DNA from: Flammeovirga sp. SJP92
GTDB taxonomy: Bacteria; Bacteroidota; Bacteroidia; Cytophagales; Flammeovirgaceae
NCBI RefSeq assembly: GCF_001583495.1
Contig: NZ_LQAQ01000111.1
Span: 124,001 to 188,000 of the forward strand
Length of the DNA stretch: 64,000 nt
Reading direction: 5' to 3'
Under the pieces are notes generated by a model. That model saw only the letters and a program-made list of their open reading frames with translations, ran no database searches and was not told the origin of the DNA. Positions 1 through 64,000 of the stretch are shown in pieces. Made by a program: the position numbers and the translations under genes. How positions within the stretch are numbered: the first letter of the stretch is position 1; each line of letters starts with the position of its first letter.

Positions 1-159
1 CTGTACAGTGCTTTTGTACATATTGAAGCCGTAGGGAGTGTTTCAATGGGAATGTTAGCGGGTGGCCTGAAGGTGTCATCACATGCTACTTTATATGGCT
101 TTTTCTATTTCTTAATCGGAAAATTGACAATCATAATTATCCGATTAAATGAAAAATAG
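1..159 (+). CDS. C-terminal fragment of a membrane protein, possibly MotA/TolQ/ExbB-like
   Basis: The reading frame is open from the first base and stops at 157-159, so only the last 52 residues are visible. It ends in one strongly hydrophobic segment (YGFFYFLIGKLTIIIIR), preceded by a small-residue stretch with GSVSMGMLAGGLKVSSHATLYG. A glycine-rich loop leading into a final transmembrane helix resembles the end of MotA/TolQ/ExbB proton-channel proteins, but the fragment is too short to be sure. It is followed within 25 bases by a strong terminator hairpin. Confidence 0.4.
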   Translation: MYSAFVHIEAVGSVSMGMLAGGLKVSSHATLYGFFYFLIGKLTIIIIRLNEK

Positions 160-174
160 GAATGATGCAACGAT

Positions 175-216
175 AAAAAATGCCACTTATTTGTAGTGAA
201 TAAGTGGCATTTTTTT
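175..216. terminator. Bidirectional intrinsic terminator
   Basis: The hairpin pairs 181-190 (TGCCACTTAT) with its near-perfect complement ending at 210. A run of A lies before it and a run of T after it. It sits between two convergent genes and can end transcription from both sides. Confidence 0.85.
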
Positions 217-223
217 GTGGTCA

Positions 224-1429
224 TTATATCGTTTTATACAACGTAATATCAAGTGGTTTATCTTCCGCAGTAATATTTTTTGAAACAGGCTTCCCTTTAC
301 TGTCGATATAGGTTAGAGTATATTTTTTACCTTTATCAAGATAGAATTCAAGAATATCATTCATGTCTTTTGTTGGTCCTGCTGTAGTACCGTTCTCAAT
401 GACTTCATTATCTTTTGAAAGAGTAACTTGTGTTTCCACTCTGTTGTCACTGATTAATGTGCACTCCTTATTTTTGAACATTTTGACACGGACTGTAATT
501 TTATCTCCTAGAGAAGCTCTTTTTGCTTCTTCTGCCTTCCAAAGACCAATATATCTATCAGTAACGTTGTACGCGTGAACATATCTGATATCATAATCCC
601 ATACTAATGGGAAAGCATGTTCTGCAGGTTTCCATGAAGAAGCATAAATCCAGTTTTCAGGCTTATTGACATCAGCTACGCCTGCATCTGCTAGGAACCA
701 ACCTTGATCTAACCCTGATGGGTAATACTCTGTGAAATACCAACGACCATTTACCCACACTTCATTCCAGTTGTGGTTTCCTTGTTTTAAAGTCCAATTA
801 GGTGTTCCGGCTAAACGTGCTGGAATACCTACAGCTCTAAATGCATCCGCTAAAAGTACTGATAAACCAGAACAAGATGCTAGACCTTGGTCAATAGACT
901 CATAAGGAGATTGATCGGGTTTTTCTCTTTCTGTCGAATATTTCACTTTTACCACATCAATGATTGTGTCATTTACAATTTTGATGGCTTCTTCAATCGT
1001 TTTGCAATCTTTGACTATAGGAGCAAAACGGTTATAAAAGTCTTGCCTCCAGTCATCTCTTCTCTCATTCATCAAAGCATAAGGAAGTACATCATTAAAA
1101 AAGATAGAATCAGGAAGGTTTTGTGCCCAAGGAAACTCTTCTTTTGCTTTATACCCTAATTCAACATTGTTGATAAGGTAGGAAGCAGAAAGACTTTTAA
1201 GGTCTCTTTCTGGCATGTAAGCAATCAGATAAGCCATACCATCTTTTTGTTCTTTCGAAATGCCATTAATAGCTTTTTCAATTTCAGTTTTATTGTTTCC
1301 AGCTTTCTCTAATGCTTTCTCTAATAAAGTATGATATTGTGGATTAACTCCATTGAATTTTGACTCTGAGCAACTCCATAAAGCTAGAGTGCTCAAAAGA
1401 ATAGTAATAATTTTTTTCATGACCTTCAA
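224..1429 (-). CDS. Transglutaminase-like lipoprotein
   Basis: This is an exported lipoprotein with a lipobox ending at Cys20 (ALWSC) after a short hydrophobic signal. The middle holds a transglutaminase/papain-like core: ASCSGLS gives the nucleophile Cys186, and NHNWNEVW around His219 gives the catalytic His. The region up to residue 260 (FTEYYPSG) should supply the acidic residue. The C-terminal third (about 280-401) looks like a beta-rich domain. Such proteins act on peptide or glycan-linked peptides at the cell surface; the substrate cannot be read from the sequence. The start could also be Met4, which gives a more usual signal peptide. It stands alone between two terminators. Confidence 0.8.
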   Translation of the reverse strand: MKVMKKIITILLSTLALWSCSESKFNGVNPQYHTLLEKALEKAGNNKTEIEKAINGISKEQKDGMAYLIAYMPERDLKSLSASYLINNVELGYKAKEEFPWAQNLPDSIFFNDVLPYALMNERRDDWRQDFYNRFAPIVKDCKTIEEAIKIVNDTIIDVVKVKYSTEREKPDQSPYESIDQGLASCSGLSVLLADAFRAVGIPARLAGTPNWTLKQGNHNWNEVWVNGRWYFTEYYPSGLDQGWFLADAGVADVNKPENWIYASSWKPAEHAFPLVWDYDIRYVHAYNVTDRYIGLWKAEEAKRASLGDKITVRVKMFKNKECTLISDNRVETQVTLSKDNEVIENGTTAGPTKDMNDILEFYLDKGKKYTLTYIDSKGKPVSKNITAEDKPLDITLYKTI

Positions 1430-1481
1430 TTAGGTTTAATTGATGCTAAAATCAGTTTTATTTCATCGAAAGTCAAAATAC

Positions 1482-1515
1482 AAAAACGGCATCATTATGA
1501 ATAATGATGCCGTTT
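1482..1515 (-). terminator. Intrinsic terminator
   Basis: An 11-bp perfect stem (1487-1497 with 1502-1512, loop TGAA) is followed on the minus strand by a run of T from 1486 to 1482. It lies just downstream of the thioredoxin-like gene. Confidence 0.85.
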
Positions 1516-1544
1516 ATTTCTTATTAATAATTGTTTATGCGTGT

Positions 1545-2726
1545 TTACTCTATACTTTCAAGCTCTTGAAGTATGTTGTGCGCAAGCATTGCATGAACTT
1601 TTTCTTTCTTTTCTAATTGAACAGCTTGTTGAGCAATTATTTTTGCTTCCTTATAATTCTTGTCTTTGAACAATAAACCTGCTTTAGTTTCAAGGTTCAT
1701 ACAAGTAGGGTGAACTGCAATTGCTTCATTAATCCATTTCAAGCCCGTTTTTACTTTCTCAGTTTCATCATAATAATTGTAGATGTTCCAGGCCCAGTTT
1801 CTATAAAGGTATGCTCTAACTTCTTGATCTCTATCCTTCAAGATTTCAACACCTTGTTCCATTTTGTTGTAAGCTGTATTAAAATCTTTAATGTTAAGAT
1901 AATATGTAGGATTATAGGCACAGTTCAATGTTTGCCCTTGTCTTCCTAATTCTTTTTCTAGATAGGCCATCAATTCTTGCCAGCCTTTTGTGTCTTTTTT
2001 CTCTACGAAGGGTTTCATAGAAACTTTAGCGGCACCATTTATTGTCTGAATAATTTCTTTCACACCATATTGCTTTTCAATTTCTCTAGCATGTTTTATA
2101 ACATACGTCAAGGCTTCAGAATGAAGGCCATTATGAACTGTAGCTTCTCGTAGTGCAAACCAAATGGTTTTTAATTCAATATGATCGTGCTTAATGTTTG
2201 TGAGAAAGGCAGATAAAAGTTCTGGATCATCCATTGAAGCTTTATAAGTGACATAAATGTATTCACTTAATTCTTGAATGGAAGAGTTTTTATTGACTTT
2301 CTTCTTCAATGTATATAATTGTTGATTGGGATCTTTCGCTTCTTTTGTACTTTTCATGAAGTCATTCTCAGACATATTTCCTACAAATAAGTGAAGAGGT
2401 TGATTGTTTTGATCTATGAAAAGAAAAGAGGGGTAATCGTGGAGTTTATATTCATTGACTAGCTTTTTTCCTTCCTTACTATCCGCGTCAATTAATAGTG
2501 AAACATAATTCTGATTGTAATAACTGCCTACTTTTTTCTCGTTGAATATTTCCTCCTGCATCATATTACAAGATTCGCAATAAGTAGTATATACAGTGAT
2601 GAAAACATCCTTATTCTCTTTTTTTGCTTTTTGGAAAGCATCATCAAGCTTTAAGTTTTTGAATTGAATTGCTTGAGCACCAACTACTGTAGGAAGTAGT
2701 AATAAGAATAGTATTAGTGAGCGCAT
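1545..2726 (-). CDS. Exported thioredoxin-like protein with helical repeat tail
   Basis: A signal peptide (MRSLILFLLLLPTVVGAQA) leads to a thioredoxin fold with a CxxC active site at Cys50 and Cys53 (YCESCNMM). The expected cis-proline is Pro99 in DYPSF. The fold belongs to the thioredoxin_7/DUF255-like group rather than classic TrxA. From about residue 130 to the end the protein is helical, with TPR-like features (NTAYNKMEQGVEIL, LKWINEAIAVHP). It probably acts in the periplasm as a thiol-disulfide enzyme or a sensor of oxidised partners. The partner is unknown, and neither neighbour is an obvious redox gene. Confidence 0.8.
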   Translation of the reverse strand: MRSLILFLLLLPTVVGAQAIQFKNLKLDDAFQKAKKENKDVFITVYTTYCESCNMMQEEIFNEKKVGSYYNQNYVSLLIDADSKEGKKLVNEYKLHDYPSFLFIDQNNQPLHLFVGNMSENDFMKSTKEAKDPNQQLYTLKKKVNKNSSIQELSEYIYVTYKASMDDPELLSAFLTNIKHDHIELKTIWFALREATVHNGLHSEALTYVIKHAREIEKQYGVKEIIQTINGAAKVSMKPFVEKKDTKGWQELMAYLEKELGRQGQTLNCAYNPTYYLNIKDFNTAYNKMEQGVEILKDRDQEVRAYLYRNWAWNIYNYYDETEKVKTGLKWINEAIAVHPTCMNLETKAGLLFKDKNYKEAKIIAQQAVQLEKKEKVHAMLAHNILQELESIE

Positions 2727-2757
2727 GAATTTTTTTAATTGGTAAAAAAAGAAAGAA

Positions 2758-2795
2758 GCAAGAAAACCTACTTTAATTTATATCAATGTAGGTTT
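2758..2795 (-). terminator. Intrinsic terminator
   Basis: AAACCTAC (2764-2771) pairs with GTAGGTTT (2788-2795), and the minus strand then reads into a T-rich run. It ends the transcript of the membrane-anchored nuclease gene. Confidence 0.65.
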
Positions 2796-2833
2796 CTCTA
2801 ATTTTAATTTAATAATAAAAATACAAATATGGA

Positions 2834-3868
2834 CTATCTCGCTAATCTTTTTCTTTGTGGCTGGTATTTTGGTTTCTTTTTCGATAGGGCTAATATAACT
2901 GCAAACAGAACTAATTGGATAGGAGCTATGGCCAATTGAGGTCCCATAAACATCCACATTTCATGTTTCATATTGGTGTAATGTTGCCAGTTCCACCATG
3001 ATTTTGTAAACTCAGAACCTGCAAACCAAACAGGAATAAATAAGAAAATGCTGAGTAAAATAACTTGTTTCTTTTTCAATGCATTACGCCCCATATTTGG
3101 GATGAAGCTCAATGCACCTCCTACACTAATGGTAATCATTAACGCACTAAAAGCAAGTACGTAATAAATCCAGGAGAAGTCCATGCCGTATTTCATCCAT
3201 AATGTATTTGAAACTTTAAGGATACTATGCATATTTTCTAAAGCAATTTTTGTCAAAAGCGTCATTACCATCAGAAGAATGCCTATATAAATAAAGGCAT
3301 TTTGGATACTTGGCATCTTGAAAAGTTCTCCTAACAATCTTAGAGGTGCATTAAGCAAACGGAATAATATTGTCTTCAATTTGAAACCAATATTACTGCT
3401 ACCTTGAAAAGGAGGTGGAGAAGGAAGTTTATTGTTTTTTCGTTCACCTATTCTATCATTCAATACTTCATGATAAGCATTTTTATCTCCATCAGTGGTC
3501 CAAACATATTTGGCTAATGTGGCACTTGCATAGGAAAAACCTTGATCAATGGCACCTTGAAAAACACTTTCTGGGACACCTTTTTTCTTGCACTCTACAA
3601 TCATATACGGTTGATACCCTTCCACATCATTGTAGGTAATTATATCTGCTTCTTTAGTCGCTGAACCCATTTTTACTGGTACACAAACCCTTACATTTTC
3701 AGCAGGATATCCATGTTCATAAATCAATGAAAGATAAGTTTGAAGTTGAACTTGCTCTTCTGGATTGTTCAATGATCTTGTTTTTGTATGGGGCAAATAG
3801 GTGACATCATTCGTTTTATTGTTGATAAAAACGACTCTGTCTTTTTTTGCTTTAGACAGCCACTTCAT
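2834..3868 (-). CDS. HsdR_N-type nuclease domain fused to a membrane anchor
   Basis: Residues about 30-130 look like the N-terminal nuclease domain of type I restriction R subunits (HSDR_N_2, PD-(D/E)xK fold). They have an upstream Glu near 37-38, Asp75 in EADIITYN, and Glu92-x-Lys94 in IVECKKKG, followed by a Gln/Tyr helix (QGAIDQGFSYA). There is no helicase or translocase part. Instead, from about residue 165 to 330 there are about four hydrophobic segments and then a very basic tail (KKKPKYQPQRKRLAR). The protein is therefore predicted to hold a nuclease-like domain at the cytoplasmic face of the inner membrane. No hsdM or hsdS is next to it. The fold assignment is by motif only; the catalytic set looks intact. 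Confidence 0.65.
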   Translation of the reverse strand: MKWLSKAKKDRVVFINNKTNDVTYLPHTKTRSLNNPEEQVQLQTYLSLIYEHGYPAENVRVCVPVKMGSATKEADIITYNDVEGYQPYMIVECKKKGVPESVFQGAIDQGFSYASATLAKYVWTTDGDKNAYHEVLNDRIGERKNNKLPSPPPFQGSSNIGFKLKTILFRLLNAPLRLLGELFKMPSIQNAFIYIGILLMVMTLLTKIALENMHSILKVSNTLWMKYGMDFSWIYYVLAFSALMITISVGGALSFIPNMGRNALKKKQVILLSIFLFIPVWFAGSEFTKSWWNWQHYTNMKHEMWMFMGPQLAIAPIQLVLFAVILALSKKKPKYQPQRKRLAR

Positions 3869-4122
3869 GATAGTGTAAATTCTTAGATAAAAAAGTTTGA
3901 TTTAATTGTATTGTTAAATATAAGAGTAAATATTCTTATTTTAAACATTATTATCTCATTTTTAAATCTATTTCTATTAATGAGTAAATAGTTAGGTTTA
4001 TATATTTAACACTTTGTTGCTTTTCAATGATTTGAAACAAAAGAACTTAATAAATCTCAACTTAGCTCTTTTTAAGAATTGGCTTCATTACTTTTGGATT
4101 CAATTTTAAAAACTAGGAATAA

Positions 4123-4548
4123 TTGAATATGAGAATTTTATTTGGAATTGCTTTACTGCTAACATTTTTTATTAACGAAACATCAGCTCAAAACTCTAAT
4201 CAAGGTAATATTGAATTATCAGGAAGTATTGGTCCCGCATTTAGTAGTGGAAAAACTACTTTTTATGGTAATGCAGAATTGAATTATTTCATGAGTAGCA
4301 ATATGTCTTTGACTGCGGGTTATGAGTTTTTAAATGAACGTCACTCATTAATTTTAGGCAATAGAATTTATTTCGTTCCAGATTTTCACTTTAGTATGAA
4401 GGGTGTATTAGTCAGTCAGACCGATTTTGCTCTTGGTGGAGGATATTCAAGAGGAATTGCAGATAACCTTGCATTACAAATTAATGGTGATTGGTATTTT
4501 GCACGAAGAATGTTTGCCTTGTCTTTTGGTTTAGCATTTAGAATATAA
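4123..4548 (+). CDS. Small outer-membrane beta-barrel protein
   Basis: A signal peptide ending in SAQ (about residue 22) is followed by alternating polar and hydrophobic strands rich in Gly and aromatic residues (GSIGPAFSSGKTTFYGNAEL, NMSLTAGYEFL, FALSFGLAFRI). The last residues form a typical barrel end with a terminal aromatic-x-I pattern. At 141 residues it could form only about eight strands, as small OmpW/OmpX-like barrels do. No ligand or partner is evident. It converges on the next gene through a shared terminator. Confidence 0.7.
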   Translation: MNMRILFGIALLLTFFINETSAQNSNQGNIELSGSIGPAFSSGKTTFYGNAELNYFMSSNMSLTAGYEFLNERHSLILGNRIYFVPDFHFSMKGVLVSQTDFALGGGYSRGIADNLALQINGDWYFARRMFALSFGLAFRI

Positions 4549-4577
4549 AAAAGGTGACCTCTGTGTCACCTTTCATT
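4547..4577. terminator. Bidirectional intrinsic terminator
   Basis: AAAGGTGAC (4550-4558) pairs with GTCACCTTT (4565-4573) around a CTCTGT loop. It lies between convergent stop codons. Confidence 0.8.
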
Positions 4578-5105
4578 TTATAAATCTTCTTCAGGTTCTG
4601 GATAATCATCTAATGAGTTAATCACTGGAGGTTCATCTTCAAAGACTTCTACTTTCAAGCCGTCTTCTTCTGAAAGTCTTATTTTAAGTTGGTTTTCATT
4701 CTCAAAAACAAGAATCATTTCATCATTCAAATAAAAGTCTTCTTTAATTTTTGAAAGTTTTACTTCAGTGATAGTTTCATGAAGTACATCGGCCCAAAGG
4801 TCCATTTTAATGACTCTAAAGCTTTTGATATCAATTTTTCCCTGGAACTGCTCCAAAAGTTTTTTCCTTTCCTCTATGATGTCAAAAATCACGATTTTGA
4901 TGCCATCACTTTCTTCACCAGCGGTAAAAGTCAACCTTGTTTTATCTTCAAAACGAAGTTCTAACCAATCTAAACATTGGTATTCTTCGTCGTCTTTGGC
5001 AATATTGCTCCAAACATGATAAATTACATCATTGATTTTTGCACCGGCCAATCCTTTCAGGGTGTTGATTTCACTTGCCTGAAATTTTTGAATTTCTCCT
5101 TCCAT
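4578..5105 (-). CDS. Uncharacterised acidic protein
   Basis: I do not recognise this 175-residue protein. It has no signal peptide or membrane segment and is rich in Glu and Asp, ending in EPEEDL. The pattern is mixed alpha/beta with two similar strand-rich halves (LELRFEDKTRLTFTAGEESDGIKI and MILVFENENQLKIRLSEEDGLKVEV), which suggests an internal duplication of a small beta domain. It is probably cytosolic. The gene stands alone and ends at a shared bidirectional terminator. Confidence 0.6.
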   Translation of the reverse strand: MEGEIQKFQASEINTLKGLAGAKINDVIYHVWSNIAKDDEEYQCLDWLELRFEDKTRLTFTAGEESDGIKIVIFDIIEERKKLLEQFQGKIDIKSFRVIKMDLWADVLHETITEVKLSKIKEDFYLNDEMILVFENENQLKIRLSEEDGLKVEVFEDEPPVINSLDDYPEPEEDL

Positions 5106-5359
5106 AATGTAAAGAAAAAGCCCTCAATTTTGATTACCAAGTGAAGTTAAAGATTTTAACATTTATTGCACGTTAGATTATCAGTTAGTTACAAAATGGT
5201 GGGCAACTCAATTATCACTCTTGCCGTTAAATTATTCTTTAAAATGAACTTTTAAGTTACTAGGTGATGAATACTTTATCGTTTTAACTTTATTCTTTGA
5301 ATAAGATTTTTTGTGAAGTAAAACTCATTTACCAACTTTCAATTTTTTACTAACTAGAT

Positions 5360-5551
5360 ATGAAAAACTTAAACCTAATCGTATTGAGCTTATTTTCAAT
5401 ATTCAGTTGCGATCCAGAGAGTTATTGCAACAAAGAGACAGAAGATTCAGTAAGATGTAACTCTTGTGCTCATGTAATCAATTCCAAATGCCCATACGGT
5501 ACTAGTCAACATCATTCATCCTGTTTTTATTATCCAAAAGAAGAGGATTGA
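5360..5551 (+). CDS. Small cysteine-rich predicted lipoprotein
   Basis: This 63-residue ORF starts with a short signal and lipobox-like end (LFSIFSC, Cys17). The mature part has five further Cys (23, 33, 36, 44, 55), including a CxxC and a GTSQHHSSC stretch that could bind a metal or form disulfides. It ends just before a strong bidirectional terminator, which supports a real transcript. No family is recognised, and a chance ORF cannot be excluded. Confidence 0.5.
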   Translation: MKNLNLIVLSLFSIFSCDPESYCNKETEDSVRCNSCAHVINSKCPYGTSQHHSSCFYYPKEED

Positions 5552-5559
5552 TTGTCATA

Positions 5560-5630
5560 AAAAAATAACCCTCTATTTGACACCGTATAGAAAATAGTTT
5601 CTTTATAGTGTCAAATAGAGGGTTTTCTTT
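5560..5630. terminator. Long bidirectional terminator hairpin
   Basis: A perfect 17-bp stem pairs 5567-5583 (AACCCTCTATTTGACAC) with 5608-5624. An A run lies on the left and a T-rich run on the right, and the 24-nt loop can fold further. It separates the small lipoprotein from the convergent LRR gene. Confidence 0.85.
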
Positions 5631-5644
5631 TGAATTTAGATCTA

Positions 5645-8242
5645 TTAGTAGAAATCAACCGTTACATTCGGCATGCTATTTTTGAAAGCATCTACTTTTT
5701 TCTGATTCAATTTCGTTTTGTAACATTTCAAACTCTTAAGTTTTGGAAGGTCAACCAATGGCTTTAAGTTATTAACGCTAGTATTATAACATTCAAAAGC
5801 GGTTAATTCCTTCATGTTAGAAACGTAAGAGATGTTTTTTACTTTCACAATACCTGAAACTTTAAGTTTCTGAAGCTGGTTTAAACCACCTAAAGCATCA
5901 AACTTAGTAACAATAGTGTTAGAAATATTGAGTTCCTTGATACCTTTTAAACTGGCAATAGGAGTAATATCTGAAACCGGGGTATTGTCACAAGAAAGTT
6001 TCTCTAATGTTGAGATATTTTTGATAGGGTTAAGATCTGTGATTCTCGTGAAAGAGATATCCAACGCTTTCAATTTATATAACATCGTCAACGGAGAAAG
6101 ATCTCTGATTGCTTTGTGATTACTTAAATCAATTTCTTCAATAATATTGATTTTATGTAACTCGTACTTTGTTGGAACATCACCTTTGATCTTTGCTTGT
6201 TGATCAAAAACTTTTTGCCATTCAGTATTTAAGCCAAACCACCAAGTTGTCAATTTCTCTGTTCTGAAGATAATTTGAGCAGTACTTTCTTTTGAGAAGT
6301 TGATTACTGTAGCATCACTACATTGTGTATGATCTGCTTCCAATGTCTTCAATGAAGTCAATTTTCTCAAAGCTGAAATTGAGCTTACAGGTGTGTCATT
6401 GATTTTTAATCGAGAAAGTTTAGGTAAGTCCGCTAAGGGATCTAAGTCCGTAACTTTCGTTTTGTCTAATGTCACACGTTTTAATAATTTCAATTCAGCT
6501 AACACTTCAACAGAGTTTACATTCGTATTAGAAACATTAAGCACTGATAAATTAGGGCAGTTTTTTAATGGATCTAAAGAAGTGATACCAGTATTTGAAG
6601 CGTTTAATTTCTCTAAGTTGACCAAGAAACTTAATGGCTCAAGGTTTTGAATGCCATTGGTTGTTTCAAGGTTGATTTCCTTGATATTAGCAAGTTGTTG
6701 TAATTGCTCCTTTTCAGGGTTGCCTGATAAACCTGCGTGTGTCAATAATACTTTCTTCCATACTTCTGACATGCTATTCCACCATTCTTTTAATTGGTTA
6801 GAACCATAAATCACTAAAGTGTTAGGGTGCTTGCGCATAAAAGCTTGAGCAATGGAAGTATTAATGCCAGTCTCATCACAATACACTCTGTCCAGATTTT
6901 CAAGGGCATTCAATGGCGAAAGACTACTGATTTGAGTTTTGTCAGCAGATAGTGTTTTCAACGCTTTGGTAGTTGCTAATGAAGACAGGTCACCAACGTT
7001 TGTTTTGTCAATGGTCAATTGTTCCAATTTTGTTAATCCCATTAAGGCATCAATTGAATTGACAGGAGTGTTAGAAATGTCTAATGAACGAAGTGACTTA
7101 CAAGCGTTCAATGCATCAATAGAAGCTATTTGTGTATCATTAGCCCAAACTACTTTTAATTTCTCCAAGTCTTCCACCGCAGAAATATCTGCAATGTTGG
7201 TGTTGAAGCAATATAATTCTTCAAGGTTTTCAAAGTTTTCAACAACTGTCAAATCTTCAATCTGAGTGTCATTGATCATTAGTACCTCAATGTTTGTACA
7301 ATAAATCAGTGGATCTAATGAATTGATACCTGTCATTTCACATTTCAATGACTTCAAGTTTGTCAATGTTCTGATAGGAGAAAGGTCATTCACTCCAGTT
7401 CCAGAAATATTTAATTCCTCAAGGCTTCTCAGCTTACTTAAAGGAGCTAGGTCAATAATTTCGGGATTGAGAGAAACATCTAATTCCGTTTTTTGAAGGA
7501 AGTTTTCCAAATGTTTGAAGATACTTTCATCTAAAGCCACAGTACTGTCGTTTTTAGTGATCATTACAGTGTCAATTACAGAAACAACTTCTCTTAAAGG
7601 GATGTTGTTTTCAAGCGTAATGCCATTACCAACAATTCCTCTCCAGGTGTCATCCAATTTATTCCACCAAAGTGCCATGTCTTCTTTTTGACTTAATTTG
7701 GTAGTGTAAATTGAAGCAATTTTAAGATCAAGCTCTTCAGGGTCAAGGTTGATCTCAACAAAGCGTTCCATTGAATTTTCAAGTGTATCACCACTTACAG
7801 TGATACCATCTAATTTTCTAGTCAATGTAACAGTGAAATAAAGAACGCCTTCATTGGTGACACTATGACTGATATTTTCAATGATAAACTCGAAATTAGC
7901 TTGCTTAAAGAAGAAGTCTACATCTTTCAAATAAGCTTGAGCATCCTTATTGGATACCACTTGACGGTTTGGATCTAAATCGTCTTCAATTTGAGTTTTA
8001 TCTGAAGCAAATACTTTCAGATACGTGTCATTGATGATAATTCCTTTTTCTTGGTTAGTGTAGTCTTCACCTGCAATATCATTGAGCATTCCCTCAAAAT
8101 ACATTACTAAGTCTTTTGCCTCAGATTTGTATTGATTGAGCTTCTCAGCAGGGATTTCATTTTCTTGACCATCTTGAGCATTTACTTGAACAGAAACACC
8201 AAAGAGCAAGAGCATTAGAAAGATAAGATACCCGTTTCGCAT
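5645..8242 (-). CDS. Exported leucine-rich-repeat protein with three WW-helix/LRR modules
   Basis: A signal peptide (ending VNAQ, residue 23) is followed by an N-terminal domain (about 40-185) that shares the LF...KYL pattern of the upstream genes (YLKVF at 74-78, AQAYL at 101-105). The rest is internalin-like 22-residue LRRs of the form LxxLxxLxISxTxIxDLSPL. The repeats fall into three arrays (about 255-480, 515-660 and 700-865). Each array is preceded by a short helical segment opening with two Trp and a third Trp seven residues on (WW at 192-193, 487-488 and 667-668, as in WWNKLDDTW). Such LRRs bind proteins, so a cell-surface or periplasmic recognition role is likely. No C-terminal sorting domain or anchor is visible. 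It is the last gene of the cluster. Confidence 0.85.
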   Translation of the reverse strand: MRNGYLIFLMLLLFGVSVQVNAQDGQENEIPAEKLNQYKSEAKDLVMYFEGMLNDIAGEDYTNQEKGIIINDTYLKVFASDKTQIEDDLDPNRQVVSNKDAQAYLKDVDFFFKQANFEFIIENISHSVTNEGVLYFTVTLTRKLDGITVSGDTLENSMERFVEINLDPEELDLKIASIYTTKLSQKEDMALWWNKLDDTWRGIVGNGITLENNIPLREVVSVIDTVMITKNDSTVALDESIFKHLENFLQKTELDVSLNPEIIDLAPLSKLRSLEELNISGTGVNDLSPIRTLTNLKSLKCEMTGINSLDPLIYCTNIEVLMINDTQIEDLTVVENFENLEELYCFNTNIADISAVEDLEKLKVVWANDTQIASIDALNACKSLRSLDISNTPVNSIDALMGLTKLEQLTIDKTNVGDLSSLATTKALKTLSADKTQISSLSPLNALENLDRVYCDETGINTSIAQAFMRKHPNTLVIYGSNQLKEWWNSMSEVWKKVLLTHAGLSGNPEKEQLQQLANIKEINLETTNGIQNLEPLSFLVNLEKLNASNTGITSLDPLKNCPNLSVLNVSNTNVNSVEVLAELKLLKRVTLDKTKVTDLDPLADLPKLSRLKINDTPVSSISALRKLTSLKTLEADHTQCSDATVINFSKESTAQIIFRTEKLTTWWFGLNTEWQKVFDQQAKIKGDVPTKYELHKINIIEEIDLSNHKAIRDLSPLTMLYKLKALDISFTRITDLNPIKNISTLEKLSCDNTPVSDITPIASLKGIKELNISNTIVTKFDALGGLNQLQKLKVSGIVKVKNISYVSNMKELTAFECYNTSVNNLKPLVDLPKLKSLKCYKTKLNQKKVDAFKNSMPNVTVDFY

Positions 8243-8296
8243 CTTTAATTATGGTTTACTTACTAAAAATCAACATTTAAATAGTTCAGATATAGA

Positions 8297-9121
8297 TTAA
8301 TTCTTGTGAAGGACGTACCTTCTCATGGTTTCTATATCTTCTTCTTTCAGTGGCATTAATCCAGAAATCAACCATCCAGAGTTGTATGAATCTCTTTCAA
8401 ATTTTTCAACTGTAAAATACCAACCGTGAATTTGGAATACGTGAAACTTGATACTCTCAACAGTTACAAATTTCAAGTCGCCCGTTTTTATTAAATAGAA
8501 AAGAATACTAGTATAATCTACTTCATATCCTTTTGAAGCATAATCTTGAATTTCTTTTTTGTCACCAAAAGCTCTATGCAAATTCATAAAGTCAATTTCG
8601 TGACTCATTGGGTGAAGGAAGTTTCTTTTTGGATCGTTATCGCTAAATAGCTCATTCCAGTTTTGAGAATAAACATCAGAAATAGCCCACTTAAAACCCA
8701 AACTATCTAGTTCCTTGACCATATACAAAGTAACGTTCACATTTCGTCCATTGTATAAAAATCTAGTATTTACTTCTGCAAAATACTCACCATTATATTT
8801 TTCGATGTATTTGGGGGACTTAGAATCAGTTACATCAGTAATGAAATCATCTTTCATCTGACGTGAAATACCCGTGTTTTGTCCATCAAATAAAATCTCC
8901 ATATAATTTTTTCTGTATGTGTTTTCTCTAAACTTATAAGAGCCTGTAGGGTAGGGTTGTCCGTTTTTGTCTTCTTCGTTGTTGAATCGTTTTATAAATT
9001 GCGTAAACTGTTTTGTTTCCGCATATAATTTGGACTCATCCCCCTTATAATTCCCTATAGTTTGGGAAAAACTCATTTGACAGCAAACGAGTAAAAAAAA
9101 TAGTGTAAATAACTTTCTCAT
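8297..9121 (-). CDS. Exported protein of unknown function, LF-KYL domain cluster
   Basis: The signal peptide ends at SFSQ (residue 20). No known family is recognised. Residues 40-170 resemble the domain shared by its neighbours: a helix ending in EILF (75-78), then SPKYI at 102-106, then beta strands (VNVTLYMVKELDSLGFKWAISDVY) of an NTF2-like appearance. The C-terminal part (about 170-274) has mixed helices and strands with many aromatic residues. It lies 54 bases upstream of the LRR gene on the same strand and is likely cotranscribed with it. Confidence 0.65.
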   Translation of the reverse strand: MRKLFTLFFLLVCCQMSFSQTIGNYKGDESKLYAETKQFTQFIKRFNNEEDKNGQPYPTGSYKFRENTYRKNYMEILFDGQNTGISRQMKDDFITDVTDSKSPKYIEKYNGEYFAEVNTRFLYNGRNVNVTLYMVKELDSLGFKWAISDVYSQNWNELFSDNDPKRNFLHPMSHEIDFMNLHRAFGDKKEIQDYASKGYEVDYTSILFYLIKTGDLKFVTVESIKFHVFQIHGWYFTVEKFERDSYNSGWLISGLMPLKEEDIETMRRYVLHKN

Positions 9122-9173
9122 GTATATGAATAGAGCTTGATTGCTATGTTATTGTCTAAATACTAGGACAGAA

Positions 9174-9213
9174 GAAAAAGTACAACCTAGAGTTGTTCGT
9201 TTACTTTTGTACT
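9174..9213 (-). terminator. Probable terminator splitting the exported-protein cluster
   Basis: AGTACAA (9179-9185) pairs with TTGTACT (9207-9213), and an inner ACAAC/GTTGT stem can form. On the minus strand the stem is followed by TTTTTCTTC. It lies in the 141-base gap below the three upstream genes, so the cluster may form two transcripts. Confidence 0.5.
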
Positions 9214-9262
9214 GATACTTAACAATATCATACCAACCAAGCTTTATGAATGCTAATTTTTA

Positions 9263-9856
9263 TTAACCTTTTTTCGTTTCTGATACTCTGATGTCACCTA
9301 ATAGTACATCCCAGAAACCAATTTCTCTACCACCAATTTGTGTAGTTTTGCGCTCCACATAAACCGTGATGTCCTTTTTAGTGATGTCTTTGTATACCAA
9401 ACCGTCTTCAGTTACACCTGTAAACTTTTGGTAGATTGTAATCACACCAACGTAACGGCCGTCAGGTTGTTTTTCAAGATCTGAGATATATTGAATATCA
9501 AACCAGTCAATATTGACAGACTTATAGTTCAATTTATTTAAACGCTCTAAATACTTACGAATGCCGAAGTATCTCACTTGTTTCTTACCTAAAGTCGAAA
9601 CACCCATTTGAGCATCTTCCACGAAAAGTTCCAAAGCTCTTTCGATCACTCTGTTTGCTTCAGAAAATGAAGTTTCTTTATCACCAATTTTGCTGATATA
9701 CTTACTCAAATCATGTACTTTCTCAAGTGCTAAAGAGTCAATGGCCACCTTTCTAGCAGGAGGCATCGGAGGCTCTTCTTTTGGAGCATCTTGAGCAAAA
9801 GCTTGAAGTCCAATCAAGCAGAAAAATAGGATACTTAATTTTTTTATAGTATTCAT
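9263..9856 (-). CDS. Exported protein of unknown function, LF-KYL domain cluster
   Basis: The signal peptide ends at AFAQ (residue 22) and is followed by a short Pro-rich linker. A single domain (about 45-190) begins with helices, with ALELF at 74-78 and IRKYL at 99-103. It continues as strands (DIQYISDLEKQPDGRYVGVITIYQKFTG, KDITVYVERKTTQ), resembling an NTF2-like alpha+beta barrel. No catalytic residues can be assigned. The gene starts 2 bases after the stop of the gene above, so translation of the two is probably coupled. Confidence 0.65.
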   Translation of the reverse strand: MNTIKKLSILFFCLIGLQAFAQDAPKEEPPMPPARKVAIDSLALEKVHDLSKYISKIGDKETSFSEANRVIERALELFVEDAQMGVSTLGKKQVRYFGIRKYLERLNKLNYKSVNIDWFDIQYISDLEKQPDGRYVGVITIYQKFTGVTEDGLVYKDITKKDITVYVERKTTQIGGREIGFWDVLLGDIRVSETKKG

Positions 9857-9858
9857 AA

Positions 9859-10233
9859 TTATATGATTTCAATAATTTTTAAACCTGTAATCCGACCTTT
9901 GCGGTCAATGCCTTCAATATCTTTTGCTTTGATAATGATGCCATGATCAGGCATTTTACTCACCCTGATTAAATATTTTCGAGGGCTATAAAACTTATCT
10001 TCCAAATTCGTTCCCATATAATCCACTTCAACTTTTGCCTTCGGAGCAAAAAGACCACTAGCATAATCAATCAGACGTCCAACTTCTTTTGGTGGTGTTT
10101 TTCGATCTGAAATTTCCTCAAATATTTCATTGAGTTTTAAGGCTAGTACTTCTTTTGTGCCACTCTGTGCATAAGAGTAGCTAGAGGTAGAAAATAGAAA
10201 CAAGAAGAATAAAAGATACTGAAGAGATTTCAT
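9859..10233 (-). CDS. Small exported protein of unknown function, LF-KYL domain cluster
   Basis: This 124-residue protein has a signal peptide ending at YAQ (residue 23). The mature part is little more than the shared domain: a helix (ALKLNEIFEEISD), ASGLF at 58-62, a strand (AKVEVDYMG), PRKYL at 84-88 and two further strands. It lies between two related genes with gaps of 3 and 2 bases. It could be the minimal form of the domain and is useful for defining its limits. Confidence 0.6.
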   Translation of the reverse strand: MKSLQYLLFFLFLFSTSSYSYAQSGTKEVLALKLNEIFEEISDRKTPPKEVGRLIDYASGLFAPKAKVEVDYMGTNLEDKFYSPRKYLIRVSKMPDHGIIIKAKDIEGIDRKGRITGLKIIEII

Positions 10234-10236
10234 GGA

Positions 10237-10890
10237 TTATCTTTTCTTTAAAATTAATTCAGTGATTTTGCCGTTAGCATCCTTCTTAAATTCTTTGATT
10301 TGATCAGGATTACGCTTAACGTCTTTAAGGTATTCTAAATACTTTTGAGCAGTTGTAGGTTTGTCATAATCGACAATATCACCATCATTATAAATTTCAA
10401 TCAATACAGGAACATCTGGAGAAGAGAACATTGATAAAGCTTCAGTGATCATTAAATTACCTTCTTGCGAAGAGCCAGATCCAGCAATATTATCCAATAA
10501 ATAGTAAATGTCTCTTTTCTGCGCTTCTTCTACTACTGTTTTTTGAGCTTCCTCTTTCGCTTTTTGCTCTTCCGCTAACTTTTTTTCTAAAGCTTCACGA
10601 GACATTTGAAGATTTTTCTCCACCTGTCCAATTAATTCCTTTACTTCAGCATCCTCTAAGTTGTAAGATTTAATTTCTTCAAGACGAGCTTCATCGGCAG
10701 CCACTTCATCCAACGAAGTATATTCTTTGCCAACCATTGCTCTTAGGTCAGCCTGTGCTTTGTTTGTTTTGGCTAGTAGTTCTGCTTGAGCTTGTTCCTC
10801 AGCAATTTTCTTTTGGCTTTTACATCCTGTAAAAGAAATAGACACAATCAATGCCATGATTAAGGCTGTAAAAATTGATGTTTTGTTCAT
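10237..10890 (-). CDS. Lipoprotein with coiled coil and LF-KYL domain
   Basis: The lipobox ends at Cys23 (SFTGC). Residues about 25-125 form a long charged helix or coiled coil (KIAEEQAQAELLAKTNKAQ, REALEKKLAEEQKAKEEAQ). The C-terminal 90 residues carry the shared domain with ALSMF (151-155) and AQKYL (181-185), then two strands. The lead-in NIAGSGSSQEGN resembles the LRR protein's DIAGEDYTNQEKG. It is the first gene of the cluster, and a membrane-tethered coiled coil suggests a scaffold role (inference). Confidence 0.65.
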   Translation of the reverse strand: MNKTSIFTALIMALIVSISFTGCKSQKKIAEEQAQAELLAKTNKAQADLRAMVGKEYTSLDEVAADEARLEEIKSYNLEDAEVKELIGQVEKNLQMSREALEKKLAEEQKAKEEAQKTVVEEAQKRDIYYLLDNIAGSGSSQEGNLMITEALSMFSSPDVPVLIEIYNDGDIVDYDKPTTAQKYLEYLKDVKRNPDQIKEFKKDANGKITELILKKR

Positions 10891-11263
10891 TTTAGATAAT
10901 TGTTAATTATTCCTTCATTGAAATTTCAGCACAATTTATGGCTTAATTATAAATAAAAAATGATTCTGCGGAAGAAGCCTTTATATTTTTCAATGATTTG
11001 CAAATTTTAAGATCTTTCATTGGAAAAATTGAAAATTATAACTTATTCAATAATAGCATGGAGATTGGTCTGTAATTTTCAGAATTGATTTTAATAAAAA
11101 TTGACCAATGATAGATTCTGAATAACATCATCATCAAAATCTATTTATAGTTTAAGTATTACATTTTAAATTCAAACCTTTTTTTTTAAAAAGCTGTCAG
11201 AATAATTGAGAAGGGAATGTCTATTCTCTTCAGCTTAAAAACAAAACTGTAAATACTCTTAAA
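10891..11263. other. AT-rich divergent intergenic region with a leader stem-loop
   Basis: This 373-base gap separates divergent genes and must hold promoters for both. No convincing TAnnTTTG box was found. Near its right end, AAGCTG (11191-11196) pairs with CAGCTT (11231-11236). Inside that, 11210-11218 pairs with 11223-11231 with one mismatch. This could fold in the 5' leader 27 bases before the esterase start. No ORF or RNA gene is seen. Confidence 0.4.
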
Positions 11264-12469
11264 ATGAAAAAACTATTAATTCTGACTTTTATTTTATTGT
11301 CATGCAAACTATTTGCTCAAAAAGAGATCAAAGAATACATCCGGACGGATGCTTGTGAAATCAAATCGATGGATATCAATCATCAAGACAATACGGATTT
11401 GAAAGCAATCAAATCAGCAATAGGTGATTCAAAGATTGTTTTATTAGGGGAACAAGATCATGGTGATGCACCTACCTTTCTAATGAAGGCGAGGCTTGTG
11501 AAATACTTGCATGAAGAGTGTGGGTTTGATGTTATCGCTTTTGAAAGTAACTTTTATGATTTACAAGGAGCTTTTGAAAGAGACTCCCTAAATTTTGAAG
11601 ATGCACATAAGGGTATCTTCCCAATTTGGACTCAATGTAGTGAGTGTGATCCACTATTTTCATATTTGGAGAACACATTGAAATCGAAAGATCCACTTTA
11701 TATTTCAGGCTTTGATATGCAGCTTTATTTTAATGAAAATTATAGAAATGAATTTAGAACTTTTTTAAAGGAAAATAACCTTAAAGTTTCAAATGCTGAA
11801 CGATTCTTCAAAGTGTTTGATGTGTTAGTGAAAGATAATAAAGCATATGATTTAGAGGAAGAAGAATTGAGTTTCTATTTCAAAGAACTCGAACAACTTT
11901 ATACTTCTTATCCTAAAAATGATTTTAGGAAGCAAGAATTACATAGCTTGATCGGTCACTCAAAGATGAGAACTGCTTCAAATATTAGAGAAACACTAAA
12001 TATTCGTGATAAGTACATGGCTGATAACTTACTTTGGTTGTCTAATAAGCGTTTTAAGGATGAAAAAATCATAGTGTGGGCGCATAATTTTCATATTGCT
12101 AGAAATACAAGTAAGAAAGTGGTGAGTCTTGGAGGTGAGGTACATAAAGTACTTGGAAGTCAAATTTACAGTTTAGGATTTACTTCATTTAGTGGAAGTA
12201 CAGGCTGGACAAATCAAACAGATGCTCTTCATAATTATGATATAAAAGAGCCTCATAGAAGCAGTATTGAAAACGATTTTAAAGCTCTAGGTTACAAACA
12301 AGCTTTCCTTGATTTTAGATCATATTCTGGTAAGAAAAAAAACTTCAGCATGAAAGGACTTAGACATAGGGTAGAAGTCAGAGATTGGATGAATATACTT
12401 GACGGAGTAATTTATATTGAGGAAATGAAGCCCTGTACAAAGAAAGAAGGTTCCTTGAAAACACAATAG
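11264..12469 (+). CDS. Exported erythromycin-esterase-family protein
   Basis: The sequence matches the erythromycin esterase (EreA/B) family. It has LLGEQDHGD with Glu63 and His66, the fingerprint NIRDKYMADNLLWL (246-259), and VWAHNFHIA with His274 and His277. These residues are used for hydrolysis of an ester in the characterised enzymes. Unlike the resistance enzymes, this one has a signal peptide ending at FAQ (residue 19), or an alternative lipobox at Cys14. It therefore acts outside the cytoplasm and probably on another substrate. Drug resistance should not be assumed. A terminator follows directly. Confidence 0.85.
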   Translation: MKKLLILTFILLSCKLFAQKEIKEYIRTDACEIKSMDINHQDNTDLKAIKSAIGDSKIVLLGEQDHGDAPTFLMKARLVKYLHEECGFDVIAFESNFYDLQGAFERDSLNFEDAHKGIFPIWTQCSECDPLFSYLENTLKSKDPLYISGFDMQLYFNENYRNEFRTFLKENNLKVSNAERFFKVFDVLVKDNKAYDLEEEELSFYFKELEQLYTSYPKNDFRKQELHSLIGHSKMRTASNIRETLNIRDKYMADNLLWLSNKRFKDEKIIVWAHNFHIARNTSKKVVSLGGEVHKVLGSQIYSLGFTSFSGSTGWTNQTDALHNYDIKEPHRSSIENDFKALGYKQAFLDFRSYSGKKKNFSMKGLRHRVEVRDWMNILDGVIYIEEMKPCTKKEGSLKTQ

Positions 12470-12478
12470 TCATTTTAC

Positions 12479-12526
12479 ATTCCTCTTACGATGAGATTTA
12501 ATGGTGAGAGGAATTGTATTTTTTTA
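12479..12526 (+). terminator. Intrinsic terminator
   Basis: An 11-bp stem with one G-U pair starts at 12479 (ATTCCTCTTAC) and closes at 12514. It is followed by TTGTATTTTTTT. It ends the esterase transcript. Confidence 0.8.
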
Positions 12527-12648
12527 TTGCTGAAGTAAAAATAGATTTGTGAAAGCAAATAATCATAAGTGGCGTTATTAATTGTGTTGATACTTATACT
12601 TTCTAGTAGTATTATTGTCTGATAGCAATCTATAGAAAAAATAAGCAC

Positions 12649-15114
12649 ATGTTTTTTTGTGTAAACACAATGAAGAACACTACTGAAGAAGCAAACAACT
12701 GTATAGAATTACTCGGCCAAAGTTATGATGAGTATAACGAGTATAATGAACATTACACTCAATATTTGTCACATGTCATAGTTGATATGGATAAGTTTAA
12801 TTTGTCATTTAATGAAATATGTGAAATTCTATCCACTCTAGAAGAATTAAGTAGTTTAACCATTAATTCAGCCCATGAGTTTCCATTAAATCTTTTGATT
12901 GATGATAGTATACTACAACTAACAGGTTTAAGTGAGTTAAATGTCTCATTGAATTGCCCTAATAGTACAATAATACTCAACAACTTTGATGATGAAAATC
13001 TAAAGCTAGATAAGCTAAACTTAGAAGCTGATATTATTCTCCTGGAAACGGAAAAGTTTAATTGTCAAGAAATATTTATTTCATCAAACCAACAAACAAA
13101 ATTTAATTCAAAAGTTAGTTTTAATAATTTACTCACATTTGAAATATATGGTAAAGTTGAAAGTTTGCCAGCTGATTTATTTTTATCTGAGACTCTTCAA
13201 AAAGTGACATTGAATAAGCTGACTACCTGTAAACTTCCTATTAAAGCAAGTTTGCTAAATTTAGAGGAGTTTTATATTTCAGATAGTGCAGTTAATGAGC
13301 TTCCGAATAAGATTTTCAAATCCAGGGGAATTAGACGCCTTAAGATAGATAACATTCCAATTCAAAATCTTGAACATTGTTTTGAGGAAGGGGTGAAGTA
13401 TAATCTAGATTATTTAGTAATATGTAATACTAATATTACTATCTTGCCCAAGCCAATTTTAGAGAATAATAAAAATTTAAGGTATCTTGACTTAGAGAAT
13501 AACAAATTAATTTCATTTCCTTCAATCCTTGTTAATAATCAAAGCTTTTCAGAACTCAATGCCAGTAATAATTCATTCACTGTATTAGAAGAACCATTTA
13601 TTGAAAATGATGTTTTAGAAAATCTAAATATTAGAGGTAATTCTTTCGTGAAATTGGATGGTAGCTTTTCACAATTAAGAAAAATTTCATTTTTAGATAT
13701 AAGGTCCTCAGATCTTAAAGATCTAACAGGTATCCATCAATTAAAATCGTTAAAATCACTCAATATCAACTTTGATGAAATAGAGATAGGCTTTAATGAT
13801 TTATTCAAACTAAGGAAATTGAAATGGCTGAAAACATATCCAATTGGTAGTGTAGTTTCTTCACCATTAAATGATGCTCAAAAGTTAAGGTTAATACACC
13901 TTCTTTTGAATAATAGCCCAATTGATACATATACGAAATATGAATTGCTATTAATGCTATGTATATCTAATGGACGTTTAAATCAAGAGGCAAATCAAGA
14001 ACTTCATAATAGAAGGGTTGAAAATACTTCAATTGACCCTCAGTCTAAATTTTTTCTTTTGGGAAAATTCTCAGAAAATAAAACTATTATAAAAGAAAAA
14101 ATAAATACTCTTCCTTTTCAGGTGAAAACAAAATTTGATGAGGAGGTGACACATTTAGTAGTTGGCAAAACTCCAAAAGAGGTTATTAAAATTCCAGAGC
14201 AGTTAATCAATAGATGTATTATGATTGACGAAAGACAGTTGACCGAGTTGAAAGAGACTGCTTCGCCTTCTTTCTTAATGGAAGAGGATAAAGATATGAT
14301 AGAAAATTTAAATAATTTTTTAGATAGTGATGACCCAAATAATTTAGATCTAGCTATAGAGCTGATGAATACTGGAGGAATTCCTCAAGTGCTTTTCGAG
14401 AAAGTATTTTACATAATGCACTCAAAGTTAGCTTACAAAAAACTTCTACCTCTATTGGAGAAATATACACCAGATGACTATAGAAAGGCTCTCTCATTCA
14501 AATTAAGGTCTAATAAGATTTTCACCGCTAGAAAGGGCTGTAAAGAGATAATCAATAAATTTGAGTTTGTATTGACAGAACATCAGATAGCAACAATGCT
14601 TACATATCATTACAAGAAATATAATTTTGGTTTGGATTCAATTCTGTCAATCGCACCACTTTGTTCAGACCTTCGAAAGGAGATGTACAGTAGTATAGGA
14701 CTTTTTGAAACTGACGTAATCAGATGGCATGATATCAGAAAACTTGAACATAAAAACCTTCCTTTTCCAAAAGATTTACCCTATTTCCATAAGGTGAGAA
14801 GTTTTATTTTTAAACCAAATAACCCAAAGAAGTTTTACCTAAATAACAATGATCTCGAGTTATTTCTAAATTTAGAAGAATTGGTATTAAGCAAGTTGAG
14901 TATGTTTGAATTCAGGTTAAACGATAAGTCTGTCAAAGCCTTATCCAATTTGAACAAACTTGATTTAAGTAAAAACAATTTAACGAATGAAAACTTCTGT
15001 TACGATGTAAAACACCTCAAATCTTTAAAGGTCTTAGACCTAAGAGGAAATAAAATTACAATAATCCCCGAAGATGTAAGAGAAGCATTACAGGGGTGTG
15101 AGATACTTTTGTAA
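12649..15114 (+). CDS. Large cytosolic LRR protein with BRCT-like insert
   Basis: No signal peptide is present; Met8 (12670) is an equally good start. Residues about 60-400 form irregular LRRs (LRYLDLENNKLISFP, FLDIRSSDLKDL). Residues about 465-535 look like a BRCT domain: FFLLGKFSENK, then VTHLVVGKTPKE, then IMIDERQLTEL. Residues about 545-665 are helical, with an armadillo-like pattern (DDPNNLDLAIELMNTGGIPQ). A second short LRR block fills 705-821 (LNKLDLSKNNLTN). This order suggests an intracellular protein-binding scaffold. Any nucleic-acid or damage-response link rests only on the BRCT-like part. Codon use is very AT-rich. Confidence 0.75.
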   Translation: MFFCVNTMKNTTEEANNCIELLGQSYDEYNEYNEHYTQYLSHVIVDMDKFNLSFNEICEILSTLEELSSLTINSAHEFPLNLLIDDSILQLTGLSELNVSLNCPNSTIILNNFDDENLKLDKLNLEADIILLETEKFNCQEIFISSNQQTKFNSKVSFNNLLTFEIYGKVESLPADLFLSETLQKVTLNKLTTCKLPIKASLLNLEEFYISDSAVNELPNKIFKSRGIRRLKIDNIPIQNLEHCFEEGVKYNLDYLVICNTNITILPKPILENNKNLRYLDLENNKLISFPSILVNNQSFSELNASNNSFTVLEEPFIENDVLENLNIRGNSFVKLDGSFSQLRKISFLDIRSSDLKDLTGIHQLKSLKSLNINFDEIEIGFNDLFKLRKLKWLKTYPIGSVVSSPLNDAQKLRLIHLLLNNSPIDTYTKYELLLMLCISNGRLNQEANQELHNRRVENTSIDPQSKFFLLGKFSENKTIIKEKINTLPFQVKTKFDEEVTHLVVGKTPKEVIKIPEQLINRCIMIDERQLTELKETASPSFLMEEDKDMIENLNNFLDSDDPNNLDLAIELMNTGGIPQVLFEKVFYIMHSKLAYKKLLPLLEKYTPDDYRKALSFKLRSNKIFTARKGCKEIINKFEFVLTEHQIATMLTYHYKKYNFGLDSILSIAPLCSDLRKEMYSSIGLFETDVIRWHDIRKLEHKNLPFPKDLPYFHKVRSFIFKPNNPKKFYLNNNDLELFLNLEELVLSKLSMFEFRLNDKSVKALSNLNKLDLSKNNLTNENFCYDVKHLKSLKVLDLRGNKITIIPEDVREALQGCEILL

Positions 15115-15160
15115 TGAAGTTAAAAACAACAAAAACAACTTTCTGGAAATTATTGGCTAC

Positions 15161-15168
15161 TATCTTTG
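15161..15168 (+). promoter_or_regulatory. Predicted -7 promoter element TATCTTTG
   Basis: TATCTTTG matches the Bacteroidota -7 consensus TAnnTTTG and lies 43 bases before the ABM-domain gene. The -33 side is only weakly matched (CTTTCTGG about 18 bases upstream). Confidence 0.5.
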
Positions 15169-15211
15169 TTTGATTTTTTTGAAGCCAATTAATATTTAAC
15201 GAAAAGTTGAA

Positions 15212-15556
15212 ATGATAGCAGTAATTTTTGAAGTATTACCAAAGGAAGAAAATAAGCAAGAGTATTTAGAAATAGCATCAAAGCTTAAGCCTATGCTAGA
15301 AGGAATGGAAGGATTTATCTCTATTGAAAGATTTCAAAGTCTTCAAAACCCCAATAAGATGCTTTCGCTTTCATATTGGGAAGATGAAAAAGCTATTGAA
15401 CACTGGAGAAATAACATGTTGCATCGAAAGGGACAAGCTTCAGGTAAAAAGCATATATTCTCTGATTATAGCATTCGAGTTGGTCAAATAATTAGAGACT
15501 ATGGATTGGATGATCGTGATGAAGCACCAGTAGACAGCAATAGTTATCACCAATAA
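15212..15556 (+). CDS. Antibiotic biosynthesis monooxygenase (ABM) domain protein
   Basis: This short protein has the ferredoxin-like dimeric alpha+beta barrel pattern of the ABM family: MIAVIFEVLPKEE, LEGMEGFISIERF, MLSLSYWEDEKAIEHWRN, HRKGQ. Family members are cofactor-free oxygenases or heme-degrading enzymes. The catalytic role here cannot be fixed. The tail beyond residue 95 (RDYGLDDRDEAPVDSN) is polar and probably disordered. It is a single-gene unit with its own -7 box and a strong terminator. Confidence 0.8.
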   Translation: MIAVIFEVLPKEENKQEYLEIASKLKPMLEGMEGFISIERFQSLQNPNKMLSLSYWEDEKAIEHWRNNMLHRKGQASGKKHIFSDYSIRVGQIIRDYGLDDRDEAPVDSNSYHQ

Positions 15557-15563
15557 AATAATG

Positions 15564-15615
15564 AAGCATGTTTGGAATCTGTGATGAAGATCTTATGATT
15601 CCAAACATGCTTTTT
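15564..15615 (+). terminator. Intrinsic terminator with 16-bp perfect stem
   Basis: AAGCATGTTTGGAATC (15564-15579) is perfectly complementary to 15597-15612, and a T run overlaps the end. It closes the ABM gene. Confidence 0.9.
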
Positions 15616-15831
15616 GCTATCTTACAGGTTTTAAGATAAAAAAGGAAGGTATTTTTACCATACATACTGCAGGGCTTCAATTTTTAATACTAGGACTTAT
15701 TGTTAACTTCGATTTTTTAATAACAGTAATTAGTTTTGGCGGGTTTTATCCATGTACATTTGGTTCAGCTTGTCCTTAATTTTTAGACTAAATCTCTATT
15801 CAATTTTTTTGCCGAAAACATTCATCTGAAA

Positions 15832-16515
15832 ATGAACAAACAAATTCTTCTGACACTCAGTGCTTCTTTCCTAATCTATGCTTGTGGAGATCTGAAAAAG
15901 GAAACTTCAACTAATGAAAAAGTTGAAGTGCTAACAGAAGTAGACCAAGGCTCAAGCTCTACATTAAATAAAACCTCAAAATCGAAATGGTTAGCTTTTC
16001 ATCAGATATCAGAAACTATTTTTCCAAATGAAGGTACGCCATTAACATCTAATCCAAACTTGGTGAGATATGGTCTGTTTGAAGAGGATAAACAACTTTT
16101 TGAAAAAACATTTATGTATTCACCTGACTCCACTTATTATATTGATATGGATAGTTATGGATTGGAGATTGTAGAAAACAACGACGGAAGCTTGGAGTAT
16201 ATGGGAAGGGAAATTGATATAAAAGTATATCTTGTAAAAGTGGCGGAGGAAGATTCTTCAGCGATTGAATTGATGATGTGTGGCACACCTTGTTTTCCGG
16301 AAGAAGCATATTGGGAGGATAAATCGACTGTTTCAATTTTAGGAATGTCTTATAATGACAGAACAGAAAAAGTGTATCCAACCCTTTGGAAATACAATAT
16401 TAAAACAAACGCTTTTGTAAAGTTCTTAGCTCAACAGGAAGTCAATAACATAGGACATGAGAACTATTTTGAGAAATATAGATTAAAGAAAATACTATCA
16501 TCAAAAGAAAAATAG
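15832..16515 (+). CDS. Lipoprotein of unknown function
   Basis: The lipobox ends at Cys18 (LIYAC). A Ser/Thr/Glu-rich linker to about residue 50 is followed by a globular domain with mixed strands, containing a CGTPC motif near residue 152. No known family is recognised. The gene ends 13 bases before the AraC-type regulator on the same strand, so the two are likely cotranscribed. Confidence 0.6.
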   Translation: MNKQILLTLSASFLIYACGDLKKETSTNEKVEVLTEVDQGSSSTLNKTSKSKWLAFHQISETIFPNEGTPLTSNPNLVRYGLFEEDKQLFEKTFMYSPDSTYYIDMDSYGLEIVENNDGSLEYMGREIDIKVYLVKVAEEDSSAIELMMCGTPCFPEEAYWEDKSTVSILGMSYNDRTEKVYPTLWKYNIKTNAFVKFLAQQEVNNIGHENYFEKYRLKKILSSKEK

Positions 16516-16528
16516 TATTTTCAGTTCG

Positions 16529-17392
16529 ATGATCAAGAAGATTTCTACCATAAAAGAGCTTTACCATTTTATAGGGTTAAAGCGAACTCCAATTCATGAG
16601 GGTTTTGATGTGCTCACACATGAAGATACTTACCCTGATACCTCAAAAATGGTTCCTGCTCATCGGCGTGATTTTTTCTCTGTCATCTTTTTAGAAAATC
16701 AGCAAGAAGGAGAAATGCATATTGACCAAAATATGCATGCAAATCTAAATGATGTTTTATTTTTTCAATCCCCTCAACATATATTCAGCTTTGTAAGAGG
16801 AGAGGCAATGAAAGGTTTTCTGATTTTCTTTAAACCTGAAATTTTATTGCCTCACATTTCAAACCTCTCTTCACAGTACACCTTTTTCAGTACCTTGCAA
16901 CAGAATCTGTTGCATTTAAACAAAGAAGAGAAAGAGGAAGTTGTACTGCTTTTCAATATGATACTAAAAGAGAAAAGAAATAAAGATCTGTGTAAGTACT
17001 TGTTGTTGTCACTTCTTGAAAAAAGTAAAACTATCTTTGAAAAGTATCAGACACGTTCTCAAGGTTTATCCTCGGAAAAACTTTTTGTAGAAAGGTTTAA
17101 ACATTTGGTTGAAAATCATTTTATCGAGCAAAGATCTGTTGCCTTTTATGCAGAACAGTTAAACCTTACTGCTAATTACCTCAATGATCGAATAAAGGCT
17201 CATACGGGTTCAAATGCTAAAGAACATATTTCAAATCGTGTATTACTAGAGGCTAAAAATATGTTGCTTTATACAGATATGGATATTGCTGAAATAAGCC
17301 ATGTACTTCAATTTAGCCAGCCTTCTTATTTCGGGCGTTTTTTTAAGAAATATACTCAGACCACTCCGAAGTCTTTTCGATTAAATCAGTAA
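16529..17392 (+). CDS. AraC-family transcriptional regulator
   Basis: The N-terminal part (about 25-130) looks like a cupin-type sensing domain (MHANLNDVLFFQSPQHIFSF). The C-terminal 100 residues form the double helix-turn-helix of AraC/XylS proteins. The first helix-turn-helix covers VAFYAEQLNLTANYLNDRIK, and the second lies in DIAEISHVLQFSQPSYFGRFFKK followed by TTPKSFR. It probably controls the adjacent oxidoreductase gene, which begins 120 bases downstream with its own -7 box. The inducer is unknown. Confidence 0.9.
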   Translation: MIKKISTIKELYHFIGLKRTPIHEGFDVLTHEDTYPDTSKMVPAHRRDFFSVIFLENQQEGEMHIDQNMHANLNDVLFFQSPQHIFSFVRGEAMKGFLIFFKPEILLPHISNLSSQYTFFSTLQQNLLHLNKEEKEEVVLLFNMILKEKRNKDLCKYLLLSLLEKSKTIFEKYQTRSQGLSSEKLFVERFKHLVENHFIEQRSVAFYAEQLNLTANYLNDRIKAHTGSNAKEHISNRVLLEAKNMLLYTDMDIAEISHVLQFSQPSYFGRFFKKYTQTTPKSFRLNQ

Positions 17393-17444
17393 AAAGTGAC
17401 ACTTCTTCCTTTTTTTGTATTACCGCTGGGCTGGTTAGATGAAC

Positions 17445-17452
17445 TATCTTTG
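17445..17452 (+). promoter_or_regulatory. Predicted -7 promoter element TATCTTTG
   Basis: TATCTTTG matches TAnnTTTG and lies 60 bases before the oxidoreductase ATG. A TTTG lies 27 bases upstream, which is longer than the usual spacing. The site is between the AraC gene and its probable target. Confidence 0.5.
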
Positions 17453-17512
17453 TCATGTAATCAGTTGTAGAGAAGCAATCTTTATTAATTCTCTTTGTCA
17501 ATCAAAAATACA

Positions 17513-18502
17513 ATGATGAAAGCAATACAAATCACAAGAACAGGTGGAACAGAAGTTTTAGAGTTAAAAGAGGTAAATCGTCCTGTTCCAAAAGAAGGAC
17601 AGGTTTTAGTAAAAGTATATGCAGCTCCAGTCAATTTTATCGATACAATAATCAGAGAAGGAAATATGCCTCCAGGTATGATGCCTGAATTGCCTTTTAT
17701 ACCAGGTGTGGAGGGAACAGGAATTATCGAAGATGCGAATGGTACAGCATTTAAAAAAGGAAGTAAGGTAGCATTTTTGGGAGTGATTGGTTCTGCTGTT
17801 TATGCAGAATATACCTTGGTAGATGCTGATAAATTAGTGGTATTAGATGATCAAGCGGATTTAATAAAATCTGCAGTGTTGCCAGTTAACTACTTCACAG
17901 CCTACCATATGTTGAAAAATGTAGCAAAAGTAGAAGAAGGAAAAACAGCCTTGATTTATGCAGCCTCAGGTGGTGTTGGAACAGCTTTGGTTCAAATTGC
18001 AAAATTATTAAAATTAAATATTGTTGCATTAGAACGTAAGCAGGAAAAAGTAGAGAATGCTTTGAGTATGGGAGTGAACTATGCCTTTAATACTTCTGAT
18101 GAAAATTGGAAAGAGAAAGTAAAGGAAGCAGTTGGTGAAAATAGCATTGATTATGTTTTCAACCCTGTAGTTGGTAATTCAGTGAAAGATGATTTGGAAT
18201 TATTGGCTCCATTGGGCCATATTGTAATATTTGGATTTTTGGCAGGGTTAGGTGATTTTAATTTGATGGAGGAAAGTGTAAAACATTTCGGAAAGGCTCC
18301 AACCATTTCTTTCTCTGAATTATATGCTACTTTCAACCATCAATATACTCTGGTAGAGAATGGATTGAAAGAGTTATTCCAATGGCTAGAGGAAGGGAAA
18401 ATTAATCCAGTTTATGAAACAATGCCTTTGAGTAATGTAAAAGAAGCTCATGAGAAGTTGCAAACTGGAAAAGTAAAAGGAAAGTTATTACTTACTATCT
18501 AG
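17513..18502 (+). CDS. NADPH:quinone reductase-like zinc-independent alcohol dehydrogenase
   Basis: This is a medium-chain dehydrogenase/reductase of the quinone oxidoreductase type. It has a GroES-like N-terminal domain (VKVYAAPVNFIDTIIREG, PFIPGVEGTG) and a Rossmann domain with AASGGVGTALVQIAKLL for NADP(H). The Cys and His zinc ligands of alcohol dehydrogenases are absent. It should reduce quinones or enones in the cytosol. The frame extends upstream to a TTG at 17495, but ATG 17513 or 17516 (MKAIQI) fits the family start. An AraC-type regulator lies just upstream. Confidence 0.9.
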   Translation: MMKAIQITRTGGTEVLELKEVNRPVPKEGQVLVKVYAAPVNFIDTIIREGNMPPGMMPELPFIPGVEGTGIIEDANGTAFKKGSKVAFLGVIGSAVYAEYTLVDADKLVVLDDQADLIKSAVLPVNYFTAYHMLKNVAKVEEGKTALIYAASGGVGTALVQIAKLLKLNIVALERKQEKVENALSMGVNYAFNTSDENWKEKVKEAVGENSIDYVFNPVVGNSVKDDLELLAPLGHIVIFGFLAGLGDFNLMEESVKHFGKAPTISFSELYATFNHQYTLVENGLKELFQWLEEGKINPVYETMPLSNVKEAHEKLQTGKVKGKLLLTI

Positions 18503-18565
18503 TAAAGATTACTGGAGAGGTTTAGAAATTATAATATGCTTATGATTTCTTGCTAATTTTAGAAT

Positions 18566-18612
18566 AAAGGATCAAGTATTTCTTTTTAGAGGAAACCTTG
18601 ATCCTTTTTTAT
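18566..18612 (+). terminator. Intrinsic terminator
   Basis: AAAGGATCAAG (18566-18576) pairs with CTTGATCCTTT (18597 onward), followed by a T run. It ends the oxidoreductase gene. Confidence 0.8.
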
Positions 18613-18794
18613 TAAAAATTTATTTTGAGGGAGATTAATACGAAATACATATTTTGAATATGCACTCACTTTCATTAAATTAAGCTATGATTTTTAAATA
18701 GTTGTGTGTCCTATTTTATTATTTATAAAATATCAATTGGTTTTTTTATAAATATCGAAAACAAGCAAGCAGTACTAACAAAACTTATACGAAG

Positions 18795-19385
18795 ATGAAA
18801 TATCAAGAAATTAGAGCAGTCTATGACAAAAAAACTATTACAGTTTATCAAGCCTATAATAAGTCAATAGCACTGCCTGCGATAAAAAACCAAAAATTTG
18901 AATCTCCTTTTTCATTTAATAGAATGACTTGGGTTAAACCTTCTTTTTTATGGCTGATGGAAAGGAGTAATTGGGGAACTAAGTCTAATCAAGAATATAT
19001 CTTAGGTATTAAGATAAAGAGAGAATGCTGGGAAAAGGCATTGTCATTGGGTGTGTTGACCGACCCAGATAAAGATACTTACAAAAGCGGTTATGAATGG
19101 GAAAAGCTATTTAAAGATGCAAAAGTCCATATTCAATGGGACCCTGAAAGAACTTTAAAAGGAGGGAAGTTAACAGAAAGAACAATTCAGGTAGGGATAA
19201 GTAGGTTTTTAATTGAAGAGTATAATCAAGAATGGATTGATGAAATTGTTGATATGACTCCTATGGTGAAAAAAATGAATCTTCTGCGTAAGGCAGGAAA
19301 GCATAAAGAATTGAAACGTTTCTTGCCAATCGAAAAGCTATATCCTGTACCAGTTACAATAGAGAAGAAAATCGGTATAAAATAA
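18795..19385 (+). CDS. DUF4291 domain protein
   Basis: The whole 196-residue sequence fits the DUF4291 family. Its marks are EIRAVYDKKTITVYQAYN, FNRMTWVKPSFLWLMERSNWGTK, QEYILGIKI and the late VQWDPER-type stretch (here IQWDPERTL). The many invariant charged and Trp residues suggest an enzyme, but no function is known to me. It has no signal peptide. It is preceded by nearly 300 bases that hold only the terminator of the gene before and AT-rich sequence. Confidence 0.85.
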   Translation: MKYQEIRAVYDKKTITVYQAYNKSIALPAIKNQKFESPFSFNRMTWVKPSFLWLMERSNWGTKSNQEYILGIKIKRECWEKALSLGVLTDPDKDTYKSGYEWEKLFKDAKVHIQWDPERTLKGGKLTERTIQVGISRFLIEEYNQEWIDEIVDMTPMVKKMNLLRKAGKHKELKRFLPIEKLYPVPVTIEKKIGIK

Positions 19386-19443
19386 AAAAGACTATTATCA
19401 GAATGACTATTAATGATTTACCTAATTTAATGATCAATTTAAA

Positions 19444-20256
19444 ATGAAACTATTAACTGTTATCTTATTTTTATTCACTTTTACTGCTAACAAAATAAAC
19501 GAAACGAATGATGAATTAGCGAAGAAACTTATTGAAGAAATCAGATTTGTAAAGTATAACGAAGAGTTTGATGAAGATGATTTTTTTCGGGTAAATAATC
19601 TCCTAATTGAATATGAAATTGCGGGCCGTTTTGACTTTTTGAAAAATAGTCATGAATACAAAGAGTCCATCCACGAATTATTCAATTCTACGAATGAAAC
19701 GAAAAGAGTATTTGCATACAGGCTGATTGGCATTATACAAGATGTTGATTTTAATGATGAGCTAATTGATAGAATTAATTCAGATGAGTCTTCATTGTTG
19801 AAGACTTGGAGTACCATGGCTGTAATGGCCAATAAAGTCTCTTCTGCATCTGATGACTTATTTCGAATTTTATCATCCTCTTCAAGCGGATTGCCATTGG
19901 ATATTTTGATCGATAAATATGTTGCCTATGATACAAAAGCTGTGAAGTCATCTTGTTGGAAGTTTATAGATTCAAAGGACATCAGTGAACAGGTCATGGC
20001 AATACAGATTTTAGCAAATTTTGAACAAGATGTCAATCTTCAGAATAAACTATTAGAATTTGTTGAACAGTGGGAAGATGAATACAAAGGTTGGGTGATT
20101 TCTTCAATGGCACTTCAAAAAATGAGTCAATTAAAACCAATTCTGTCGGAGTATTACGAAATTGAATTTTTAAAAGGAATAATTATTGAAGCTTTAGAAG
20201 TTAGTTCTTCAAAAGAAGATAATATTTATGCTGAAGAGTTGAAAAAACAGAATTGA
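19444..20256 (+). CDS. Exported helical (HEAT-like) protein of unknown function
   Basis: A short N-terminal hydrophobic segment (KLLTVILFLFTFTA) serves as a signal peptide or anchor. The rest is almost all helical, with repeating pairs such as DDLFRILSS, AVKSSCWKFIDSKD and EQVMAIQILANFEQD, in the manner of HEAT repeats. No family is recognised. The following gene starts 63 bases downstream on the same strand. Confidence 0.55.
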   Translation: MKLLTVILFLFTFTANKINETNDELAKKLIEEIRFVKYNEEFDEDDFFRVNNLLIEYEIAGRFDFLKNSHEYKESIHELFNSTNETKRVFAYRLIGIIQDVDFNDELIDRINSDESSLLKTWSTMAVMANKVSSASDDLFRILSSSSSGLPLDILIDKYVAYDTKAVKSSCWKFIDSKDISEQVMAIQILANFEQDVNLQNKLLEFVEQWEDEYKGWVISSMALQKMSQLKPILSEYYEIEFLKGIIIEALEVSSSKEDNIYAEELKKQN

Positions 20257-20319
20257 TACAGTTTTTTAAAGAAGAACGAAAGGATTACTTAAAGAAACAA
20301 CACAAAACTTTGACTTGAA

Positions 20320-21078
20320 ATGAACAAGCTATTATCTCTCCTTCTATTGATGGCTATATCTGATTTTTTATTTGCACAAAGTCCAACTTCTTTGACTTTC
20401 CAATTAATAGATGCTCCAGATGGTACGAAATATAGTAAAGTGACTGAACTGGTTTTTGAAAAAAATAAAAAAGGGAATTATGAAGCTTATGATTACACTA
20501 TAAAAGGTGAAAAAGAAGAACGGTTGAAATTAGAGGAAAGTCTTATTATTTCTCAATCTCTAGTAGAGAAGATGTTCTTAACCAAAAGAACCAGAGAGTA
20601 TTATTGGACTGATTTGGAAAAAGGAAATCAACAATGGGATAAGGAATTAATCACAAGGAAAATAACTGTCAGTCATCCAATTTTAATTGATTCTATAAAT
20701 TTCTGCAACAAATGGGATGCTCTCTCATTGAAAGTGGAGTGTATTGGGAGCCAAAGTATCATTATAAAAACGGATACAACTGTCATTTTTGAGTACAGTT
20801 ATGGAGACCGTAAAAATAGAACATTTGATTTAGAAGGTTACCTTTTAACTTACCCTTTATTCAATGAACAATTGTCAAGTATTATTTCTACGGAAAGGTT
20901 TGGTTATACACTTTCAAGTTTAATCAGTGTTTTAGAATATTATAATAAATCACTTGAATGTGAAGAGTATTATTATGCTGAATTTATGAAGGAGAATCCA
21001 GGACGTACAAGTGCTGAAAATAGAATGAGAATAGGGTGGGACTTTCATCAATATTTAAGTCAAAGAGAGAAGAAATAA
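20320..21078 (+). CDS. Exported protein of unknown function
   Basis: The signal peptide ends at FAQ (residue 20). The mature part starts with strands (SLTFQLIDAPDG), then charged helices and strands, and ends with a helix rich in acidic and aromatic residues (EEYYYAEFMKEN). No family is recognised. It lies in a run of four same-strand genes with gaps of 40 to 70 bases, so shared transcription is possible. Confidence 0.5.
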   Translation: MNKLLSLLLLMAISDFLFAQSPTSLTFQLIDAPDGTKYSKVTELVFEKNKKGNYEAYDYTIKGEKEERLKLEESLIISQSLVEKMFLTKRTREYYWTDLEKGNQQWDKELITRKITVSHPILIDSINFCNKWDALSLKVECIGSQSIIIKTDTTVIFEYSYGDRKNRTFDLEGYLLTYPLFNEQLSSIISTERFGYTLSSLISVLEYYNKSLECEEYYYAEFMKENPGRTSAENRMRIGWDFHQYLSQREKK

Positions 21079-21116
21079 GATAATTGAAAACATTTATAAC
21101 CAATAATTGAATCAAC

Positions 21117-21743
21117 ATGCCGTTCTGGGAAATTTCAAACCTGATTGTATTGACATTATTAGTTGTCATCTGTCTCCTGGGTATATTCTATAAGCATATA
21201 TCTTTTGGAATGGGGCTGGGTGATATTGCGGGCTATTTTGTATTATTTGCAGGCACCATTACACATTTTATTTTAACCATATTTTTCAGTGATACTAAAA
21301 ATGTTATATTATTGACTCTGGTATTTCTAGCTTTTCTGATTCTTATTGTTTTAAAAGCTACTCTTTTTCGGGGTAATTTGTACAAGTGGAATGGGAGTAT
21401 TTTCTATTTGCCCTGTCCAGCAAAAATCAAAATATACAATTCAGGGAGAGTAAAAACTAAACTGATTCAAAAGTGTGGTAGAGATTTAGATTCAGAGTTT
21501 ACGGGAGTGTGGGATGGAGAGTTTATAACAATTGTTTCAGGTTTTGTAGAAACACCATATGAGCTTCAAAAATATATTTCATGGCCTATTCAAAAGGTAT
21601 ATGTGGAGTTTTCAGAAGAAAGAAGTAAGGAAATAACAAGTGAATTTGTTTCTGAAAAAGAATATCAGATCTCAGCTGTCATTAATGCAATAAAGAATAA
21701 AATCCCTGTTTTAGTTGTACGCTCTATTGAAATTCTAGATTGA
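21117..21743 (+). CDS. Membrane protein with three N-terminal helices, unknown function
   Basis: Three hydrophobic segments lie at about residues 8-26, 32-57 and 62-84. A cytoplasmic or periplasmic domain of about 120 residues follows, with strands (VYVEFSEERSK) and a helix (YQISAVINAIKNK). No family is recognised. It follows the exported protein by 38 bases. Confidence 0.55.
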   Translation: MPFWEISNLIVLTLLVVICLLGIFYKHISFGMGLGDIAGYFVLFAGTITHFILTIFFSDTKNVILLTLVFLAFLILIVLKATLFRGNLYKWNGSIFYLPCPAKIKIYNSGRVKTKLIQKCGRDLDSEFTGVWDGEFITIVSGFVETPYELQKYISWPIQKVYVEFSEERSKEITSEFVSEKEYQISAVINAIKNKIPVLVVRSIEILD

Positions 21744-21838
21744 ATTTTTTGAACTTAATTATTCAGTTTTCTATTTAGGTCTGTAGGTGCCTATACCATT
21801 TAGGCGGATTAATGATTTTTCATAATCAGAATTTTGTC

Positions 21839-22129
21839 ATGAATATTTTAAAAGTTTTTTTTCTACTATTATCAATGAGTCTTATCGGCTTCTCATGTGC
21901 CAAGAATGATGTTAACTCAAACAGTGTTGAATTGACTGGAGTAATTGAAGAGCAAGGAATAACGACATATCAATATGGAACACATACTTTATCTGGTGTC
22001 GCATTAAGAAGTAATACAGTTAATTTGGATGAGTATGTAGATAAAAAAGTCACTATCATTGGTCATAAAGTAGAAGGTTATCCTGTTGATGGAGGCCCTG
22101 ATTTTATTGAAGTTGATGAGATCAAATAA
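21839..22129 (+). CDS. Small lipoprotein with OB-like domain
   Basis: The chosen ATG (21839) gives a standard lipoprotein signal (ILKVFFLLLSMSLIGFSC); the frame also extends nine codons upstream. The mature domain of about 75 residues reads as an OB-fold: VELTGVIEEQGITTY, HTLSGVALRS, KKVTIIGHKVEGY and PDFIEVDEIK. Small OB-fold lipoproteins of this type are common in Bacteroidota and lack assigned functions. A strong bidirectional terminator follows. Confidence 0.65.
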   Translation: MNILKVFFLLLSMSLIGFSCAKNDVNSNSVELTGVIEEQGITTYQYGTHTLSGVALRSNTVNLDEYVDKKVTIIGHKVEGYPVDGGPDFIEVDEIK

Positions 22130-22130
22130 A

Positions 22131-22185
22131 AAAATCCCTAATCTATGTTCAATCGTAGATTAGGGGTTAAACGTTTTATTTTAAA
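22131..22185. terminator. Bidirectional intrinsic terminator
   Basis: CCCTAATCTATG (22136-22147) pairs with CGTAGATTAGGG (22154-22165) with one G-U pair. It is flanked by an A run and a T-rich stretch and lies between convergent genes. Confidence 0.75.
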
Positions 22186-22192
22186 GTCGCAA

Positions 22193-22543
22193 TTATAATT
22201 CAAGTTCAATGGAAGGGTCCCAATAGATCTTATCCATGTTCTGAATTTTATTGTCTACTACAACCACACCTTCTTCTTCTAAACGTACTTGCATTGGGTT
22301 TTTGACATCGAAATGATGTTTTCCGGTGAGCAAACCTTGTTTGTTGACAACTCTATGTGCAGGAACAGCATCGTCACCGTGAGAAGCATTCATGGCCCAG
22401 CCTACCATTCTAGCACTGCCTTTTCTTCCCAAATAAGCACCAATTGCACCGTAAGAGGTTACTCGTCCTTTTGGTATTAATTTGACCACTTCCCAAACAT
22501 CTTGGAAGAAGGAAGATTTTTCGTTACTCTCTTTTTGGCTCAT
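22193..22543 (-). CDS. Alkyltransferase-like (Atl) protein, MGMT family without active-site Cys
   Basis: The sequence matches the DNA-binding domain of O6-alkylguanine-DNA alkyltransferases: IPKGRVTSYGAIGAYLG is the helix-turn-helix, and SARMVGWAM carries the Arg finger. The active-site PCHRV reads PAHRV, so the alkyl-accepting Cys is Ala. It therefore cannot repair by transfer. Atl proteins with this change bind alkylated guanine and flag it for nucleotide excision repair. The C-terminal tail carries KIYWDPSIEL. The start at 22543 overlaps the gene above by 20 bases, so the two are probably cotranscribed; the longer frame start at 22591 would overlap by 68. Confidence 0.88.
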   Translation of the reverse strand: MSQKESNEKSSFFQDVWEVVKLIPKGRVTSYGAIGAYLGRKGSARMVGWAMNASHGDDAVPAHRVVNKQGLLTGKHHFDVKNPMQVRLEEEGVVVVDNKIQNMDKIYWDPSIELEL

Positions 22544-23129
22544 TGTTCTCAATGATTTGTTTATAAGTGACAGTATAGATTTTTTGTCCATACATTTTTA
22601 TCCAAGATAAAACCTCTTCACCGTTTTCAGACTGAATTCCTTGGTATTCAATATTGAGTTCTTTGGTTTTACTTTTCAAAAGGTCTTCAATTAGTGGAAG
22701 ATTCTTTTTAGTGTTTTGTGAAAGTGATTTCAACTCGGCAATACTTGCTTCTGCTGCAAGCTTTGCGGTATTTTCAAGTTCTTTTTCTTCTTTTAAGAAA
22801 TCATTGGTTAAAAGTTTTTCAGCGGTAGCTTCTATAGAATCTACTTCAGAAGCAAAAGATTTGGTTTTTATTTTATCGTAAGAAATTTTCTGTTCTGTTA
22901 ATTTTTTCTTCAAGTTTTCAGAATATCTTGCAGAAAGCTCTACACATTGCTCTTTTTCATAAATGTTCATTGAATTCCATGATTTCCCAATGTAACACTC
23001 CCATAATAAAGTGTCCCTTGGGTTCAGCATTAGATGTTCAATAACATTTTCTTTACTTTTTAAATCTTGAGCAGCGCTGATGAATGGTAGAGTTAAGAAA
23101 ATTAGATAAAATGTGATTTTTAGTTTCAT
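22524..23129 (-). CDS. Exported coiled-coil protein of unknown function
   Basis: ATG 23129 gives a clear signal peptide (KITFYLIFLTLPFISAAQ); the frame is open further upstream, but that part has no signal character. The mature protein is helical and charged (SEVDSIEATAEKLLTNDFLKEE, NTAKLAAEASIAELK), consistent with a coiled coil in the periplasm. No family is recognised. It overlaps the Atl gene, which is unusual for an exported protein and a DNA-binding protein. Confidence 0.6.
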   Translation of the reverse strand: MKLKITFYLIFLTLPFISAAQDLKSKENVIEHLMLNPRDTLLWECYIGKSWNSMNIYEKEQCVELSARYSENLKKKLTEQKISYDKIKTKSFASEVDSIEATAEKLLTNDFLKEEKELENTAKLAAEASIAELKSLSQNTKKNLPLIEDLLKSKTKELNIEYQGIQSENGEEVLSWIKMYGQKIYTVTYKQIIENNEPKRE

Positions 23130-23401
23130 ATGAAAAAAATATTGTATCATTCCGATCAAGTGCATTAATGAATTTAATCTGAGCGTCGGTTGCAAAACCA
23201 TTTTTATTCTTGTATACGTACTAATTTGACAATTGAACTATTTTAAGTTTAAATAAAGACAGTTATTCCAACAAAATAAACAAAAAACTATATTCATTAT
23301 GGACTTATTCCAATAATATTAAAAAAGTAATCGTTAAAATTTACAATCAAAAATTTGACCATTATATTCATCTTATTATCATACACATTCTTAATTTTAA
23401 T

Positions 23402-23686
23402 ATGCCGAAGCCTGATACGATAGGAATTTGTGAAATGTGCGAAAAAAAGACAGAATTGACTTTCCATCATTTGATTCCTAAAAGTACACACAAAAATAAG
23501 TGGTTTAAGAAAAACTTCACAAAAGAAGAAATGATTTATAGTGGCATTAATATTTGTAGAAAATGCCATAACTTTATACATCAAACGTACTCAGAAAAAG
23601 AACTGGGAAGGAATTTTAATACAAAAGAGAAAATTCTTTCCGATGAGAAGATTCTTAAATTTGTAGAATGGGCACGAAAACATTGA
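23402..23686 (+). CDS. Small HNH-type nuclease-like protein
   Basis: Ninety-four residues with two CxxC pairs (Cys10/Cys13 and Cys52/Cys55) enclose a LTFHHLIPKSTH motif, whose His22-His23 matches the first His of HNH enzymes. The INICRKCHNFIH motif (His56, His60) closes the beta-beta-alpha metal site. The domain is a free-standing zinc-supported HNH fold. Its target is unknown, and there is no adjacent methylase or specificity gene. The next ORF begins 2 bases after its stop. Confidence 0.75.
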   Translation: MPKPDTIGICEMCEKKTELTFHHLIPKSTHKNKWFKKNFTKEEMIYSGINICRKCHNFIHQTYSEKELGRNFNTKEKILSDEKILKFVEWARKH

Positions 23687-23688
23687 TT

Positions 23689-24411
23689 ATGAAATACCTA
23701 TTACTATTAGCTTTTTTTATATGCTCTTTTCACTCTTACAGTCAGGAAAAATTACCCAATAGACCAAAATCTGTTTTGGAAATTGGTATAGCATTAGGTT
23801 CCTATAGTGGTGACCTTTCTCCAACTTTTTCAAAAGTAAATGGAGGTCTTAATGTTGGACTGTTAATGAGAGCACAAAAACGTTTGAACTTAAGGCTTGA
23901 TGCAAGCTATTTGTATTTGCAAGGTCAAAAGTTGAATGATCCTAATACGCTTCCTCCTTTGGAACCTCCTTTTCCGAACAATTTTTTTCAATCACATACA
24001 TTAAACACAAGTCTATCAGTGCAATTTAATATTGTCAACAGTAGACATTTTAGATTGTATGTTGCGCAAGGGTTGGGTGTATTCTATTACAACCCAATGG
24101 ATGAGGATGGCAATGAGTTGATTGAAAATTTAAAAGATGAACCCAACGGTATTTTTGAGACAAGAAACCAAAATGAAGAGTATTCAAATTTCGCAATGTC
24201 ACTTCCAACGAGAGTGGGAATGACTTATTATTTTGAGAATAATTTTGGATTTGGGTTGAGTGCTACCTTTGTCAATCCTCTAACGGATTATCTCGATAAT
24301 GTGTCAGAATTAGGTAATGTCAATGGGAATGATCAAGCTATGTCTATTAATTTCTCTTGCTTCATTCCATTGTCTTATGGAAAACTTTCAAGTCCAAGAA
24401 AAGAGAATTAA
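23689..24411 (+). CDS. Outer-membrane beta-barrel protein
   Basis: The signal peptide from ATG 23689 ends at HSYSQ. The mature protein opens with LEIGIALGSYSGDLSP, a start seen in Bacteroidota barrel proteins of the DUF6089/PorT-like kind. It continues with alternating strands (LNVGLLMRAQKRLNLRLDASYLYLQG, FGFGLSATFVNP). It probably forms an 8-10-stranded barrel. The role is unknown. The last codons form one arm of a 12-bp terminator stem. Confidence 0.7.
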   Translation: MKYLLLLAFFICSFHSYSQEKLPNRPKSVLEIGIALGSYSGDLSPTFSKVNGGLNVGLLMRAQKRLNLRLDASYLYLQGQKLNDPNTLPPLEPPFPNNFFQSHTLNTSLSVQFNIVNSRHFRLYVAQGLGVFYYNPMDEDGNELIENLKDEPNGIFETRNQNEEYSNFAMSLPTRVGMTYYFENNFGFGLSATFVNPLTDYLDNVSELGNVNGNDQAMSINFSCFIPLSYGKLSSPRKEN

Positions 24412-24432
24412 TGTATTTGGACATTAATTCTC
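24403..24432. terminator. Terminator hairpin overlapping a stop codon
   Basis: GAGAATTAATGT (24403-24414) is perfectly complementary to 24421-24432 around a 6-base loop. It includes the barrel gene's stop codon and lies between convergent genes. The flanking T and A runs are modest. Confidence 0.65.
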
Positions 24433-24439
24433 CCTTATA

Positions 24440-24832
24440 TTATTGATCAAGGTTGGTCAATTGACCATCTTCAATTTTTCTGTAAAAACAAGACTTACGT
24501 GTTGTTCCTTCACTGTTTTTAGTATGGCAGGCACCTTTGCCCATCATTTTTACTTTGTATAAAAGAACATCCTGATCGCAGTCAGTCAAAATTTCTACTA
24601 TTTCCAGATAATCGCCAGAAGTTAACCCTTTGGTCCAAAGTTCGTCTCTTGAAGTACTCCAGAAAGTAGCTTTTCCTAATTCTATTGTCTTTTGTAATGC
24701 TAATTCATTGGCCCATCCTTGCATCAAGATTTCCATATTTTCAACTTCTTGAACAATAACAGGGACAAATCCTCCTCTTTTCTCAAATTGAATCTCAATA
24801 GCGGAGCCTTCTTCTAAAACTTTTTTATTCAT
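24440..24832 (-). CDS. hisI: Phosphoribosyl-AMP cyclohydrolase
   Basis: The sequence follows the HisI family closely. It has FVPVIVQE, GKATFWSTSRDELWTKG with TSG (71-73), the metal site DCDQD (Asp84, Asp86, Asp88), and the Zn Cys motifs ACHT (Cys102) and SCFYR (Cys115). It opens the purine ring of phosphoribosyl-AMP in histidine synthesis, in the cytosol. It lacks the HisE domain often fused at the C-terminus. No other his gene is near, which is unusual. It overlaps the upstream methyltransferase gene by 8 bases, so the two are translated from one message. Confidence 0.9.
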   Translation of the reverse strand: MNKKVLEEGSAIEIQFEKRGGFVPVIVQEVENMEILMQGWANELALQKTIELGKATFWSTSRDELWTKGLTSGDYLEIVEILTDCDQDVLLYKVKMMGKGACHTKNSEGTTRKSCFYRKIEDGQLTNLDQ

Positions 24833-25610
24833 TTGGTTTATTTTGTAATGTAAAAAATTGCTTTGGTTGTTTTTGCCTGAAAAAAATCAATCCCAGGTCA
24901 TAAAGGTCTACAGAAATACCTACACTTGGGTGTTTACAGATTTCATTCCATGCTTTCTTCATTCCTTTTGACCAATAAATGTCATCAAAGATGAAAAGAG
25001 AATTCTCATGTATATGAGGAAGACACTGTTCAAAGTACTTAATCGTAGGTTTGTACTTGTGGTTTGCATCAAAATAAACGACATCTACTTTGATAAATTT
25101 ATCAAGAGCAGATTGTAGATTGTCATCAATATTCCCTTCCATCAATTCAATGTTAACTCCCTCAAACTTCTTGAAATTATCCTTTGCAACAGAAGCAATA
25201 GTTGAACTTCCTTCAAGAGTAATCGTCTCAATATCTTTACTATAACTCGATAAATACAAAGTGGAAATGCCTAACGATGTTCCTAGTTCTAAGACCTTTT
25301 TGTATTTATATTTTCCAATTAACTCAAAGAGAAGTGCACCTTCACGAGGAGAACATAAAGAAGAAGAGGCAATCTTAGAGATTTTTCGTTTTTTTTGTTT
25401 ATTGACTTTAGAACCTGCCCCTAGATCTTCAACCTCTATCTTATCATTATTAGAAAGTAATTCTTTTCTTGTGGCTTCAATTTTATCAAAAATATAATAC
25501 CACTTTTCCGGTGCAATAACCTGTGTATAGAGTTCATATACAAAAGGGGAATGCAAACCGTGTGCATTACCTGCTATAAATTTATATTTTATAAAGTCTA
25601 AAACTTGCAT
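24825..25610 (-). CDS. Class I SAM-dependent methyltransferase
   Basis: The N-terminal part (FIAGNAHGLHSPFVYELYTQVI) is typical of a Bacteroidota methyltransferase group. The SAM motif is KVLELGTSLGISTLYLSS, followed by TLEGSSTI for the acidic ribose contact. The substrate-side DVVYFDANHKYKPTIKYFEQCLP is like the Methyltransf_24 group (compare O-methyltransferases). The substrate is unknown. The frame extends to a TTG at 25637, but ATG 25610 fits the family start better. hisI overlaps its end. Confidence 0.8.
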   Translation of the reverse strand: MQVLDFIKYKFIAGNAHGLHSPFVYELYTQVIAPEKWYYIFDKIEATRKELLSNNDKIEVEDLGAGSKVNKQKKRKISKIASSSLCSPREGALLFELIGKYKYKKVLELGTSLGISTLYLSSYSKDIETITLEGSSTIASVAKDNFKKFEGVNIELMEGNIDDNLQSALDKFIKVDVVYFDANHKYKPTIKYFEQCLPHIHENSLFIFDDIYWSKGMKKAWNEICKHPSVGISVDLYDLGLIFFRQKQPKQFFTLQNKPNE

Positions 25611-25811
25611 ATACCTGTCAGTTAAGTCCTCCGGCAAAATCAGCCTTTACTTGAATTGGTTTGATTGTACTTTGAAAATAACACTTCTCAAAAGTAAAAT
25701 GAGTGGCATTATCCAAAAGTTTTTCGTTGAAGTAATCGCAAATTAATCATAATAAATAGTATTAGATAATTTTGATCGGGGACTTATAGTTAAATATTCC
25801 ACAGTTTACAT

Positions 25812-25819
25812 TATCTTTG
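25812..25819 (+). promoter_or_regulatory. Predicted -7 promoter element for ychF
   Basis: TATCTTTG followed by C matches the Bacteroidota -7 box. It lies 71 bases before the ychF ATG in the divergent gap. No good -33 TTTG was found at the usual distance. Confidence 0.55.
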
Positions 25820-25889
25820 CGCGGAATTCATGCTATTTGGCATGCAAAAATAGACAAAGAATTAATCTTCTGAAATAAGATATATATCA

Positions 25890-26990
25890 ATGGGATTAAA
25901 ATGTGGTATTGTTGGTTTACCAAACGTAGGAAAATCAACGTTATTTAATGCTTTAACAAGCGCTGAAAATGCTGAATCAGCAAACTTTCCTTTCTGTACA
26001 ATCGACCCTAACGTAGGTGTTGTAGTGGTTCCGGACCCAAGAATTAAAGTTCTTGAGGAATTGGTAAACCCTCAAAAAACATTACCTACTGTAATTGAGT
26101 TTGTTGATATTGCAGGTTTGGTAAAGGGAGCTAGTAAGGGTGAAGGTTTAGGAAACAAGTTCTTAGCCAATATCCGTGAAGTAGATGCTATTATCCACGT
26201 AGTAAGATGCTTCGATGATCCAAATATTGTTCACGTTGCTGGTAAAGTAGACCCAGAGGAAGATAAAGCTGTAATCGACATGGAGCTTCAGTTGAAAGAC
26301 TTGGAGTCTGTTGAGAAAAAATTACAGAAGAACACTAAAATGGCAAAGACAGGTAATGCTGAAGCAAAGAAAATTGTTGCTGCATTAGAGAAGTTCCAAG
26401 CACATTTAGAAAGTGGTGAAAACGCTCGTTCAATCGATGCGTCTGAAGAAGAATGGGAAGTAGTTTCAGATTTGATGCTTTTAACTGCAAAACCAGTAAT
26501 CTACTTAGCGAACGTTGACGAGGAAGGTATTCATGAGGATAACGAACTTGTGAACAACATGAGAGCAATTGCTGATAAAGAAAACGCTCAATTGATCAAA
26601 GTTTGTGCGGCGATTGAGGAGCAAATTGCTGGTTTAGATGATGAAGACGAAAAAGCAATGTTCTTAGAGGAGTATGGTTTAACTGAATCTGGTTTAGATC
26701 GTTTAATCAGAGCTTCTTATGCATTGTTAGACTTGATTACATACTTTACAGCAGGTGAAAAAGAGGTAAGAGCTTGGACTATCCGTAAAGGATGGAAGGC
26801 ACCTCAAGCGGCAGGTGTAATCCATACTGACTTTGAGAAAGGTTTTATCCGTGCAGAGGTAATTCACTATGCTGATTATGTTGAGCATAAATCAGAGTTA
26901 GCTTGTAAAGAAGCAGGTAAACTGCAAGTAGAAGGTAAAGAATATACTGTTGAAGATGGTGATGTAATGCACTTCAGATTCAACGTATAA
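25890..26990 (+). CDS. ychF: Redox-regulated ATPase/GTPase YchF (Ola1 family)
   Basis: Walker A is GLPNVGKST at the N-terminus. [22 protein letters not shown] is the YchF G2/G3 region, and later motifs include YLANVDEE in the nucleotide-specificity position. YchF binds ATP in preference to GTP and associates with ribosomes. The C-terminal TGS-like domain ends with [13 protein letters not shown], the canonical end. Full length (366). A housekeeping gene with its own promoter and terminator. Confidence 0.97.
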
Positions 26991-27009
26991 TCAATATAAT
27001 ACGATCAAG

Positions 27010-27048
27010 ACCCACTATTGGAAAGTTTTTCTGATAGTGGGTTTTGTT
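27010..27048 (+). terminator. Intrinsic terminator of ychF
   Basis: CCCACTAT (27011-27018) pairs with ATAGTGGG (27034-27041), followed by TTTTGTTTTG. Confidence 0.8.
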
Positions 27049-27184
27049 TTGTCTGAGTACTCGATTGTTAATTTTGAGTACAGCACTGAAAGACGTCTCC
27101 AATGAGGTACTATTTTATTTTGAAAATAGTCATCGCAAAGTAATAATTAGAAGTATTTAAAGTAATTTCGAACGAGTACTTACA

Positions 27185-27949
27185 GTGAAAAAACTTATAA
27201 TTCTCTTTTGTACTGTTGTTGCACTGCTAGTATGTGTGTTTTTTAATATAACTTTTAGGAAAAGAGTAGGCTACAGTGTGCATGGGATTGATATTTCCCA
27301 TTATCAAAAAGATGTAGACTTCAAAGAAGTGGTGAAGGATGGCTTTTCTTTTGTGTTTATGAAAGCTACAGAAGGAAATCACCTGAAGGATAATCATTTT
27401 GAAAAAAACTGGAAGGCGGCACATCAGGAAGAGATTATCAAGTCTGCGTATCATTTTTTCAGACCCAAGGTTGATCCTTATGCACAGGCAGATTGGTTTG
27501 TTAAACATGTAAAGCTGGAGCAAGGAGATTTACCCCCAGTTTTGGATGTTGAAACTTTTGACGGAGTAGCAATCGAAAAGATTAGGGAAAATGTAAGTAT
27601 TTGGTTGAATCTTGTGGAGAAGAAATATGGAATAAAACCCATTATTTACACCAATTATTCTTTTTACCATGACGTTTTTTATAAAAGGGAAGCATTTGAG
27701 AAATACCCAATCTGGATAGCGGCCTATGGTAAAGTATTCAAGCCTGCTCTGAAAGATGACAAAAAAAAATGGAGTATGTGGCAATATACTGATAGTGGTA
27801 ATTCAAGAGGAATTGAAGGAGATGTTGACCTTAATGTGTTTCATGGGACAATTGAAGATCTAAAAAGAATGTGTATTCCAGGGAAGTATGAGGTCGATGA
27901 TTTGAAGATTCATATCCCTAAGTCATTGCCGAAAGTAGGTTTAAAGTAA
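27185..27949 (+). CDS. GH25 family lysozyme (muramidase), membrane-anchored
   Basis: A short N-terminal hydrophobic helix (about 4-22) acts as a signal or anchor. The rest is a GH25 (Lyc/1,4-beta-N-acetylmuramidase) domain. GIDISHYQ gives Asp36, ATEG (61-64) is the substrate loop, and PVLDVETF gives Asp121 and Glu123, the catalytic acid pair. IWIAAYG and KKWSMWQYTDSG close the barrel. It cleaves the peptidoglycan backbone outside the cytoplasm. The start codon is GTG at 27185. Confidence 0.92.
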   Translation: MKKLIILFCTVVALLVCVFFNITFRKRVGYSVHGIDISHYQKDVDFKEVVKDGFSFVFMKATEGNHLKDNHFEKNWKAAHQEEIIKSAYHFFRPKVDPYAQADWFVKHVKLEQGDLPPVLDVETFDGVAIEKIRENVSIWLNLVEKKYGIKPIIYTNYSFYHDVFYKREAFEKYPIWIAAYGKVFKPALKDDKKKWSMWQYTDSGNSRGIEGDVDLNVFHGTIEDLKRMCIPGKYEVDDLKIHIPKSLPKVGLK

Positions 27950-28028
27950 AAAAAATATAATTTATTCGATTTACATCTATTTACTTTGTAATTTTGGCAC
28001 CTAAGCGAAAAAGATAGAATTTATTTAT

Positions 28029-29234
28029 ATGGATAGTGTTCAAACGAAAAAGAGTAAACCCACAGTACTCTACGTAGATGATGAACAACAAAATTTAGTT
28101 TCTTTTAGAGCTGGATTCAGAAAGGTATATAAAGTGTTGATTGCAAACAGCGGGGACGAAGCCTTAGAAATCCTAAAAGAAGAACATCAAAATATAAGTG
28201 TAGTCATTTCAGATCAGCGTATGCCAAAAATGACAGGCGTAGAACTATTTGAAAGAGTCAGAGAGTTGTATCCTGATATTATGCGTATTGTTTTGACGGG
28301 CTATAGTGATGTTCAAGATATTATTAATGCCATCAGTAAAGGTGAGGTGTATAGATATATCACTAAACCTTGGAATAGAGATGAATTAATGGTGACTATT
28401 GATAATGCAATAGAAGCCTATAATTTAAAAGTGGAGAACAGAAGGTTATTTTACTCACTTCAAGAAGCTAACGAGAAGTTGGAAGAAAAAGTGAAAAGTC
28501 GAACCAAAGCTTTACAAGTTCAAAATGAAGAGTTGATTGAATTGGATGGTGAAAAAAATCATCTGATTGGGATCGTCGCTCATGATTTAAAAAGTCCATT
28601 AAGTCAGATTGATGGATTGATTGAATTGATGAAGTTTGATATGGAAACTTTCAGTTCTGAACAGAAAGAATATATCTCCATGATTCAAGATTCTATCAAA
28701 AAGCAAGAAGAGCTGATTACACAAATTTTAGATCTTAATGCTTTAGAATCTCAAACATCAAACTTAGCAATTCAACCTCTGAATCTTTCAAAATTAGTCA
28801 AAGAAGGTGTGGAACGTTTTGAGCTAACAGCTCAAAAGAAAAACATTACTATGGAGGTTGAGGCAGGTGAGGATTTATACGCTAATGTTGATGAAACTTA
28901 TTTCGGACAAATATTACAGAATTTGATTTCCAATGCTGTGAAATTTAGTCCAAAAGACAAAAAGATAAAAGTATTCATCCTTGAAGTAGAGGAGAAGTTG
29001 GAAATTCATATTAAAGATGAAGGTCCTGGTTTGAATGAAAACGATAAGAAAAAACTTTTTGGAAGATTCCAGAAATTGTCAGCTAGACCAACTGGGGGTG
29101 AGCATAGTACAGGGCTTGGTTTATCTATTGTTAAGAAAATGGTAGAAGACATGAATGGTACTGTTGCTTGCGAGTCTACTTATGGTGAAGGTGCAGATTT
29201 TATTGTTGCATTCAAAAAAGTCAGTGAAAATTAA
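28029..29234 (+). CDS. Response regulator-histidine kinase hybrid (REC-HisKA-HATPase)
   Basis: The N-terminus is a receiver domain with phospho-acceptor Asp62 (VVISDQRMPKMTG) and a KPW at the Lys switch. A coiled coil (LEEKVKSRTKALQVQNEEL) leads to a HisKA domain with His185 (GIVAHDLKSPLSQ). A HATPase domain follows with an N box (QNLISNAVKFS), DEGPGL and TGLGLSIVKK. There are no transmembrane segments, so it acts in the cytosol. It would take phosphate from or pass it to a partner kinase or regulator encoded elsewhere. It stands alone and is closed by a strong terminator. Confidence 0.93.
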   Translation: MDSVQTKKSKPTVLYVDDEQQNLVSFRAGFRKVYKVLIANSGDEALEILKEEHQNISVVISDQRMPKMTGVELFERVRELYPDIMRIVLTGYSDVQDIINAISKGEVYRYITKPWNRDELMVTIDNAIEAYNLKVENRRLFYSLQEANEKLEEKVKSRTKALQVQNEELIELDGEKNHLIGIVAHDLKSPLSQIDGLIELMKFDMETFSSEQKEYISMIQDSIKKQEELITQILDLNALESQTSNLAIQPLNLSKLVKEGVERFELTAQKKNITMEVEAGEDLYANVDETYFGQILQNLISNAVKFSPKDKKIKVFILEVEEKLEIHIKDEGPGLNENDKKKLFGRFQKLSARPTGGEHSTGLGLSIVKKMVEDMNGTVACESTYGEGADFIVAFKKVSEN

Positions 29235-29272
29235 AACTTTCATCCTACATATAGGTTAAATGAACGACAGAA

Positions 29273-29317
29273 GAATCTTTACTAAACTATTCGATTTAGT
29301 AAAGATTCATTTTTTTA
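29273..29317 (+). terminator. Intrinsic terminator, 14-bp perfect stem
   Basis: GAATCTTTACTAAA (29273-29286) pairs with 29295-29308 around an 8-base loop, followed by a T run (29310-29317). Confidence 0.9.
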
Positions 29318-29363
29318 TAGACATTAACCCAACTATAATAGGAGGGGATTTACATAACTACAA

Positions 29364-30413
29364 ATGAAAAAAGGGGTATTACTAGTTAATTTGGGAACAC
29401 CTGACAGCAATAGTACAGGTGACGTAAGAAAGTATTTAAGAGAATTTCTAATGGATGAAAGGGTAATCGATATTCCTTTCTATAAAAGATGGCCATTAGT
29501 CAACTTAATTATTGCACCTTTTAGAGCTCCAAAATCAGCTGTTGAATACAAAAAAGTTTGGACAGAAAATGGCTCTCCTTTATTATACTATGGTATTGAA
29601 TGCAAGAAACTCCTTCAAGAAAAATTAGGAGAAGGCTATCATGTAGCTTTAGGTATGAGATATCAGAACCCTTCTATAGAAAGTGCACTCAATGAACTTA
29701 GAAATAATGATATTTCAGAAATTGTTGTAGTTCCTTTATTCCCTCAATATGCTTCAGCTACCACAGGTTCTGTTGCTCAAAAAGTGATGGAATTAACGCA
29801 GAAATGGCAGGTGATTCCAGATGTAAGTTATGTACAACATTATCACCGTCATCCGTTGTATATCAAGACTTTTGCTGATATTGGTAACAAGTACCTGCGT
29901 TCTCATGATTATGACCACGTGATTTTTAGTTTTCATGGTCTTCCAGAACGTCAAATTATCAAAGCAGATATTAAAACGTGCTGTAAATTAAGAGGTGAAG
30001 GTGGGAAATGTAATCGTAAAGGATATACAAAAAATACATTCTGTTACCGTTCAGCTTGTTTTGAAACAGCAGATTTGATTGCCAAAGAATTAGGACTTCC
30101 TGACAATAAATACAGTGTTTGTTTCCAATCTAGATTAGGTAAGGATCCTTGGATTCAGCCTTACACTGAAGACACAATCATAGATCTTACTAAAAAAGGA
30201 AAGAAAAGTGTCCTAGCATTCTCACCGGCCTTTGTAGCAGATTGTTTGGAGACAACTGTGGAAGTAGGAGAAGAATATAAAGAAATTTTTGAGGAAAATG
30301 GGGGAGAACATTGGCAGTTAGTAGAAAGCCTGAATGATCACCCAATGTGGATAAAGTGTCTTGAAGATTTAGTCAAAGGCAATGAAGCACACGTTCCGGA
30401 ATTGTTTGATTAG
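29364..30413 (+). CDS. hemH: Ferrochelatase
   Basis: The start GVLLVNLGTPDS and KYLREFLMDERVID are ferrochelatase signatures. The catalytic His191 is in FSFHGLPERQ. A Cys-rich stretch follows (Cys206, 207, 216, 227 and 232), as in Bacteroidota ferrochelatases where Cys residues near CYRxxCF may hold an Fe-S cluster or disulfide. The late ETTVEVGEEYKEIFEENGG is also typical. It inserts Fe2+ into porphyrin to make heme. No other hem gene is adjacent. Confidence 0.95.
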   Translation: MKKGVLLVNLGTPDSNSTGDVRKYLREFLMDERVIDIPFYKRWPLVNLIIAPFRAPKSAVEYKKVWTENGSPLLYYGIECKKLLQEKLGEGYHVALGMRYQNPSIESALNELRNNDISEIVVVPLFPQYASATTGSVAQKVMELTQKWQVIPDVSYVQHYHRHPLYIKTFADIGNKYLRSHDYDHVIFSFHGLPERQIIKADIKTCCKLRGEGGKCNRKGYTKNTFCYRSACFETADLIAKELGLPDNKYSVCFQSRLGKDPWIQPYTEDTIIDLTKKGKKSVLAFSPAFVADCLETTVEVGEEYKEIFEENGGEHWQLVESLNDHPMWIKCLEDLVKGNEAHVPELFD

Positions 30414-30419
30414 GAATTA

Positions 30420-30635
30420 TTAACCCTTCCAATCCACTTTTACAGACATATCTTTATGCTGTGATTTAAGTTCTAAAATGTGTTTTTTGACATTTTCTAA
30501 TTGTTCTTCTGAAGTAAGTTCTTCTTCTACTGAATTGATTTCTTGTATCTTATCAATGAAAGATAAATCTTTCAACAGTTCTTTTATGATAGATGCATTT
30601 TTATCATCTTTTACTGATACAATTAACTGTGTCAT
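30420..30635 (-). CDS. Small uncharacterised protein, DUF2683- or antitoxin-like
   Basis: Seventy-one residues with a beta strand first (TQLIVSVKDD) and then helices (NASIIKELLKDLSFIDKIQEI, EQLENVKKHILELK). The pattern of an initial strand followed by a helix over ELLKDL resembles small DUF2683-type proteins, some of which accompany toxins. No toxin gene is next to it. It converges on hemH with a 6-base gap and no terminator. Confidence 0.5.
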   Translation of the reverse strand: MTQLIVSVKDDKNASIIKELLKDLSFIDKIQEINSVEEELTSEEQLENVKKHILELKSQHKDMSVKVDWKG

Positions 30636-30762
30636 AATAATGAGGGATTTGTGAATTTTTTTTGTTAATCTTGAAATTATACGTTGTTTTCTAAACTCTG
30701 TTTAATGAAGACAATTATATTTAGTGAATTGACAGTTAAATTTCTTTAAGAAGATCTAATAA

Positions 30763-32568
30763 ATGCCTGATAAACAGAAAATAAGGTTGTTGAAATTCAT
30801 TTTGACAGTCTATAAAGTTGTTGTTGAGCAAAGAAATGTATGGATCAATAACCTTCAGAACTGGTTAGAAAAGCATAACCCTAAAATTGAATTATTATTA
30901 GGGACAGCCGCATTATCAACATTAATTTATACGCAGGGTTTTGATCTGAATAAAAGGGAACTTGTAGAAGTAGTAAGGTATGACAGGTGGATTGCCACTA
31001 CTTATGCAGTTGTTATTATTGTGAAACTTTTCTTTTTGAAGGACAAGAAAATTTTCATCAAAGAGAATGTAATTAATCTCCTTTTTATCATTTCTATCCT
31101 TGGCATTTTGGTTGTTAGAGCATTTTTTATGGATAGCTACCAAGAGGATGGAGAGCATTGGGGGTGGTCAACATACATTGTTGTTGTGCAAGTGATCATG
31201 ATTGTGGCAAGTCTAGATTCTTTAGCAAACAACAGGTCTACTTGGCTTTTTTTTACAGCAAACAGTACTTCTATGATTGTAGGTTCCCTTCTGTTTATTA
31301 TTGCAATGGGAACAGGGTTGTTGATGTTGCCTGAAGCTACTATTAAGCCTATTGGTTGGGTAGATGCTTTGTTTACCTCAACATCGGCCGTGTGTGTGAC
31401 GGGTTTAGCGCCTTTTAACATCAGTGAAGTTTTTACTTTCAAAGGGCAGTTCATCTTGATGTTTCTATTTCAGATTGGTGGATTGGGAATTGTAACCCTG
31501 ACTACTTTTATAGCCTTGACCATTCAACAAGGCGTAAAAACAAGAGAAGAATTTGTGATTCAAGATATGGTGGAATCAGATAGTATCAGTTCATCGGCTG
31601 ATATTTTGAAGAAGATTTTTTACATCACTTTTACCATTGAATTGATTGGAGCAACAGCACTTTATATTGCTTGGAGCGATCTAGAGCTTTCTACGCCTGA
31701 TAGAATATTCGTGTCAATTTTTCATTCCATTTCAGCATTCTGTAATGCAGGTTTTTCTAATTTTCCCAATGGTTTACAAGGTGCTGAATTTTCAACAGAT
31801 TGGTTTTCGGGCACCATTATAATGTTGCTCATTGTTGTTGGAGGAATAGGTTTTAAGACTTATGGACAAGTATTTAAAAGAAAGGAGAAGTTCAAGAGAA
31901 ACTTTTGTCTGCAATCCAGAATCTCTATTAATGTTACGGTCTTTTTGATTTTCTTTGGGGCTTTAGGATTATATATTACGGATTTTGATTTATGGAATAG
32001 TCAGTCTGCTTCAGATTCGGTTTTTCAGATTTTTTTTACAAGTATTACTTGTCGTACCGCGGGGTTTTCAGTGGTTGAAATTGGAGAGCTATCTGTGGGG
32101 AGTATTATGATGATGATCATGCTGATGTATATCGGCGGAGCTCCTAACTCTACGGCAGGAGGAATTAAAGTGACAACAGCTTATATTCTTTTGAAATACT
32201 TGAAAGCTCAAATAACAGGTCATAATCATGTACATATAGGTTGGAACACCATAGAAGAGTCCTCCATTCGTAGAGCAGTTATAGTATTTATGATGTCTAT
32301 TTTATTGTCATTTTTTGGTCTGTTTTTACTCGTAATTATAGAGCCGTTATTGGAAACGGAAGATCTCTTCTTTGAATTCTTTTCAGCAATGGGAACTGCA
32401 GGTCTTTCAAGAGGAATTACAGCAGACTTATCAATAATGGGGAAACTCTTGATCGCATTGATTATGTTCTCTGGTAAAATTGGCTTATTTACATTGGTCT
32501 CATTATTAGGAGAAAATCATGATAACTTCAAGTACCGTTATCCAGAAACATCAATTTTAGTTGGTTAA
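30763..32568 (+). CDS. TrkH/KtrB-type potassium uptake membrane subunit
   Basis: After a cytosolic N-terminal region with two extra membrane helices, the protein shows the four-fold TrkH pore pattern. The P-loop Gly residues lie in AVCVTGLA, AFCNAGFS, TCRTAGFS and MGTAGLS, as in SKT (superfamily of K+ transporters) proteins. The intramembrane loop includes GGAPNSTAGGIK. At 601 residues it is longer than KtrB, more like TrkH with an N-terminal extension. It imports K+ and is gated by the RCK protein encoded 2 bases downstream. Confidence 0.93.
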   Translation: MPDKQKIRLLKFILTVYKVVVEQRNVWINNLQNWLEKHNPKIELLLGTAALSTLIYTQGFDLNKRELVEVVRYDRWIATTYAVVIIVKLFFLKDKKIFIKENVINLLFIISILGILVVRAFFMDSYQEDGEHWGWSTYIVVVQVIMIVASLDSLANNRSTWLFFTANSTSMIVGSLLFIIAMGTGLLMLPEATIKPIGWVDALFTSTSAVCVTGLAPFNISEVFTFKGQFILMFLFQIGGLGIVTLTTFIALTIQQGVKTREEFVIQDMVESDSISSSADILKKIFYITFTIELIGATALYIAWSDLELSTPDRIFVSIFHSISAFCNAGFSNFPNGLQGAEFSTDWFSGTIIMLLIVVGGIGFKTYGQVFKRKEKFKRNFCLQSRISINVTVFLIFFGALGLYITDFDLWNSQSASDSVFQIFFTSITCRTAGFSVVEIGELSVGSIMMMIMLMYIGGAPNSTAGGIKVTTAYILLKYLKAQITGHNHVHIGWNTIEESSIRRAVIVFMMSILLSFFGLFLLVIIEPLLETEDLFFEFFSAMGTAGLSRGITADLSIMGKLLIALIMFSGKIGLFTLVSLLGENHDNFKYRYPETSILVG

Positions 32569-32570
32569 CA

Positions 32571-33305
32571 ATGAAAAAAGTAGAAAAACGATTTGTATTA
32601 ATAGGAATGGGAGCCTTCGGTATTGAAGTTGCCCTGACGTTGAGAGATAGTGAGGAAGATTTATTAATTATTCTTCATAATGATTTTGAATCAGTAAGAG
32701 AGTCAAAAGACAGTTTCATTACGCTTAAGAGATTAAGGGAAATGGGGTTTGAATATTTATATGAAACGGATACAACAAACCCATTAGCACTTAAGAAACA
32801 TATTAAACCAACAGATACAGTAATTCTTTCTCACGGAAAGAATTTTGAAACAAAACTTTTAGCCATTGAAGCACTTAAAGAAATTGGTGTGCATGAAATT
32901 TTTGCCCGAGCAACTCGTGATATGCATGCAAAAGTATTGGGTAAAATGGGAATTTCAAGAGTAATCTTTCCAGAGAAGCAAGAAGGGAAAAGGTTTGCTT
33001 TGGAATTAATGAATAACCAAGTGAAGGCTATGGACGAAGTGGCTCCTGGAGTTTATATTGTTGAGTTGGATGTACCTAAGGTATTTTTAGGGAAAAGTAT
33101 TCGAACTTTGAAATTTAGAGATAACTATCATGTATCTGTAATTTGCCTTAAAGAAAACTCTCACTCTGTTCATAAGAAAGAAGAGCAGGATGAAAAAGTT
33201 TTTATTCAGGATTTTAGAGATATTACACTACATGAAAATCATACATTAGTACTTGCTGGTGCAAAAGAAAGGTTGAAGCAAGTGACTGATCTGGTAGATA
33301 ATTAA
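32571..33305 (+). CDS. TrkA/KtrA-type potassium uptake regulator (RCK domain)
   Basis: A RCK_N Rossmann domain (FVLIGMGAFGIEVALTL) is followed by a RCK_C domain from about residue 150 (VFLGKSIRTLKFRDNYHVSVIC, HTLVLAGAKERLKQV). At the end of the second strand, where most NAD(H)-binding RCK proteins have an acidic residue, the sequence reads LIILHND. Nucleotide preference may thus differ. It forms a ring under the membrane subunit. Only one RCK repeat is present, so it is KtrA-like rather than the doubled TrkA. Confidence 0.9.
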   Translation: MKKVEKRFVLIGMGAFGIEVALTLRDSEEDLLIILHNDFESVRESKDSFITLKRLREMGFEYLYETDTTNPLALKKHIKPTDTVILSHGKNFETKLLAIEALKEIGVHEIFARATRDMHAKVLGKMGISRVIFPEKQEGKRFALELMNNQVKAMDEVAPGVYIVELDVPKVFLGKSIRTLKFRDNYHVSVICLKENSHSVHKKEEQDEKVFIQDFRDITLHENHTLVLAGAKERLKQVTDLVDN

Positions 33306-33311
33306 AGCCCA

Positions 33312-34580
33312 TTAGGCTAAAATCAGGGGGCGAGTTACGGTTTTCAATTCTTCGTAGAACTTTGAGAACTGTACATCTCTGTCATAATAACTTACAGCCG
33401 CTTTTCGCGATCTAGATGCAAGTTGTTGGTATTCTTCATGAGTTAAGTTTTGTAAAGACTTTATATTTCTTATGAGTTGCTCCAAATCATTAGGTCTTGA
33501 AGTAAGACCGCATTCATGTTTTAAAACCAATTCTTCACCTTCCCCTTGGCCGTGGAATAATACAGGCATACCAAGACTTAAACTTTCATAAAGCTTAGCA
33601 GGTAACGTTCCCTTCACATATCTCTTTTGAGAAATAAGGGCAACATCATATTTCTTTACTACTTCAGGAACCTTCTTATAGTTTACCTTAGGATGTAAAA
33701 CTACATTCTTTAGATTGTTGTTAAGGATATAATTTCTAATCTTATCCTCTTCAATACCTCCTCCATAAATATGCATTTCGCAATCCAGTTCATCAAAAGG
33801 AACAGTTTTAATGAGGTCTAAAATACCGTGTGCCACGCCCAAAACACCTGTATACACTATTTTAAGTTGATGATGTTTGGTAAGGTTTTTCCTCGGATAA
33901 AAAGTATTGATATCGGCACCAATTCGATATAAAAATACATCTTTGTATCCGATGTCTTCAATATAATCTTTCGTTTCGTCTGATTGAGTAATAATAAAGT
34001 CAGCTTTGTTATAATAAAACTTTTCTAGCTTGTGAAGTATCTTATAAGCGAATGATCCTTTTCTGATACTTCCCAGGTCTACCATTGCTTGTGGCCAAAG
34101 ATCCGACACATTAAGGACTAGTTTAACATCTTGAATTCTTTTGAGAAGAATTCCTAGTAAAGGCAATGTGATAGGGGGAGTCTGTACAATTACAACATCA
34201 ATCTTTCTACTTTTGAGTAAGTTGATAGAGAATAGCATGCTAATCAGCATTGTTGTCATACTCAGAAGACGTAAGAATGCATTGTTTTTTTGTGAAGGAA
34301 TTAACCAATGTCTAAAAACGTCAACATTGTTAATTTTAGTTTGATTTCTAAAGGTGAAGAAATCTTTTAATTGAAGTTTTCCGGTAGGGTAGTAAGGATG
34401 TGATGTGAGAACAGTTACGTTGTGTCCAATAGCACGAAAACTCTCAGCCATATGAGCATACTGATGAGGCGCTGCTCCAAAATCTGGCGGATAGCAATGA
34501 GTAATAATACAAATGTTTAGGTCTGTATTATTACTGATGTATTCATTGATATTTTTAAACTTATTGGACTTTAATATCAT
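33312..34580 (-). CDS. Glycosyltransferase family 4 protein
   Basis: This is a GT-B fold transferase. The N-terminal domain opens ICIITHCYPPDFGAAPHQYAHMAESF and contains VIVQTPPIT and NVSDLWPQAMVDLGSI, marks of the WbuB-like GT4 group. The C-terminal domain has KIVYTGVLGVAHGI, then a nucleotide-sugar binding stretch GTLPAKLYESLSLGMPVLF ending in GEGEELV. It probably adds a sugar to a lipid-linked glycan in the cytosol. The nuoD gene lies 22 bases upstream on the same strand, so they may share a transcript. It converges on the potassium-uptake gene with only 6 bases between stops. Confidence 0.9.
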   Translation of the reverse strand: MILKSNKFKNINEYISNNTDLNICIITHCYPPDFGAAPHQYAHMAESFRAIGHNVTVLTSHPYYPTGKLQLKDFFTFRNQTKINNVDVFRHWLIPSQKNNAFLRLLSMTTMLISMLFSINLLKSRKIDVVIVQTPPITLPLLGILLKRIQDVKLVLNVSDLWPQAMVDLGSIRKGSFAYKILHKLEKFYYNKADFIITQSDETKDYIEDIGYKDVFLYRIGADINTFYPRKNLTKHHQLKIVYTGVLGVAHGILDLIKTVPFDELDCEMHIYGGGIEEDKIRNYILNNNLKNVVLHPKVNYKKVPEVVKKYDVALISQKRYVKGTLPAKLYESLSLGMPVLFHGQGEGEELVLKHECGLTSRPNDLEQLIRNIKSLQNLTHEEYQQLASRSRKAAVSYYDRDVQFSKFYEELKTVTRPLILA

Positions 34581-34602
34581 TCTTCTCTAGAAATAACCAG
34601 AA

Positions 34603-35823
34603 TTAACGGTCAACTTCACCCATTACTACATCAATTGAGCCAATTATTGCGATCAGGTCTGATAATAATACTCCTTTTGATATTTCAGGTAATACTGATA
34701 AATTACAAAAAGAACATGCTCTTACTTTTAAACGTTCAGGTATATCAGATTTGCCATTTGTTCTGAAGAAATATCCTAATTCACCTTTTGGATTTTCAGC
34801 TCTACTATAGAAATCCATCGCTTTTGGACGGATCTTTTTCGGAACTAAAGCTTGAGGATCAAAAGTACGATCTCTTTTATGGTCAGTGGTCAATTGAGCA
34901 ACACACTGTTTCATAATTTTTAACGACTCCCAACACTCAAGAACTCTTACGTAAGTTCTATCCCAGCAGTCGCCAACTGTTCCCATTTTACCTTCGCCGA
35001 CTGGAATGTCAAAATCCAGTTCAGGATAAACAGAATAGGCATCCACTTTTCTTAAATCATGTGCTAAACCTGATCCTCTTAAAACTGGACCTGATGTGCC
35101 ATAATTAATTGCAATATCCAAAGGCAGTACACCTACATTAGCTGTTCTCTCAATGAATATTTTATTATCAATAATAAGTTCTTTTAACTCTTGAAGTTTA
35201 GGTTCAAAATATTCGATAAACTCTGCACATCTTTCTTCAAAACCTACAGGTAAATCATAATAGAGGCCTCCAATCCAGATATAGTTATACAACATTCGGG
35301 CACCCGAAACCCATTCTAATAGACGAAGGATATGTTCTCTATCTCTCATCATCCATAAGAAAGGTGTGGTTGCACCAATATCCAAACCGTAAGTACCAAT
35401 AGCGATAAAATGAGACGCTAAACGGTTCAATTCGGCAACTAATACTCTAATATACTCAACTCGCTTGGGAATTTTCTCATCTATTCCCATCATTTTTTCA
35501 ACTCCCATGGCAAAAGCGTGCTCAGAATTAATGGCAGCCATGTAGTCCATACGGTCTACGTAAGGAATAATTTGTTGGAAATTGAGGTTTTCCGCATGTT
35601 TCTCAAAACAGCGGTGCAGGTAACCTAAGTGAGGAACCAAGTCAACAACATATTCTCCATCTGTTAATACTTCAAGACGTAATACACCGTGCGTAGAAGG
35701 GTGATGAGGACCTAGGTTGATCACCATTTCCTCCATTTTAAGTTTGGATGCATCAAAAAAATTCTTCGAAGAATTGATTAAATGATCTTCTTGAAACTGA
35801 TATTGAATTTGTCTTTTTTCCAT
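34603..35823 (-). CDS. nuoD: NADH-quinone oxidoreductase subunit D
   Basis: The core signatures are intact: GPHHPSTHGVLRL with the quinone-site His, GYLHRCFEKHAENLNF with the conserved Tyr, DRMDYMAAINSEHAFAM, and the C-terminal DVVMGEVDR. NuoD forms the quinone-binding end of the peripheral arm of complex I. An N-terminal extension of about 30 residues (QIQYQFQEDHLINSSK) precedes the core. NuoC, NuoB and the other subunits are not nearby, unlike the usual operon, and the downstream gene is a glycosyltransferase. Confidence 0.95.
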   Translation of the reverse strand: MEKRQIQYQFQEDHLINSSKNFFDASKLKMEEMVINLGPHHPSTHGVLRLEVLTDGEYVVDLVPHLGYLHRCFEKHAENLNFQQIIPYVDRMDYMAAINSEHAFAMGVEKMMGIDEKIPKRVEYIRVLVAELNRLASHFIAIGTYGLDIGATTPFLWMMRDREHILRLLEWVSGARMLYNYIWIGGLYYDLPVGFEERCAEFIEYFEPKLQELKELIIDNKIFIERTANVGVLPLDIAINYGTSGPVLRGSGLAHDLRKVDAYSVYPELDFDIPVGEGKMGTVGDCWDRTYVRVLECWESLKIMKQCVAQLTTDHKRDRTFDPQALVPKKIRPKAMDFYSRAENPKGELGYFFRTNGKSDIPERLKVRACSFCNLSVLPEISKGVLLSDLIAIIGSIDVVMGEVDR

Positions 35824-36089
35824 ATTTTGTTTGTCCTCAGATTTTCAAAATTGATAGATAAACATCAAAAATTCAAGAAAAATGAGAAGACCTTCCTTAA
35901 TTCCATTAATAAAACTGTAAAATTAGGATCAAAATTGTTGAATCATTATTATAAATACCAAAAATGTTTAATTTTGTCCGAGAAAAATACATCTCATTTT
36001 TGAGGGAATTTTTTGGCCAATGGTCCATCCTAATCATTTTTAGGGATGGTCAGTAGTATATATTGATGCACTTTTAACCGCTTTTTAAG
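35824..36089. other. Divergent intergenic region, nuoD and DUF349 gene
   Basis: This AT-rich gap holds the promoters for both divergent genes. No clear TAnnTTTG box is seen. A weak hairpin with one bulge lies near 36022-36050 (CCATCCTA with TAGGGATGG); it is not followed by a T run. Confidence 0.4.
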
Positions 36090-37955
36090 ATGGGTACACC
36101 ACAAGACGAAACTCAGGCAAACGAAATCCAAGATTCAAATGCAGTAGAAAACACTGCTCCACAATTAGACGATGTTGCTGATATGGGCGATGACGTTGCG
36201 GATTTCGGTGATGATGAGTCTTCACAAACAGTAGAAGAAGAATTACAAGAAGATGTAGATTTCTCTAGTCACTCAAAAGAAGAGTTATTAAAAGAAATCC
36301 AAAAGCTAGTAGGTAATTCTGATGTTGTTAAAGCTGAGAAAATCGCGAAGCAAATCAAAGAAGTTTTTGAACCTCTAAGAAAGGAAGAAGAAGCTAAAGC
36401 TCGTGAGGAATTCAAAGCTAGCAATGGTGATGTAGAAGGTTTTGAATATGCAGATGCTGACGCAAAAGCATTTTACGAAGCTTTCGGTACAATTAGAACA
36501 AGTCGTCGTCAACATTTTGAGCAAATGCAAAAAATGCGTGATGATAACTTAAAGAAAAAGCGTAGTATTATTGCTCAAGTGAAAGAGTTGATCGAAACAA
36601 CTGATGACAAAGGAGTAATGAACAAAGTGAAGGAATTGCAAGCACAATGGAAAACGATTGGTGCGGTTCCTCAACAAAATGCTGAAGAAATCTATAAAAC
36701 TTATGGAGCTCTTTTAGACAGATTCTATGATCAAATGAGCATTGAATTTGAATTGAAAGAGTTGGATAGACAAAAGAACTTAAAAGCGAAAAAAGGTTTA
36801 ATCGAAAGAGCACAAAAACTTCTTGATGTTGAAAATATCAATGAAGCTGTAGTTTCATTAAACCAGTATCACGAAGAGTTCAGAAACATTGGTCCAGTTC
36901 CAAAAGAGGAAAAAGATAATATCTGGAATGCATTCAAAGAGATTTCAGATAAGATCTACGACTTGAAGAGAAAGCATGCTGAAGAGTTCAAGAAAGTGTT
37001 GGAAGAAAACATGAAATTGAAGCAAGCATTATGCTTGAAAGTAGAACCTTTCTCAACTTTCGATACAGATCGTATCAAAGAGTGGAACGAGGAGACAAAG
37101 AAATTATTAGAAGTGCAGAAAGAGTGGGAGGCAATTGGTCCAGTTCCAAGAGAAGTGGCAAATGGTATCAACAAGCAATTCTGGGCAAACTTCAAGCAAT
37201 TCTTTGCCAACAAAAACAAATTCTTTGAAGTATTAGAAGCTCAAAGAGCAGTAAACTTAGAGAAGAAAAAAGCCTTAGTTGAAAAAGCAGAAGAATTAAA
37301 AGAATCTTCGGATTGGAATGCTACAGCTGATGCATTGATCGCTTTACAAAAAGAGTGGAAAGGTATTGGTCCAGTTCCTGAAAAATTCAGAGATTCTGTA
37401 TATGCTGAATTCAAGGCAGCTTGTGATGCATTCTTCGAAAGAAAGCGTAACAAACGTCAGGAAGAATCTAAAGAGTTTATTGAAAACTTGAAGAAGAAAG
37501 AAGAAGTATGTTTAGAGATTTCTAAACTTGTTGCTGATAAGGCTGCTTTCGACCAAAAGTTGTTAGATGAAAAAGCAGAAGCATTCTTTGCTATCGGTTT
37601 TGTACCTCGTAAAGAAAAAGATACTATTGTAGACAAATTTGTCGCAGTAGTGGAGGAGTATGTAGGTAACTCTGAAGATTTAGACGAAAAAGGTAAATTA
37701 CAAGCATTGGCTTCCGTATTCAACCACTTGCCAGGTGGCGGTAATCGTTTGAGAAACCAAGAACAAAATATCAGAACTCGTATCAAAAACTTAGAGGATG
37801 ATATTGCTTTATGGCAAAATAACTTAGCTTTCTTTGCTAACTCTAAAACAGCGAATAAACTGTTAGAAGAGTACAATGTAAAGATTGATGAAGCGAAAGT
37901 TGAGGTTGCTAAATTGAAAGATCAATTGAAAGTGATTAGAAGCATGGAATCTTAA
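36090..37955 (+). CDS. Multi-repeat DUF349 protein
   Basis: An acidic low-complexity N-terminus (to about 60) is followed by helical repeats of about 75 residues. Each repeat carries the DUF349 signature of an aromatic followed by IG and VP: QWKTIGAVP (about 186), EFRNIGPVP (263), EWEAIGPVP (345), EWKGIGPVP (422) and FFAIGFVP (about 500). The C-terminal 70 residues form a coiled coil. No catalytic motif is seen, and the family's role is not established. The codon choice is well adapted and GC is slightly higher than in neighbours, which suggests strong expression. Confidence 0.92.
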   Translation: MGTPQDETQANEIQDSNAVENTAPQLDDVADMGDDVADFGDDESSQTVEEELQEDVDFSSHSKEELLKEIQKLVGNSDVVKAEKIAKQIKEVFEPLRKEEEAKAREEFKASNGDVEGFEYADADAKAFYEAFGTIRTSRRQHFEQMQKMRDDNLKKKRSIIAQVKELIETTDDKGVMNKVKELQAQWKTIGAVPQQNAEEIYKTYGALLDRFYDQMSIEFELKELDRQKNLKAKKGLIERAQKLLDVENINEAVVSLNQYHEEFRNIGPVPKEEKDNIWNAFKEISDKIYDLKRKHAEEFKKVLEENMKLKQALCLKVEPFSTFDTDRIKEWNEETKKLLEVQKEWEAIGPVPREVANGINKQFWANFKQFFANKNKFFEVLEAQRAVNLEKKKALVEKAEELKESSDWNATADALIALQKEWKGIGPVPEKFRDSVYAEFKAACDAFFERKRNKRQEESKEFIENLKKKEEVCLEISKLVADKAAFDQKLLDEKAEAFFAIGFVPRKEKDTIVDKFVAVVEEYVGNSEDLDEKGKLQALASVFNHLPGGGNRLRNQEQNIRTRIKNLEDDIALWQNNLAFFANSKTANKLLEEYNVKIDEAKVEVAKLKDQLKVIRSMES

Positions 37956-37975
37956 TTTTTAAGATAAAAGTCATA

Positions 37976-38020
37976 TTAAAAAGGGCATTCACAATTTAAC
38001 TGTGAATGCCCTTATTTTTT
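37976..38020. terminator. Bidirectional terminator, 13-bp perfect stem
   Basis: AAGGGCATTCACA (37981-37993) pairs with 38001-38013, flanked by an A run and a T run. It lies between the convergent DUF349 and Sel1-repeat genes. Confidence 0.9.
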
Positions 38021-38047
38021 TACATAAAATAAAAAGAATAGTAACTC

Positions 38048-40078
38048 TTAATTCATGCAAAGATCTTCATATTTTGATTCTATTTTAATTCCCAAAGCTT
38101 TCGCTTTCTGAAAACCATTACAAGCTTTGTATTTATCTCCTTTTTGGAATAATAAAGCTGCTTGAGTGTAAAATAGTTCTCCTTTGATATTTGAGTACTC
38201 TTCTTTGAATCCTTTCAGCTGACTGAAATCGTCAGATTTAGCCAAAGCAATGTCAATCTGAAGTAAAGCACTATTGACCTCATCTATCGACGCGTAAGCA
38301 TTTGCTTGTTTGTTTAGAACATCAATAAACTCCTTATGATTGCCGTTGGCTTCGTCAAAACTTTTGATGTAAAGGTCATACTGCTTAATCGCCTCAACAT
38401 AATTTTTTTCTTGAATTTGGATGTCAGCAATGATCAAATAGGCCTCAGGATTAGTATCTGTATCTTTACTATCCACTGCAACAGATCTGGTCATATATTG
38501 GCTGGCGTAATTCATGGCTTCAGGTTTGCTCGCCGAAGCACTAACTTCCTGGTTATTTTTTTGATAAGCGTAAAGTTGTGCCATTTTCAAGTAGGCATCT
38601 TGATTACCCAACGCAATAGCTTTTTGATAATGGTTCTCAGCTTTTCCTAGATCTTGAGCCGTCTGACATTTTCCATCTTTATAAATATCACCTAAGTACA
38701 GTTCAGCCTCAGCCGAATTTTGCCCTGCAGCTTTACTGAGCCAATTAATAGCAGATAGCTTTTCTTTTTTGAAATAGTATTTACCTAACATTAATTGAGC
38801 TTCAAGATTACCTTGGTTTGCCAAGTAAGTAGCATACTCAAGGTCACTTTTATCTAAATATTTAGAAATGTCATATTGCTTTAAAGCTACTTTTGCAGAA
38901 TAAACACCATGGTTTGCGGCTTTCATATACCATTTAATAGCAGAAGCTTCACTCTGTGCCACGCCTTCACCCATTGCATACATGTTGCCCAATAAATATT
39001 CAGCAGAGTCAGACCCCACATAAGCGGCTTGTCTTCTCCATTTGAAAGCTGAAGTTGCACTTTTTTGGAGTGGAGGAGTGCCATTGAAATATAAATCTGC
39101 TAAGGATAACATGGCAGGTTGATAATCTTGAAGCGCAGCTCTTTGGCAAAACTCAACTTTTTTCAATTCATCTTCTTTTGTTGGATTTTTCTTGTTGGCA
39201 TAAAGCAAATATAATTCATATTGTGCTTCCGCATCATTATCAGCAATTGCTTTGTATTGAATATATTCAAGGTTGTTGGGATCAACGAAAGTTTTGATGT
39301 CCATTTTAGACAACATCTGAATCGCCTCTCTATTATTATTGTTGGCAGATTTAAGCAATAGGGAAACTGCTTTTCTGGAATCTTTGTTTCCTACAAGTCC
39401 ATTTTTGTAAAATAATGCCAATTCATATTGAGCTTCAGGATGATTCTTATCGGCGGCCTTAGTAAGTAAATCAAAGCTCTTATTCAAGTCTTTGGGTACT
39501 TCATCACCGTTTTTATAAGCTAGACCTAAAGCATATTCAGATTGAGCATTTCCACTGTCGCCTAAGTACTTCTGATAGAAAATATCTGTGTTTTTGTTAG
39601 CGTAAGTATTTAAGTCTAAATCTTTTAATAATTCATCTGAGTCTTTGAAATTTTGATCCCATGACCTTAATAAATGGTAGATTGCTTTATCTTGATCTTT
39701 TCCAACAATTTGACCCTTTTGATAATACTTGCCTAAAATGTAATGTGCTTCAGCATTTTTACCTTTAGCAGCAATATTGTATAGCTTAATGACTTCAGTA
39801 GTTTCACCTTTAGCTTCCTTGATTTTAGCTAAATGCAATGCGGCAGCGGGGTGGTTTTGTAAAACCGCCTTTTCATAATACTGACTTGCTTTTTTTACAT
39901 TTTTCTTCTCAATTTGTCCTTCTTCATAGGTAAGTCCTAGCTGATACCAAGCCTCAGGGTCATTGTTAAATTTGGCTTGCTTCTTCAATGATTCCACATC
40001 TTGAGCAAAAGAGTTATCAAAGGCTAAAGAAAAGAAAATTACAAAAGTATACAGATATAATCTATTGGTATATATCAT
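38048..40078 (-). CDS. Exported Sel1-like/TPR repeat protein
   Basis: From ATG 40078 there is a signal peptide ending at SFAQ; the frame runs a further 32 codons upstream without signal character. The mature protein consists of Sel1-like repeats of 36 residues, such as DPEAWYQLGLTYEEGQIEKKNVKKA and SAEYLLGNMYAMGEGVAQSEASAIKWYMKAA. The last quarter is plainer TPR (YVEAIKQYDLYIKSFDE). It is a scaffold in the periplasm or outer surface; partners are unknown. Confidence 0.85.
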   Translation of the reverse strand: MIYTNRLYLYTFVIFFSLAFDNSFAQDVESLKKQAKFNNDPEAWYQLGLTYEEGQIEKKNVKKASQYYEKAVLQNHPAAALHLAKIKEAKGETTEVIKLYNIAAKGKNAEAHYILGKYYQKGQIVGKDQDKAIYHLLRSWDQNFKDSDELLKDLDLNTYANKNTDIFYQKYLGDSGNAQSEYALGLAYKNGDEVPKDLNKSFDLLTKAADKNHPEAQYELALFYKNGLVGNKDSRKAVSLLLKSANNNNREAIQMLSKMDIKTFVDPNNLEYIQYKAIADNDAEAQYELYLLYANKKNPTKEDELKKVEFCQRAALQDYQPAMLSLADLYFNGTPPLQKSATSAFKWRRQAAYVGSDSAEYLLGNMYAMGEGVAQSEASAIKWYMKAANHGVYSAKVALKQYDISKYLDKSDLEYATYLANQGNLEAQLMLGKYYFKKEKLSAINWLSKAAGQNSAEAELYLGDIYKDGKCQTAQDLGKAENHYQKAIALGNQDAYLKMAQLYAYQKNNQEVSASASKPEAMNYASQYMTRSVAVDSKDTDTNPEAYLIIADIQIQEKNYVEAIKQYDLYIKSFDEANGNHKEFIDVLNKQANAYASIDEVNSALLQIDIALAKSDDFSQLKGFKEEYSNIKGELFYTQAALLFQKGDKYKACNGFQKAKALGIKIESKYEDLCMN

Positions 40079-40562
40079 TATAGTTATGAATATGATATTT
40101 AGTGGATTCTGGACCTTCTTTCGAGTGAAATTTGATTGACAAACTGACCTACTATTTTGGGGTCCAAAATTCAAAAGCTAATTTCTTAAGATGATAAATT
40201 TAATCTTATAATACTATAACACAGATTAATTGTATTTTCTTATATCAAAGCCGAATATTTTTTCAACTTTTTAAAGAAAATTTTTCATTCTAACCTTAAA
40301 CGTAACTGATTTAATGTAGCTCAAAAAATCTATCGTTCCACTAAACTGCTGATTTGCAGTTGAAATGGATTTTGTGTCACTTTTCTGATGTTTTTCGTAA
40401 TTCTCTAATAATAAGGAAGCTACTAAGTTTGGAGCGATGTTGTTACTATTTAATTCAAAATAATCACTATTGAAGGAGTTTATTTATTGTAATTGATCCG
40501 TTAAAATTTTATTTTTGCAGACTAATTAGAAATAGTATTAATACAAGGAATTCATATAATAT
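40079..40562. other. AT-rich divergent intergenic region
   Basis: This gap of nearly 500 bases lies between the Sel1-repeat gene and ffh. Apart from the ffh promoter near its right end I see no ORF, RNA gene or repeat in it. Confidence 0.5.
40488..40517 (+). promoter_or_regulatory. Predicted ffh promoter (TTG-N19-TATTTTTG)
   Basis: TATTTTTG (40510-40517) followed by C matches the Bacteroidota -7 consensus TAnnTTTG. A TTG at 40488-40490, 19 bases upstream, fits the -33 element. The ffh ATG is 45 bases downstream of the box. Confidence 0.65.
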
Positions 40563-41936
40563 ATGTTTGATAATCTTAGTAACAGGATTGATCGTGCCAT
40601 TAAAAACCTAAAAGGTGAAGGTTCGATCAGTGAAATTAACGTTGCTTCAACTGTAAAGGAGATTCGTCGTGCTTTACTAGAAGCCGATGTTAACTTTAAA
40701 GTAGCTAAAGAAATTACGAATGAGATTCGTGAGCAAGCTTTAGGACAGAACATTCTTATTGACGTAAAACCAGGTCAATTATTCACTAAAATTGTAAGTG
40801 ATAAATTAACTGAGTTGATGGGTGGCGAAATGGTCGCTTTTACACCTCAAGGTAACCCAGCAACTGTTTTGATCTCTGGTCTACAAGGTTCTGGTAAAAC
40901 TACTTTTACAGGTAAGCTTGGATTAAGATTAAAAAAACAAGGCCAACAAGTATTATTAGTTGCAGCGGATGTTTACAGACCTGCCGCCATTGATCAGTTG
41001 GAAACATTGGGTGAGCAAATTGGTGTGGATGTTTACACGGAGCGTGAAAACAAAAACCCTGTAGAGATTGCTCAGAACGCTGTAAAATTTGCAAAGGAAA
41101 ACGGTAAAAGCATTGTTGTGGTCGATACAGCAGGTCGTTTGGCTGTTGATGAGCAAATGATGGCGGAGATTGAAGCAGTTAAAAAAGCTTTGAATCCTTC
41201 AGAGACACTTTTCGTAGTGGATTCGATGACTGGTCAAGATGCTGTAAATACTGCTAAAACTTTCAATGATCGTCTTGATTTTGATGGTGTTGTTCTTACA
41301 AAGTTAGATGGTGATACAAGAGGTGGTGCTGCTCTTTCGATTAGAAGAGTAGTAGATAAGCCAATTAAGTTCATCTCAACAGGTGAGAAACTAGAAAATA
41401 CTTTAGATGAGTTCTATCCAGATCGTATGGCACAGCGTATCCTTGGTATGGGTGACGTTGTTTCATTAGTAGAAAGAGCTCAACAAGCTTTCGATGAAGA
41501 AGAAGCAAGAAGATTAAATAAGAAATTAAGAAAGAACCAATTCGATTTTAATGACTTATTATCTCAAATCCAACACATCAAAAAGATGGGTGATTTGAAA
41601 GATTTGATCGGTATGGTTCCAGGTTTGAACAAAATGGTGAAAGATCAAGAAATTGATTCTGACGCGTTCAAGCCAGTGGAAGCAATCATCCAGTCAATGA
41701 CTCCTTACGAAAGAATGAACCCAGATAGCTTAAACCAATCACGTAAGAAACGTTTGGCAAATGGTTCTGGTACTTCAGTGCAACAAGTGAACAACTTGAT
41801 CAAGCAGTTTGAAGAAATGCGTAAGATGATGAAAAAAGTAAATAAAATGTCTGGAATCCCAGGTATGAGCAATAAAATGAAAGGTAAAAAGAAAGGATCT
41901 CTACGTAGCCGTTTAGGTGGCGGGAAAAAGAGATAA
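40563..41936 (+). CDS. ffh: Signal recognition particle protein Ffh
   Basis: The N and G domains carry G1 GLQGSGKTTF (from residue 106), G3 VVDTAGRLAV, G4 TKLDGDTRGGAA and FISTGEKLE. The M domain is Met-rich and basic (MRKMMKKVNKMSGIPGMSNKMKGK) and should bind 4.5S RNA and signal sequences. At 457 residues it is full length. It targets nascent membrane proteins to FtsY and the translocon. It is a housekeeping gene with promoter and terminator around it. Confidence 0.97.
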   Translation: MFDNLSNRIDRAIKNLKGEGSISEINVASTVKEIRRALLEADVNFKVAKEITNEIREQALGQNILIDVKPGQLFTKIVSDKLTELMGGEMVAFTPQGNPATVLISGLQGSGKTTFTGKLGLRLKKQGQQVLLVAADVYRPAAIDQLETLGEQIGVDVYTERENKNPVEIAQNAVKFAKENGKSIVVVDTAGRLAVDEQMMAEIEAVKKALNPSETLFVVDSMTGQDAVNTAKTFNDRLDFDGVVLTKLDGDTRGGAALSIRRVVDKPIKFISTGEKLENTLDEFYPDRMAQRILGMGDVVSLVERAQQAFDEEEARRLNKKLRKNQFDFNDLLSQIQHIKKMGDLKDLIGMVPGLNKMVKDQEIDSDAFKPVEAIIQSMTPYERMNPDSLNQSRKKRLANGSGTSVQQVNNLIKQFEEMRKMMKKVNKMSGIPGMSNKMKGKKKGSLRSRLGGGKKR

Positions 41937-41954
41937 TCTTAACCTAGATTGAAA

Positions 41955-41995
41955 AGAAAACCACTTCGATTGTTTATCGGAGTGGTTTTTTTGTT
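41955..41995 (+). terminator. Intrinsic terminator of ffh
   Basis: AACCACTTCGAT (41959-41970) pairs with ATCGGAGTGGTT (41976-41987) with one G-U pair, followed by a T run. Confidence 0.85.
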
Positions 41996-42264
41996 TTTGT
42001 ATGAAAAAGTGTTTTGATCAGTTTGATGTAAGGCGGTGTATTTGATACCTACTTTTGATTCTATTAAACTTCATAAGTTAATATATTCTCTGTCATTTTA
42101 TTGTATTATTTTAATAAGCACCTTAATTATTAAAATAATTTTGAAGATTTAATTACATTATTCTTTTTTAAGTTATTCAAACTTACATAATTGGAATGAA
42201 TTAAACACAAGTAGTGTTATAGTAGTGCATTTGTAAAACTTTGTAACCTAATTTTTATAACCCA
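41996..42264. other. AT-rich intergenic region before the LruC gene
   Basis: This AT-rich stretch must hold the promoter of the LruC lipoprotein gene. I see no ORF, repeat or clear TAnnTTTG box in it. Confidence 0.4.
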
Positions 42265-44262
42265 ATGAATATTCAATCCTTAATTAGAATAGGTTTGATA
42301 TTATCTCTTGTCGGATTGATCTCTTCTTGTACAAAGACAGTGGAAGAGGAAATCAATGATGATTTAAATAATGATCCAACCGCCCAACCCAACAGCAGTG
42401 TGAATGATATTGAGGTGCCTGCTGATTTTAACTATGATGTAACTCAATCTTTTAATATTGCAATTTCTTCGTCTGCATTCACAGGTAAAGCATTGTATTC
42501 AATCTACATGATGGATGACCAAGGTAATTATACAAAACTTGGAAACACGATCTCAAATGAAGAAGGTATTTCTACTTACAGAGTGACATTACCTTCCTAT
42601 GTAGAGAAATTATATATAGTCAAAAGACTTAAAGGTAAAGAATGGTATAAGTTAGTAAGTATTACAAGCAATGAAGTAGAAGTTGACTTTGATAAGTTAG
42701 CACAAGAAATGACTGCATCGAACAGACGAGCATTGGCAGGCTGTGAAGATTACGTTTATGCAATGAATCACCAAGGTGCTTTTTTCAGTATAGCAATTGA
42801 GAGTGATACCTATGATCAAACGGATTACGGAACCATCAATACTGGAGGTTATGCAATGGCTTATGATCAAGAGAATAATATATTCTACTATGATGTTAAA
42901 GGAACGCTGTATTCTTATGATAAAGAGGCACAGACAACATCTACAATCAAGAAATTAACAACAGGTATTAGTTCATTAGATAGTGGTTATCCACGTATGG
43001 CTTTTAATAAATGGGATGGATTACTGTATATTGGTAATGGTAATAACTATGCTATGATTGATCCGAGTGATGGAAGTGTTGTGAAAACATTAACTGGATC
43101 AGGAATTGCAAATAACCAAAATGGTGGAGGGGATTTAACCTTTGCTTCTGATGGTACAATTTATCAGGCTTGTTCTGGAGGTTTATTCCGTTTAGCTGTG
43201 AATGAGGATAGTACAAACTTGGATGCTACTAGAATTAGTGCTGATAATTTTCCTCACTATCTCACAGGTGTTACTATTGATCGTTTCGATTATATCTATG
43301 CATCAACCAATCATAGTGATAGTAAATTGATCTATATGGATGTGAAAGATGGTTCATACATCGAAGTAGCAACAATGGGTAGAAAAATGAATGATCTAAC
43401 TTCATTCAGATGTAGAGAAAGTGATTTTGAAGGAGAGGACTCCGATAATGATGGTGTAGTAGATGGATTTGATAATTATCCTGATGATCCAGACAAGGCA
43501 TTTGATAATTATACTCCTGGTGAAAATGGTTTTGGAACTTTTGCTTTTGAAGATTTATATCCACAAAAAGGGGATTATGATTTCAATGATATTATGGTGC
43601 AATACAGACATAATTTTGTGGCTAATGGACAGAATAAAGTAGTGAAAGTATATTCTACTTTCTTAGTGAAATCTGTAAGATCGGATCTTCCTTGTGGTTT
43701 TGCCTACCAATTGCCTATTCATGCGGATTCAATTGCAAGTATTACAGGAGCAAAAATCCTCAATGATGTAGTTTCATTGGATGCAAAAGGATTGGAAACA
43801 GGTATTGACCCTTCTGTGCCGGTCATGATTGTTTTTGACAATCACTTTGGATTAGTGAAAGGAAATGGAGATATCAGAAAGAGTGATGAGTTTGTGATTG
43901 AAACTACATTTGTTACTCCTGTAGACATGAGTTCATTCCCTGTCGAAGACTTCAATCCATTTATCTTTATCAATAAGAACAGAGCAAATGAATTGCACTT
44001 AGCGAATGGTACTCCAACATCTAAATATGATCAATCGTTAAGAACATCAGGTGAGGATAGTGGAAATTATAAAACAGCAGATGGTCACCCATGGGGATTG
44101 CACATCGCTCATAAGTTTCATCCACCTAAAGAGAGTATAGATATTACAAATGCATACTTAAACTTTAGAGAGTTTGTTGAAAGTGCTGGAGTGAACCGAA
44201 GAAATTGGTACACTGATGATGCTGGAAATCGAAAAACGGATTTGATGTATCTCGACCAGTAG
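42265..44262 (+). CDS. LruC-domain lipoprotein
   Basis: The lipobox ends at Cys22 (LISSC). Residues about 50-150 form a beta-rich N-terminal domain, then a region (about 155-385) with repeated propeller-like strands (DQENNIFYYDVKGTLYSYDKEA). A Ca-binding type DSDNDGVVDGFDNYPDD linker near 395 leads to the LruC domain: AFEDLYPQKGDYDFNDIMVQYRHNF, VKSVRSDLPCGFAYQLP, and MIVFDNHFG. LruC-domain proteins are surface-associated lipoproteins of unclear role. The DxDxDG-type linker is like thrombospondin type 3 repeats. Confidence 0.9.
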   Translation: MNIQSLIRIGLILSLVGLISSCTKTVEEEINDDLNNDPTAQPNSSVNDIEVPADFNYDVTQSFNIAISSSAFTGKALYSIYMMDDQGNYTKLGNTISNEEGISTYRVTLPSYVEKLYIVKRLKGKEWYKLVSITSNEVEVDFDKLAQEMTASNRRALAGCEDYVYAMNHQGAFFSIAIESDTYDQTDYGTINTGGYAMAYDQENNIFYYDVKGTLYSYDKEAQTTSTIKKLTTGISSLDSGYPRMAFNKWDGLLYIGNGNNYAMIDPSDGSVVKTLTGSGIANNQNGGGDLTFASDGTIYQACSGGLFRLAVNEDSTNLDATRISADNFPHYLTGVTIDRFDYIYASTNHSDSKLIYMDVKDGSYIEVATMGRKMNDLTSFRCRESDFEGEDSDNDGVVDGFDNYPDDPDKAFDNYTPGENGFGTFAFEDLYPQKGDYDFNDIMVQYRHNFVANGQNKVVKVYSTFLVKSVRSDLPCGFAYQLPIHADSIASITGAKILNDVVSLDAKGLETGIDPSVPVMIVFDNHFGLVKGNGDIRKSDEFVIETTFVTPVDMSSFPVEDFNPFIFINKNRANELHLANGTPTSKYDQSLRTSGEDSGNYKTADGHPWGLHIAHKFHPPKESIDITNAYLNFREFVESAGVNRRNWYTDDAGNRKTDLMYLDQ

Positions 44263-44274
44263 AAAATCACCACG

Positions 44275-44355
44275 TTGAAGAAATTACTTCTTCAAACTCA
44301 CAACTAGTTTAACAAAAAGTCACCATAATATATTTTATGGTGACTCTCTTTTTTT
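44275..44355. terminator. Tandem hairpins between convergent genes
   Basis: A first stem (44275-44282 with 44288-44295) precedes a strong 11-bp perfect stem (AGTCACCATAA, 44318-44328, with 44335-44345). The second has an A run before it and a T run after it, so it should work in both directions. Confidence 0.8.
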
Positions 44356-44370
44356 TACAAAGAAGTTAAT

Positions 44371-44757
44371 CTACTTTGAGAATTTTCTAATTCCTTCCAT
44401 TAATAAGTGTCCTGAAGCAGGGTTTGTTGCCAATGGCACATCATATAAGTCACAAACTCTCATCAACATCTGAACATCTGGTTCGTGTGGGTGCTTTCCA
44501 AGCGGATCTCTAAAAAAGAATACTGCATCCACATCACCTTCAGCAACTAGTGCGGCAATCTGAGCATCACCACCTTTTGGTCCAGAAAGTTTACAATCTA
44601 CTTCAAGTCCAGCTTTTACTAAATGACTACCTGTTGTACCTGTTGCAACAATATTCATATTTTCAAGAACATCCATGTGATCTTTGAAAAAGCCCACCAT
44701 CTCTGCTTTTTTGCCATCGTGAGCAATCATTGCTACTTTTTTGAATTCAGTATGCAT
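44371..44757 (-). CDS. mgsA: Methylglyoxal synthase
   Basis: The enzyme turns dihydroxyacetone phosphate into methylglyoxal and phosphate. It shows IAHDGKK near the start, ATGTTG, the catalytic SGPKGGDAQI (Asp64), FFRDPL (Asp84) and HPHEPDV (His91), then VPLATNPASGHLLM. The frame runs 28 codons further upstream, but a strong terminator for the gene above lies inside that extension, so ATG 44757 is the start. It is a single gene, possibly used when phosphate is short. Confidence 0.95.
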   Translation of the reverse strand: MHTEFKKVAMIAHDGKKAEMVGFFKDHMDVLENMNIVATGTTGSHLVKAGLEVDCKLSGPKGGDAQIAALVAEGDVDAVFFFRDPLGKHPHEPDVQMLMRVCDLYDVPLATNPASGHLLMEGIRKFSK

Positions 44758-44790
44758 ATTATTAAATATCGAGTTTATTTGATTTAGCTC

Positions 44791-44831
44791 AAAAAAAGAG
44801 CATGTAATGAGTACTTCCTCAAAACATGCTC
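44791..44831 (-). terminator. Intrinsic terminator of the CHASE2 gene
   Basis: On the minus strand GAGCATGT (complement of 44824-44831) pairs with ACATGCTC (complement of 44798-44805), followed by TTTTTTT (44797-44791). It lies upstream of mgsA. Confidence 0.85.
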
Positions 44832-44935
44832 CAAAATACAATACTATTTTTATAAAATAGGATGATCTATATTACTAAAACCATTAAGACAAAAGTTATC
44901 AGGTATTTTGAAATACATTTTGTCTGTTTGCTTTA

Positions 44936-46216
44936 CTATTCATCTTCTTGTAGTTCTTCAGAGTCAACTTTTTTCTCTGCCTCAGCATCTTTTTCTTCAA
45001 TCCATTCTTTATAGAAAAGTAAACCTTGCTCTAAGGCATACATATAGAAAGAAAGAATCAGAATTGTAAGGTGAATGTTGAATAAAGTATAAGAGATCAC
45101 TGACATTACCGCAAAATAAATGAGGTAGAAAAGAGAATCTTGTAATAATTCCACCAAAAAGTGATCAGATTCAAAGAATTTCTGCATAAATACAGTAATT
45201 GGATCTTTAAATGTCAATGCTTTATGAGATATAAACGTGAAGCAAATGAACAAGAATATGAAGAAACCAATAGTGATTTTATTGTAGCCTTTTTCTAAAG
45301 TAATAAAAGCGTTGGTAAGAATTAGTGGCCCAGGCATAAAACCATAGATTGTCTTATGAATATCTCGGTCTTCAAAATCACCTAATACAATAATCCTATC
45401 TTTGGTGAAATCTTCCACTAGGAATGGAGGCATACTTAGTAATTCATGCATCTGAATGTAAGTATAATTGTTGGCAACAAACAGGTCATAAGGTCGAATT
45501 GGATAATCCAAGATGTAGCCATTGAGCATGTAGTTTCCTCTGAATTTACTAAAGAAATATCCTCTTTCTAAAGTGTCTCCATAAATCTGCTCCGCAATTA
45601 ACAGTGGAGTTGTTTTAAGAGAATCTCCTTGCATCAAATGATATTTCAATGTAATGGTTTCTTCATGATTTAGTTCCTGAACCTGTAGATCAGACAACCC
45701 CAAAGGAACATCAACCACGGGATATTTGGGGGCATTATTAGCTCCTTTATGATAGGATACAATTGTATTTTTTGCCTTTTGGAATTCCGCTTCCATCAGA
45801 CTGTCATCTTCTGATTTGTCATAGAAGCGTATATCGACCAAGAGGAATTCATGATTGTCAGGGTTTTGATTCAGAAGTGAAAGGAATTTTGTAATAGACT
45901 TTCTGTTGGTGATATCTACATTGCCAATTACAAAATTATTGGTGTCTACTTTAGCTGTAAGGTCTTTTTCCCAAGAACAGTTGACAAAGAGGAAACGGTC
46001 TTTAGCAGGCTTTTCCTCTGCTTTGAATAATGCATTTCTTGTGGCAGACATCAATTCAATCAAAAGAATTTCATCAGGCATTACATAAACGATTGTCATG
46101 TAAAACAATAGCCCCACCATCATAATAATTGCATTAATGGAAGATAGTCCCCACATCAGAGACTTATTCCGCTGCATTCTATAAATTAAACGTTTGTCTT
46201 TTTTTTCGGAAGTCAT
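44936..46216 (-). CDS. CHASE2-like sensory membrane protein without output domain
   Basis: One N-terminal membrane helix (about 22-45) is followed by a large extracytoplasmic region. It has the CHASE2 pattern: FLFVNCSWEKDL, NVDITNRKSITKFLSLL, VDIRFYD, and late RIIVLGDFEDRDIHKTIYGFMPGPL. Three more hydrophobic segments (about 312-332, 360-382, 385-405) and an acidic tail (DAEAEKKVDSEELQEDE) follow. CHASE2 proteins usually end in a kinase or cyclase; none is present, so signal output would need a partner. It ends at a strong terminator. Confidence 0.7.
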   Translation of the reverse strand: MTSEKKDKRLIYRMQRNKSLMWGLSSINAIIMMVGLLFYMTIVYVMPDEILLIELMSATRNALFKAEEKPAKDRFLFVNCSWEKDLTAKVDTNNFVIGNVDITNRKSITKFLSLLNQNPDNHEFLLVDIRFYDKSEDDSLMEAEFQKAKNTIVSYHKGANNAPKYPVVDVPLGLSDLQVQELNHEETITLKYHLMQGDSLKTTPLLIAEQIYGDTLERGYFFSKFRGNYMLNGYILDYPIRPYDLFVANNYTYIQMHELLSMPPFLVEDFTKDRIIVLGDFEDRDIHKTIYGFMPGPLILTNAFITLEKGYNKITIGFFIFLFICFTFISHKALTFKDPITVFMQKFFESDHFLVELLQDSLFYLIYFAVMSVISYTLFNIHLTILILSFYMYALEQGLLFYKEWIEEKDAEAEKKVDSEELQEDE

Positions 46217-46243
46217 GTTGTACTATTAAAAATCTGAAATCAT

Positions 46244-46342
46244 AAAAAAAGCAAGACAATAATAATGCCTTGCTTTTTGTAGGGAATATATTTTTGATTT
46301 GTACATGTTTGAAACCAAATTAAAGTTTTCAAAAACATGTGC
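46244..46342 (-). terminator. Two hairpins below the FecR-like gene
   Basis: A stem with an AAACATGT/ACATGTTT core (46303-46310 with 46333-46340) is followed by AAAAGCAAG (46247-46255) pairing with CTTGCTTTT (46269-46277). The second has a T run on its minus-strand side. The CHASE2 gene is therefore likely transcribed separately. Confidence 0.6.
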
Positions 46343-47176
46343 TTAAATAATTCCTTCGTTTTTGATCCACTCATTAAACATTTCAAAATCTGTTTGACCG
46401 TAAATGTCCAACACATATTGATAAAGTTCAGCTTGAATTTCTTCCACCTTTGAAGTTTGATTTGTAGTCAAGAAAGACTTTAAAGAAATCAGTTCTTCTT
46501 TAAGCTGTTCTTGATTCACAAAAATAGGATCAAAACTTCCAATATGATCAATTTTTCTAGTTGCTTTTACCACATAGTAAACATCAACAGTTTCAATTTC
46601 ATCTAAGCTGGCACCTTCAAATAAGCTATCTTTTTCTAGCAGAAGCTTGTTGTCTCCAAAATTCGGAATCCATCTATTGAATATTTCTTCGCCAGAAGTA
46701 AACCTTAAAGCCATCTGCTTTTCCTCATTAAGAGGGTACTTCTCTTGGTTGATATCCAAAATCAGAGAATCGGTGATAAATACATAAGCATCTCCGTTGA
46801 AATAATCACTAATATCAGCGACTGTTTCAAAAAGCACACTTCGAGTACTCATTTGTTTGTTGGACTGAATAGGGAATAATACTTCGGACACTAGACTCAT
46901 AAATTCTCCAGTAGGAGTTTTTTTACTCTTACTGCCATCTAAAAGCATCTTGCCAGTACTCTTTCCAATTACAATTGCTTTGGCATTATTGGAGCCAAAA
47001 GAAAGAGAAGCATCCTGACTAATCATGTCACCAACTTTTAGATTTACATTGTTGGTGGTATTTAAGATATCACCACTAACATGTAATACATAAAGATCTT
47101 GGGCAAATGTAAAGTGAGAGATTAACAGTGTAATCACTGTACTTAAAAAAAATCTTTTAGTCATAAAGTTCATCAT
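46343..47176 (-). CDS. Exported protein with FecR-like N-terminal domain
   Basis: A signal peptide (TKRFFLSTVITLLISHFTFAQ) leads to a beta-rich segment (YVLHVSGDILNTTNNVNLKVGDMI, SFGSNNAKAIVIGKSTGKMLL). The segment is like the FecR periplasmic sensor domain, in which a response element follows a glycine-containing beta turn. The C-terminal half is mixed helix and strand with no clear family. It starts 15 bases after the greB stop on the same strand, and its start may be Met5 (47164). CHASE2 and FecR-like domains are often found near each other in other bacteria. Confidence 0.6.
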   Translation of the reverse strand: MMNFMTKRFFLSTVITLLISHFTFAQDLYVLHVSGDILNTTNNVNLKVGDMISQDASLSFGSNNAKAIVIGKSTGKMLLDGSKSKKTPTGEFMSLVSEVLFPIQSNKQMSTRSVLFETVADISDYFNGDAYVFITDSLILDINQEKYPLNEEKQMALRFTSGEEIFNRWIPNFGDNKLLLEKDSLFEGASLDEIETVDVYYVVKATRKIDHIGSFDPIFVNQEQLKEELISLKSFLTTNQTSKVEEIQAELYQYVLDIYGQTDFEMFNEWIKNEGII

Positions 47177-47191
47177 TGTACTTATATGGGG

Positions 47192-47656
47192 TTAATACTT
47201 AACCTTAAGAATTGTAAATGTTTTTTTTCCTGCCGGTGTTGTTACCTCAACAGCGTCACCAACTGATTGATTCAATAATGATTTGCCGATAGGAGAAGCA
47301 ATACTGATACTTTGTTTTTTAATATCGGCCTCATCTGGACCTACTAAACGAAGCGTCATCTCTCTGTTTGTTTGATCTTTGAATGTCACATAAGCACTAA
47401 ACATGGCTCTAGTATCATCCACTTTTTGATCAAAAACCTTTAATGTATTAATTCTTCTTCTTAGGTAAGTCAAGCGTCCGTCTATTTCACGAAGTTTTTT
47501 CTTGCCATAAATATACTCGGCGTTTTCAGAGCGGTCTCCCATAGCAGCTGCATCACTTACAGCTTGAGTTACCACTTTTCTTTCTTCCCAAATCTCCTGC
47601 ACTTCATTTTGCAGAGACTCCATTCCTTCTTTTGTAATATAAGTAGATTTATTCAT
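47192..47656 (-). CDS. greB: Transcription elongation factor GreB/GreA
   Basis: The long N-terminal coiled coil carries GDRSENAEYIYGKKKLREID, a GreB-type tip that releases backtracked RNA polymerase. The C-terminal domain shows GPDEADIKKQSISIASPIGKSLLNQSVGDAVEV. The ATG at 47656 fits the family start; the frame extends eight codons upstream without support. It is the first gene of a probable two-gene unit with the FecR-like gene. Confidence 0.93.
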   Translation of the reverse strand: MNKSTYITKEGMESLQNEVQEIWEERKVVTQAVSDAAAMGDRSENAEYIYGKKKLREIDGRLTYLRRRINTLKVFDQKVDDTRAMFSAYVTFKDQTNREMTLRLVGPDEADIKKQSISIASPIGKSLLNQSVGDAVEVTTPAGKKTFTILKVKY

Positions 47657-47821
47657 TCTCTTTAAATAATTAAAAAACAAAAATATGAATAAATAGGAAA
47701 ATTATGATAAAGCAGTTTGAATTTTTAAGTAATCCTATCACTTAGATTCATATAAATTGCTTTTAATCTTTGAATACAATTATTATTCCTATTTACTTTG
47801 TCGAAGTATCAACGTATAACT

Positions 47822-49222
47822 ATGCTTCAAAAAGTACTATCCAATTCTTTTCTTTACGGAATTGCTCCCCAATTGGTCGGGGTAGTCAATATGCTTTTAC
47901 TTCCTTTGATCACTCCTCATTTGACGGCTTTTGATTATGGACTTTATGGCGTGGTCAATGCCTTTATGGTAGGGTTGGGGCTGTTTCAATTTTTAGGATT
48001 GACGATTGTGATCACGAATGCATATTACAATCACCCTCAAAAGTATATTTGGATCTGGAGGAAAGTACTGGGTATTTTATTAATCTGGAACTTTCCTTTT
48101 GTAATAATTCAGAGCATAGTTCTTTATTTTGTAATACCTTCTGAAGCTCAAAATAATCAACTTGTCATCATTACTTTAGCTGGATTGCCCATCTTTTTTA
48201 ATTCAACACTTACTTTTATTGGTTCTCTTTATTATCAGTTGAATATAAAACCGAAAGCATTGTTTTATAGAACTGTTGGGGTTGGGTTGGTCGTGGCTTC
48301 TATGAATTATTATTGTATTGCCTTTTTGGAAATGGGCTATATGGGATGGTTTTATGCAAACGCAGTGGGTGGTATTTTGATGGGGATTTCGTTCATTTCA
48401 CTCTTTTTTAGGAAAAAACTTTATCCTGTGTTAAGGCCTTACTCAAAACTGAAACCATTATTAAAATTAGGAACATCAACATTGCCTCATCATTTTTCCG
48501 CCTATATTCTGGATTATTCTGATCGTGTTTTGATGGAATTTTCAAATGTTCCTATAAATGCCATTGGTAGATACAATTTATCCTATTCCATAGGAGATAA
48601 AGTTTTTCAATTAAGTAACGGTGTGAGATTGGCAGTTGTGCCCGTTATCGTTGATCTATTCAAAAATAATAAGTTACAGCAAGCACAACATATTATTCGA
48701 AGCCTTTCAATTTTATTCATTCTAGGAACCATGTGTATCAGCATATGGACTAGAGAGATTTTTGATTTGTTGGTCAAGAATGAAAGCCTCAAAGACGTGT
48801 ATCCAATTGCTATTGTGATAATCATAACAATGAACTATCGGCCTTACTTTCTATTGAGTACTTCAATACTTGAATTTAAAGAAAAAACAAAGTTTTTATC
48901 ACACCTTTCCATCGGAGTTACTGTTTTTAATGTAGTAGCGAACTTATTATTGTTGCCATTTTTTGGAATCATGGGCGCTGCAATAGCTACTTTTATTAGC
49001 TATTTAGTGTATGGTTTTATTAGTTTTTTTCTTCCAATATCAACTTTAAAAGGGTTTAATAAATTGGAGATTTTATTTACAATGATAGTGATATTGGGAG
49101 TTTTGTTTTTATCATTAGAAATCGTTGAATTTACTGTGTTAGTTAAGGGTGTTTTGACAATTATGGTTGGGGTCATGATTACTGCTATTTATTTTAAATC
49201 AAGCTGGTTCAAACATGTTTAG
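47822..49222 (+). CDS. Polysaccharide flippase (Wzx/MATE type membrane protein)
   Basis: About twelve hydrophobic segments span the protein. The start LSNSFLYGIAPQLVGVVNMLLLPLI is typical of oligosaccharide flippases of the MVF/polysaccharide transporter superfamily, and the middle TLPHHFSAYILDYSDRVLMEF is also typical. It would flip a lipid-linked glycan across the inner membrane. The frame extends to a TTG at 47798; ATG 47822 fits better. The next glycan-related gene is the MBOAT acyltransferase 2 kb away, so the pathway partner is not in this window. Confidence 0.85.
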   Translation: MLQKVLSNSFLYGIAPQLVGVVNMLLLPLITPHLTAFDYGLYGVVNAFMVGLGLFQFLGLTIVITNAYYNHPQKYIWIWRKVLGILLIWNFPFVIIQSIVLYFVIPSEAQNNQLVIITLAGLPIFFNSTLTFIGSLYYQLNIKPKALFYRTVGVGLVVASMNYYCIAFLEMGYMGWFYANAVGGILMGISFISLFFRKKLYPVLRPYSKLKPLLKLGTSTLPHHFSAYILDYSDRVLMEFSNVPINAIGRYNLSYSIGDKVFQLSNGVRLAVVPVIVDLFKNNKLQQAQHIIRSLSILFILGTMCISIWTREIFDLLVKNESLKDVYPIAIVIIITMNYRPYFLLSTSILEFKEKTKFLSHLSIGVTVFNVVANLLLLPFFGIMGAAIATFISYLVYGFISFFLPISTLKGFNKLEILFTMIVILGVLFLSLEIVEFTVLVKGVLTIMVGVMITAIYFKSSWFKHV

Positions 49223-49240
49223 TAATGCTATTGACCTCAA

Positions 49241-49271
49241 AAAGACCTTTCAAAAATTGAAAGGCCTTCTT
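49241..49271 (+). terminator. Weak terminator hairpin
   Basis: CCTTTCA (49246-49252) pairs with TGAAAGG (49258-49264) around AAAAT. The following run is T-rich but not long. Confidence 0.45.
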
Positions 49272-49379
49272 AAACTTTCATACACAATCTTTAAGTATGA
49301 ATTACCACTCTGTTTGAATAAAGTTCGATCTTTAGATAATTGAATCAAACTCTGTTTATATATACACTTGAGAAGTATT

Positions 49380-49880
49380 TTATTTAATTTGATCTATCAT
49401 TCCAAAACCTCTGGCAGCCACTATCGGATTAAAGATTTCAACATATTCTGTAATGAATCCTTGATCATCAAATTTGAAAGTGGAATAGTAATTATTTTGA
49501 TAAACCCCTGCATCATTTTTTAATTTGATTTCGCCTTTGTATTTCACGAAAACAATAGAGGGGTCTTCCATTGCGTATAATTCTTCAATGGGAAATTTCA
49601 TTCCATCAAAATTGCCAAAAACAGGTGTCCAGTAATTTCTAATTCCTTCTTTTCCGTTGGCGCCTTCTAAAAATAAACCAGAAGAATACGGATTAATATG
49701 TTTTGCATCTTCAGAGAATAATTTTACCAAACCATCAATGTTTTCGTTTTCTAGTGCGGAGAAAAAAGCCTTTACCTGAGCTTTATTACGATTTCCAATT
49801 GTTGATGAAGTATCTTTTTGTGAAATAGAACAATTCGTTAATAATACAATTAAACTGAAAGCGATTATAGATCTTATCAT
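49380..49880 (-). CDS. NTF2-like (SnoaL) lipoprotein
   Basis: The lipobox ends at Cys17 (LLTNC). The domain is an NTF2-like cone: helices with VKAFFSALENENIDGLVKLFSEDAKHINP, then strands (IVFVKYKGEIKLKN, YYSTFKFDDQGFITEYVEIFNPIV) matching SnoaL-like proteins. It may be enzymatic or ligand binding; the substrate cannot be read. It starts 2 bases after the stop of the next NTF2-like gene, so the two are cotranscribed. Confidence 0.8.
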   Translation of the reverse strand: MIRSIIAFSLIVLLTNCSISQKDTSSTIGNRNKAQVKAFFSALENENIDGLVKLFSEDAKHINPYSSGLFLEGANGKEGIRNYWTPVFGNFDGMKFPIEELYAMEDPSIVFVKYKGEIKLKNDAGVYQNNYYSTFKFDDQGFITEYVEIFNPIVAARGFGMIDQIK

Positions 49881-49882
49881 AT

Positions 49883-50383
49883 TTACTTTACTTTTTGAAT
49901 AGCCTTACTAGGCAATGAAGTGTTGCCATCTTGATATTTATAGTTGAATTTCATGGAAGAGATTTTCCAATTTCCTTTACCCGATTTGATCAGTTCAAAA
50001 TCATAAGAACCTACAACGGTCCAAACGTTTCCATTGTCATCAGGAAGATAATGCTTAGCAGTGCCATAACAGAATACTGTGGCTTGATTACCTTTTATTT
50101 CAGTAATGAAATTTCCAACTTGATGATGTGTGTGTTCAAACCCAGGTAGAATAGTTTTCCAAGCTGTTGTGATTGCCTGTGGACTAAGACTTGTTGCAGG
50201 GTTGTTATTCATAGAAGAATAATCCAATACTACTTTTTCATTGAAAACGTCTTCTACTTGTTGCCAATCTTTTTGATCAGTGGCTATGAATAATTGAGTA
50301 ACGGTTTGTGCTGGAGCAACCTTAGACTGTGCATATGAGCCTAAGGTTAGAAGAGAAAATAAAAGGATGAATAATGATTTCAT
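49883..50383 (-). CDS. Exported NTF2-like (SnoaL_4) protein
   Basis: From ATG 50383 the signal peptide ends at GSYAQ. The mature part has an NTF2-like fold (VTQLFIATDQKDWQQVEDVFNEKVVLDYSSM, HHQVGNFITEIKGNQATVFCYGTAKHYLP), a member of the SnoaL_4 group. The terminal stretch GNWKISSMKFNYKYQDGN is typical. The frame is open upstream without signal character. It is the first of two tandem exported NTF2-like genes. Confidence 0.8.
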   Translation of the reverse strand: MKSLFILLFSLLTLGSYAQSKVAPAQTVTQLFIATDQKDWQQVEDVFNEKVVLDYSSMNNNPATSLSPQAITTAWKTILPGFEHTHHQVGNFITEIKGNQATVFCYGTAKHYLPDDNGNVWTVVGSYDFELIKSGKGNWKISSMKFNYKYQDGNTSLPSKAIQKVK

Positions 50384-50502
50384 AACTGTTTTTTTTGTAC
50401 AGTACAAAGTTCATCATTCAAGTATTTTTGGGATTTAGAATTTCAAATCAAAAAGTTTAAATTTCAAAGAATTCACTTCAAAATAGAACATATGGAGTGA
50501 AA

Positions 50503-50790
50503 TTATGGAATTAGAAACTTCAATTCTTCAGAAGTTTTACTAGGAACAAATTCAATAATATCATAATCTGCCAATTCATTTTTATGAAAAGGATCTTTTT
50601 TTAGTATCTCTTCAAGTTTAGTTTTTGACTCAAGATTGGAAAGGATAACTCCTCCCGTTCTAGGTATTTTTCGTCCCGAAGCAATGAAATTCTCTAGCTC
50701 ATATTGCTCATCAAGATATTCAATATGTTCTTCTAAGAATTGATCAACTTTTTCTAAGTCCGTTTTGTAAGTTAAATTGATGATAAACAT
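50503..50790 (-). CDS. YciI-like protein
   Basis: Ninety-five residues in the YCII fold: MFIINLTYKTDLEKVDQFLEEHIEYLDEQ, then a charged helix and IPRTGGVILSNLESKTKLEEILKKDPFHKNELADYDIIEF. The His in the EEHIEYL region and the Asp in KDPF match the conserved pair of the family. The biochemical role is not fixed. It is a separate small gene between the NTF2-like pair and mepB. Confidence 0.85.
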   Translation of the reverse strand: MFIINLTYKTDLEKVDQFLEEHIEYLDEQYELENFIASGRKIPRTGGVILSNLESKTKLEEILKKDPFHKNELADYDIIEFVPSKTSEELKFLIP

Positions 50791-50830
50791 GTTTCAATTG
50801 TTTTTTAGTTTGTTTTTGATTTTAATCTAT

Positions 50831-50855
50831 AAAAAAGAGGCAGTTATTTTGCCTC
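50831..50855 (-). terminator. Terminator overlapping the MepB stop codon
   Basis: GAGGCA (50837-50842) pairs with TGCCTC (50850-50855), with TTTTTT on the minus-strand side (50836-50831). It spans the stop codon of the gene. Confidence 0.6.
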
Positions 50856-51338
50856 ATACAAGTCTGTTATTTTTTTCAAGTTAATTGAATTATTTATCTC
50901 ATAAAAATAGTTTAATTGCCATTTTTGAGTACGTTCAGCTTGTTTATTTGTGGTATTATTCCATGAAGGATAGACTCTGAAACCTCTTTTTCCTTCTTTT
51001 TTGTTGGTAGTCATGATTCCTTTCTTAATCAAAACAGACTTAGGAAAAACAAATTGTCCTGTTTTTTCATCCTGTTGAACATTCACCACATAGAAATCAA
51101 TGGGGTCAGAGGCATTAAAAGGTGCTGTTACTTTTTCTTGGTTTCGTTTCCAGAAGGTGACAAACTGTCCGACCTTCTTAGGTGTTATTTTTGATTTCCG
51201 ACTTAAAATATTCATTCCATTTAATTTAAAACGGCAAGCTTCGTACTCTTGACTTTCATGTTCAATTTCAAAGTCTGAAAATTGGAAAGAGCATTCGTCA
51301 TAAACTTCAGTTTTAATTTTCTCTATGGTCTTATACAT
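50844..51338 (-). CDS. MepB family protein
   Basis: The sequence follows MepB: EACRFKLNGMNILSRKSKITPKKVGQFVTFWKRN, then FYVVNVQQDEKTGQFVFPKSVLIKKGI, and GKRGFRVYPSW with KWQLNYFYEI. The name comes from the third gene of a staphylococcal multidrug-efflux locus, whose function is unclear. No efflux pump is nearby here. It begins 17 bases after the MBOAT stop, so both are probably on one transcript. Confidence 0.8.
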   Translation of the reverse strand: MYKTIEKIKTEVYDECSFQFSDFEIEHESQEYEACRFKLNGMNILSRKSKITPKKVGQFVTFWKRNQEKVTAPFNASDPIDFYVVNVQQDEKTGQFVFPKSVLIKKGIMTTNKKEGKRGFRVYPSWNNTTNKQAERTQKWQLNYFYEINNSINLKKITDLYEAK

Positions 51339-51355
51339 TAGCTTTTGAAATACTA

Positions 51356-52861
51356 TTAGAACTGGAAATAGATAAAAGGTTGAATTTCAGAAGATCTGCT
51401 TTGAAACAAAATAAAACCTATAAAAAACAAGAAGGATGCTTTTGCAAAATCAGGCATCGCAATGAATTCAATAGCAATTTTATCTTTCCAAGTTTGAGGC
51501 ATCCAATGCATAAAGAAACCTAAAACCATAACACCGAATACTTGTTTGTAAGCAACAATCACTTCCAAGGCAATGGAAAGGTCAATATTGGTCAAAATCT
51601 GGTTGATCATACTTTCAGCATGTTGCATGTCTTCAGCTCTGAAGTAGATCCATGCATAACAGACGAAATGAAAAGTGACAAAACCACCAATAGCTTTTGT
51701 GAGTGAAGTATTTGGAATTCTGTTTTTTGTGATTTCACGCCACAATTTGTGAACAGCAAGACCAACGCCATGAAGAATTCCCCAATAAATAAAACGGAAA
51801 TGAGCACCGTGCCACAAGCCTCCTAACACCATGGTGATGATAAGGTTGATATACGTTCTGATTTTTCCTTTTCTATTTCCACCTAATGGGATATAAAGGT
51901 AATCTCTTAAGAAAGATGAAAGAGAAATGTGCCACCTTCTCCAAAAGTCAGTGATGTCTGTTGCTTTATAAGGAGAATTGAAGTTTAGTGGAAGTCTGAA
52001 ACCTAATAATACCGCCACGCCAATGGCAATGTCAGTATAACCACTAAAATCACAATAAATTTGGATGGCATAACCATAGGCAGCCATTAAGTTTTCAAAC
52101 CCTGAGTAGGACCAAGGAGACTCAAAAATCCTGTCTACAAAATTGATGGAAATATAATCAGAGATTAGAATTTTCTTTATTAGACCACCTGCAATTAAAA
52201 ATAAAGCATGCCCAAATTCACTTTCTCGAACCTTGTAAGGATTGTAGATTTGAGGAATAAATTCTGATGCTCTTACGATTGGTCCCGCTACTAATTGTGG
52301 AAAGAAGCTTACAAAAAGAGCAAAGTCCCAAATAGAATCCACAGGTTTGATATCACCTCTATAAATATCTACAGAATAACTAATAGTCTGGAAAGTATAA
52401 AAAGAAATACCAATAGGGAGGAATATATTAGAAGTATCCATAGCTGTTCCAAAAACGGTGTTGAGGAATGCAGCAAGGTAATTTTCTTGTTCTAATTCTA
52501 AGTGAAATAACTCGTTGATGCCTTCTGTGAAGAAAAAGGTGTATTTAAAATAAGCCAATAAGCTGAGATTGATTAAAGCACTTAAAAAGACTAACTTTTT
52601 TCTTTTGGAAGGATTGGTTGAATTGAAGATGGCTTCTCCAATATAATAATCCACAATGGTGGAGAAGATGAGCAAGACAAAATAGAAACCGCTTGACATA
52701 TAATAAAAATACAAACTAGCACAAAGCAACAAGAAGTTCCTCGCTGAAATATTTTTATATATAAACTGATAGGTGATAATGATTGCTCCAAAAAGCACCC
52801 AAAAAATTACTTGAGTAAAAAGTAAAGGGCTATTTTCAGAATAGGTAACCAATTCAAGCAT
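51356..52861 (-). CDS. MBOAT family O-acyltransferase (AlgI-like)
   Basis: This is a multi-pass membrane protein of the membrane-bound O-acyltransferase family. ATDITDFWRRWHISLSSFLRD contains the conserved Trp-His pair (His311), and MVLGGLWHGAHF holds His351, the catalytic His of the family. The front half includes FLPIGISFYTFQ and VAGPIVRASEF. It transfers acyl groups to a polysaccharide or lipid. The DltD/AlgJ-like partner usually encoded beside such genes is not seen. It ends 17 bases before mepB. Confidence 0.92.
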   Translation of the reverse strand: MLELVTYSENSPLLFTQVIFWVLFGAIIITYQFIYKNISARNFLLLCASLYFYYMSSGFYFVLLIFSTIVDYYIGEAIFNSTNPSKRKKLVFLSALINLSLLAYFKYTFFFTEGINELFHLELEQENYLAAFLNTVFGTAMDTSNIFLPIGISFYTFQTISYSVDIYRGDIKPVDSIWDFALFVSFFPQLVAGPIVRASEFIPQIYNPYKVRESEFGHALFLIAGGLIKKILISDYISINFVDRIFESPWSYSGFENLMAAYGYAIQIYCDFSGYTDIAIGVAVLLGFRLPLNFNSPYKATDITDFWRRWHISLSSFLRDYLYIPLGGNRKGKIRTYINLIITMVLGGLWHGAHFRFIYWGILHGVGLAVHKLWREITKNRIPNTSLTKAIGGFVTFHFVCYAWIYFRAEDMQHAESMINQILTNIDLSIALEVIVAYKQVFGVMVLGFFMHWMPQTWKDKIAIEFIAMPDFAKASFLFFIGFILFQSRSSEIQPFIYFQF

Positions 52862-53110
52862 TCGTCTGTAGGATTATTTCAAAAAATATAAATCAAAAAA
52901 GTCAACTTCATCGAAGTTACCTCATTTAAGCACTAGGACAAAAGAAAATAAAGAATTTAAATAGACTTTTCTTTTGACCATAATTTACTATTTACGCAAA
53001 AGTGCTCTCTTTTTTTGTAAAAAAAGAATATTGAGAATAGAATAATTCTAATAATTCCTTTTTAACTTCGGATGGATTTAAAGTAAAACGATTTTTAAAG
53101 TAGAGCGAAG

Positions 53111-54517
53111 ATGGCAAAGAAAGTAAAGACGGCTTATTTCTGTCAACATTGTGGATTTGAATCACCAAAATGGCAAGGCAAATGCCCGTCTTGTAACGAA
53201 TGGAATTCATTTGTTGAAGAAGTAATCCAAGACGAAACGCCAAAGAAGGGAAGCTGGAAAATGACTTCAAGTAATGATAGAAGCGGAGGTTATGTCAATT
53301 CCAAGCAAGAAACATCAAAACCCATAAAAATAAATGAGGTGAAATACGAAAAAGAAGGTCGTATTGTCACTCAGGATGAAGAATTAAACAGAGTATTAGG
53401 AGGTGGAATCGTCCATGGTTCAGCTGTCATGATTGGAGGAGAGCCAGGTATCGGTAAATCAACCTTAATGCTTCAAATAGCTTTGTCATTAAAAGATAAA
53501 CAAGTACTATATGTATCTGGAGAGGAAAGCGGTCAGCAAATTAGACAGCGCGCTGAACGTCTGCCTTTCTCGTCAGAAGAAACTTATGTATTGACTGAAA
53601 CAGATACATCGAAAATATTCGCCCATGTAGAGAAAATGACGCCAGATGTAATGGTGATTGATTCGATACAGACATTAGTATCTCCACTTTTAGAGGCAGC
53701 AGCAGGAAGTGTTTCTCAAGTGAAAGAATGTGCCGCAGAGATGATTCGTTTTGCCAAAGACACTGGGACACCTGTATTGATGATTGGACACATTACCAAA
53801 GAAGGTAGTTTGGCAGGGCCAAAAGTCTTAGAACATATGGTGGACACAGTTTTGCAGTTTGAAGGAGACCGTCATATGAGCTACAGAATCTTGAGAACGA
53901 TCAAAAATAGATTTGGTTCTACCTCTGAATTGGGCATCTACGAGATGATTGCAAGTGGCCTGAGAGAAGTGAGTAATCCTTCAGAAATTTTACTCTCTCA
54001 AAGAGATGATGGTCTGAGCGGTGTTGCAATTGGTACAGTTATGGAAGGTAACAGACCGTTGTTAGTAGAAATCCAGTCACTCGTTACTCCATCTGTATAT
54101 GGTAATCCTCAAAGAAGCCCTACAGGTTATGATTCAAAAAGGTTGAATATGCTTCTGGCGGTTTTAGAGAAAAGAAGTGGATATAAACTAAATTTTTCAG
54201 ATGTTTTTCTTAATGTCGCAGGAGGATTAAGAGTAGAAGATCCCGCCATTGATCTGGCCGTAGTAGCTTCCCTAATCTCTTCATTTGAAGATATATCTAT
54301 TGAATCAACGACTTGTTTAGCGGCAGAAGTAGGTCTAGGAGGTGAAGTAAGAGCAGTGTCAAGAATTGAAAACAGAATAGTTGAGGCTGAGAAATTAGGT
54401 TTCAAAGAAATGTATATTTCTAAATACAATGTAAAAGGCCTTGACCTCAAGAAGTATAAAATGAAAGTAGTTCCTGTTGGAACGGTTGCCGAAATGGCAG
54501 AAAAGTTATTTACTTAG
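53111..54517 (+). CDS. radA: DNA repair protein RadA
   Basis: The N-terminal zinc ribbon has Cys11, Cys14, Cys25 and Cys28. The RecA-like ATPase core shows Walker A GGEPGIGKSTL (109-119), VMVIDSIQT, and KNRFGST, the RadA-specific motif. The C-terminal Lon-protease-like domain runs from about 290 (VQSLVTPSVYGNPQRSPTGYDSKRLNMLLAVL). It helps branch migration during recombination. Only 5 bases separate it from the next gene, which is not a repair gene. Confidence 0.95.
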   Translation: MAKKVKTAYFCQHCGFESPKWQGKCPSCNEWNSFVEEVIQDETPKKGSWKMTSSNDRSGGYVNSKQETSKPIKINEVKYEKEGRIVTQDEELNRVLGGGIVHGSAVMIGGEPGIGKSTLMLQIALSLKDKQVLYVSGEESGQQIRQRAERLPFSSEETYVLTETDTSKIFAHVEKMTPDVMVIDSIQTLVSPLLEAAAGSVSQVKECAAEMIRFAKDTGTPVLMIGHITKEGSLAGPKVLEHMVDTVLQFEGDRHMSYRILRTIKNRFGSTSELGIYEMIASGLREVSNPSEILLSQRDDGLSGVAIGTVMEGNRPLLVEIQSLVTPSVYGNPQRSPTGYDSKRLNMLLAVLEKRSGYKLNFSDVFLNVAGGLRVEDPAIDLAVVASLISSFEDISIESTTCLAAEVGLGGEVRAVSRIENRIVEAEKLGFKEMYISKYNVKGLDLKKYKMKVVPVGTVAEMAEKLFT

Positions 54518-54522
54518 ATTTA

Positions 54523-56421
54523 ATGAAACGTAGCTTAGTACTTATTCAGTTGCTGATCGTATTTTCTTTCACTGTTTTTGGGCAGTCATCCAAATCGGTG
54601 AAACTTTTTCAAAAAGGAGAAAAAGCGGTAGCAGAAAGGAATTTTATTGATGCCAAATTATATTTGGAAAAGTCTATTGCAGAGGATAATACCAATGGCG
54701 ATAGCTATTATTTATTAGCCTATTTAAACATTTTGGATAAAGATTACGAAAAAGCCAGGCAACTTTATAGAGAGTTGATGAAGTGTTGTAGTCAGAATTC
54801 AAAATTTATGCTGGCACATCTTTCTTTGGCTGAATATGAGTGGTCTTTAGGCAACTATGACAAAGCAATTCGTTATGCAAGTTCTTTTCTGGCATTTAAT
54901 CCAACGAGAAGACAATACAGAGAAATTGGGAGGGCCAATAAAATAGTGGCTTCTTCCAATTACGCACTCGAAAATATTCATAAAGTTTTACCTTATTCTT
55001 ATGAAAATATTGGAGATCAGGTCAATGTAAAAGACCAGCAATATTTTCCAGCCATTACTGCAGATGGGAAAGAGCTTTATTTTACAGCTCGTAATGAAAG
55101 AGAGAATGAGAATATTTTTAAATCCAACTTTTTTAATGATAATTGGTCTTCACCACAAGAAGTGGAGGAGCTCAATACGCCATTCAACGAAGGGACGTGT
55201 TCTATTTCAGCTGATGGGACTATTATGATTTTTACCTCTTGTGAATCAACAAGAGAAAGGATGGGATATGGTAGTTGTGATTTATTTATTACTCAAAAAG
55301 TAGGAGATAGATGGTCTGAACCCAAAAATTTAGGTCCTAATATTAATTCTAGAGATTGGGAATCTCAACCCTCACTTTCAGCTGATGGAAGAACACTTTA
55401 TTTTGTATCTGATCGCAGAGGAGGACAAGGAAAGAAAGATATTTGGGTATCGCACATGAATGCAAACAATGAGTGGATGCCTGCCGTCAATTTAGGAGAA
55501 GAGGTGAATACAAATGATGATGATATCTCTCCCTATATTCATTCTAACGGTCATACTCTTTACTTTTCATCAGAAGGACATTTAGGTTTTGGCGGATTGG
55601 ATTTGTTCAAATCAGAAAAAGACGGAGCAGGTTGGACTCAACCTATGAACTTAGGATATCCAATAAACGATCATGCAGATCAAGTTTCTTTAGTGGTTTC
55701 TGCTGACGGTAAAAAAGGATATTTTTCGAAGGAACATGTGGAGGGGAATAAACGCACAAGTAAGATTGTTTCATTTGACTTGCCGGAAGAAATTCTACCA
55801 CAATCATTGAGCACTTATTTGAAAGGTGTGGTTTATGATGCCATTACAAAAACCCCAATTAAGGCACAACTAGAACTGAAACTCTTGGATAATGAGAAAA
55901 CAGAATCAAAAGTATTATCAGATGGAGAAACGGGAAAATATCTAATTGTCCTCAATCAAAATGAAGAATATGCATTGTATGTATCAAAACCAGGTTACCT
56001 ATTTCAAAGCTTGACTTTTGATATGCATAATGCTGGAGTTGAAGGGGTAACCCTAGATATATTTTTACAGCGAGTAGATCAAGGTACGAATATAACACTG
56101 AGCAATATCTTTTTTAATTCAAACGAATATGTACTTCAAAAGAAAAGCGATGTAGAATTAAACAAGATAAAAGATTTCTTGATTTTGAATCCTAGTTTAA
56201 GTGTAGAGATCTCAGGTCACACGGATAATATTGGTACTAATGAGTATAACTTAAACCTTTCTCAAAAAAGAGCTGAAGCTGTTACAAATTATTTAATTCA
56301 ACATGGAATTGATTCTAGCAGGTTGAAAGCTGTGGGTTATGGAGAGAAAAAACCTATTGCAGATAATAGTTTAGAATCAGGTAGAAAAGAGAATAGAAGG
56401 ATAGAGTTCGAGATTTTGTAA
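54523..56421 (+). CDS. PorE-like TPR/PD40/CRD/OmpA-domain protein
   Basis: A signal peptide ends at VFGQ. The protein then has TPR repeats (about 25-130), PD40/WD40-like beta-propeller strands with EGTCSISADGTIMIF and ADGRTLYFVSDRRGGQG (about 165-420), a carboxypeptidase regulatory-like domain (LKGVVYDAITKTPIKAQLEL, about 430-515), and an OmpA C-terminal domain (ISGHTDNIGTNEYNLNLSQKRAEAV). This order matches PorE of the type IX secretion system, which binds peptidoglycan. Paralogs with other roles exist, so the link is an inference. It follows radA by 5 bases. Confidence 0.85.
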   Translation: MKRSLVLIQLLIVFSFTVFGQSSKSVKLFQKGEKAVAERNFIDAKLYLEKSIAEDNTNGDSYYLLAYLNILDKDYEKARQLYRELMKCCSQNSKFMLAHLSLAEYEWSLGNYDKAIRYASSFLAFNPTRRQYREIGRANKIVASSNYALENIHKVLPYSYENIGDQVNVKDQQYFPAITADGKELYFTARNERENENIFKSNFFNDNWSSPQEVEELNTPFNEGTCSISADGTIMIFTSCESTRERMGYGSCDLFITQKVGDRWSEPKNLGPNINSRDWESQPSLSADGRTLYFVSDRRGGQGKKDIWVSHMNANNEWMPAVNLGEEVNTNDDDISPYIHSNGHTLYFSSEGHLGFGGLDLFKSEKDGAGWTQPMNLGYPINDHADQVSLVVSADGKKGYFSKEHVEGNKRTSKIVSFDLPEEILPQSLSTYLKGVVYDAITKTPIKAQLELKLLDNEKTESKVLSDGETGKYLIVLNQNEEYALYVSKPGYLFQSLTFDMHNAGVEGVTLDIFLQRVDQGTNITLSNIFFNSNEYVLQKKSDVELNKIKDFLILNPSLSVEISGHTDNIGTNEYNLNLSQKRAEAVTNYLIQHGIDSSRLKAVGYGEKKPIADNSLESGRKENRRIEFEIL

Positions 56422-56502
56422 GAAAGCAAACAATCATAAACATAATTGAAGTGTTAGATTAAGTGTTTTTTACTAATTTGCGAAAAAAATTAGCAGAGAA
56501 AG

Positions 56503-58407
56503 ATGAATTTAATATCAGTTGATAGTGCAACTAAATATTGGGGAGAAAAACCTCTTTATGAAAATATAAGCTTTGGGATTCAAAAAGGACAAAAAGTAGC
56601 GTTAGTAGCGAAAAATGGTGGAGGTAAATCCACTTTGCTCAATGCCATTGTTGGAAATGAATCCTTGGATAGTGGGACGATAGCTATCAATAAAGATATT
56701 ACCGTTGGTTTATTAGAACAAGAACCTCAATTTGAGCCAGATCAATCCGTTTTGGATTATGTGCTTTCAAGTGATTCGCCAATTATCACTGCGGTGCGTG
56801 ATTACGAAAAAGCGTTAGCAGATAGTGGTGCAGATTATTCAGATGCTACTTTAAAGCAATTGGATAAGGCTACGCAGAAGATGGAGGAATTGAAAGCGTG
56901 GGATGCAGAAGCAAGAGTGAAGCAAATTCTTACCGCTTTTAAAATTGAAGATCTTTCGGCTCCAATGAAATCACTTTCGGGTGGTCAGCAAAAAAGGGTG
57001 GCATTAAGTAAAATCTTAATTGAAGAGCCTGGTTTATTGATTTTGGATGAGCCTACTAACCACCTTGATTTAGATATGATCGAATGGCTGGAAGAGTATT
57101 TGACAAGAGCTAAATTGTCTATTCTTTTAGTGACTCACGATAGATATTTCTTAGACCGTATTTGTAATGAAATCTTAGAATTAGAAGACGGTGTAATCTA
57201 CAATCATAAAGGAAATTATTCTTACTACATCGAGAAAAAAGCAGAGAGGGAAGCCAATCATGCTGCCACAGTAGATAAGGCAAAAAACTTGATGCGTAAA
57301 GAACTCGATTGGGTAAGAAGAATGCCAAAAGCGAGAGGGACAAAGCAGAAATTCAGAATGGATGCTTTCCATGATTTGAAGAAAACAGCTAAGAGTGGAA
57401 AGACAGAAGAGAAAGCAGAGATTGCCGTGAATATGTCTCGCTTAGGAAAGAAAATCCTCGAGTTTGAAGGTGTTAATAAAGCATTTGGTGATAAGAAAAT
57501 TGTAGATGATTTCTCTTATATCTTTAAGCGTAAAGAGCGCGTCGGTATTGTCGGTAATAATGGGGTAGGTAAATCTACTTTCTTGAATATGTTGACGGGA
57601 AGTGAGTCGATCGATTCTGGTACAATTACCAAAGGTGAGACGATTGTTTACGGTTACTATACTCAGAAAGGACTTTCATTTGATGAGGACATTAAAGTAA
57701 TTGATGTAGTTCGTGATATCACAGAAAATCATGCGATGTCAGACGGTACCACTTTGACACCTTTACAGTTATTGAACCGATTCCTTTTTACACCTGAAAA
57801 ACAGCATTCGTATATTTCTACATTGAGTGGTGGAGAGCGTAAAAGATTGTACTTGTGCACCGTTTTATTACGAAATCCTAACTTTTTAATACTTGACGAG
57901 CCTACCAATGACTTGGATATCCCTACTTTAAGTGTTTTGGAAGACTTTTTGGAAGAGTTCCAAGGATGTGTTATTGTTGTAACACACGACAGGTACTTTA
58001 TGGATAAATTGGTTGATCATTTATTTGTTTTTGAAGGCAATGGTGTGATCAAAGATTTCAATGGCAAGTATTCTGAATACAGAGCTTATATGGATGAACA
58101 GGAGCGTTTGAAGAAGATTGCTGCTCGTGAAGAAAAAGAGAAAAAGCAACAGCAAGAAAAGAAAGAACGTCCTAAAACAACCACTAAAAAGCTTTCATTC
58201 AAAGAAAAACAAGAATACGAAGCCTTAGAAAAGGAAATAGAAGTACTTGAAGAGGAAAAGGAAAATTTAGAAAGTAAATTATCAGATGGTTCAGTCACTG
58301 ATGTTGATGAAATCAGAGAGATTTCTGAAAGACTTGGCGTAGTGATGGAAGAAGCAGATGATAAGATGATGCGATGGATGGAATTAGACGAAATAGCCAA
58401 TGGCTAA
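56503..58407 (+). CDS. ABC-F family ATPase (Uup-like)
   Basis: Two ABC cassettes without membrane segments. The first P-loop reads AKNGGGKST, the second GNNGVGKST. The signatures are LSGGQQKR and LSGGERKR, with Walker B LLILDEPTNHLD and FLILDEPTNDLD. The C-terminal coiled coil (EEKEKKQQQEKKERPKTTTK onward) is like Uup. Such proteins act on the ribosome or in DNA-related roles rather than as transporters. It heads a probable five-gene operon; the next gene overlaps its end by 34 bases. Confidence 0.93.
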   Translation: MNLISVDSATKYWGEKPLYENISFGIQKGQKVALVAKNGGGKSTLLNAIVGNESLDSGTIAINKDITVGLLEQEPQFEPDQSVLDYVLSSDSPIITAVRDYEKALADSGADYSDATLKQLDKATQKMEELKAWDAEARVKQILTAFKIEDLSAPMKSLSGGQQKRVALSKILIEEPGLLILDEPTNHLDLDMIEWLEEYLTRAKLSILLVTHDRYFLDRICNEILELEDGVIYNHKGNYSYYIEKKAEREANHAATVDKAKNLMRKELDWVRRMPKARGTKQKFRMDAFHDLKKTAKSGKTEEKAEIAVNMSRLGKKILEFEGVNKAFGDKKIVDDFSYIFKRKERVGIVGNNGVGKSTFLNMLTGSESIDSGTITKGETIVYGYYTQKGLSFDEDIKVIDVVRDITENHAMSDGTTLTPLQLLNRFLFTPEKQHSYISTLSGGERKRLYLCTVLLRNPNFLILDEPTNDLDIPTLSVLEDFLEEFQGCVIVVTHDRYFMDKLVDHLFVFEGNGVIKDFNGKYSEYRAYMDEQERLKKIAAREEKEKKQQQEKKERPKTTTKKLSFKEKQEYEALEKEIEVLEEEKENLESKLSDGSVTDVDEIREISERLGVVMEEADDKMMRWMELDEIANG

Positions 58408-59519
58408 TAGTTTTTATATTATTTTTTACCGTTGATGGGTGGGCACAGTCTGCCCATCAACTGTATTTTCGTGCATCATACCGCGATGTAGATCAAGTGC
58501 ATTTTGACTCTACAAAACATTTCTTTACCCTCCCAATGAACTATGGTCAATTTGAAATCAATGAATTGCCAGAAGCACAAGAAATAGACCGTCTACAAAT
58601 CGACTCTGTACAATTGGTCTATACCAATCATCCCAAAGATTTTGATTTCTCAGAGCTCAATACCAATCGAATAGAACAATTCACACACTGGTTTGAAGGG
58701 TCAATAGATGATCCAATAATCCGATGGAGAATAATCCGTCAAACAAAAGGTGAATCCAAAGCAGACTTTGAAGCAATGTTTCATGGTATTGTTGCTTATT
58801 ATAGTTCACGCCCAAGAAAACCGCTATTACCCGAGCAGGAAGTCATCAGAAAGAAAAATATTGATAAAAAATTCGAACATCTTGTCAAGAAAAAATTGAA
58901 GGTAGAGGATGAATTAATCCATATTACTTCGGAAGTTTTTGAAAAAAATAGAGACAATTGGAATCGAGCTGTTATTATCAGTGACTGGACAGGGAGTATG
59001 TATCCTTATACCATTGATTTATTATCCTGGCTGATTAAGGAAAGAGCTCAAGATCAAGTGATTGGTTTTGTTTTCTTCAATGATGGAGATACAAAAATCA
59101 CATCACAAAAAAGTATCGGTAAAACAGGTGGTATTTATACCATAAGAGATAGTAGAGTAATTCCTGTTTTTAACCTCATGACAAAAGTAAAAAACAACGG
59201 GGATGGAGGCGATCTTCCTGAAAATGATATTGAAGCTATAATTAATGCTCAAAATGAGTTTAAGGATGGTAATACATTTATATTAGTAGCAGATAATAAC
59301 TCCGTTATCCGTGATCTTTCTCTTATTTCTGAAATAAAACACCCTATTGAAATTATCCTTAATAAAGCAGATTTGAACGTAAAAGGATTACCCATTGTTT
59401 TAAAGGATTATGTTGACCTCGCATTAAAAACATCAGGTAGAATTTATGTAGAAGGACAAGAGTTCAAAACAGAATCAGAATTGCTTTCACTCCCAACCAA
59501 AAGATTGACAGATCAATAA
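58374..59519 (+). CDS. Exported von Willebrand factor A-like protein
   Basis: A signal peptide (QWLIVFILFFTVDGWAQ) precedes an N-terminal region of about 170 residues of unknown type. The C-terminal half resembles a vWA fold: VIISDWTGSMYPY gives a MIDAS of the form D204-x-T206-x-S208. VIGFVFFNDGD follows, then NNGDGGDLPENDIEAII, which contains the acidic residue that completes the metal site. It may bind a protein or a metal outside the cytoplasm. Its start codon lies inside the ABC-F gene. Confidence 0.75.
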   Translation: MDGIRRNSQWLIVFILFFTVDGWAQSAHQLYFRASYRDVDQVHFDSTKHFFTLPMNYGQFEINELPEAQEIDRLQIDSVQLVYTNHPKDFDFSELNTNRIEQFTHWFEGSIDDPIIRWRIIRQTKGESKADFEAMFHGIVAYYSSRPRKPLLPEQEVIRKKNIDKKFEHLVKKKLKVEDELIHITSEVFEKNRDNWNRAVIISDWTGSMYPYTIDLLSWLIKERAQDQVIGFVFFNDGDTKITSQKSIGKTGGIYTIRDSRVIPVFNLMTKVKNNGDGGDLPENDIEAIINAQNEFKDGNTFILVADNNSVIRDLSLISEIKHPIEIILNKADLNVKGLPIVLKDYVDLALKTSGRIYVEGQEFKTESELLSLPTKRLTDQ

Positions 59520-60034
59520 TGAATAAAATTGTTATTAGAGAAGCAAAGAAAAGTGAGTATCTCTCCATTGGTAAAATGATGGTAGAGGTTTATGCTGCGT
59601 TAAAAGATTTTCCACAAAAGGAAGAAATGCCAGAATACTATGAAATGCTTTCAAACGTCGGAGACCTTACGGAAAAGGAACATGTTTCTATTCATGTTGC
59701 ATTAGAAAATGACCAGATAGCAGGAGCAGTTGTATTTGTAAAAGAAATGTCTGATTACGGTTCTGAAGGAACGGCTACAACTGTAATGAATGCATGCGGA
59801 TTTAGACTTCTAGCTGTTAGTCATCAGCATCAAGGGAAAGGTATTGGCAAAAAGTTAGTAGAGTATTGTTTGAAAAAAGGCAAGGATTTGAAACGGGAAC
59901 GATTAATTATTCATTCCACAAAACCAATGAAATTAGCTTGGACGATGTATGAGAGAATGGGTTTTGTTAGAAATGAGGCTTTGGATATCAATAAAGAAGA
60001 AATACAAGTTTATGGCTTTAACTTCTACTATTAA
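59519..60034 (+). CDS. GNAT family N-acetyltransferase
   Basis: A GNAT fold with FRLLAVSHQHQGKGIGKKLVEYC as the acetyl-CoA pyrophosphate loop, then LIIHSTKPMKLAWTMYERMGFVRN as the typical late strand and helix. It acetylates an unknown small molecule or protein in the cytosol. The start overlaps the preceding stop by one base (TAATG), showing translational coupling. Confidence 0.9.
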   Translation: MNKIVIREAKKSEYLSIGKMMVEVYAALKDFPQKEEMPEYYEMLSNVGDLTEKEHVSIHVALENDQIAGAVVFVKEMSDYGSEGTATTVMNACGFRLLAVSHQHQGKGIGKKLVEYCLKKGKDLKRERLIIHSTKPMKLAWTMYERMGFVRNEALDINKEEIQVYGFNFYY

Positions 60035-60047
60035 ATAGCATACTATA

Positions 60048-60509
60048 ATGAAATTAATTGCCGACGGAAAATATAAACTAGAAAAATTTCCTGGTAAAGG
60101 AGGTTGGACTTATGCTGAGTTGCCAACGATTCCAATGGATAAAAACAATCCTTTTGGCTGGGTGAGAGTGAATGGTTATATAGATGATTATGAGTTGACA
60201 AATTATAAATTGATGCCAATGGGGAATGGAAATCTTTTTTTACCAGTAAAAGCTCAAATACGGAAAAAAATAAAAAAAGAGGAAGGAGATGAAGTATTGA
60301 TTCAACTATATCTTGATGAAGCAAGTGTGGATATTCCTGACGAAATAAAATCATGTTTGGAGTTGGAATCGAAAACAGTACAGGATAACTTTGAAAAGCT
60401 TTCAGAAGAAAAGAAGAAAGATTATGTCAATTGGATCTACAATACAAGAGATGATGAGGAAAAGGCCAATAGAATTATTGGTATGATAATGGCGCTTTCC
60501 AAAGTCTGA
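60048..60509 (+). CDS. YdeI/OmpD-associated family protein (DUF1905)
   Basis: The N-terminal part is a DUF1905 OB-like domain (KLEKFPGKGGWTYAELP, VRVNGYIDDYELTNYKLMPMGNGNLFLPVKAQIRKKI). The C-terminal 50 residues form the helical OmdA domain (FEKLSEEKKKDYVNWIYNTRDDEEKANRIIGMI). Such proteins are linked to bacteriocin protection in some species. It lies in the ABC-F operon with a 13-base gap. Confidence 0.85.
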   Translation: MKLIADGKYKLEKFPGKGGWTYAELPTIPMDKNNPFGWVRVNGYIDDYELTNYKLMPMGNGNLFLPVKAQIRKKIKKEEGDEVLIQLYLDEASVDIPDEIKSCLELESKTVQDNFEKLSEEKKKDYVNWIYNTRDDEEKANRIIGMIMALSKV

Positions 60510-60526
60510 TTAAAACAACAACAAAT

Positions 60527-61531
60527 ATGCTTCTCACTAGATTAGAAAACGATAAAATTTCAACATTGAAACTGAATGATCTACAAATTAAAATGAAAGA
60601 TCAAATCACCAATAAAGTTTCAGATGGTACTTATACTTTTGAAGAAGTCAGTTGTCCTGTATGTGGTGGTTCTACCAAGGAAGTAATTGGAAAAAAAGAC
60701 AGGTATGGTTTGTATTTTGAAACAAACCTTTGTTCTGATTGTGGCTTGATCTACACTAGCCCCAGAATGGATCAGACTAGCTATAATGAGTTTTATAATG
60801 CTGAATACCGTAAGTTATATGATGCAAATAACACTGCAACAGAAACATTTTTCCTTGATCAGCAAAAGAGAGGAGAAAGTCTTTACAACTACTTGGATGA
60901 ACACCAGCTGATTCAGAAAAAGAATATGTTTGTCGTTGAAGTAGGATGTGGAGCAGGAGGAATCCTAAAAGTTTTCAAAGAAAAAGGACATACTATAAAA
61001 GGTATAGATTTAGGAGAAGATTACATCAATTGGGGAAAGAAAAATTACGACTTAGATCTAGAAATGGGAACAATCAATGATTTTTCATTTGAGGATCAAA
61101 AGCCAGATTTAGTCATTTATTCCCATGTAATGGAGCATATTCTAGATTTGGATAAAGAGCTAGAACTACTAAAAGAGCGATTGCATAAAGACTCTTTGGT
61201 TTACATAGAAGTTCCAGGCGTAAAAGAAGTGCACCGCAATTATAAATCAGACTTTTTACTCTACCTTCAAAATGCTCACACAATTCATTTTACATTAGAA
61301 ACGTTGAAAAACCTTTTCACTAAAAATGGTTTTAAGATGATCTGTGGAAATCAATTTGTAAGGTCAGTATTTAAAATAGGTAATAGCGATACTACTATTG
61401 TAAATGACTATAATTCTGTAAAAAAATACCTTCTTAAAATTGAAAGAATCCACAAATTTTATCCGTTTACAACCACGGCATGGATCAATACTCTCAAAAT
61501 ATTTTATAGAAAGCTTAAATCATTCCAATAA
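60527..61531 (+). CDS. SAM-dependent methyltransferase with N-terminal zinc ribbon
   Basis: The N-terminus carries a four-Cys zinc ribbon (Cys43, Cys46, Cys69, Cys72) in SCPVCGGS and LCSDCGLIYTSPRM. This is the mark of C-methyltransferase-type proteins often seen with sugar or polyketide modification. The SAM motif VEVGCGAGGILKVF (about 138-150) is followed by GIDLGEDYI and IYSHVMEHILD. It may act on a glycan. Met23 (60593) is an alternative start. It is the last gene of the ABC-F operon, 17 bases after the YdeI-like gene. Confidence 0.85.
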   Translation: MLLTRLENDKISTLKLNDLQIKMKDQITNKVSDGTYTFEEVSCPVCGGSTKEVIGKKDRYGLYFETNLCSDCGLIYTSPRMDQTSYNEFYNAEYRKLYDANNTATETFFLDQQKRGESLYNYLDEHQLIQKKNMFVVEVGCGAGGILKVFKEKGHTIKGIDLGEDYINWGKKNYDLDLEMGTINDFSFEDQKPDLVIYSHVMEHILDLDKELELLKERLHKDSLVYIEVPGVKEVHRNYKSDFLLYLQNAHTIHFTLETLKNLFTKNGFKMICGNQFVRSVFKIGNSDTTIVNDYNSVKKYLLKIERIHKFYPFTTTAWINTLKIFYRKLKSFQ

Positions 61532-61652
61532 AAATAGCTTAGAATAATTCACAGCTTTTCTTCTCAAAATTCAATTATAAACTATTAAGAGAAAATATTG
61601 GTTTTTTAGATATAGAAAGATAAAATTTGCCTAAAAACTATATTTAAATACC

Positions 61653-62285
61653 ATGAAACCAATACTTTGCCTATTAGTTAACCTAATATTTATTCTCAAT
61701 ACTTTCTCACAACAAACCGATCAATCTACATTTGAAAACATGTCACATGATCAAAAGTTGAAGGGTAGTGTAACGGGGAAAGAAGTAATGCTTACTTTCG
61801 AAAACTCATTTGATGTAGAGGAAAATAAACTTTACATACAAGGGTCTGATAATAATAAAGACTGGCATAAAAAAACGGAAATAGAGACATCTAACAGTGT
61901 AAATCCAAATATGGCAGTGCGATTTATGGATCATTTTCCATCAAAATATTATAGAATTGTAAAAGTAGAAAAAAACGGATTTACTGAAGTAGTCTCTTCT
62001 TTAAACCTTTCTGGTGAATCTCAGCTACAGATTTTATTGTTCACTAAAGAAAATCAGAATAATCCTATAAAGTTGATGCTTAGAACCGTTGAGTTTGGTT
62101 CAACAATACAGTTTAGTATTTACAATAGAGAGGGGAATTCGGTCTATAATACTAATATTCAAACCTCTAAAGGAGAACGTGTTATACAAAGCTTCTACTT
62201 GTCAGAGATTTTGACCAAAGGACGCTATTGGGTGGAATTGAAACAAGAAAAAAGACAGGATATAAATCTCATTAATGTATTATAA
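61653..62285 (+). CDS. Exported beta-rich protein of unknown function
   Basis: The signal peptide ends at TFSQ. The first half (SVTGKEVMLTFENSFDVEENKLYIQGSDNNKDW, YYRIVKVEKNG) has a fibronectin III-like feel. The second half (IQFSIYNREGNSVYNTNIQ, LSEILTKGRYWVEL) resembles a Bacteroidota C-terminal sorting-type domain, but it lacks the usual ending and is only suggestive. No family is recognised with confidence. Confidence 0.55.
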   Translation: MKPILCLLVNLIFILNTFSQQTDQSTFENMSHDQKLKGSVTGKEVMLTFENSFDVEENKLYIQGSDNNKDWHKKTEIETSNSVNPNMAVRFMDHFPSKYYRIVKVEKNGFTEVVSSLNLSGESQLQILLFTKENQNNPIKLMLRTVEFGSTIQFSIYNREGNSVYNTNIQTSKGERVIQSFYLSEILTKGRYWVELKQEKRQDINLINVL

Positions 62286-62356
62286 GGCGAGATCTTGAGG
62301 AAGAAAGTGGATCATTAGAAGAATAAATTTGATGATTTTAATCATGCATACCGTAA

Positions 62357-62370
62357 CGCAAACCGTTGCG
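62357..62370. promoter_or_regulatory. LacI/PurR-like operator upstream of malQ
   Basis: CGCAAACCGTTGCG is a near-perfect inverted repeat (CGCAA...TTGCG) very close to the classic LacI/PurR-type operator CGCAAACGTTTGCG. It lies 122 bases before the malQ ATG. It is followed by A rather than T on the plus strand, so it is not a terminator for the gene upstream. A LacI-family regulator acting on maltodextrin genes is a reasonable inference. Confidence 0.5.
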
Positions 62371-62491
62371 AAAAAAAAAACTAAAAAATGTATTAAAAAC
62401 CCTTTTTAATAAGAATAACATTATAGTATTTTAGCTAAACAAAGTGGTGTTGAAAACCATTAAAACTGGAAATTCTATAAAATCGTTCTTA

Positions 62492-64000
62492 ATGAAAGCG
62501 ACCTTTAAAATACATTATGATACTCAATTTGGTCAGCAATTAAAAATTGTTGGTTCTTTACCAAGTTTGGGAAAAAACAAAAAAGATGAGGCCCTAGAAA
62601 TGTCATATTTAGGGGGGGGAGTTTGGTTTGCAGAAGTTGACCTCTCAAAAACTAAAGCAAAGAGTTTTACTTACAACTATCTTTTAGTTGATAAGTCAAA
62701 TGGTATTGTATACCAAGAGGATGGAGCTCCAAGAAAAGTGGAACTAGACAAAACTTTGTACAAGAATTATATCTTACAAGATGCTTGGAATCCTTACCAC
62801 GAAACAGAAAACGCCTATGATACAGCGGCGTTTGATGTAATTTTCCAAACATCAGCTCCTAAAAATAAAGCAGCTAAAAAGTCAACTAAAGATGCAAAGT
62901 ATACTTTTGAAGTAAATGTGCCTCGTATTAACAAGGACATGGTAGCAAAAGTAGTTGGGTCTGTAGACGAATTAGGAAATTGGGATATCAATAATGCCCT
63001 TCCAATGAATTACGACAACGAGCGTAAGCTTTGGACGGTTACAACTCCTATTAAAAAGAATCACCACAAATTAAAATATAAATATGTATTAGTATCTACA
63101 AAAGATGCTAATCATGTTGAATTAGAAGGTGGATTTGATCATGTTTTTGACATTCAGGAAAATGATCCAAAAACATATGTTCGTTTTGCTGATCATAGAT
63201 TCACTTATGATAAGAGAGCTTGGAGAGGAATGGGTGTTGCCCTTCCTGTATTCTCACTAAGGTCTGAACAAGGTCTTGGAGTAGGAGAGTTCTTGGATAT
63301 CAAAGGTTTAGTGGATTGGTCGAAAGAAACAGGAATGAGATTGGTACAGATCTTACCTGTTAATGATACAATGGCCACTTATACATGGGTAGATTCTTAT
63401 CCATATGCTTCTGTGTCAGTTTATGCATTACATCCTCTTTACATCAACCTTGAAGCTGTTGGAGCTTTAAAGGATAAGAAGAAGATGACGAAGCTGAAAA
63501 ATCTTAAGGAAAAATTAAATGCATTGGATACTGTCGATTATGAGGCTGTAATGAATGCAAAAATGGATTACCTTAAGGAGATTTGGTCTGAGCAAAAAGC
63601 AAGCTTCTTTAAGGATGCAAAAGTAAAAGCATTTATGAAAGAGCAAGAAGATTGGTTGTTGCCATATGCTGCTTTCTGTCATTTGAGAGATAAATATAAA
63701 ACACCAGATTTCTCTAAATTTGAGAAGTTTGCTAAATATGATGAGAAAGAAGTAGCTAAACTTTTTGCTTCAAAATCAAAAGTTAAAGATGATGTGAACT
63801 TCTACGTGTTTGTTCAGTATCATCTTCATGCTCAATTGCTTGAAGCATCTGAATATGCTCAAGATAATGGTGTAGTATTAAAAGGTGATATTCCAATTGG
63901 TATCTACAGATATTCTGCAGATGCTTGGACAGCACCTCACTTATATAATATGAACGGTCAAGCTGGTGCTCCACCAGATGATTTTGCTGTAAACGGTCAG
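62492..64000 (+). CDS. malQ: 4-alpha-glucanotransferase with tandem N-terminal CBM20 domains (partial)
   Basis: From ATG 62492 the frame is open to the window end, giving 503 codons. Two starch-binding CBM20-like domains come first (about 1-120 and 135-245; FKIHYDTQFGQQLKIVGSLPSLG and FEVNVPRINKDMVAKVVGSVDELGNWD). The GH77 catalytic domain follows: LRSEQGLGVGEFLDIKGL, then QILPVNDT, DSYPYASVSVYALHPLYI and GDIPIGIYRYSADAW. The order is that of plant DPE2 and related bacterial MalQ. It transfers alpha-1,4-glucan chains in maltodextrin use. The catalytic residues beyond codon 503 are not visible. Confidence 0.93.
   Translation, partial: MKATFKIHYDTQFGQQLKIVGSLPSLGKNKKDEALEMSYLGGGVWFAEVDLSKTKAKSFTYNYLLVDKSNGIVYQEDGAPRKVELDKTLYKNYILQDAWNPYHETENAYDTAAFDVIFQTSAPKNKAAKKSTKDAKYTFEVNVPRINKDMVAKVVGSVDELGNWDINNALPMNYDNERKLWTVTTPIKKNHHKLKYKYVLVSTKDANHVELEGGFDHVFDIQENDPKTYVRFADHRFTYDKRAWRGMGVALPVFSLRSEQGLGVGEFLDIKGLVDWSKETGMRLVQILPVNDTMATYTWVDSYPYASVSVYALHPLYINLEAVGALKDKKKMTKLKNLKEKLNALDTVDYEAVMNAKMDYLKEIWSEQKASFFKDAKVKAFMKEQEDWLLPYAAFCHLRDKYKTPDFSKFEKFAKYDEKEVAKLFASKSKVKDDVNFYVFVQYHLHAQLLEASEYAQDNGVVLKGDIPIGIYRYSADAWTAPHLYNMNGQAGAPPDDFAVNGQ

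Follow-up and report, generated by a model that had tools for sequence, protein, structure and literature searches.

What do five consecutive genes for exported proteins, all on the minus strand of a 64,000-nucleotide stretch of DNA from Flammeovirga sp. SJP92 (the window), do together? The original prediction held that all five share one degenerate domain and represent a locally duplicated family, perhaps a periplasmic or surface complex. The gene coordinates, the strand and every motif quoted in that prediction are present as claimed (Table 1). Our preferred reading, to which we assign a probability of roughly 0.55, is that the locus encodes a four-subunit envelope complex facing the periplasm, plus p124 as an extra truncated copy. 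The evidence in hand is a common domain detected by profile comparison, a predicted fold for p197, and near-complete co-occurrence of four genes. No TAnnTTTG box of the Bacteroidetes type was found upstream of the operon or in its intergenic gaps.

Table 1. Features of the locus, with positions in the window.
Feature	Positions	Strand	Description
p217	10237..10890	-	lipoprotein (Cys23); charged A/E/K-rich stretch at residues ~24-125; putative truncated NTF2-like domain at C-terminus (~124-217)
p124	9859..10233	-	exported; putative truncated copy of the p197 domain
p197	9263..9856	-	exported; predicted NTF2-like protein; highest conservation among subunits
p274	8297..9121	-	exported partner protein; P-x-S-H-E motif; clear solved relative absent
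LRR865	5645..8242	-	exported; putative NTF2-like N-domain, then LRR blocks with WW..L...W segments between them
LRR865 N-domain (residues ~24-190)	7673..8173	-	homologous to p197
Hairpin terminator 3' of LRR865	5566..5633	-	-34.9 kcal/mol (89-base stretch folded); both flanks T-rich

Profile comparison supports one common domain in p197, p124, the C-terminus of p217 and the N-terminus of LRR865, and not in p274. When the p197 family is widened with diverged relatives, hhalign matches p197 to the LRR N-domain at 97.1% (E 7e-11, 155 columns), a match that was weak before those relatives were added (22.7%, E 9e-4). Profile matches of p197 to the p217 C-terminus (96.0%, E 5e-9) and to p124 (95.0%, E 4e-8) establish homology across 86-87 columns. 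With 20 column-shuffled profiles per pair as controls, the maxima were 2.6% for p197 and the N-domain, 2.4% for p197 and the p217 C-terminus, and 0.3% for p197 and p124. Profile pairs that exclude p197 stay weak (12% for the p217 C-terminus with p124, and 2% for the N-domain with either of these), and the domain homology therefore links via p197. The likeness reported for the lead-ins of two proteins also stands: both occupy the same loop in alignments to p197. A regular expression written from the claimed motif ([LVIM]F, 17-26 residues, [KA]Y[LI]) matches 4 of the 5 locus proteins, versus 2 of 51 other picked ORFs of at least 100 aa in the window; shuffled single proteins match it at rates of 1.1-4.9%. 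The protein that escapes is p217, because its spacing is 27 by hand count.

The claim that p274 is a fifth copy of the domain did not survive this comparison. The p274 sequence scores 0.2-0.6% against the other members, no better than its own shuffles (at most 1.5% and 3.3%), and its KYI sits in a coil ahead of a strand, outside any helix. On sequence, p274 was therefore rejected as a fifth copy; by fold, its support as a member is weak, both in Foldseek and in a second comparison restricted to a list of families. Of the 607 Foldseek matches to the p274 model within E 10, none reached E ≤0.001, and a PDB search with the p274 profile yielded no convincing relative (best E 0.062). Within the P-x-S-H-E motif, P171 and H174 are invariant among 37 sequences, and S173 and E175 are each present in at least 90%.

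The AlphaFold model of p197 is NTF2-like, with the alpha-alpha-beta-beta-alpha-beta-beta-beta-beta cone fold of a superfamily that includes ketosteroid isomerase, LinA, the CaMKII hub and the exported DUF3828, DUF3887 and DUF4878 domains. NTF2-like/DUF4348 proteins of Bacteroides (3sbu, 4mjf) are among the closest known systems. By profile homology, the likeness extends to p217, p124 and the LRR N-domain, and homology to p197 places the N-domain among NTF2-like members. The p217 C-terminus and p124 differ from the superfamily in that they end before the strands at p197 154-174 and 177-193, and hence lack the last two strands; judged by sequence, they are truncated relatives, not full members, and they may fold unlike p197. 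Pfam and NCBIfam scans of the five proteins (maximum E 10) list no NTF2-like family, with HMMER filters removing most Pfam matches above about 0.1. Searches of the PDB with the p197 profile (best E 0.38) and the N-domain profile (best E 0.022) likewise gave nothing convincing.

NTF2-like domains are frequently enzymes or ligand pockets, and a hub is therefore not the sole reading of p197. This protein could instead act in the periplasm as an NTF2-like enzyme or bind small molecules there, with p217, p274 and the LRR protein holding, regulating or feeding it. Many solved structural matches of the p197 model are pocketed enzymes (LinA, ketosteroid isomerase, dehydratases), and the invariant polar residues Y155, D157, T159 and K161 alternate on strand b5. 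Also, a role in extracellular ligand recognition has been suggested for exported NTF2-like DUF4878 domains, in the portion of PMC3924330 available to us, which does not describe a gene set such as the present one. However, a catalytic set was not recognised in p197, and a domain shared by four proteins, of which two have it in truncated form, seems to fit an assembly better than a lone pocket, so we regard the enzyme or binder as unlikely. Along strands b1, b5 and b6 of p197 both alternating faces are highly conserved; on b3 and b4 the conservation is one-sided. Outside Flammeovirga, p197 identity is 58-72%, apart from one diverged sequence (L028) at 30%.

The description of one member as a lipoprotein with a coiled coil agrees with p217, whose lipobox Cys23 is invariant in 38 aligned sequences and whose charged stretch resembles a coiled coil. 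In all 28 loci of the p197 scan, p217 adjoins p197. The best PDB match of the p217 profile (E 0.0081) is a designed helical protein, and nothing in that search was convincing. The only hits to PADLOC anti-phage models are two on the p217 helical stretch; both are weak (E 0.013 and 0.028) and do not assign the locus to a known defense system. PHROGs matches are also weak, the best (E 0.0041) being at the start of p217, to families of unknown function.

Four of these genes co-occur almost without exception. Among 194 sampled Cytophagales genomes, 45 have one or more canonical members and, of these, 42 have all four, a count that ignores kinship and uses canonical/diverged cut-offs chosen after the scores were seen, with a small gap for p274 (1.6e-95 versus 6e-87). 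The three genomes short of the set are 84-92% complete. In 13 of the 42 full-set genomes the genes are not all linked, and all four are still present. When non-Flammeovirga genomes were located by p197 alone, p274 and the LRR protein were also encoded in 24 of 24. A conserved gene neighbourhood in relatives, earlier set as a refutation test, was thus found, and the core system is the four genes p217, p197, p274 and LRR. Five consecutive genes are seen in seven of nine Flammeovirga genomes, where p124 is at the locus. The original notion of a locally duplicated family is not supported as a general account: p217, p197 and the LRR protein belong to distinct families that stay together across 20 genera, and p124 alone looks like a local duplicate, recent and truncated. 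This appearance of p124, together with numerous N-domain paralogs in certain genomes (G011, G015 and G016, with 6-7 matches), is what might be cited for a mere assortment of duplicated exported proteins that share no function. Given the retention of all four genes, also when unlinked, we consider such a set extremely improbable.

The four co-occurring exported proteins probably form a cell-envelope complex. In the arrangement that we propose, p217 would be the anchor, an outer-membrane lipoprotein with its short NTF2-like domain on a helical stalk. As the complete NTF2-like protein and most constrained subunit, p197 would be the hub, on which the LRR protein would dock via its own NTF2-like N-domain, and p274 would be a regular partner whose fold is unclear. 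The LRR solenoid would then serve as an exchangeable long arm for binding a client or ligand. From the evidence above we infer the physical contacts, the periplasmic location, the hub role and the binding arm.

The fusion of one member to a large LRR array was confirmed (Pfam PF12799, E 5.5e-54). Such blocks also occur in internalin-type proteins, although LRR865 adds an NTF2-like domain in front and WW..W segments between blocks. The array, and partial matches to NCBIfam internalin models far under their cut-offs (171 bits versus 1600 for the best curated model), could be taken to indicate a surface adhesion or recognition complex, with the LRR protein facing outward like an internalin. However, none of the five proteins has a type IX sorting domain (Por_Secre_tail, CHU_C) among its matches in the same filtered Pfam scan (maximum E 10). 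Moreover, in relatives the N-domain is followed not by LRRs but by outer-membrane barrels, TPR arrays or Ig-like domains, and its position ahead of a barrel, seen in four relatives, suggests the periplasmic side. Of the predicted "periplasmic or surface" location, the surface half is therefore disfavoured, and we judge an outward-facing complex to be distinctly improbable. The LRR protein may nevertheless be a recognition subunit, as originally suggested.

A further proposal, prompted by loci L095 and L096, gives the proteins an accessory role in a contractile injection machine, the type VI secretion system of subtype iii (T6SSiii). Genes resembling p197 share a contig with TssC in nine genomes, the nearest pairs lying 3-14 kb apart, and TssC occurs in 12 of 24 genomes with diverged copies only (Fisher p 2.5e-6, phylogeny ignored). 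However, among the 45 canonical genomes only 3 have TssC, and the source genome gave no match to it. This setting was therefore rejected for the canonical system, for which a T6SSiii role is very unlikely. Proximity to T6SSiii does hold for the diverged p197 relatives. The T6SSiii membrane complex TssNQOPR, as presented in the accessible part of PMC10781749, resembles the proposed complex in being a Bacteroidota envelope complex with a lipoprotein. Its components, four membrane proteins plus a lipoprotein, are different in kind, and the term NTF2 is absent from the main text of that article.

More tentatively, and with doubt outweighing confidence, the proposed complex may be an undescribed Cytophagales envelope machine. 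This machine would have an NTF2-like ring or platform anchored in the outer membrane, in which strands from neighbours complete p217 and p124. Solenoids or barrels (LRR, TPR, Ig-like, outer-membrane barrel) would be exchanged via a common NTF2-like dock, which would also serve near T6SSiii, caspase-fold and kinase genes. Full-text literature searches, covering few subscription journals, did not find the four-gene system. Apart from the LRRs, Pfam, NCBIfam, PHROGs and PADLOC have nothing convincing for the four exported families. The set, kept even when unlinked, makes a single testable complex out of exported genes that lacked annotation. Its proposed docking domain, which has no Pfam match in the scanned proteins, allows partners to be predicted for the TPR, Ig-like and barrel proteins found in these bacteria.

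Plasmid and phage searches at E 1e-5 gave no p197 relative. Among 296 genomes of the phylum, the p197 profile matches 6 and the N-domain profile the identical six, all of the same order. Several loci of the p197 scan are labelled Bacteroidales or Flavobacteriales, by title only.

In the window, the genes for p217 (a lipoprotein), p124, p197 and p274 (each named by product length) and for the 865-aa LRR protein follow one another in this order on the minus strand, with intergenic gaps of 3, 2, 141 and 54 bases and a strong hairpin terminator closing the row. Among the five proteins, convincing matches to Pfam and NCBIfam were obtained for the LRRs of the 865-aa protein only. The original prediction was that one domain recurs in all five. 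Profile comparisons, run with signal peptides removed, bear this out for p217, p124, p197 and the LRR protein, but not for p274. p197 matched p124 at 95.6% and the p217 C-terminus at 94.7%. Its match to the N-terminal, NTF2-like domain of the LRR protein (N-domain) spans nearly the full length and was initially no more than suggestive (22.7%, E = 9e-4), rising to 97.1% (E = 7e-11) once diverged relatives were added. Column-shuffled controls (20 per pair) reached at most 2.6% for these three pairs, and p274 scored no higher than its own shuffles; the domain is therefore common to four of the five proteins. Because p124, the p217 C-terminus and the N-domain match one another weakly (2-12%), p197 is the bridge of this family.

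We surveyed a sample of 194 genomes of the order (Cytophagales, in which NCBI places Flammeovirga). p197-like genes occur in 68, p274 in 62, matches to N-domain profile A5 in 54 and p217 in 45. Under cut-offs for strong ("canonical") matches, which were chosen after score gaps were seen, p217 and p274 are each found in 45 genomes, p197 in 44 and the LRR protein in 43. Together these carriers make up 45 genomes, and 42 have all four genes; G015 and G016 (92% and 84% complete) are without a canonical LRR protein, and G447 (89% complete) is without p197. All three gene links are kept in 29 of the 42, and 13 are split somehow, in some cases perhaps by contig breaks. Twelve loci were fetched and eight inspected: in seven (L129, L130, L131, L133, L134, L135 and L139) p274 instead lies among other genes, and in L132 it retains an adjoining LRR gene.

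One p197 scan of genome contigs yielded 28 loci. p217 adjoins p197 in all 28, p274 is next in 21, and the LRR protein is in the row in 20 (as two open frames in L048); p124 appears in three, all from Flammeovirga. All 24 genomes behind the non-Flammeovirga loci encode p274 and the LRR protein somewhere, including seven without p274 and eight without the LRR gene at the locus; at least seven of the 24 are assemblies also present in the 194-genome sample.

Cys23 of the p217 lipoprotein is invariant. In some Bacteroidota, lipoproteins bound for the surface are marked by acidic residues following the cysteine; since p217 has none there, it most likely faces the periplasm. Of the four subunits, p197 is the best conserved by a wide margin: outside Flammeovirga, its identity to the window protein is 58-72% (30% in one diverged row). 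The corresponding ranges are 32-47% in p274 (22-29% in four diverged rows), 29-53% in p217 and 28-37% in the LRR protein. Strands b1, b5 and b6 of p197 are conserved on both alternate sides, and b3 and b4 mainly on one. Such constraint fits a hub touching several partners, and an enzyme might show the same.

Diverged p197-like proteins are about 360-440 aa long, with p274 adjacent in some genomes, and their genes precede N-domain proteins carrying different C-terminal parts. In domain scans of 19 N-domain proteins (10 from one set and 9 of the 10 in a second) from hand-chosen neighborhoods, so that the counts are not frequencies, nine carry TPR arrays (L094, L097, L099, L103, L104, L112, L141, L153, L156), four have outer-membrane barrels after the N-domain (L142, L143, L149, L154), fn3 or Kre9-type Ig domains occur in two (L145, which exceeds the cut-off, and L109, which falls narrowly short of both cut-offs), and four have nothing clear (L096, L100, L101, L144). 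Where the N-domain is flanked by a signal peptide and a barrel, it would most simply be periplasmic. G011, G015 and G016 each have six or seven N-domain matches. The N-domain is the constant part where the remainder of the LRR protein is swapped. Because p217 most likely faces the periplasm, p197 is constrained as described and the N-domain is constant, the four-part set of p217, p197, p274 and the LRR protein probably forms an anchored periplasmic assembly, to which the LRR protein would contribute its own domain copy, with the solenoid as an exchangeable binding arm. Both NTF2-like domains and LRR arrays have been described before; the literature searched contains no description of the four-part set, its docking domain or p274. 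OmpA-family and caspase-fold proteins were also seen near diverged copies.

TssC, used here as a marker of type VI secretion subtype iii (T6SSiii), occurs in 26 of the 194 genomes: in 3 of 45 canonical genomes versus 12 of 24 with diverged p197-like copies only (Fisher p = 2.5e-6, uncorrected). The window system as part of a T6SS was rejected because canonical genomes seldom carry TssC. A p197-like gene and TssC share a contig in nine genomes, the nearest pair of each being 3-14 kb apart and further pairs 10-61 kb. Diverged p197-like genes lie near T6SSiii genes in L096, where Pfam identifies TssC, two TssD, PAAR, VgrG-type, ClpV-type AAA and OmpA-family proteins, and also in L095, L100/L121, L105, L112/L126 and L123. 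FHA, PP2C and protein kinase genes lie beside the L121 cluster, and L126 has a caspase-fold gene.

Neighboring features in the window and in two loci with diverged copies, each from a different genome, are listed in the table. L031 has a similar-looking 70-aa frame positioned like the Cys-rich frame of the window.

Features near the five-gene row and near diverged p197-p274 pairs
Sequence	Coordinates	Strand	Feature
Window	2834-3868	-	344-aa protein, HSDR_N_2 (PF13588) then membrane-helix-like segments by eye; no restriction genes among scanned neighbors
Window	5360-5551	+	Frame of 63 codons for a small, Cys-rich, lipoprotein-like product, pointing toward the LRR gene
Window	11264-12469	+	Protein of the erythromycin-esterase family (PF05139) with an N-terminus resembling a signal peptide; encoded upstream of the operon on the opposite strand
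Window	12649-15114	+	Second LRR gene, its 821-aa product showing no obvious signal peptide on visual inspection; internal BRCT domain (PF00533, 23.9 bits, cut-off 21.3), a seemingly unusual pairing
L106	6331-7443		Caspase-fold (Peptidase_C14) gene, signal-like start, just upstream of p197-p274 pair
L111	8285-9499		Caspase-fold (Peptidase_C14) gene, signal-like start, just upstream of p197-p274 pair
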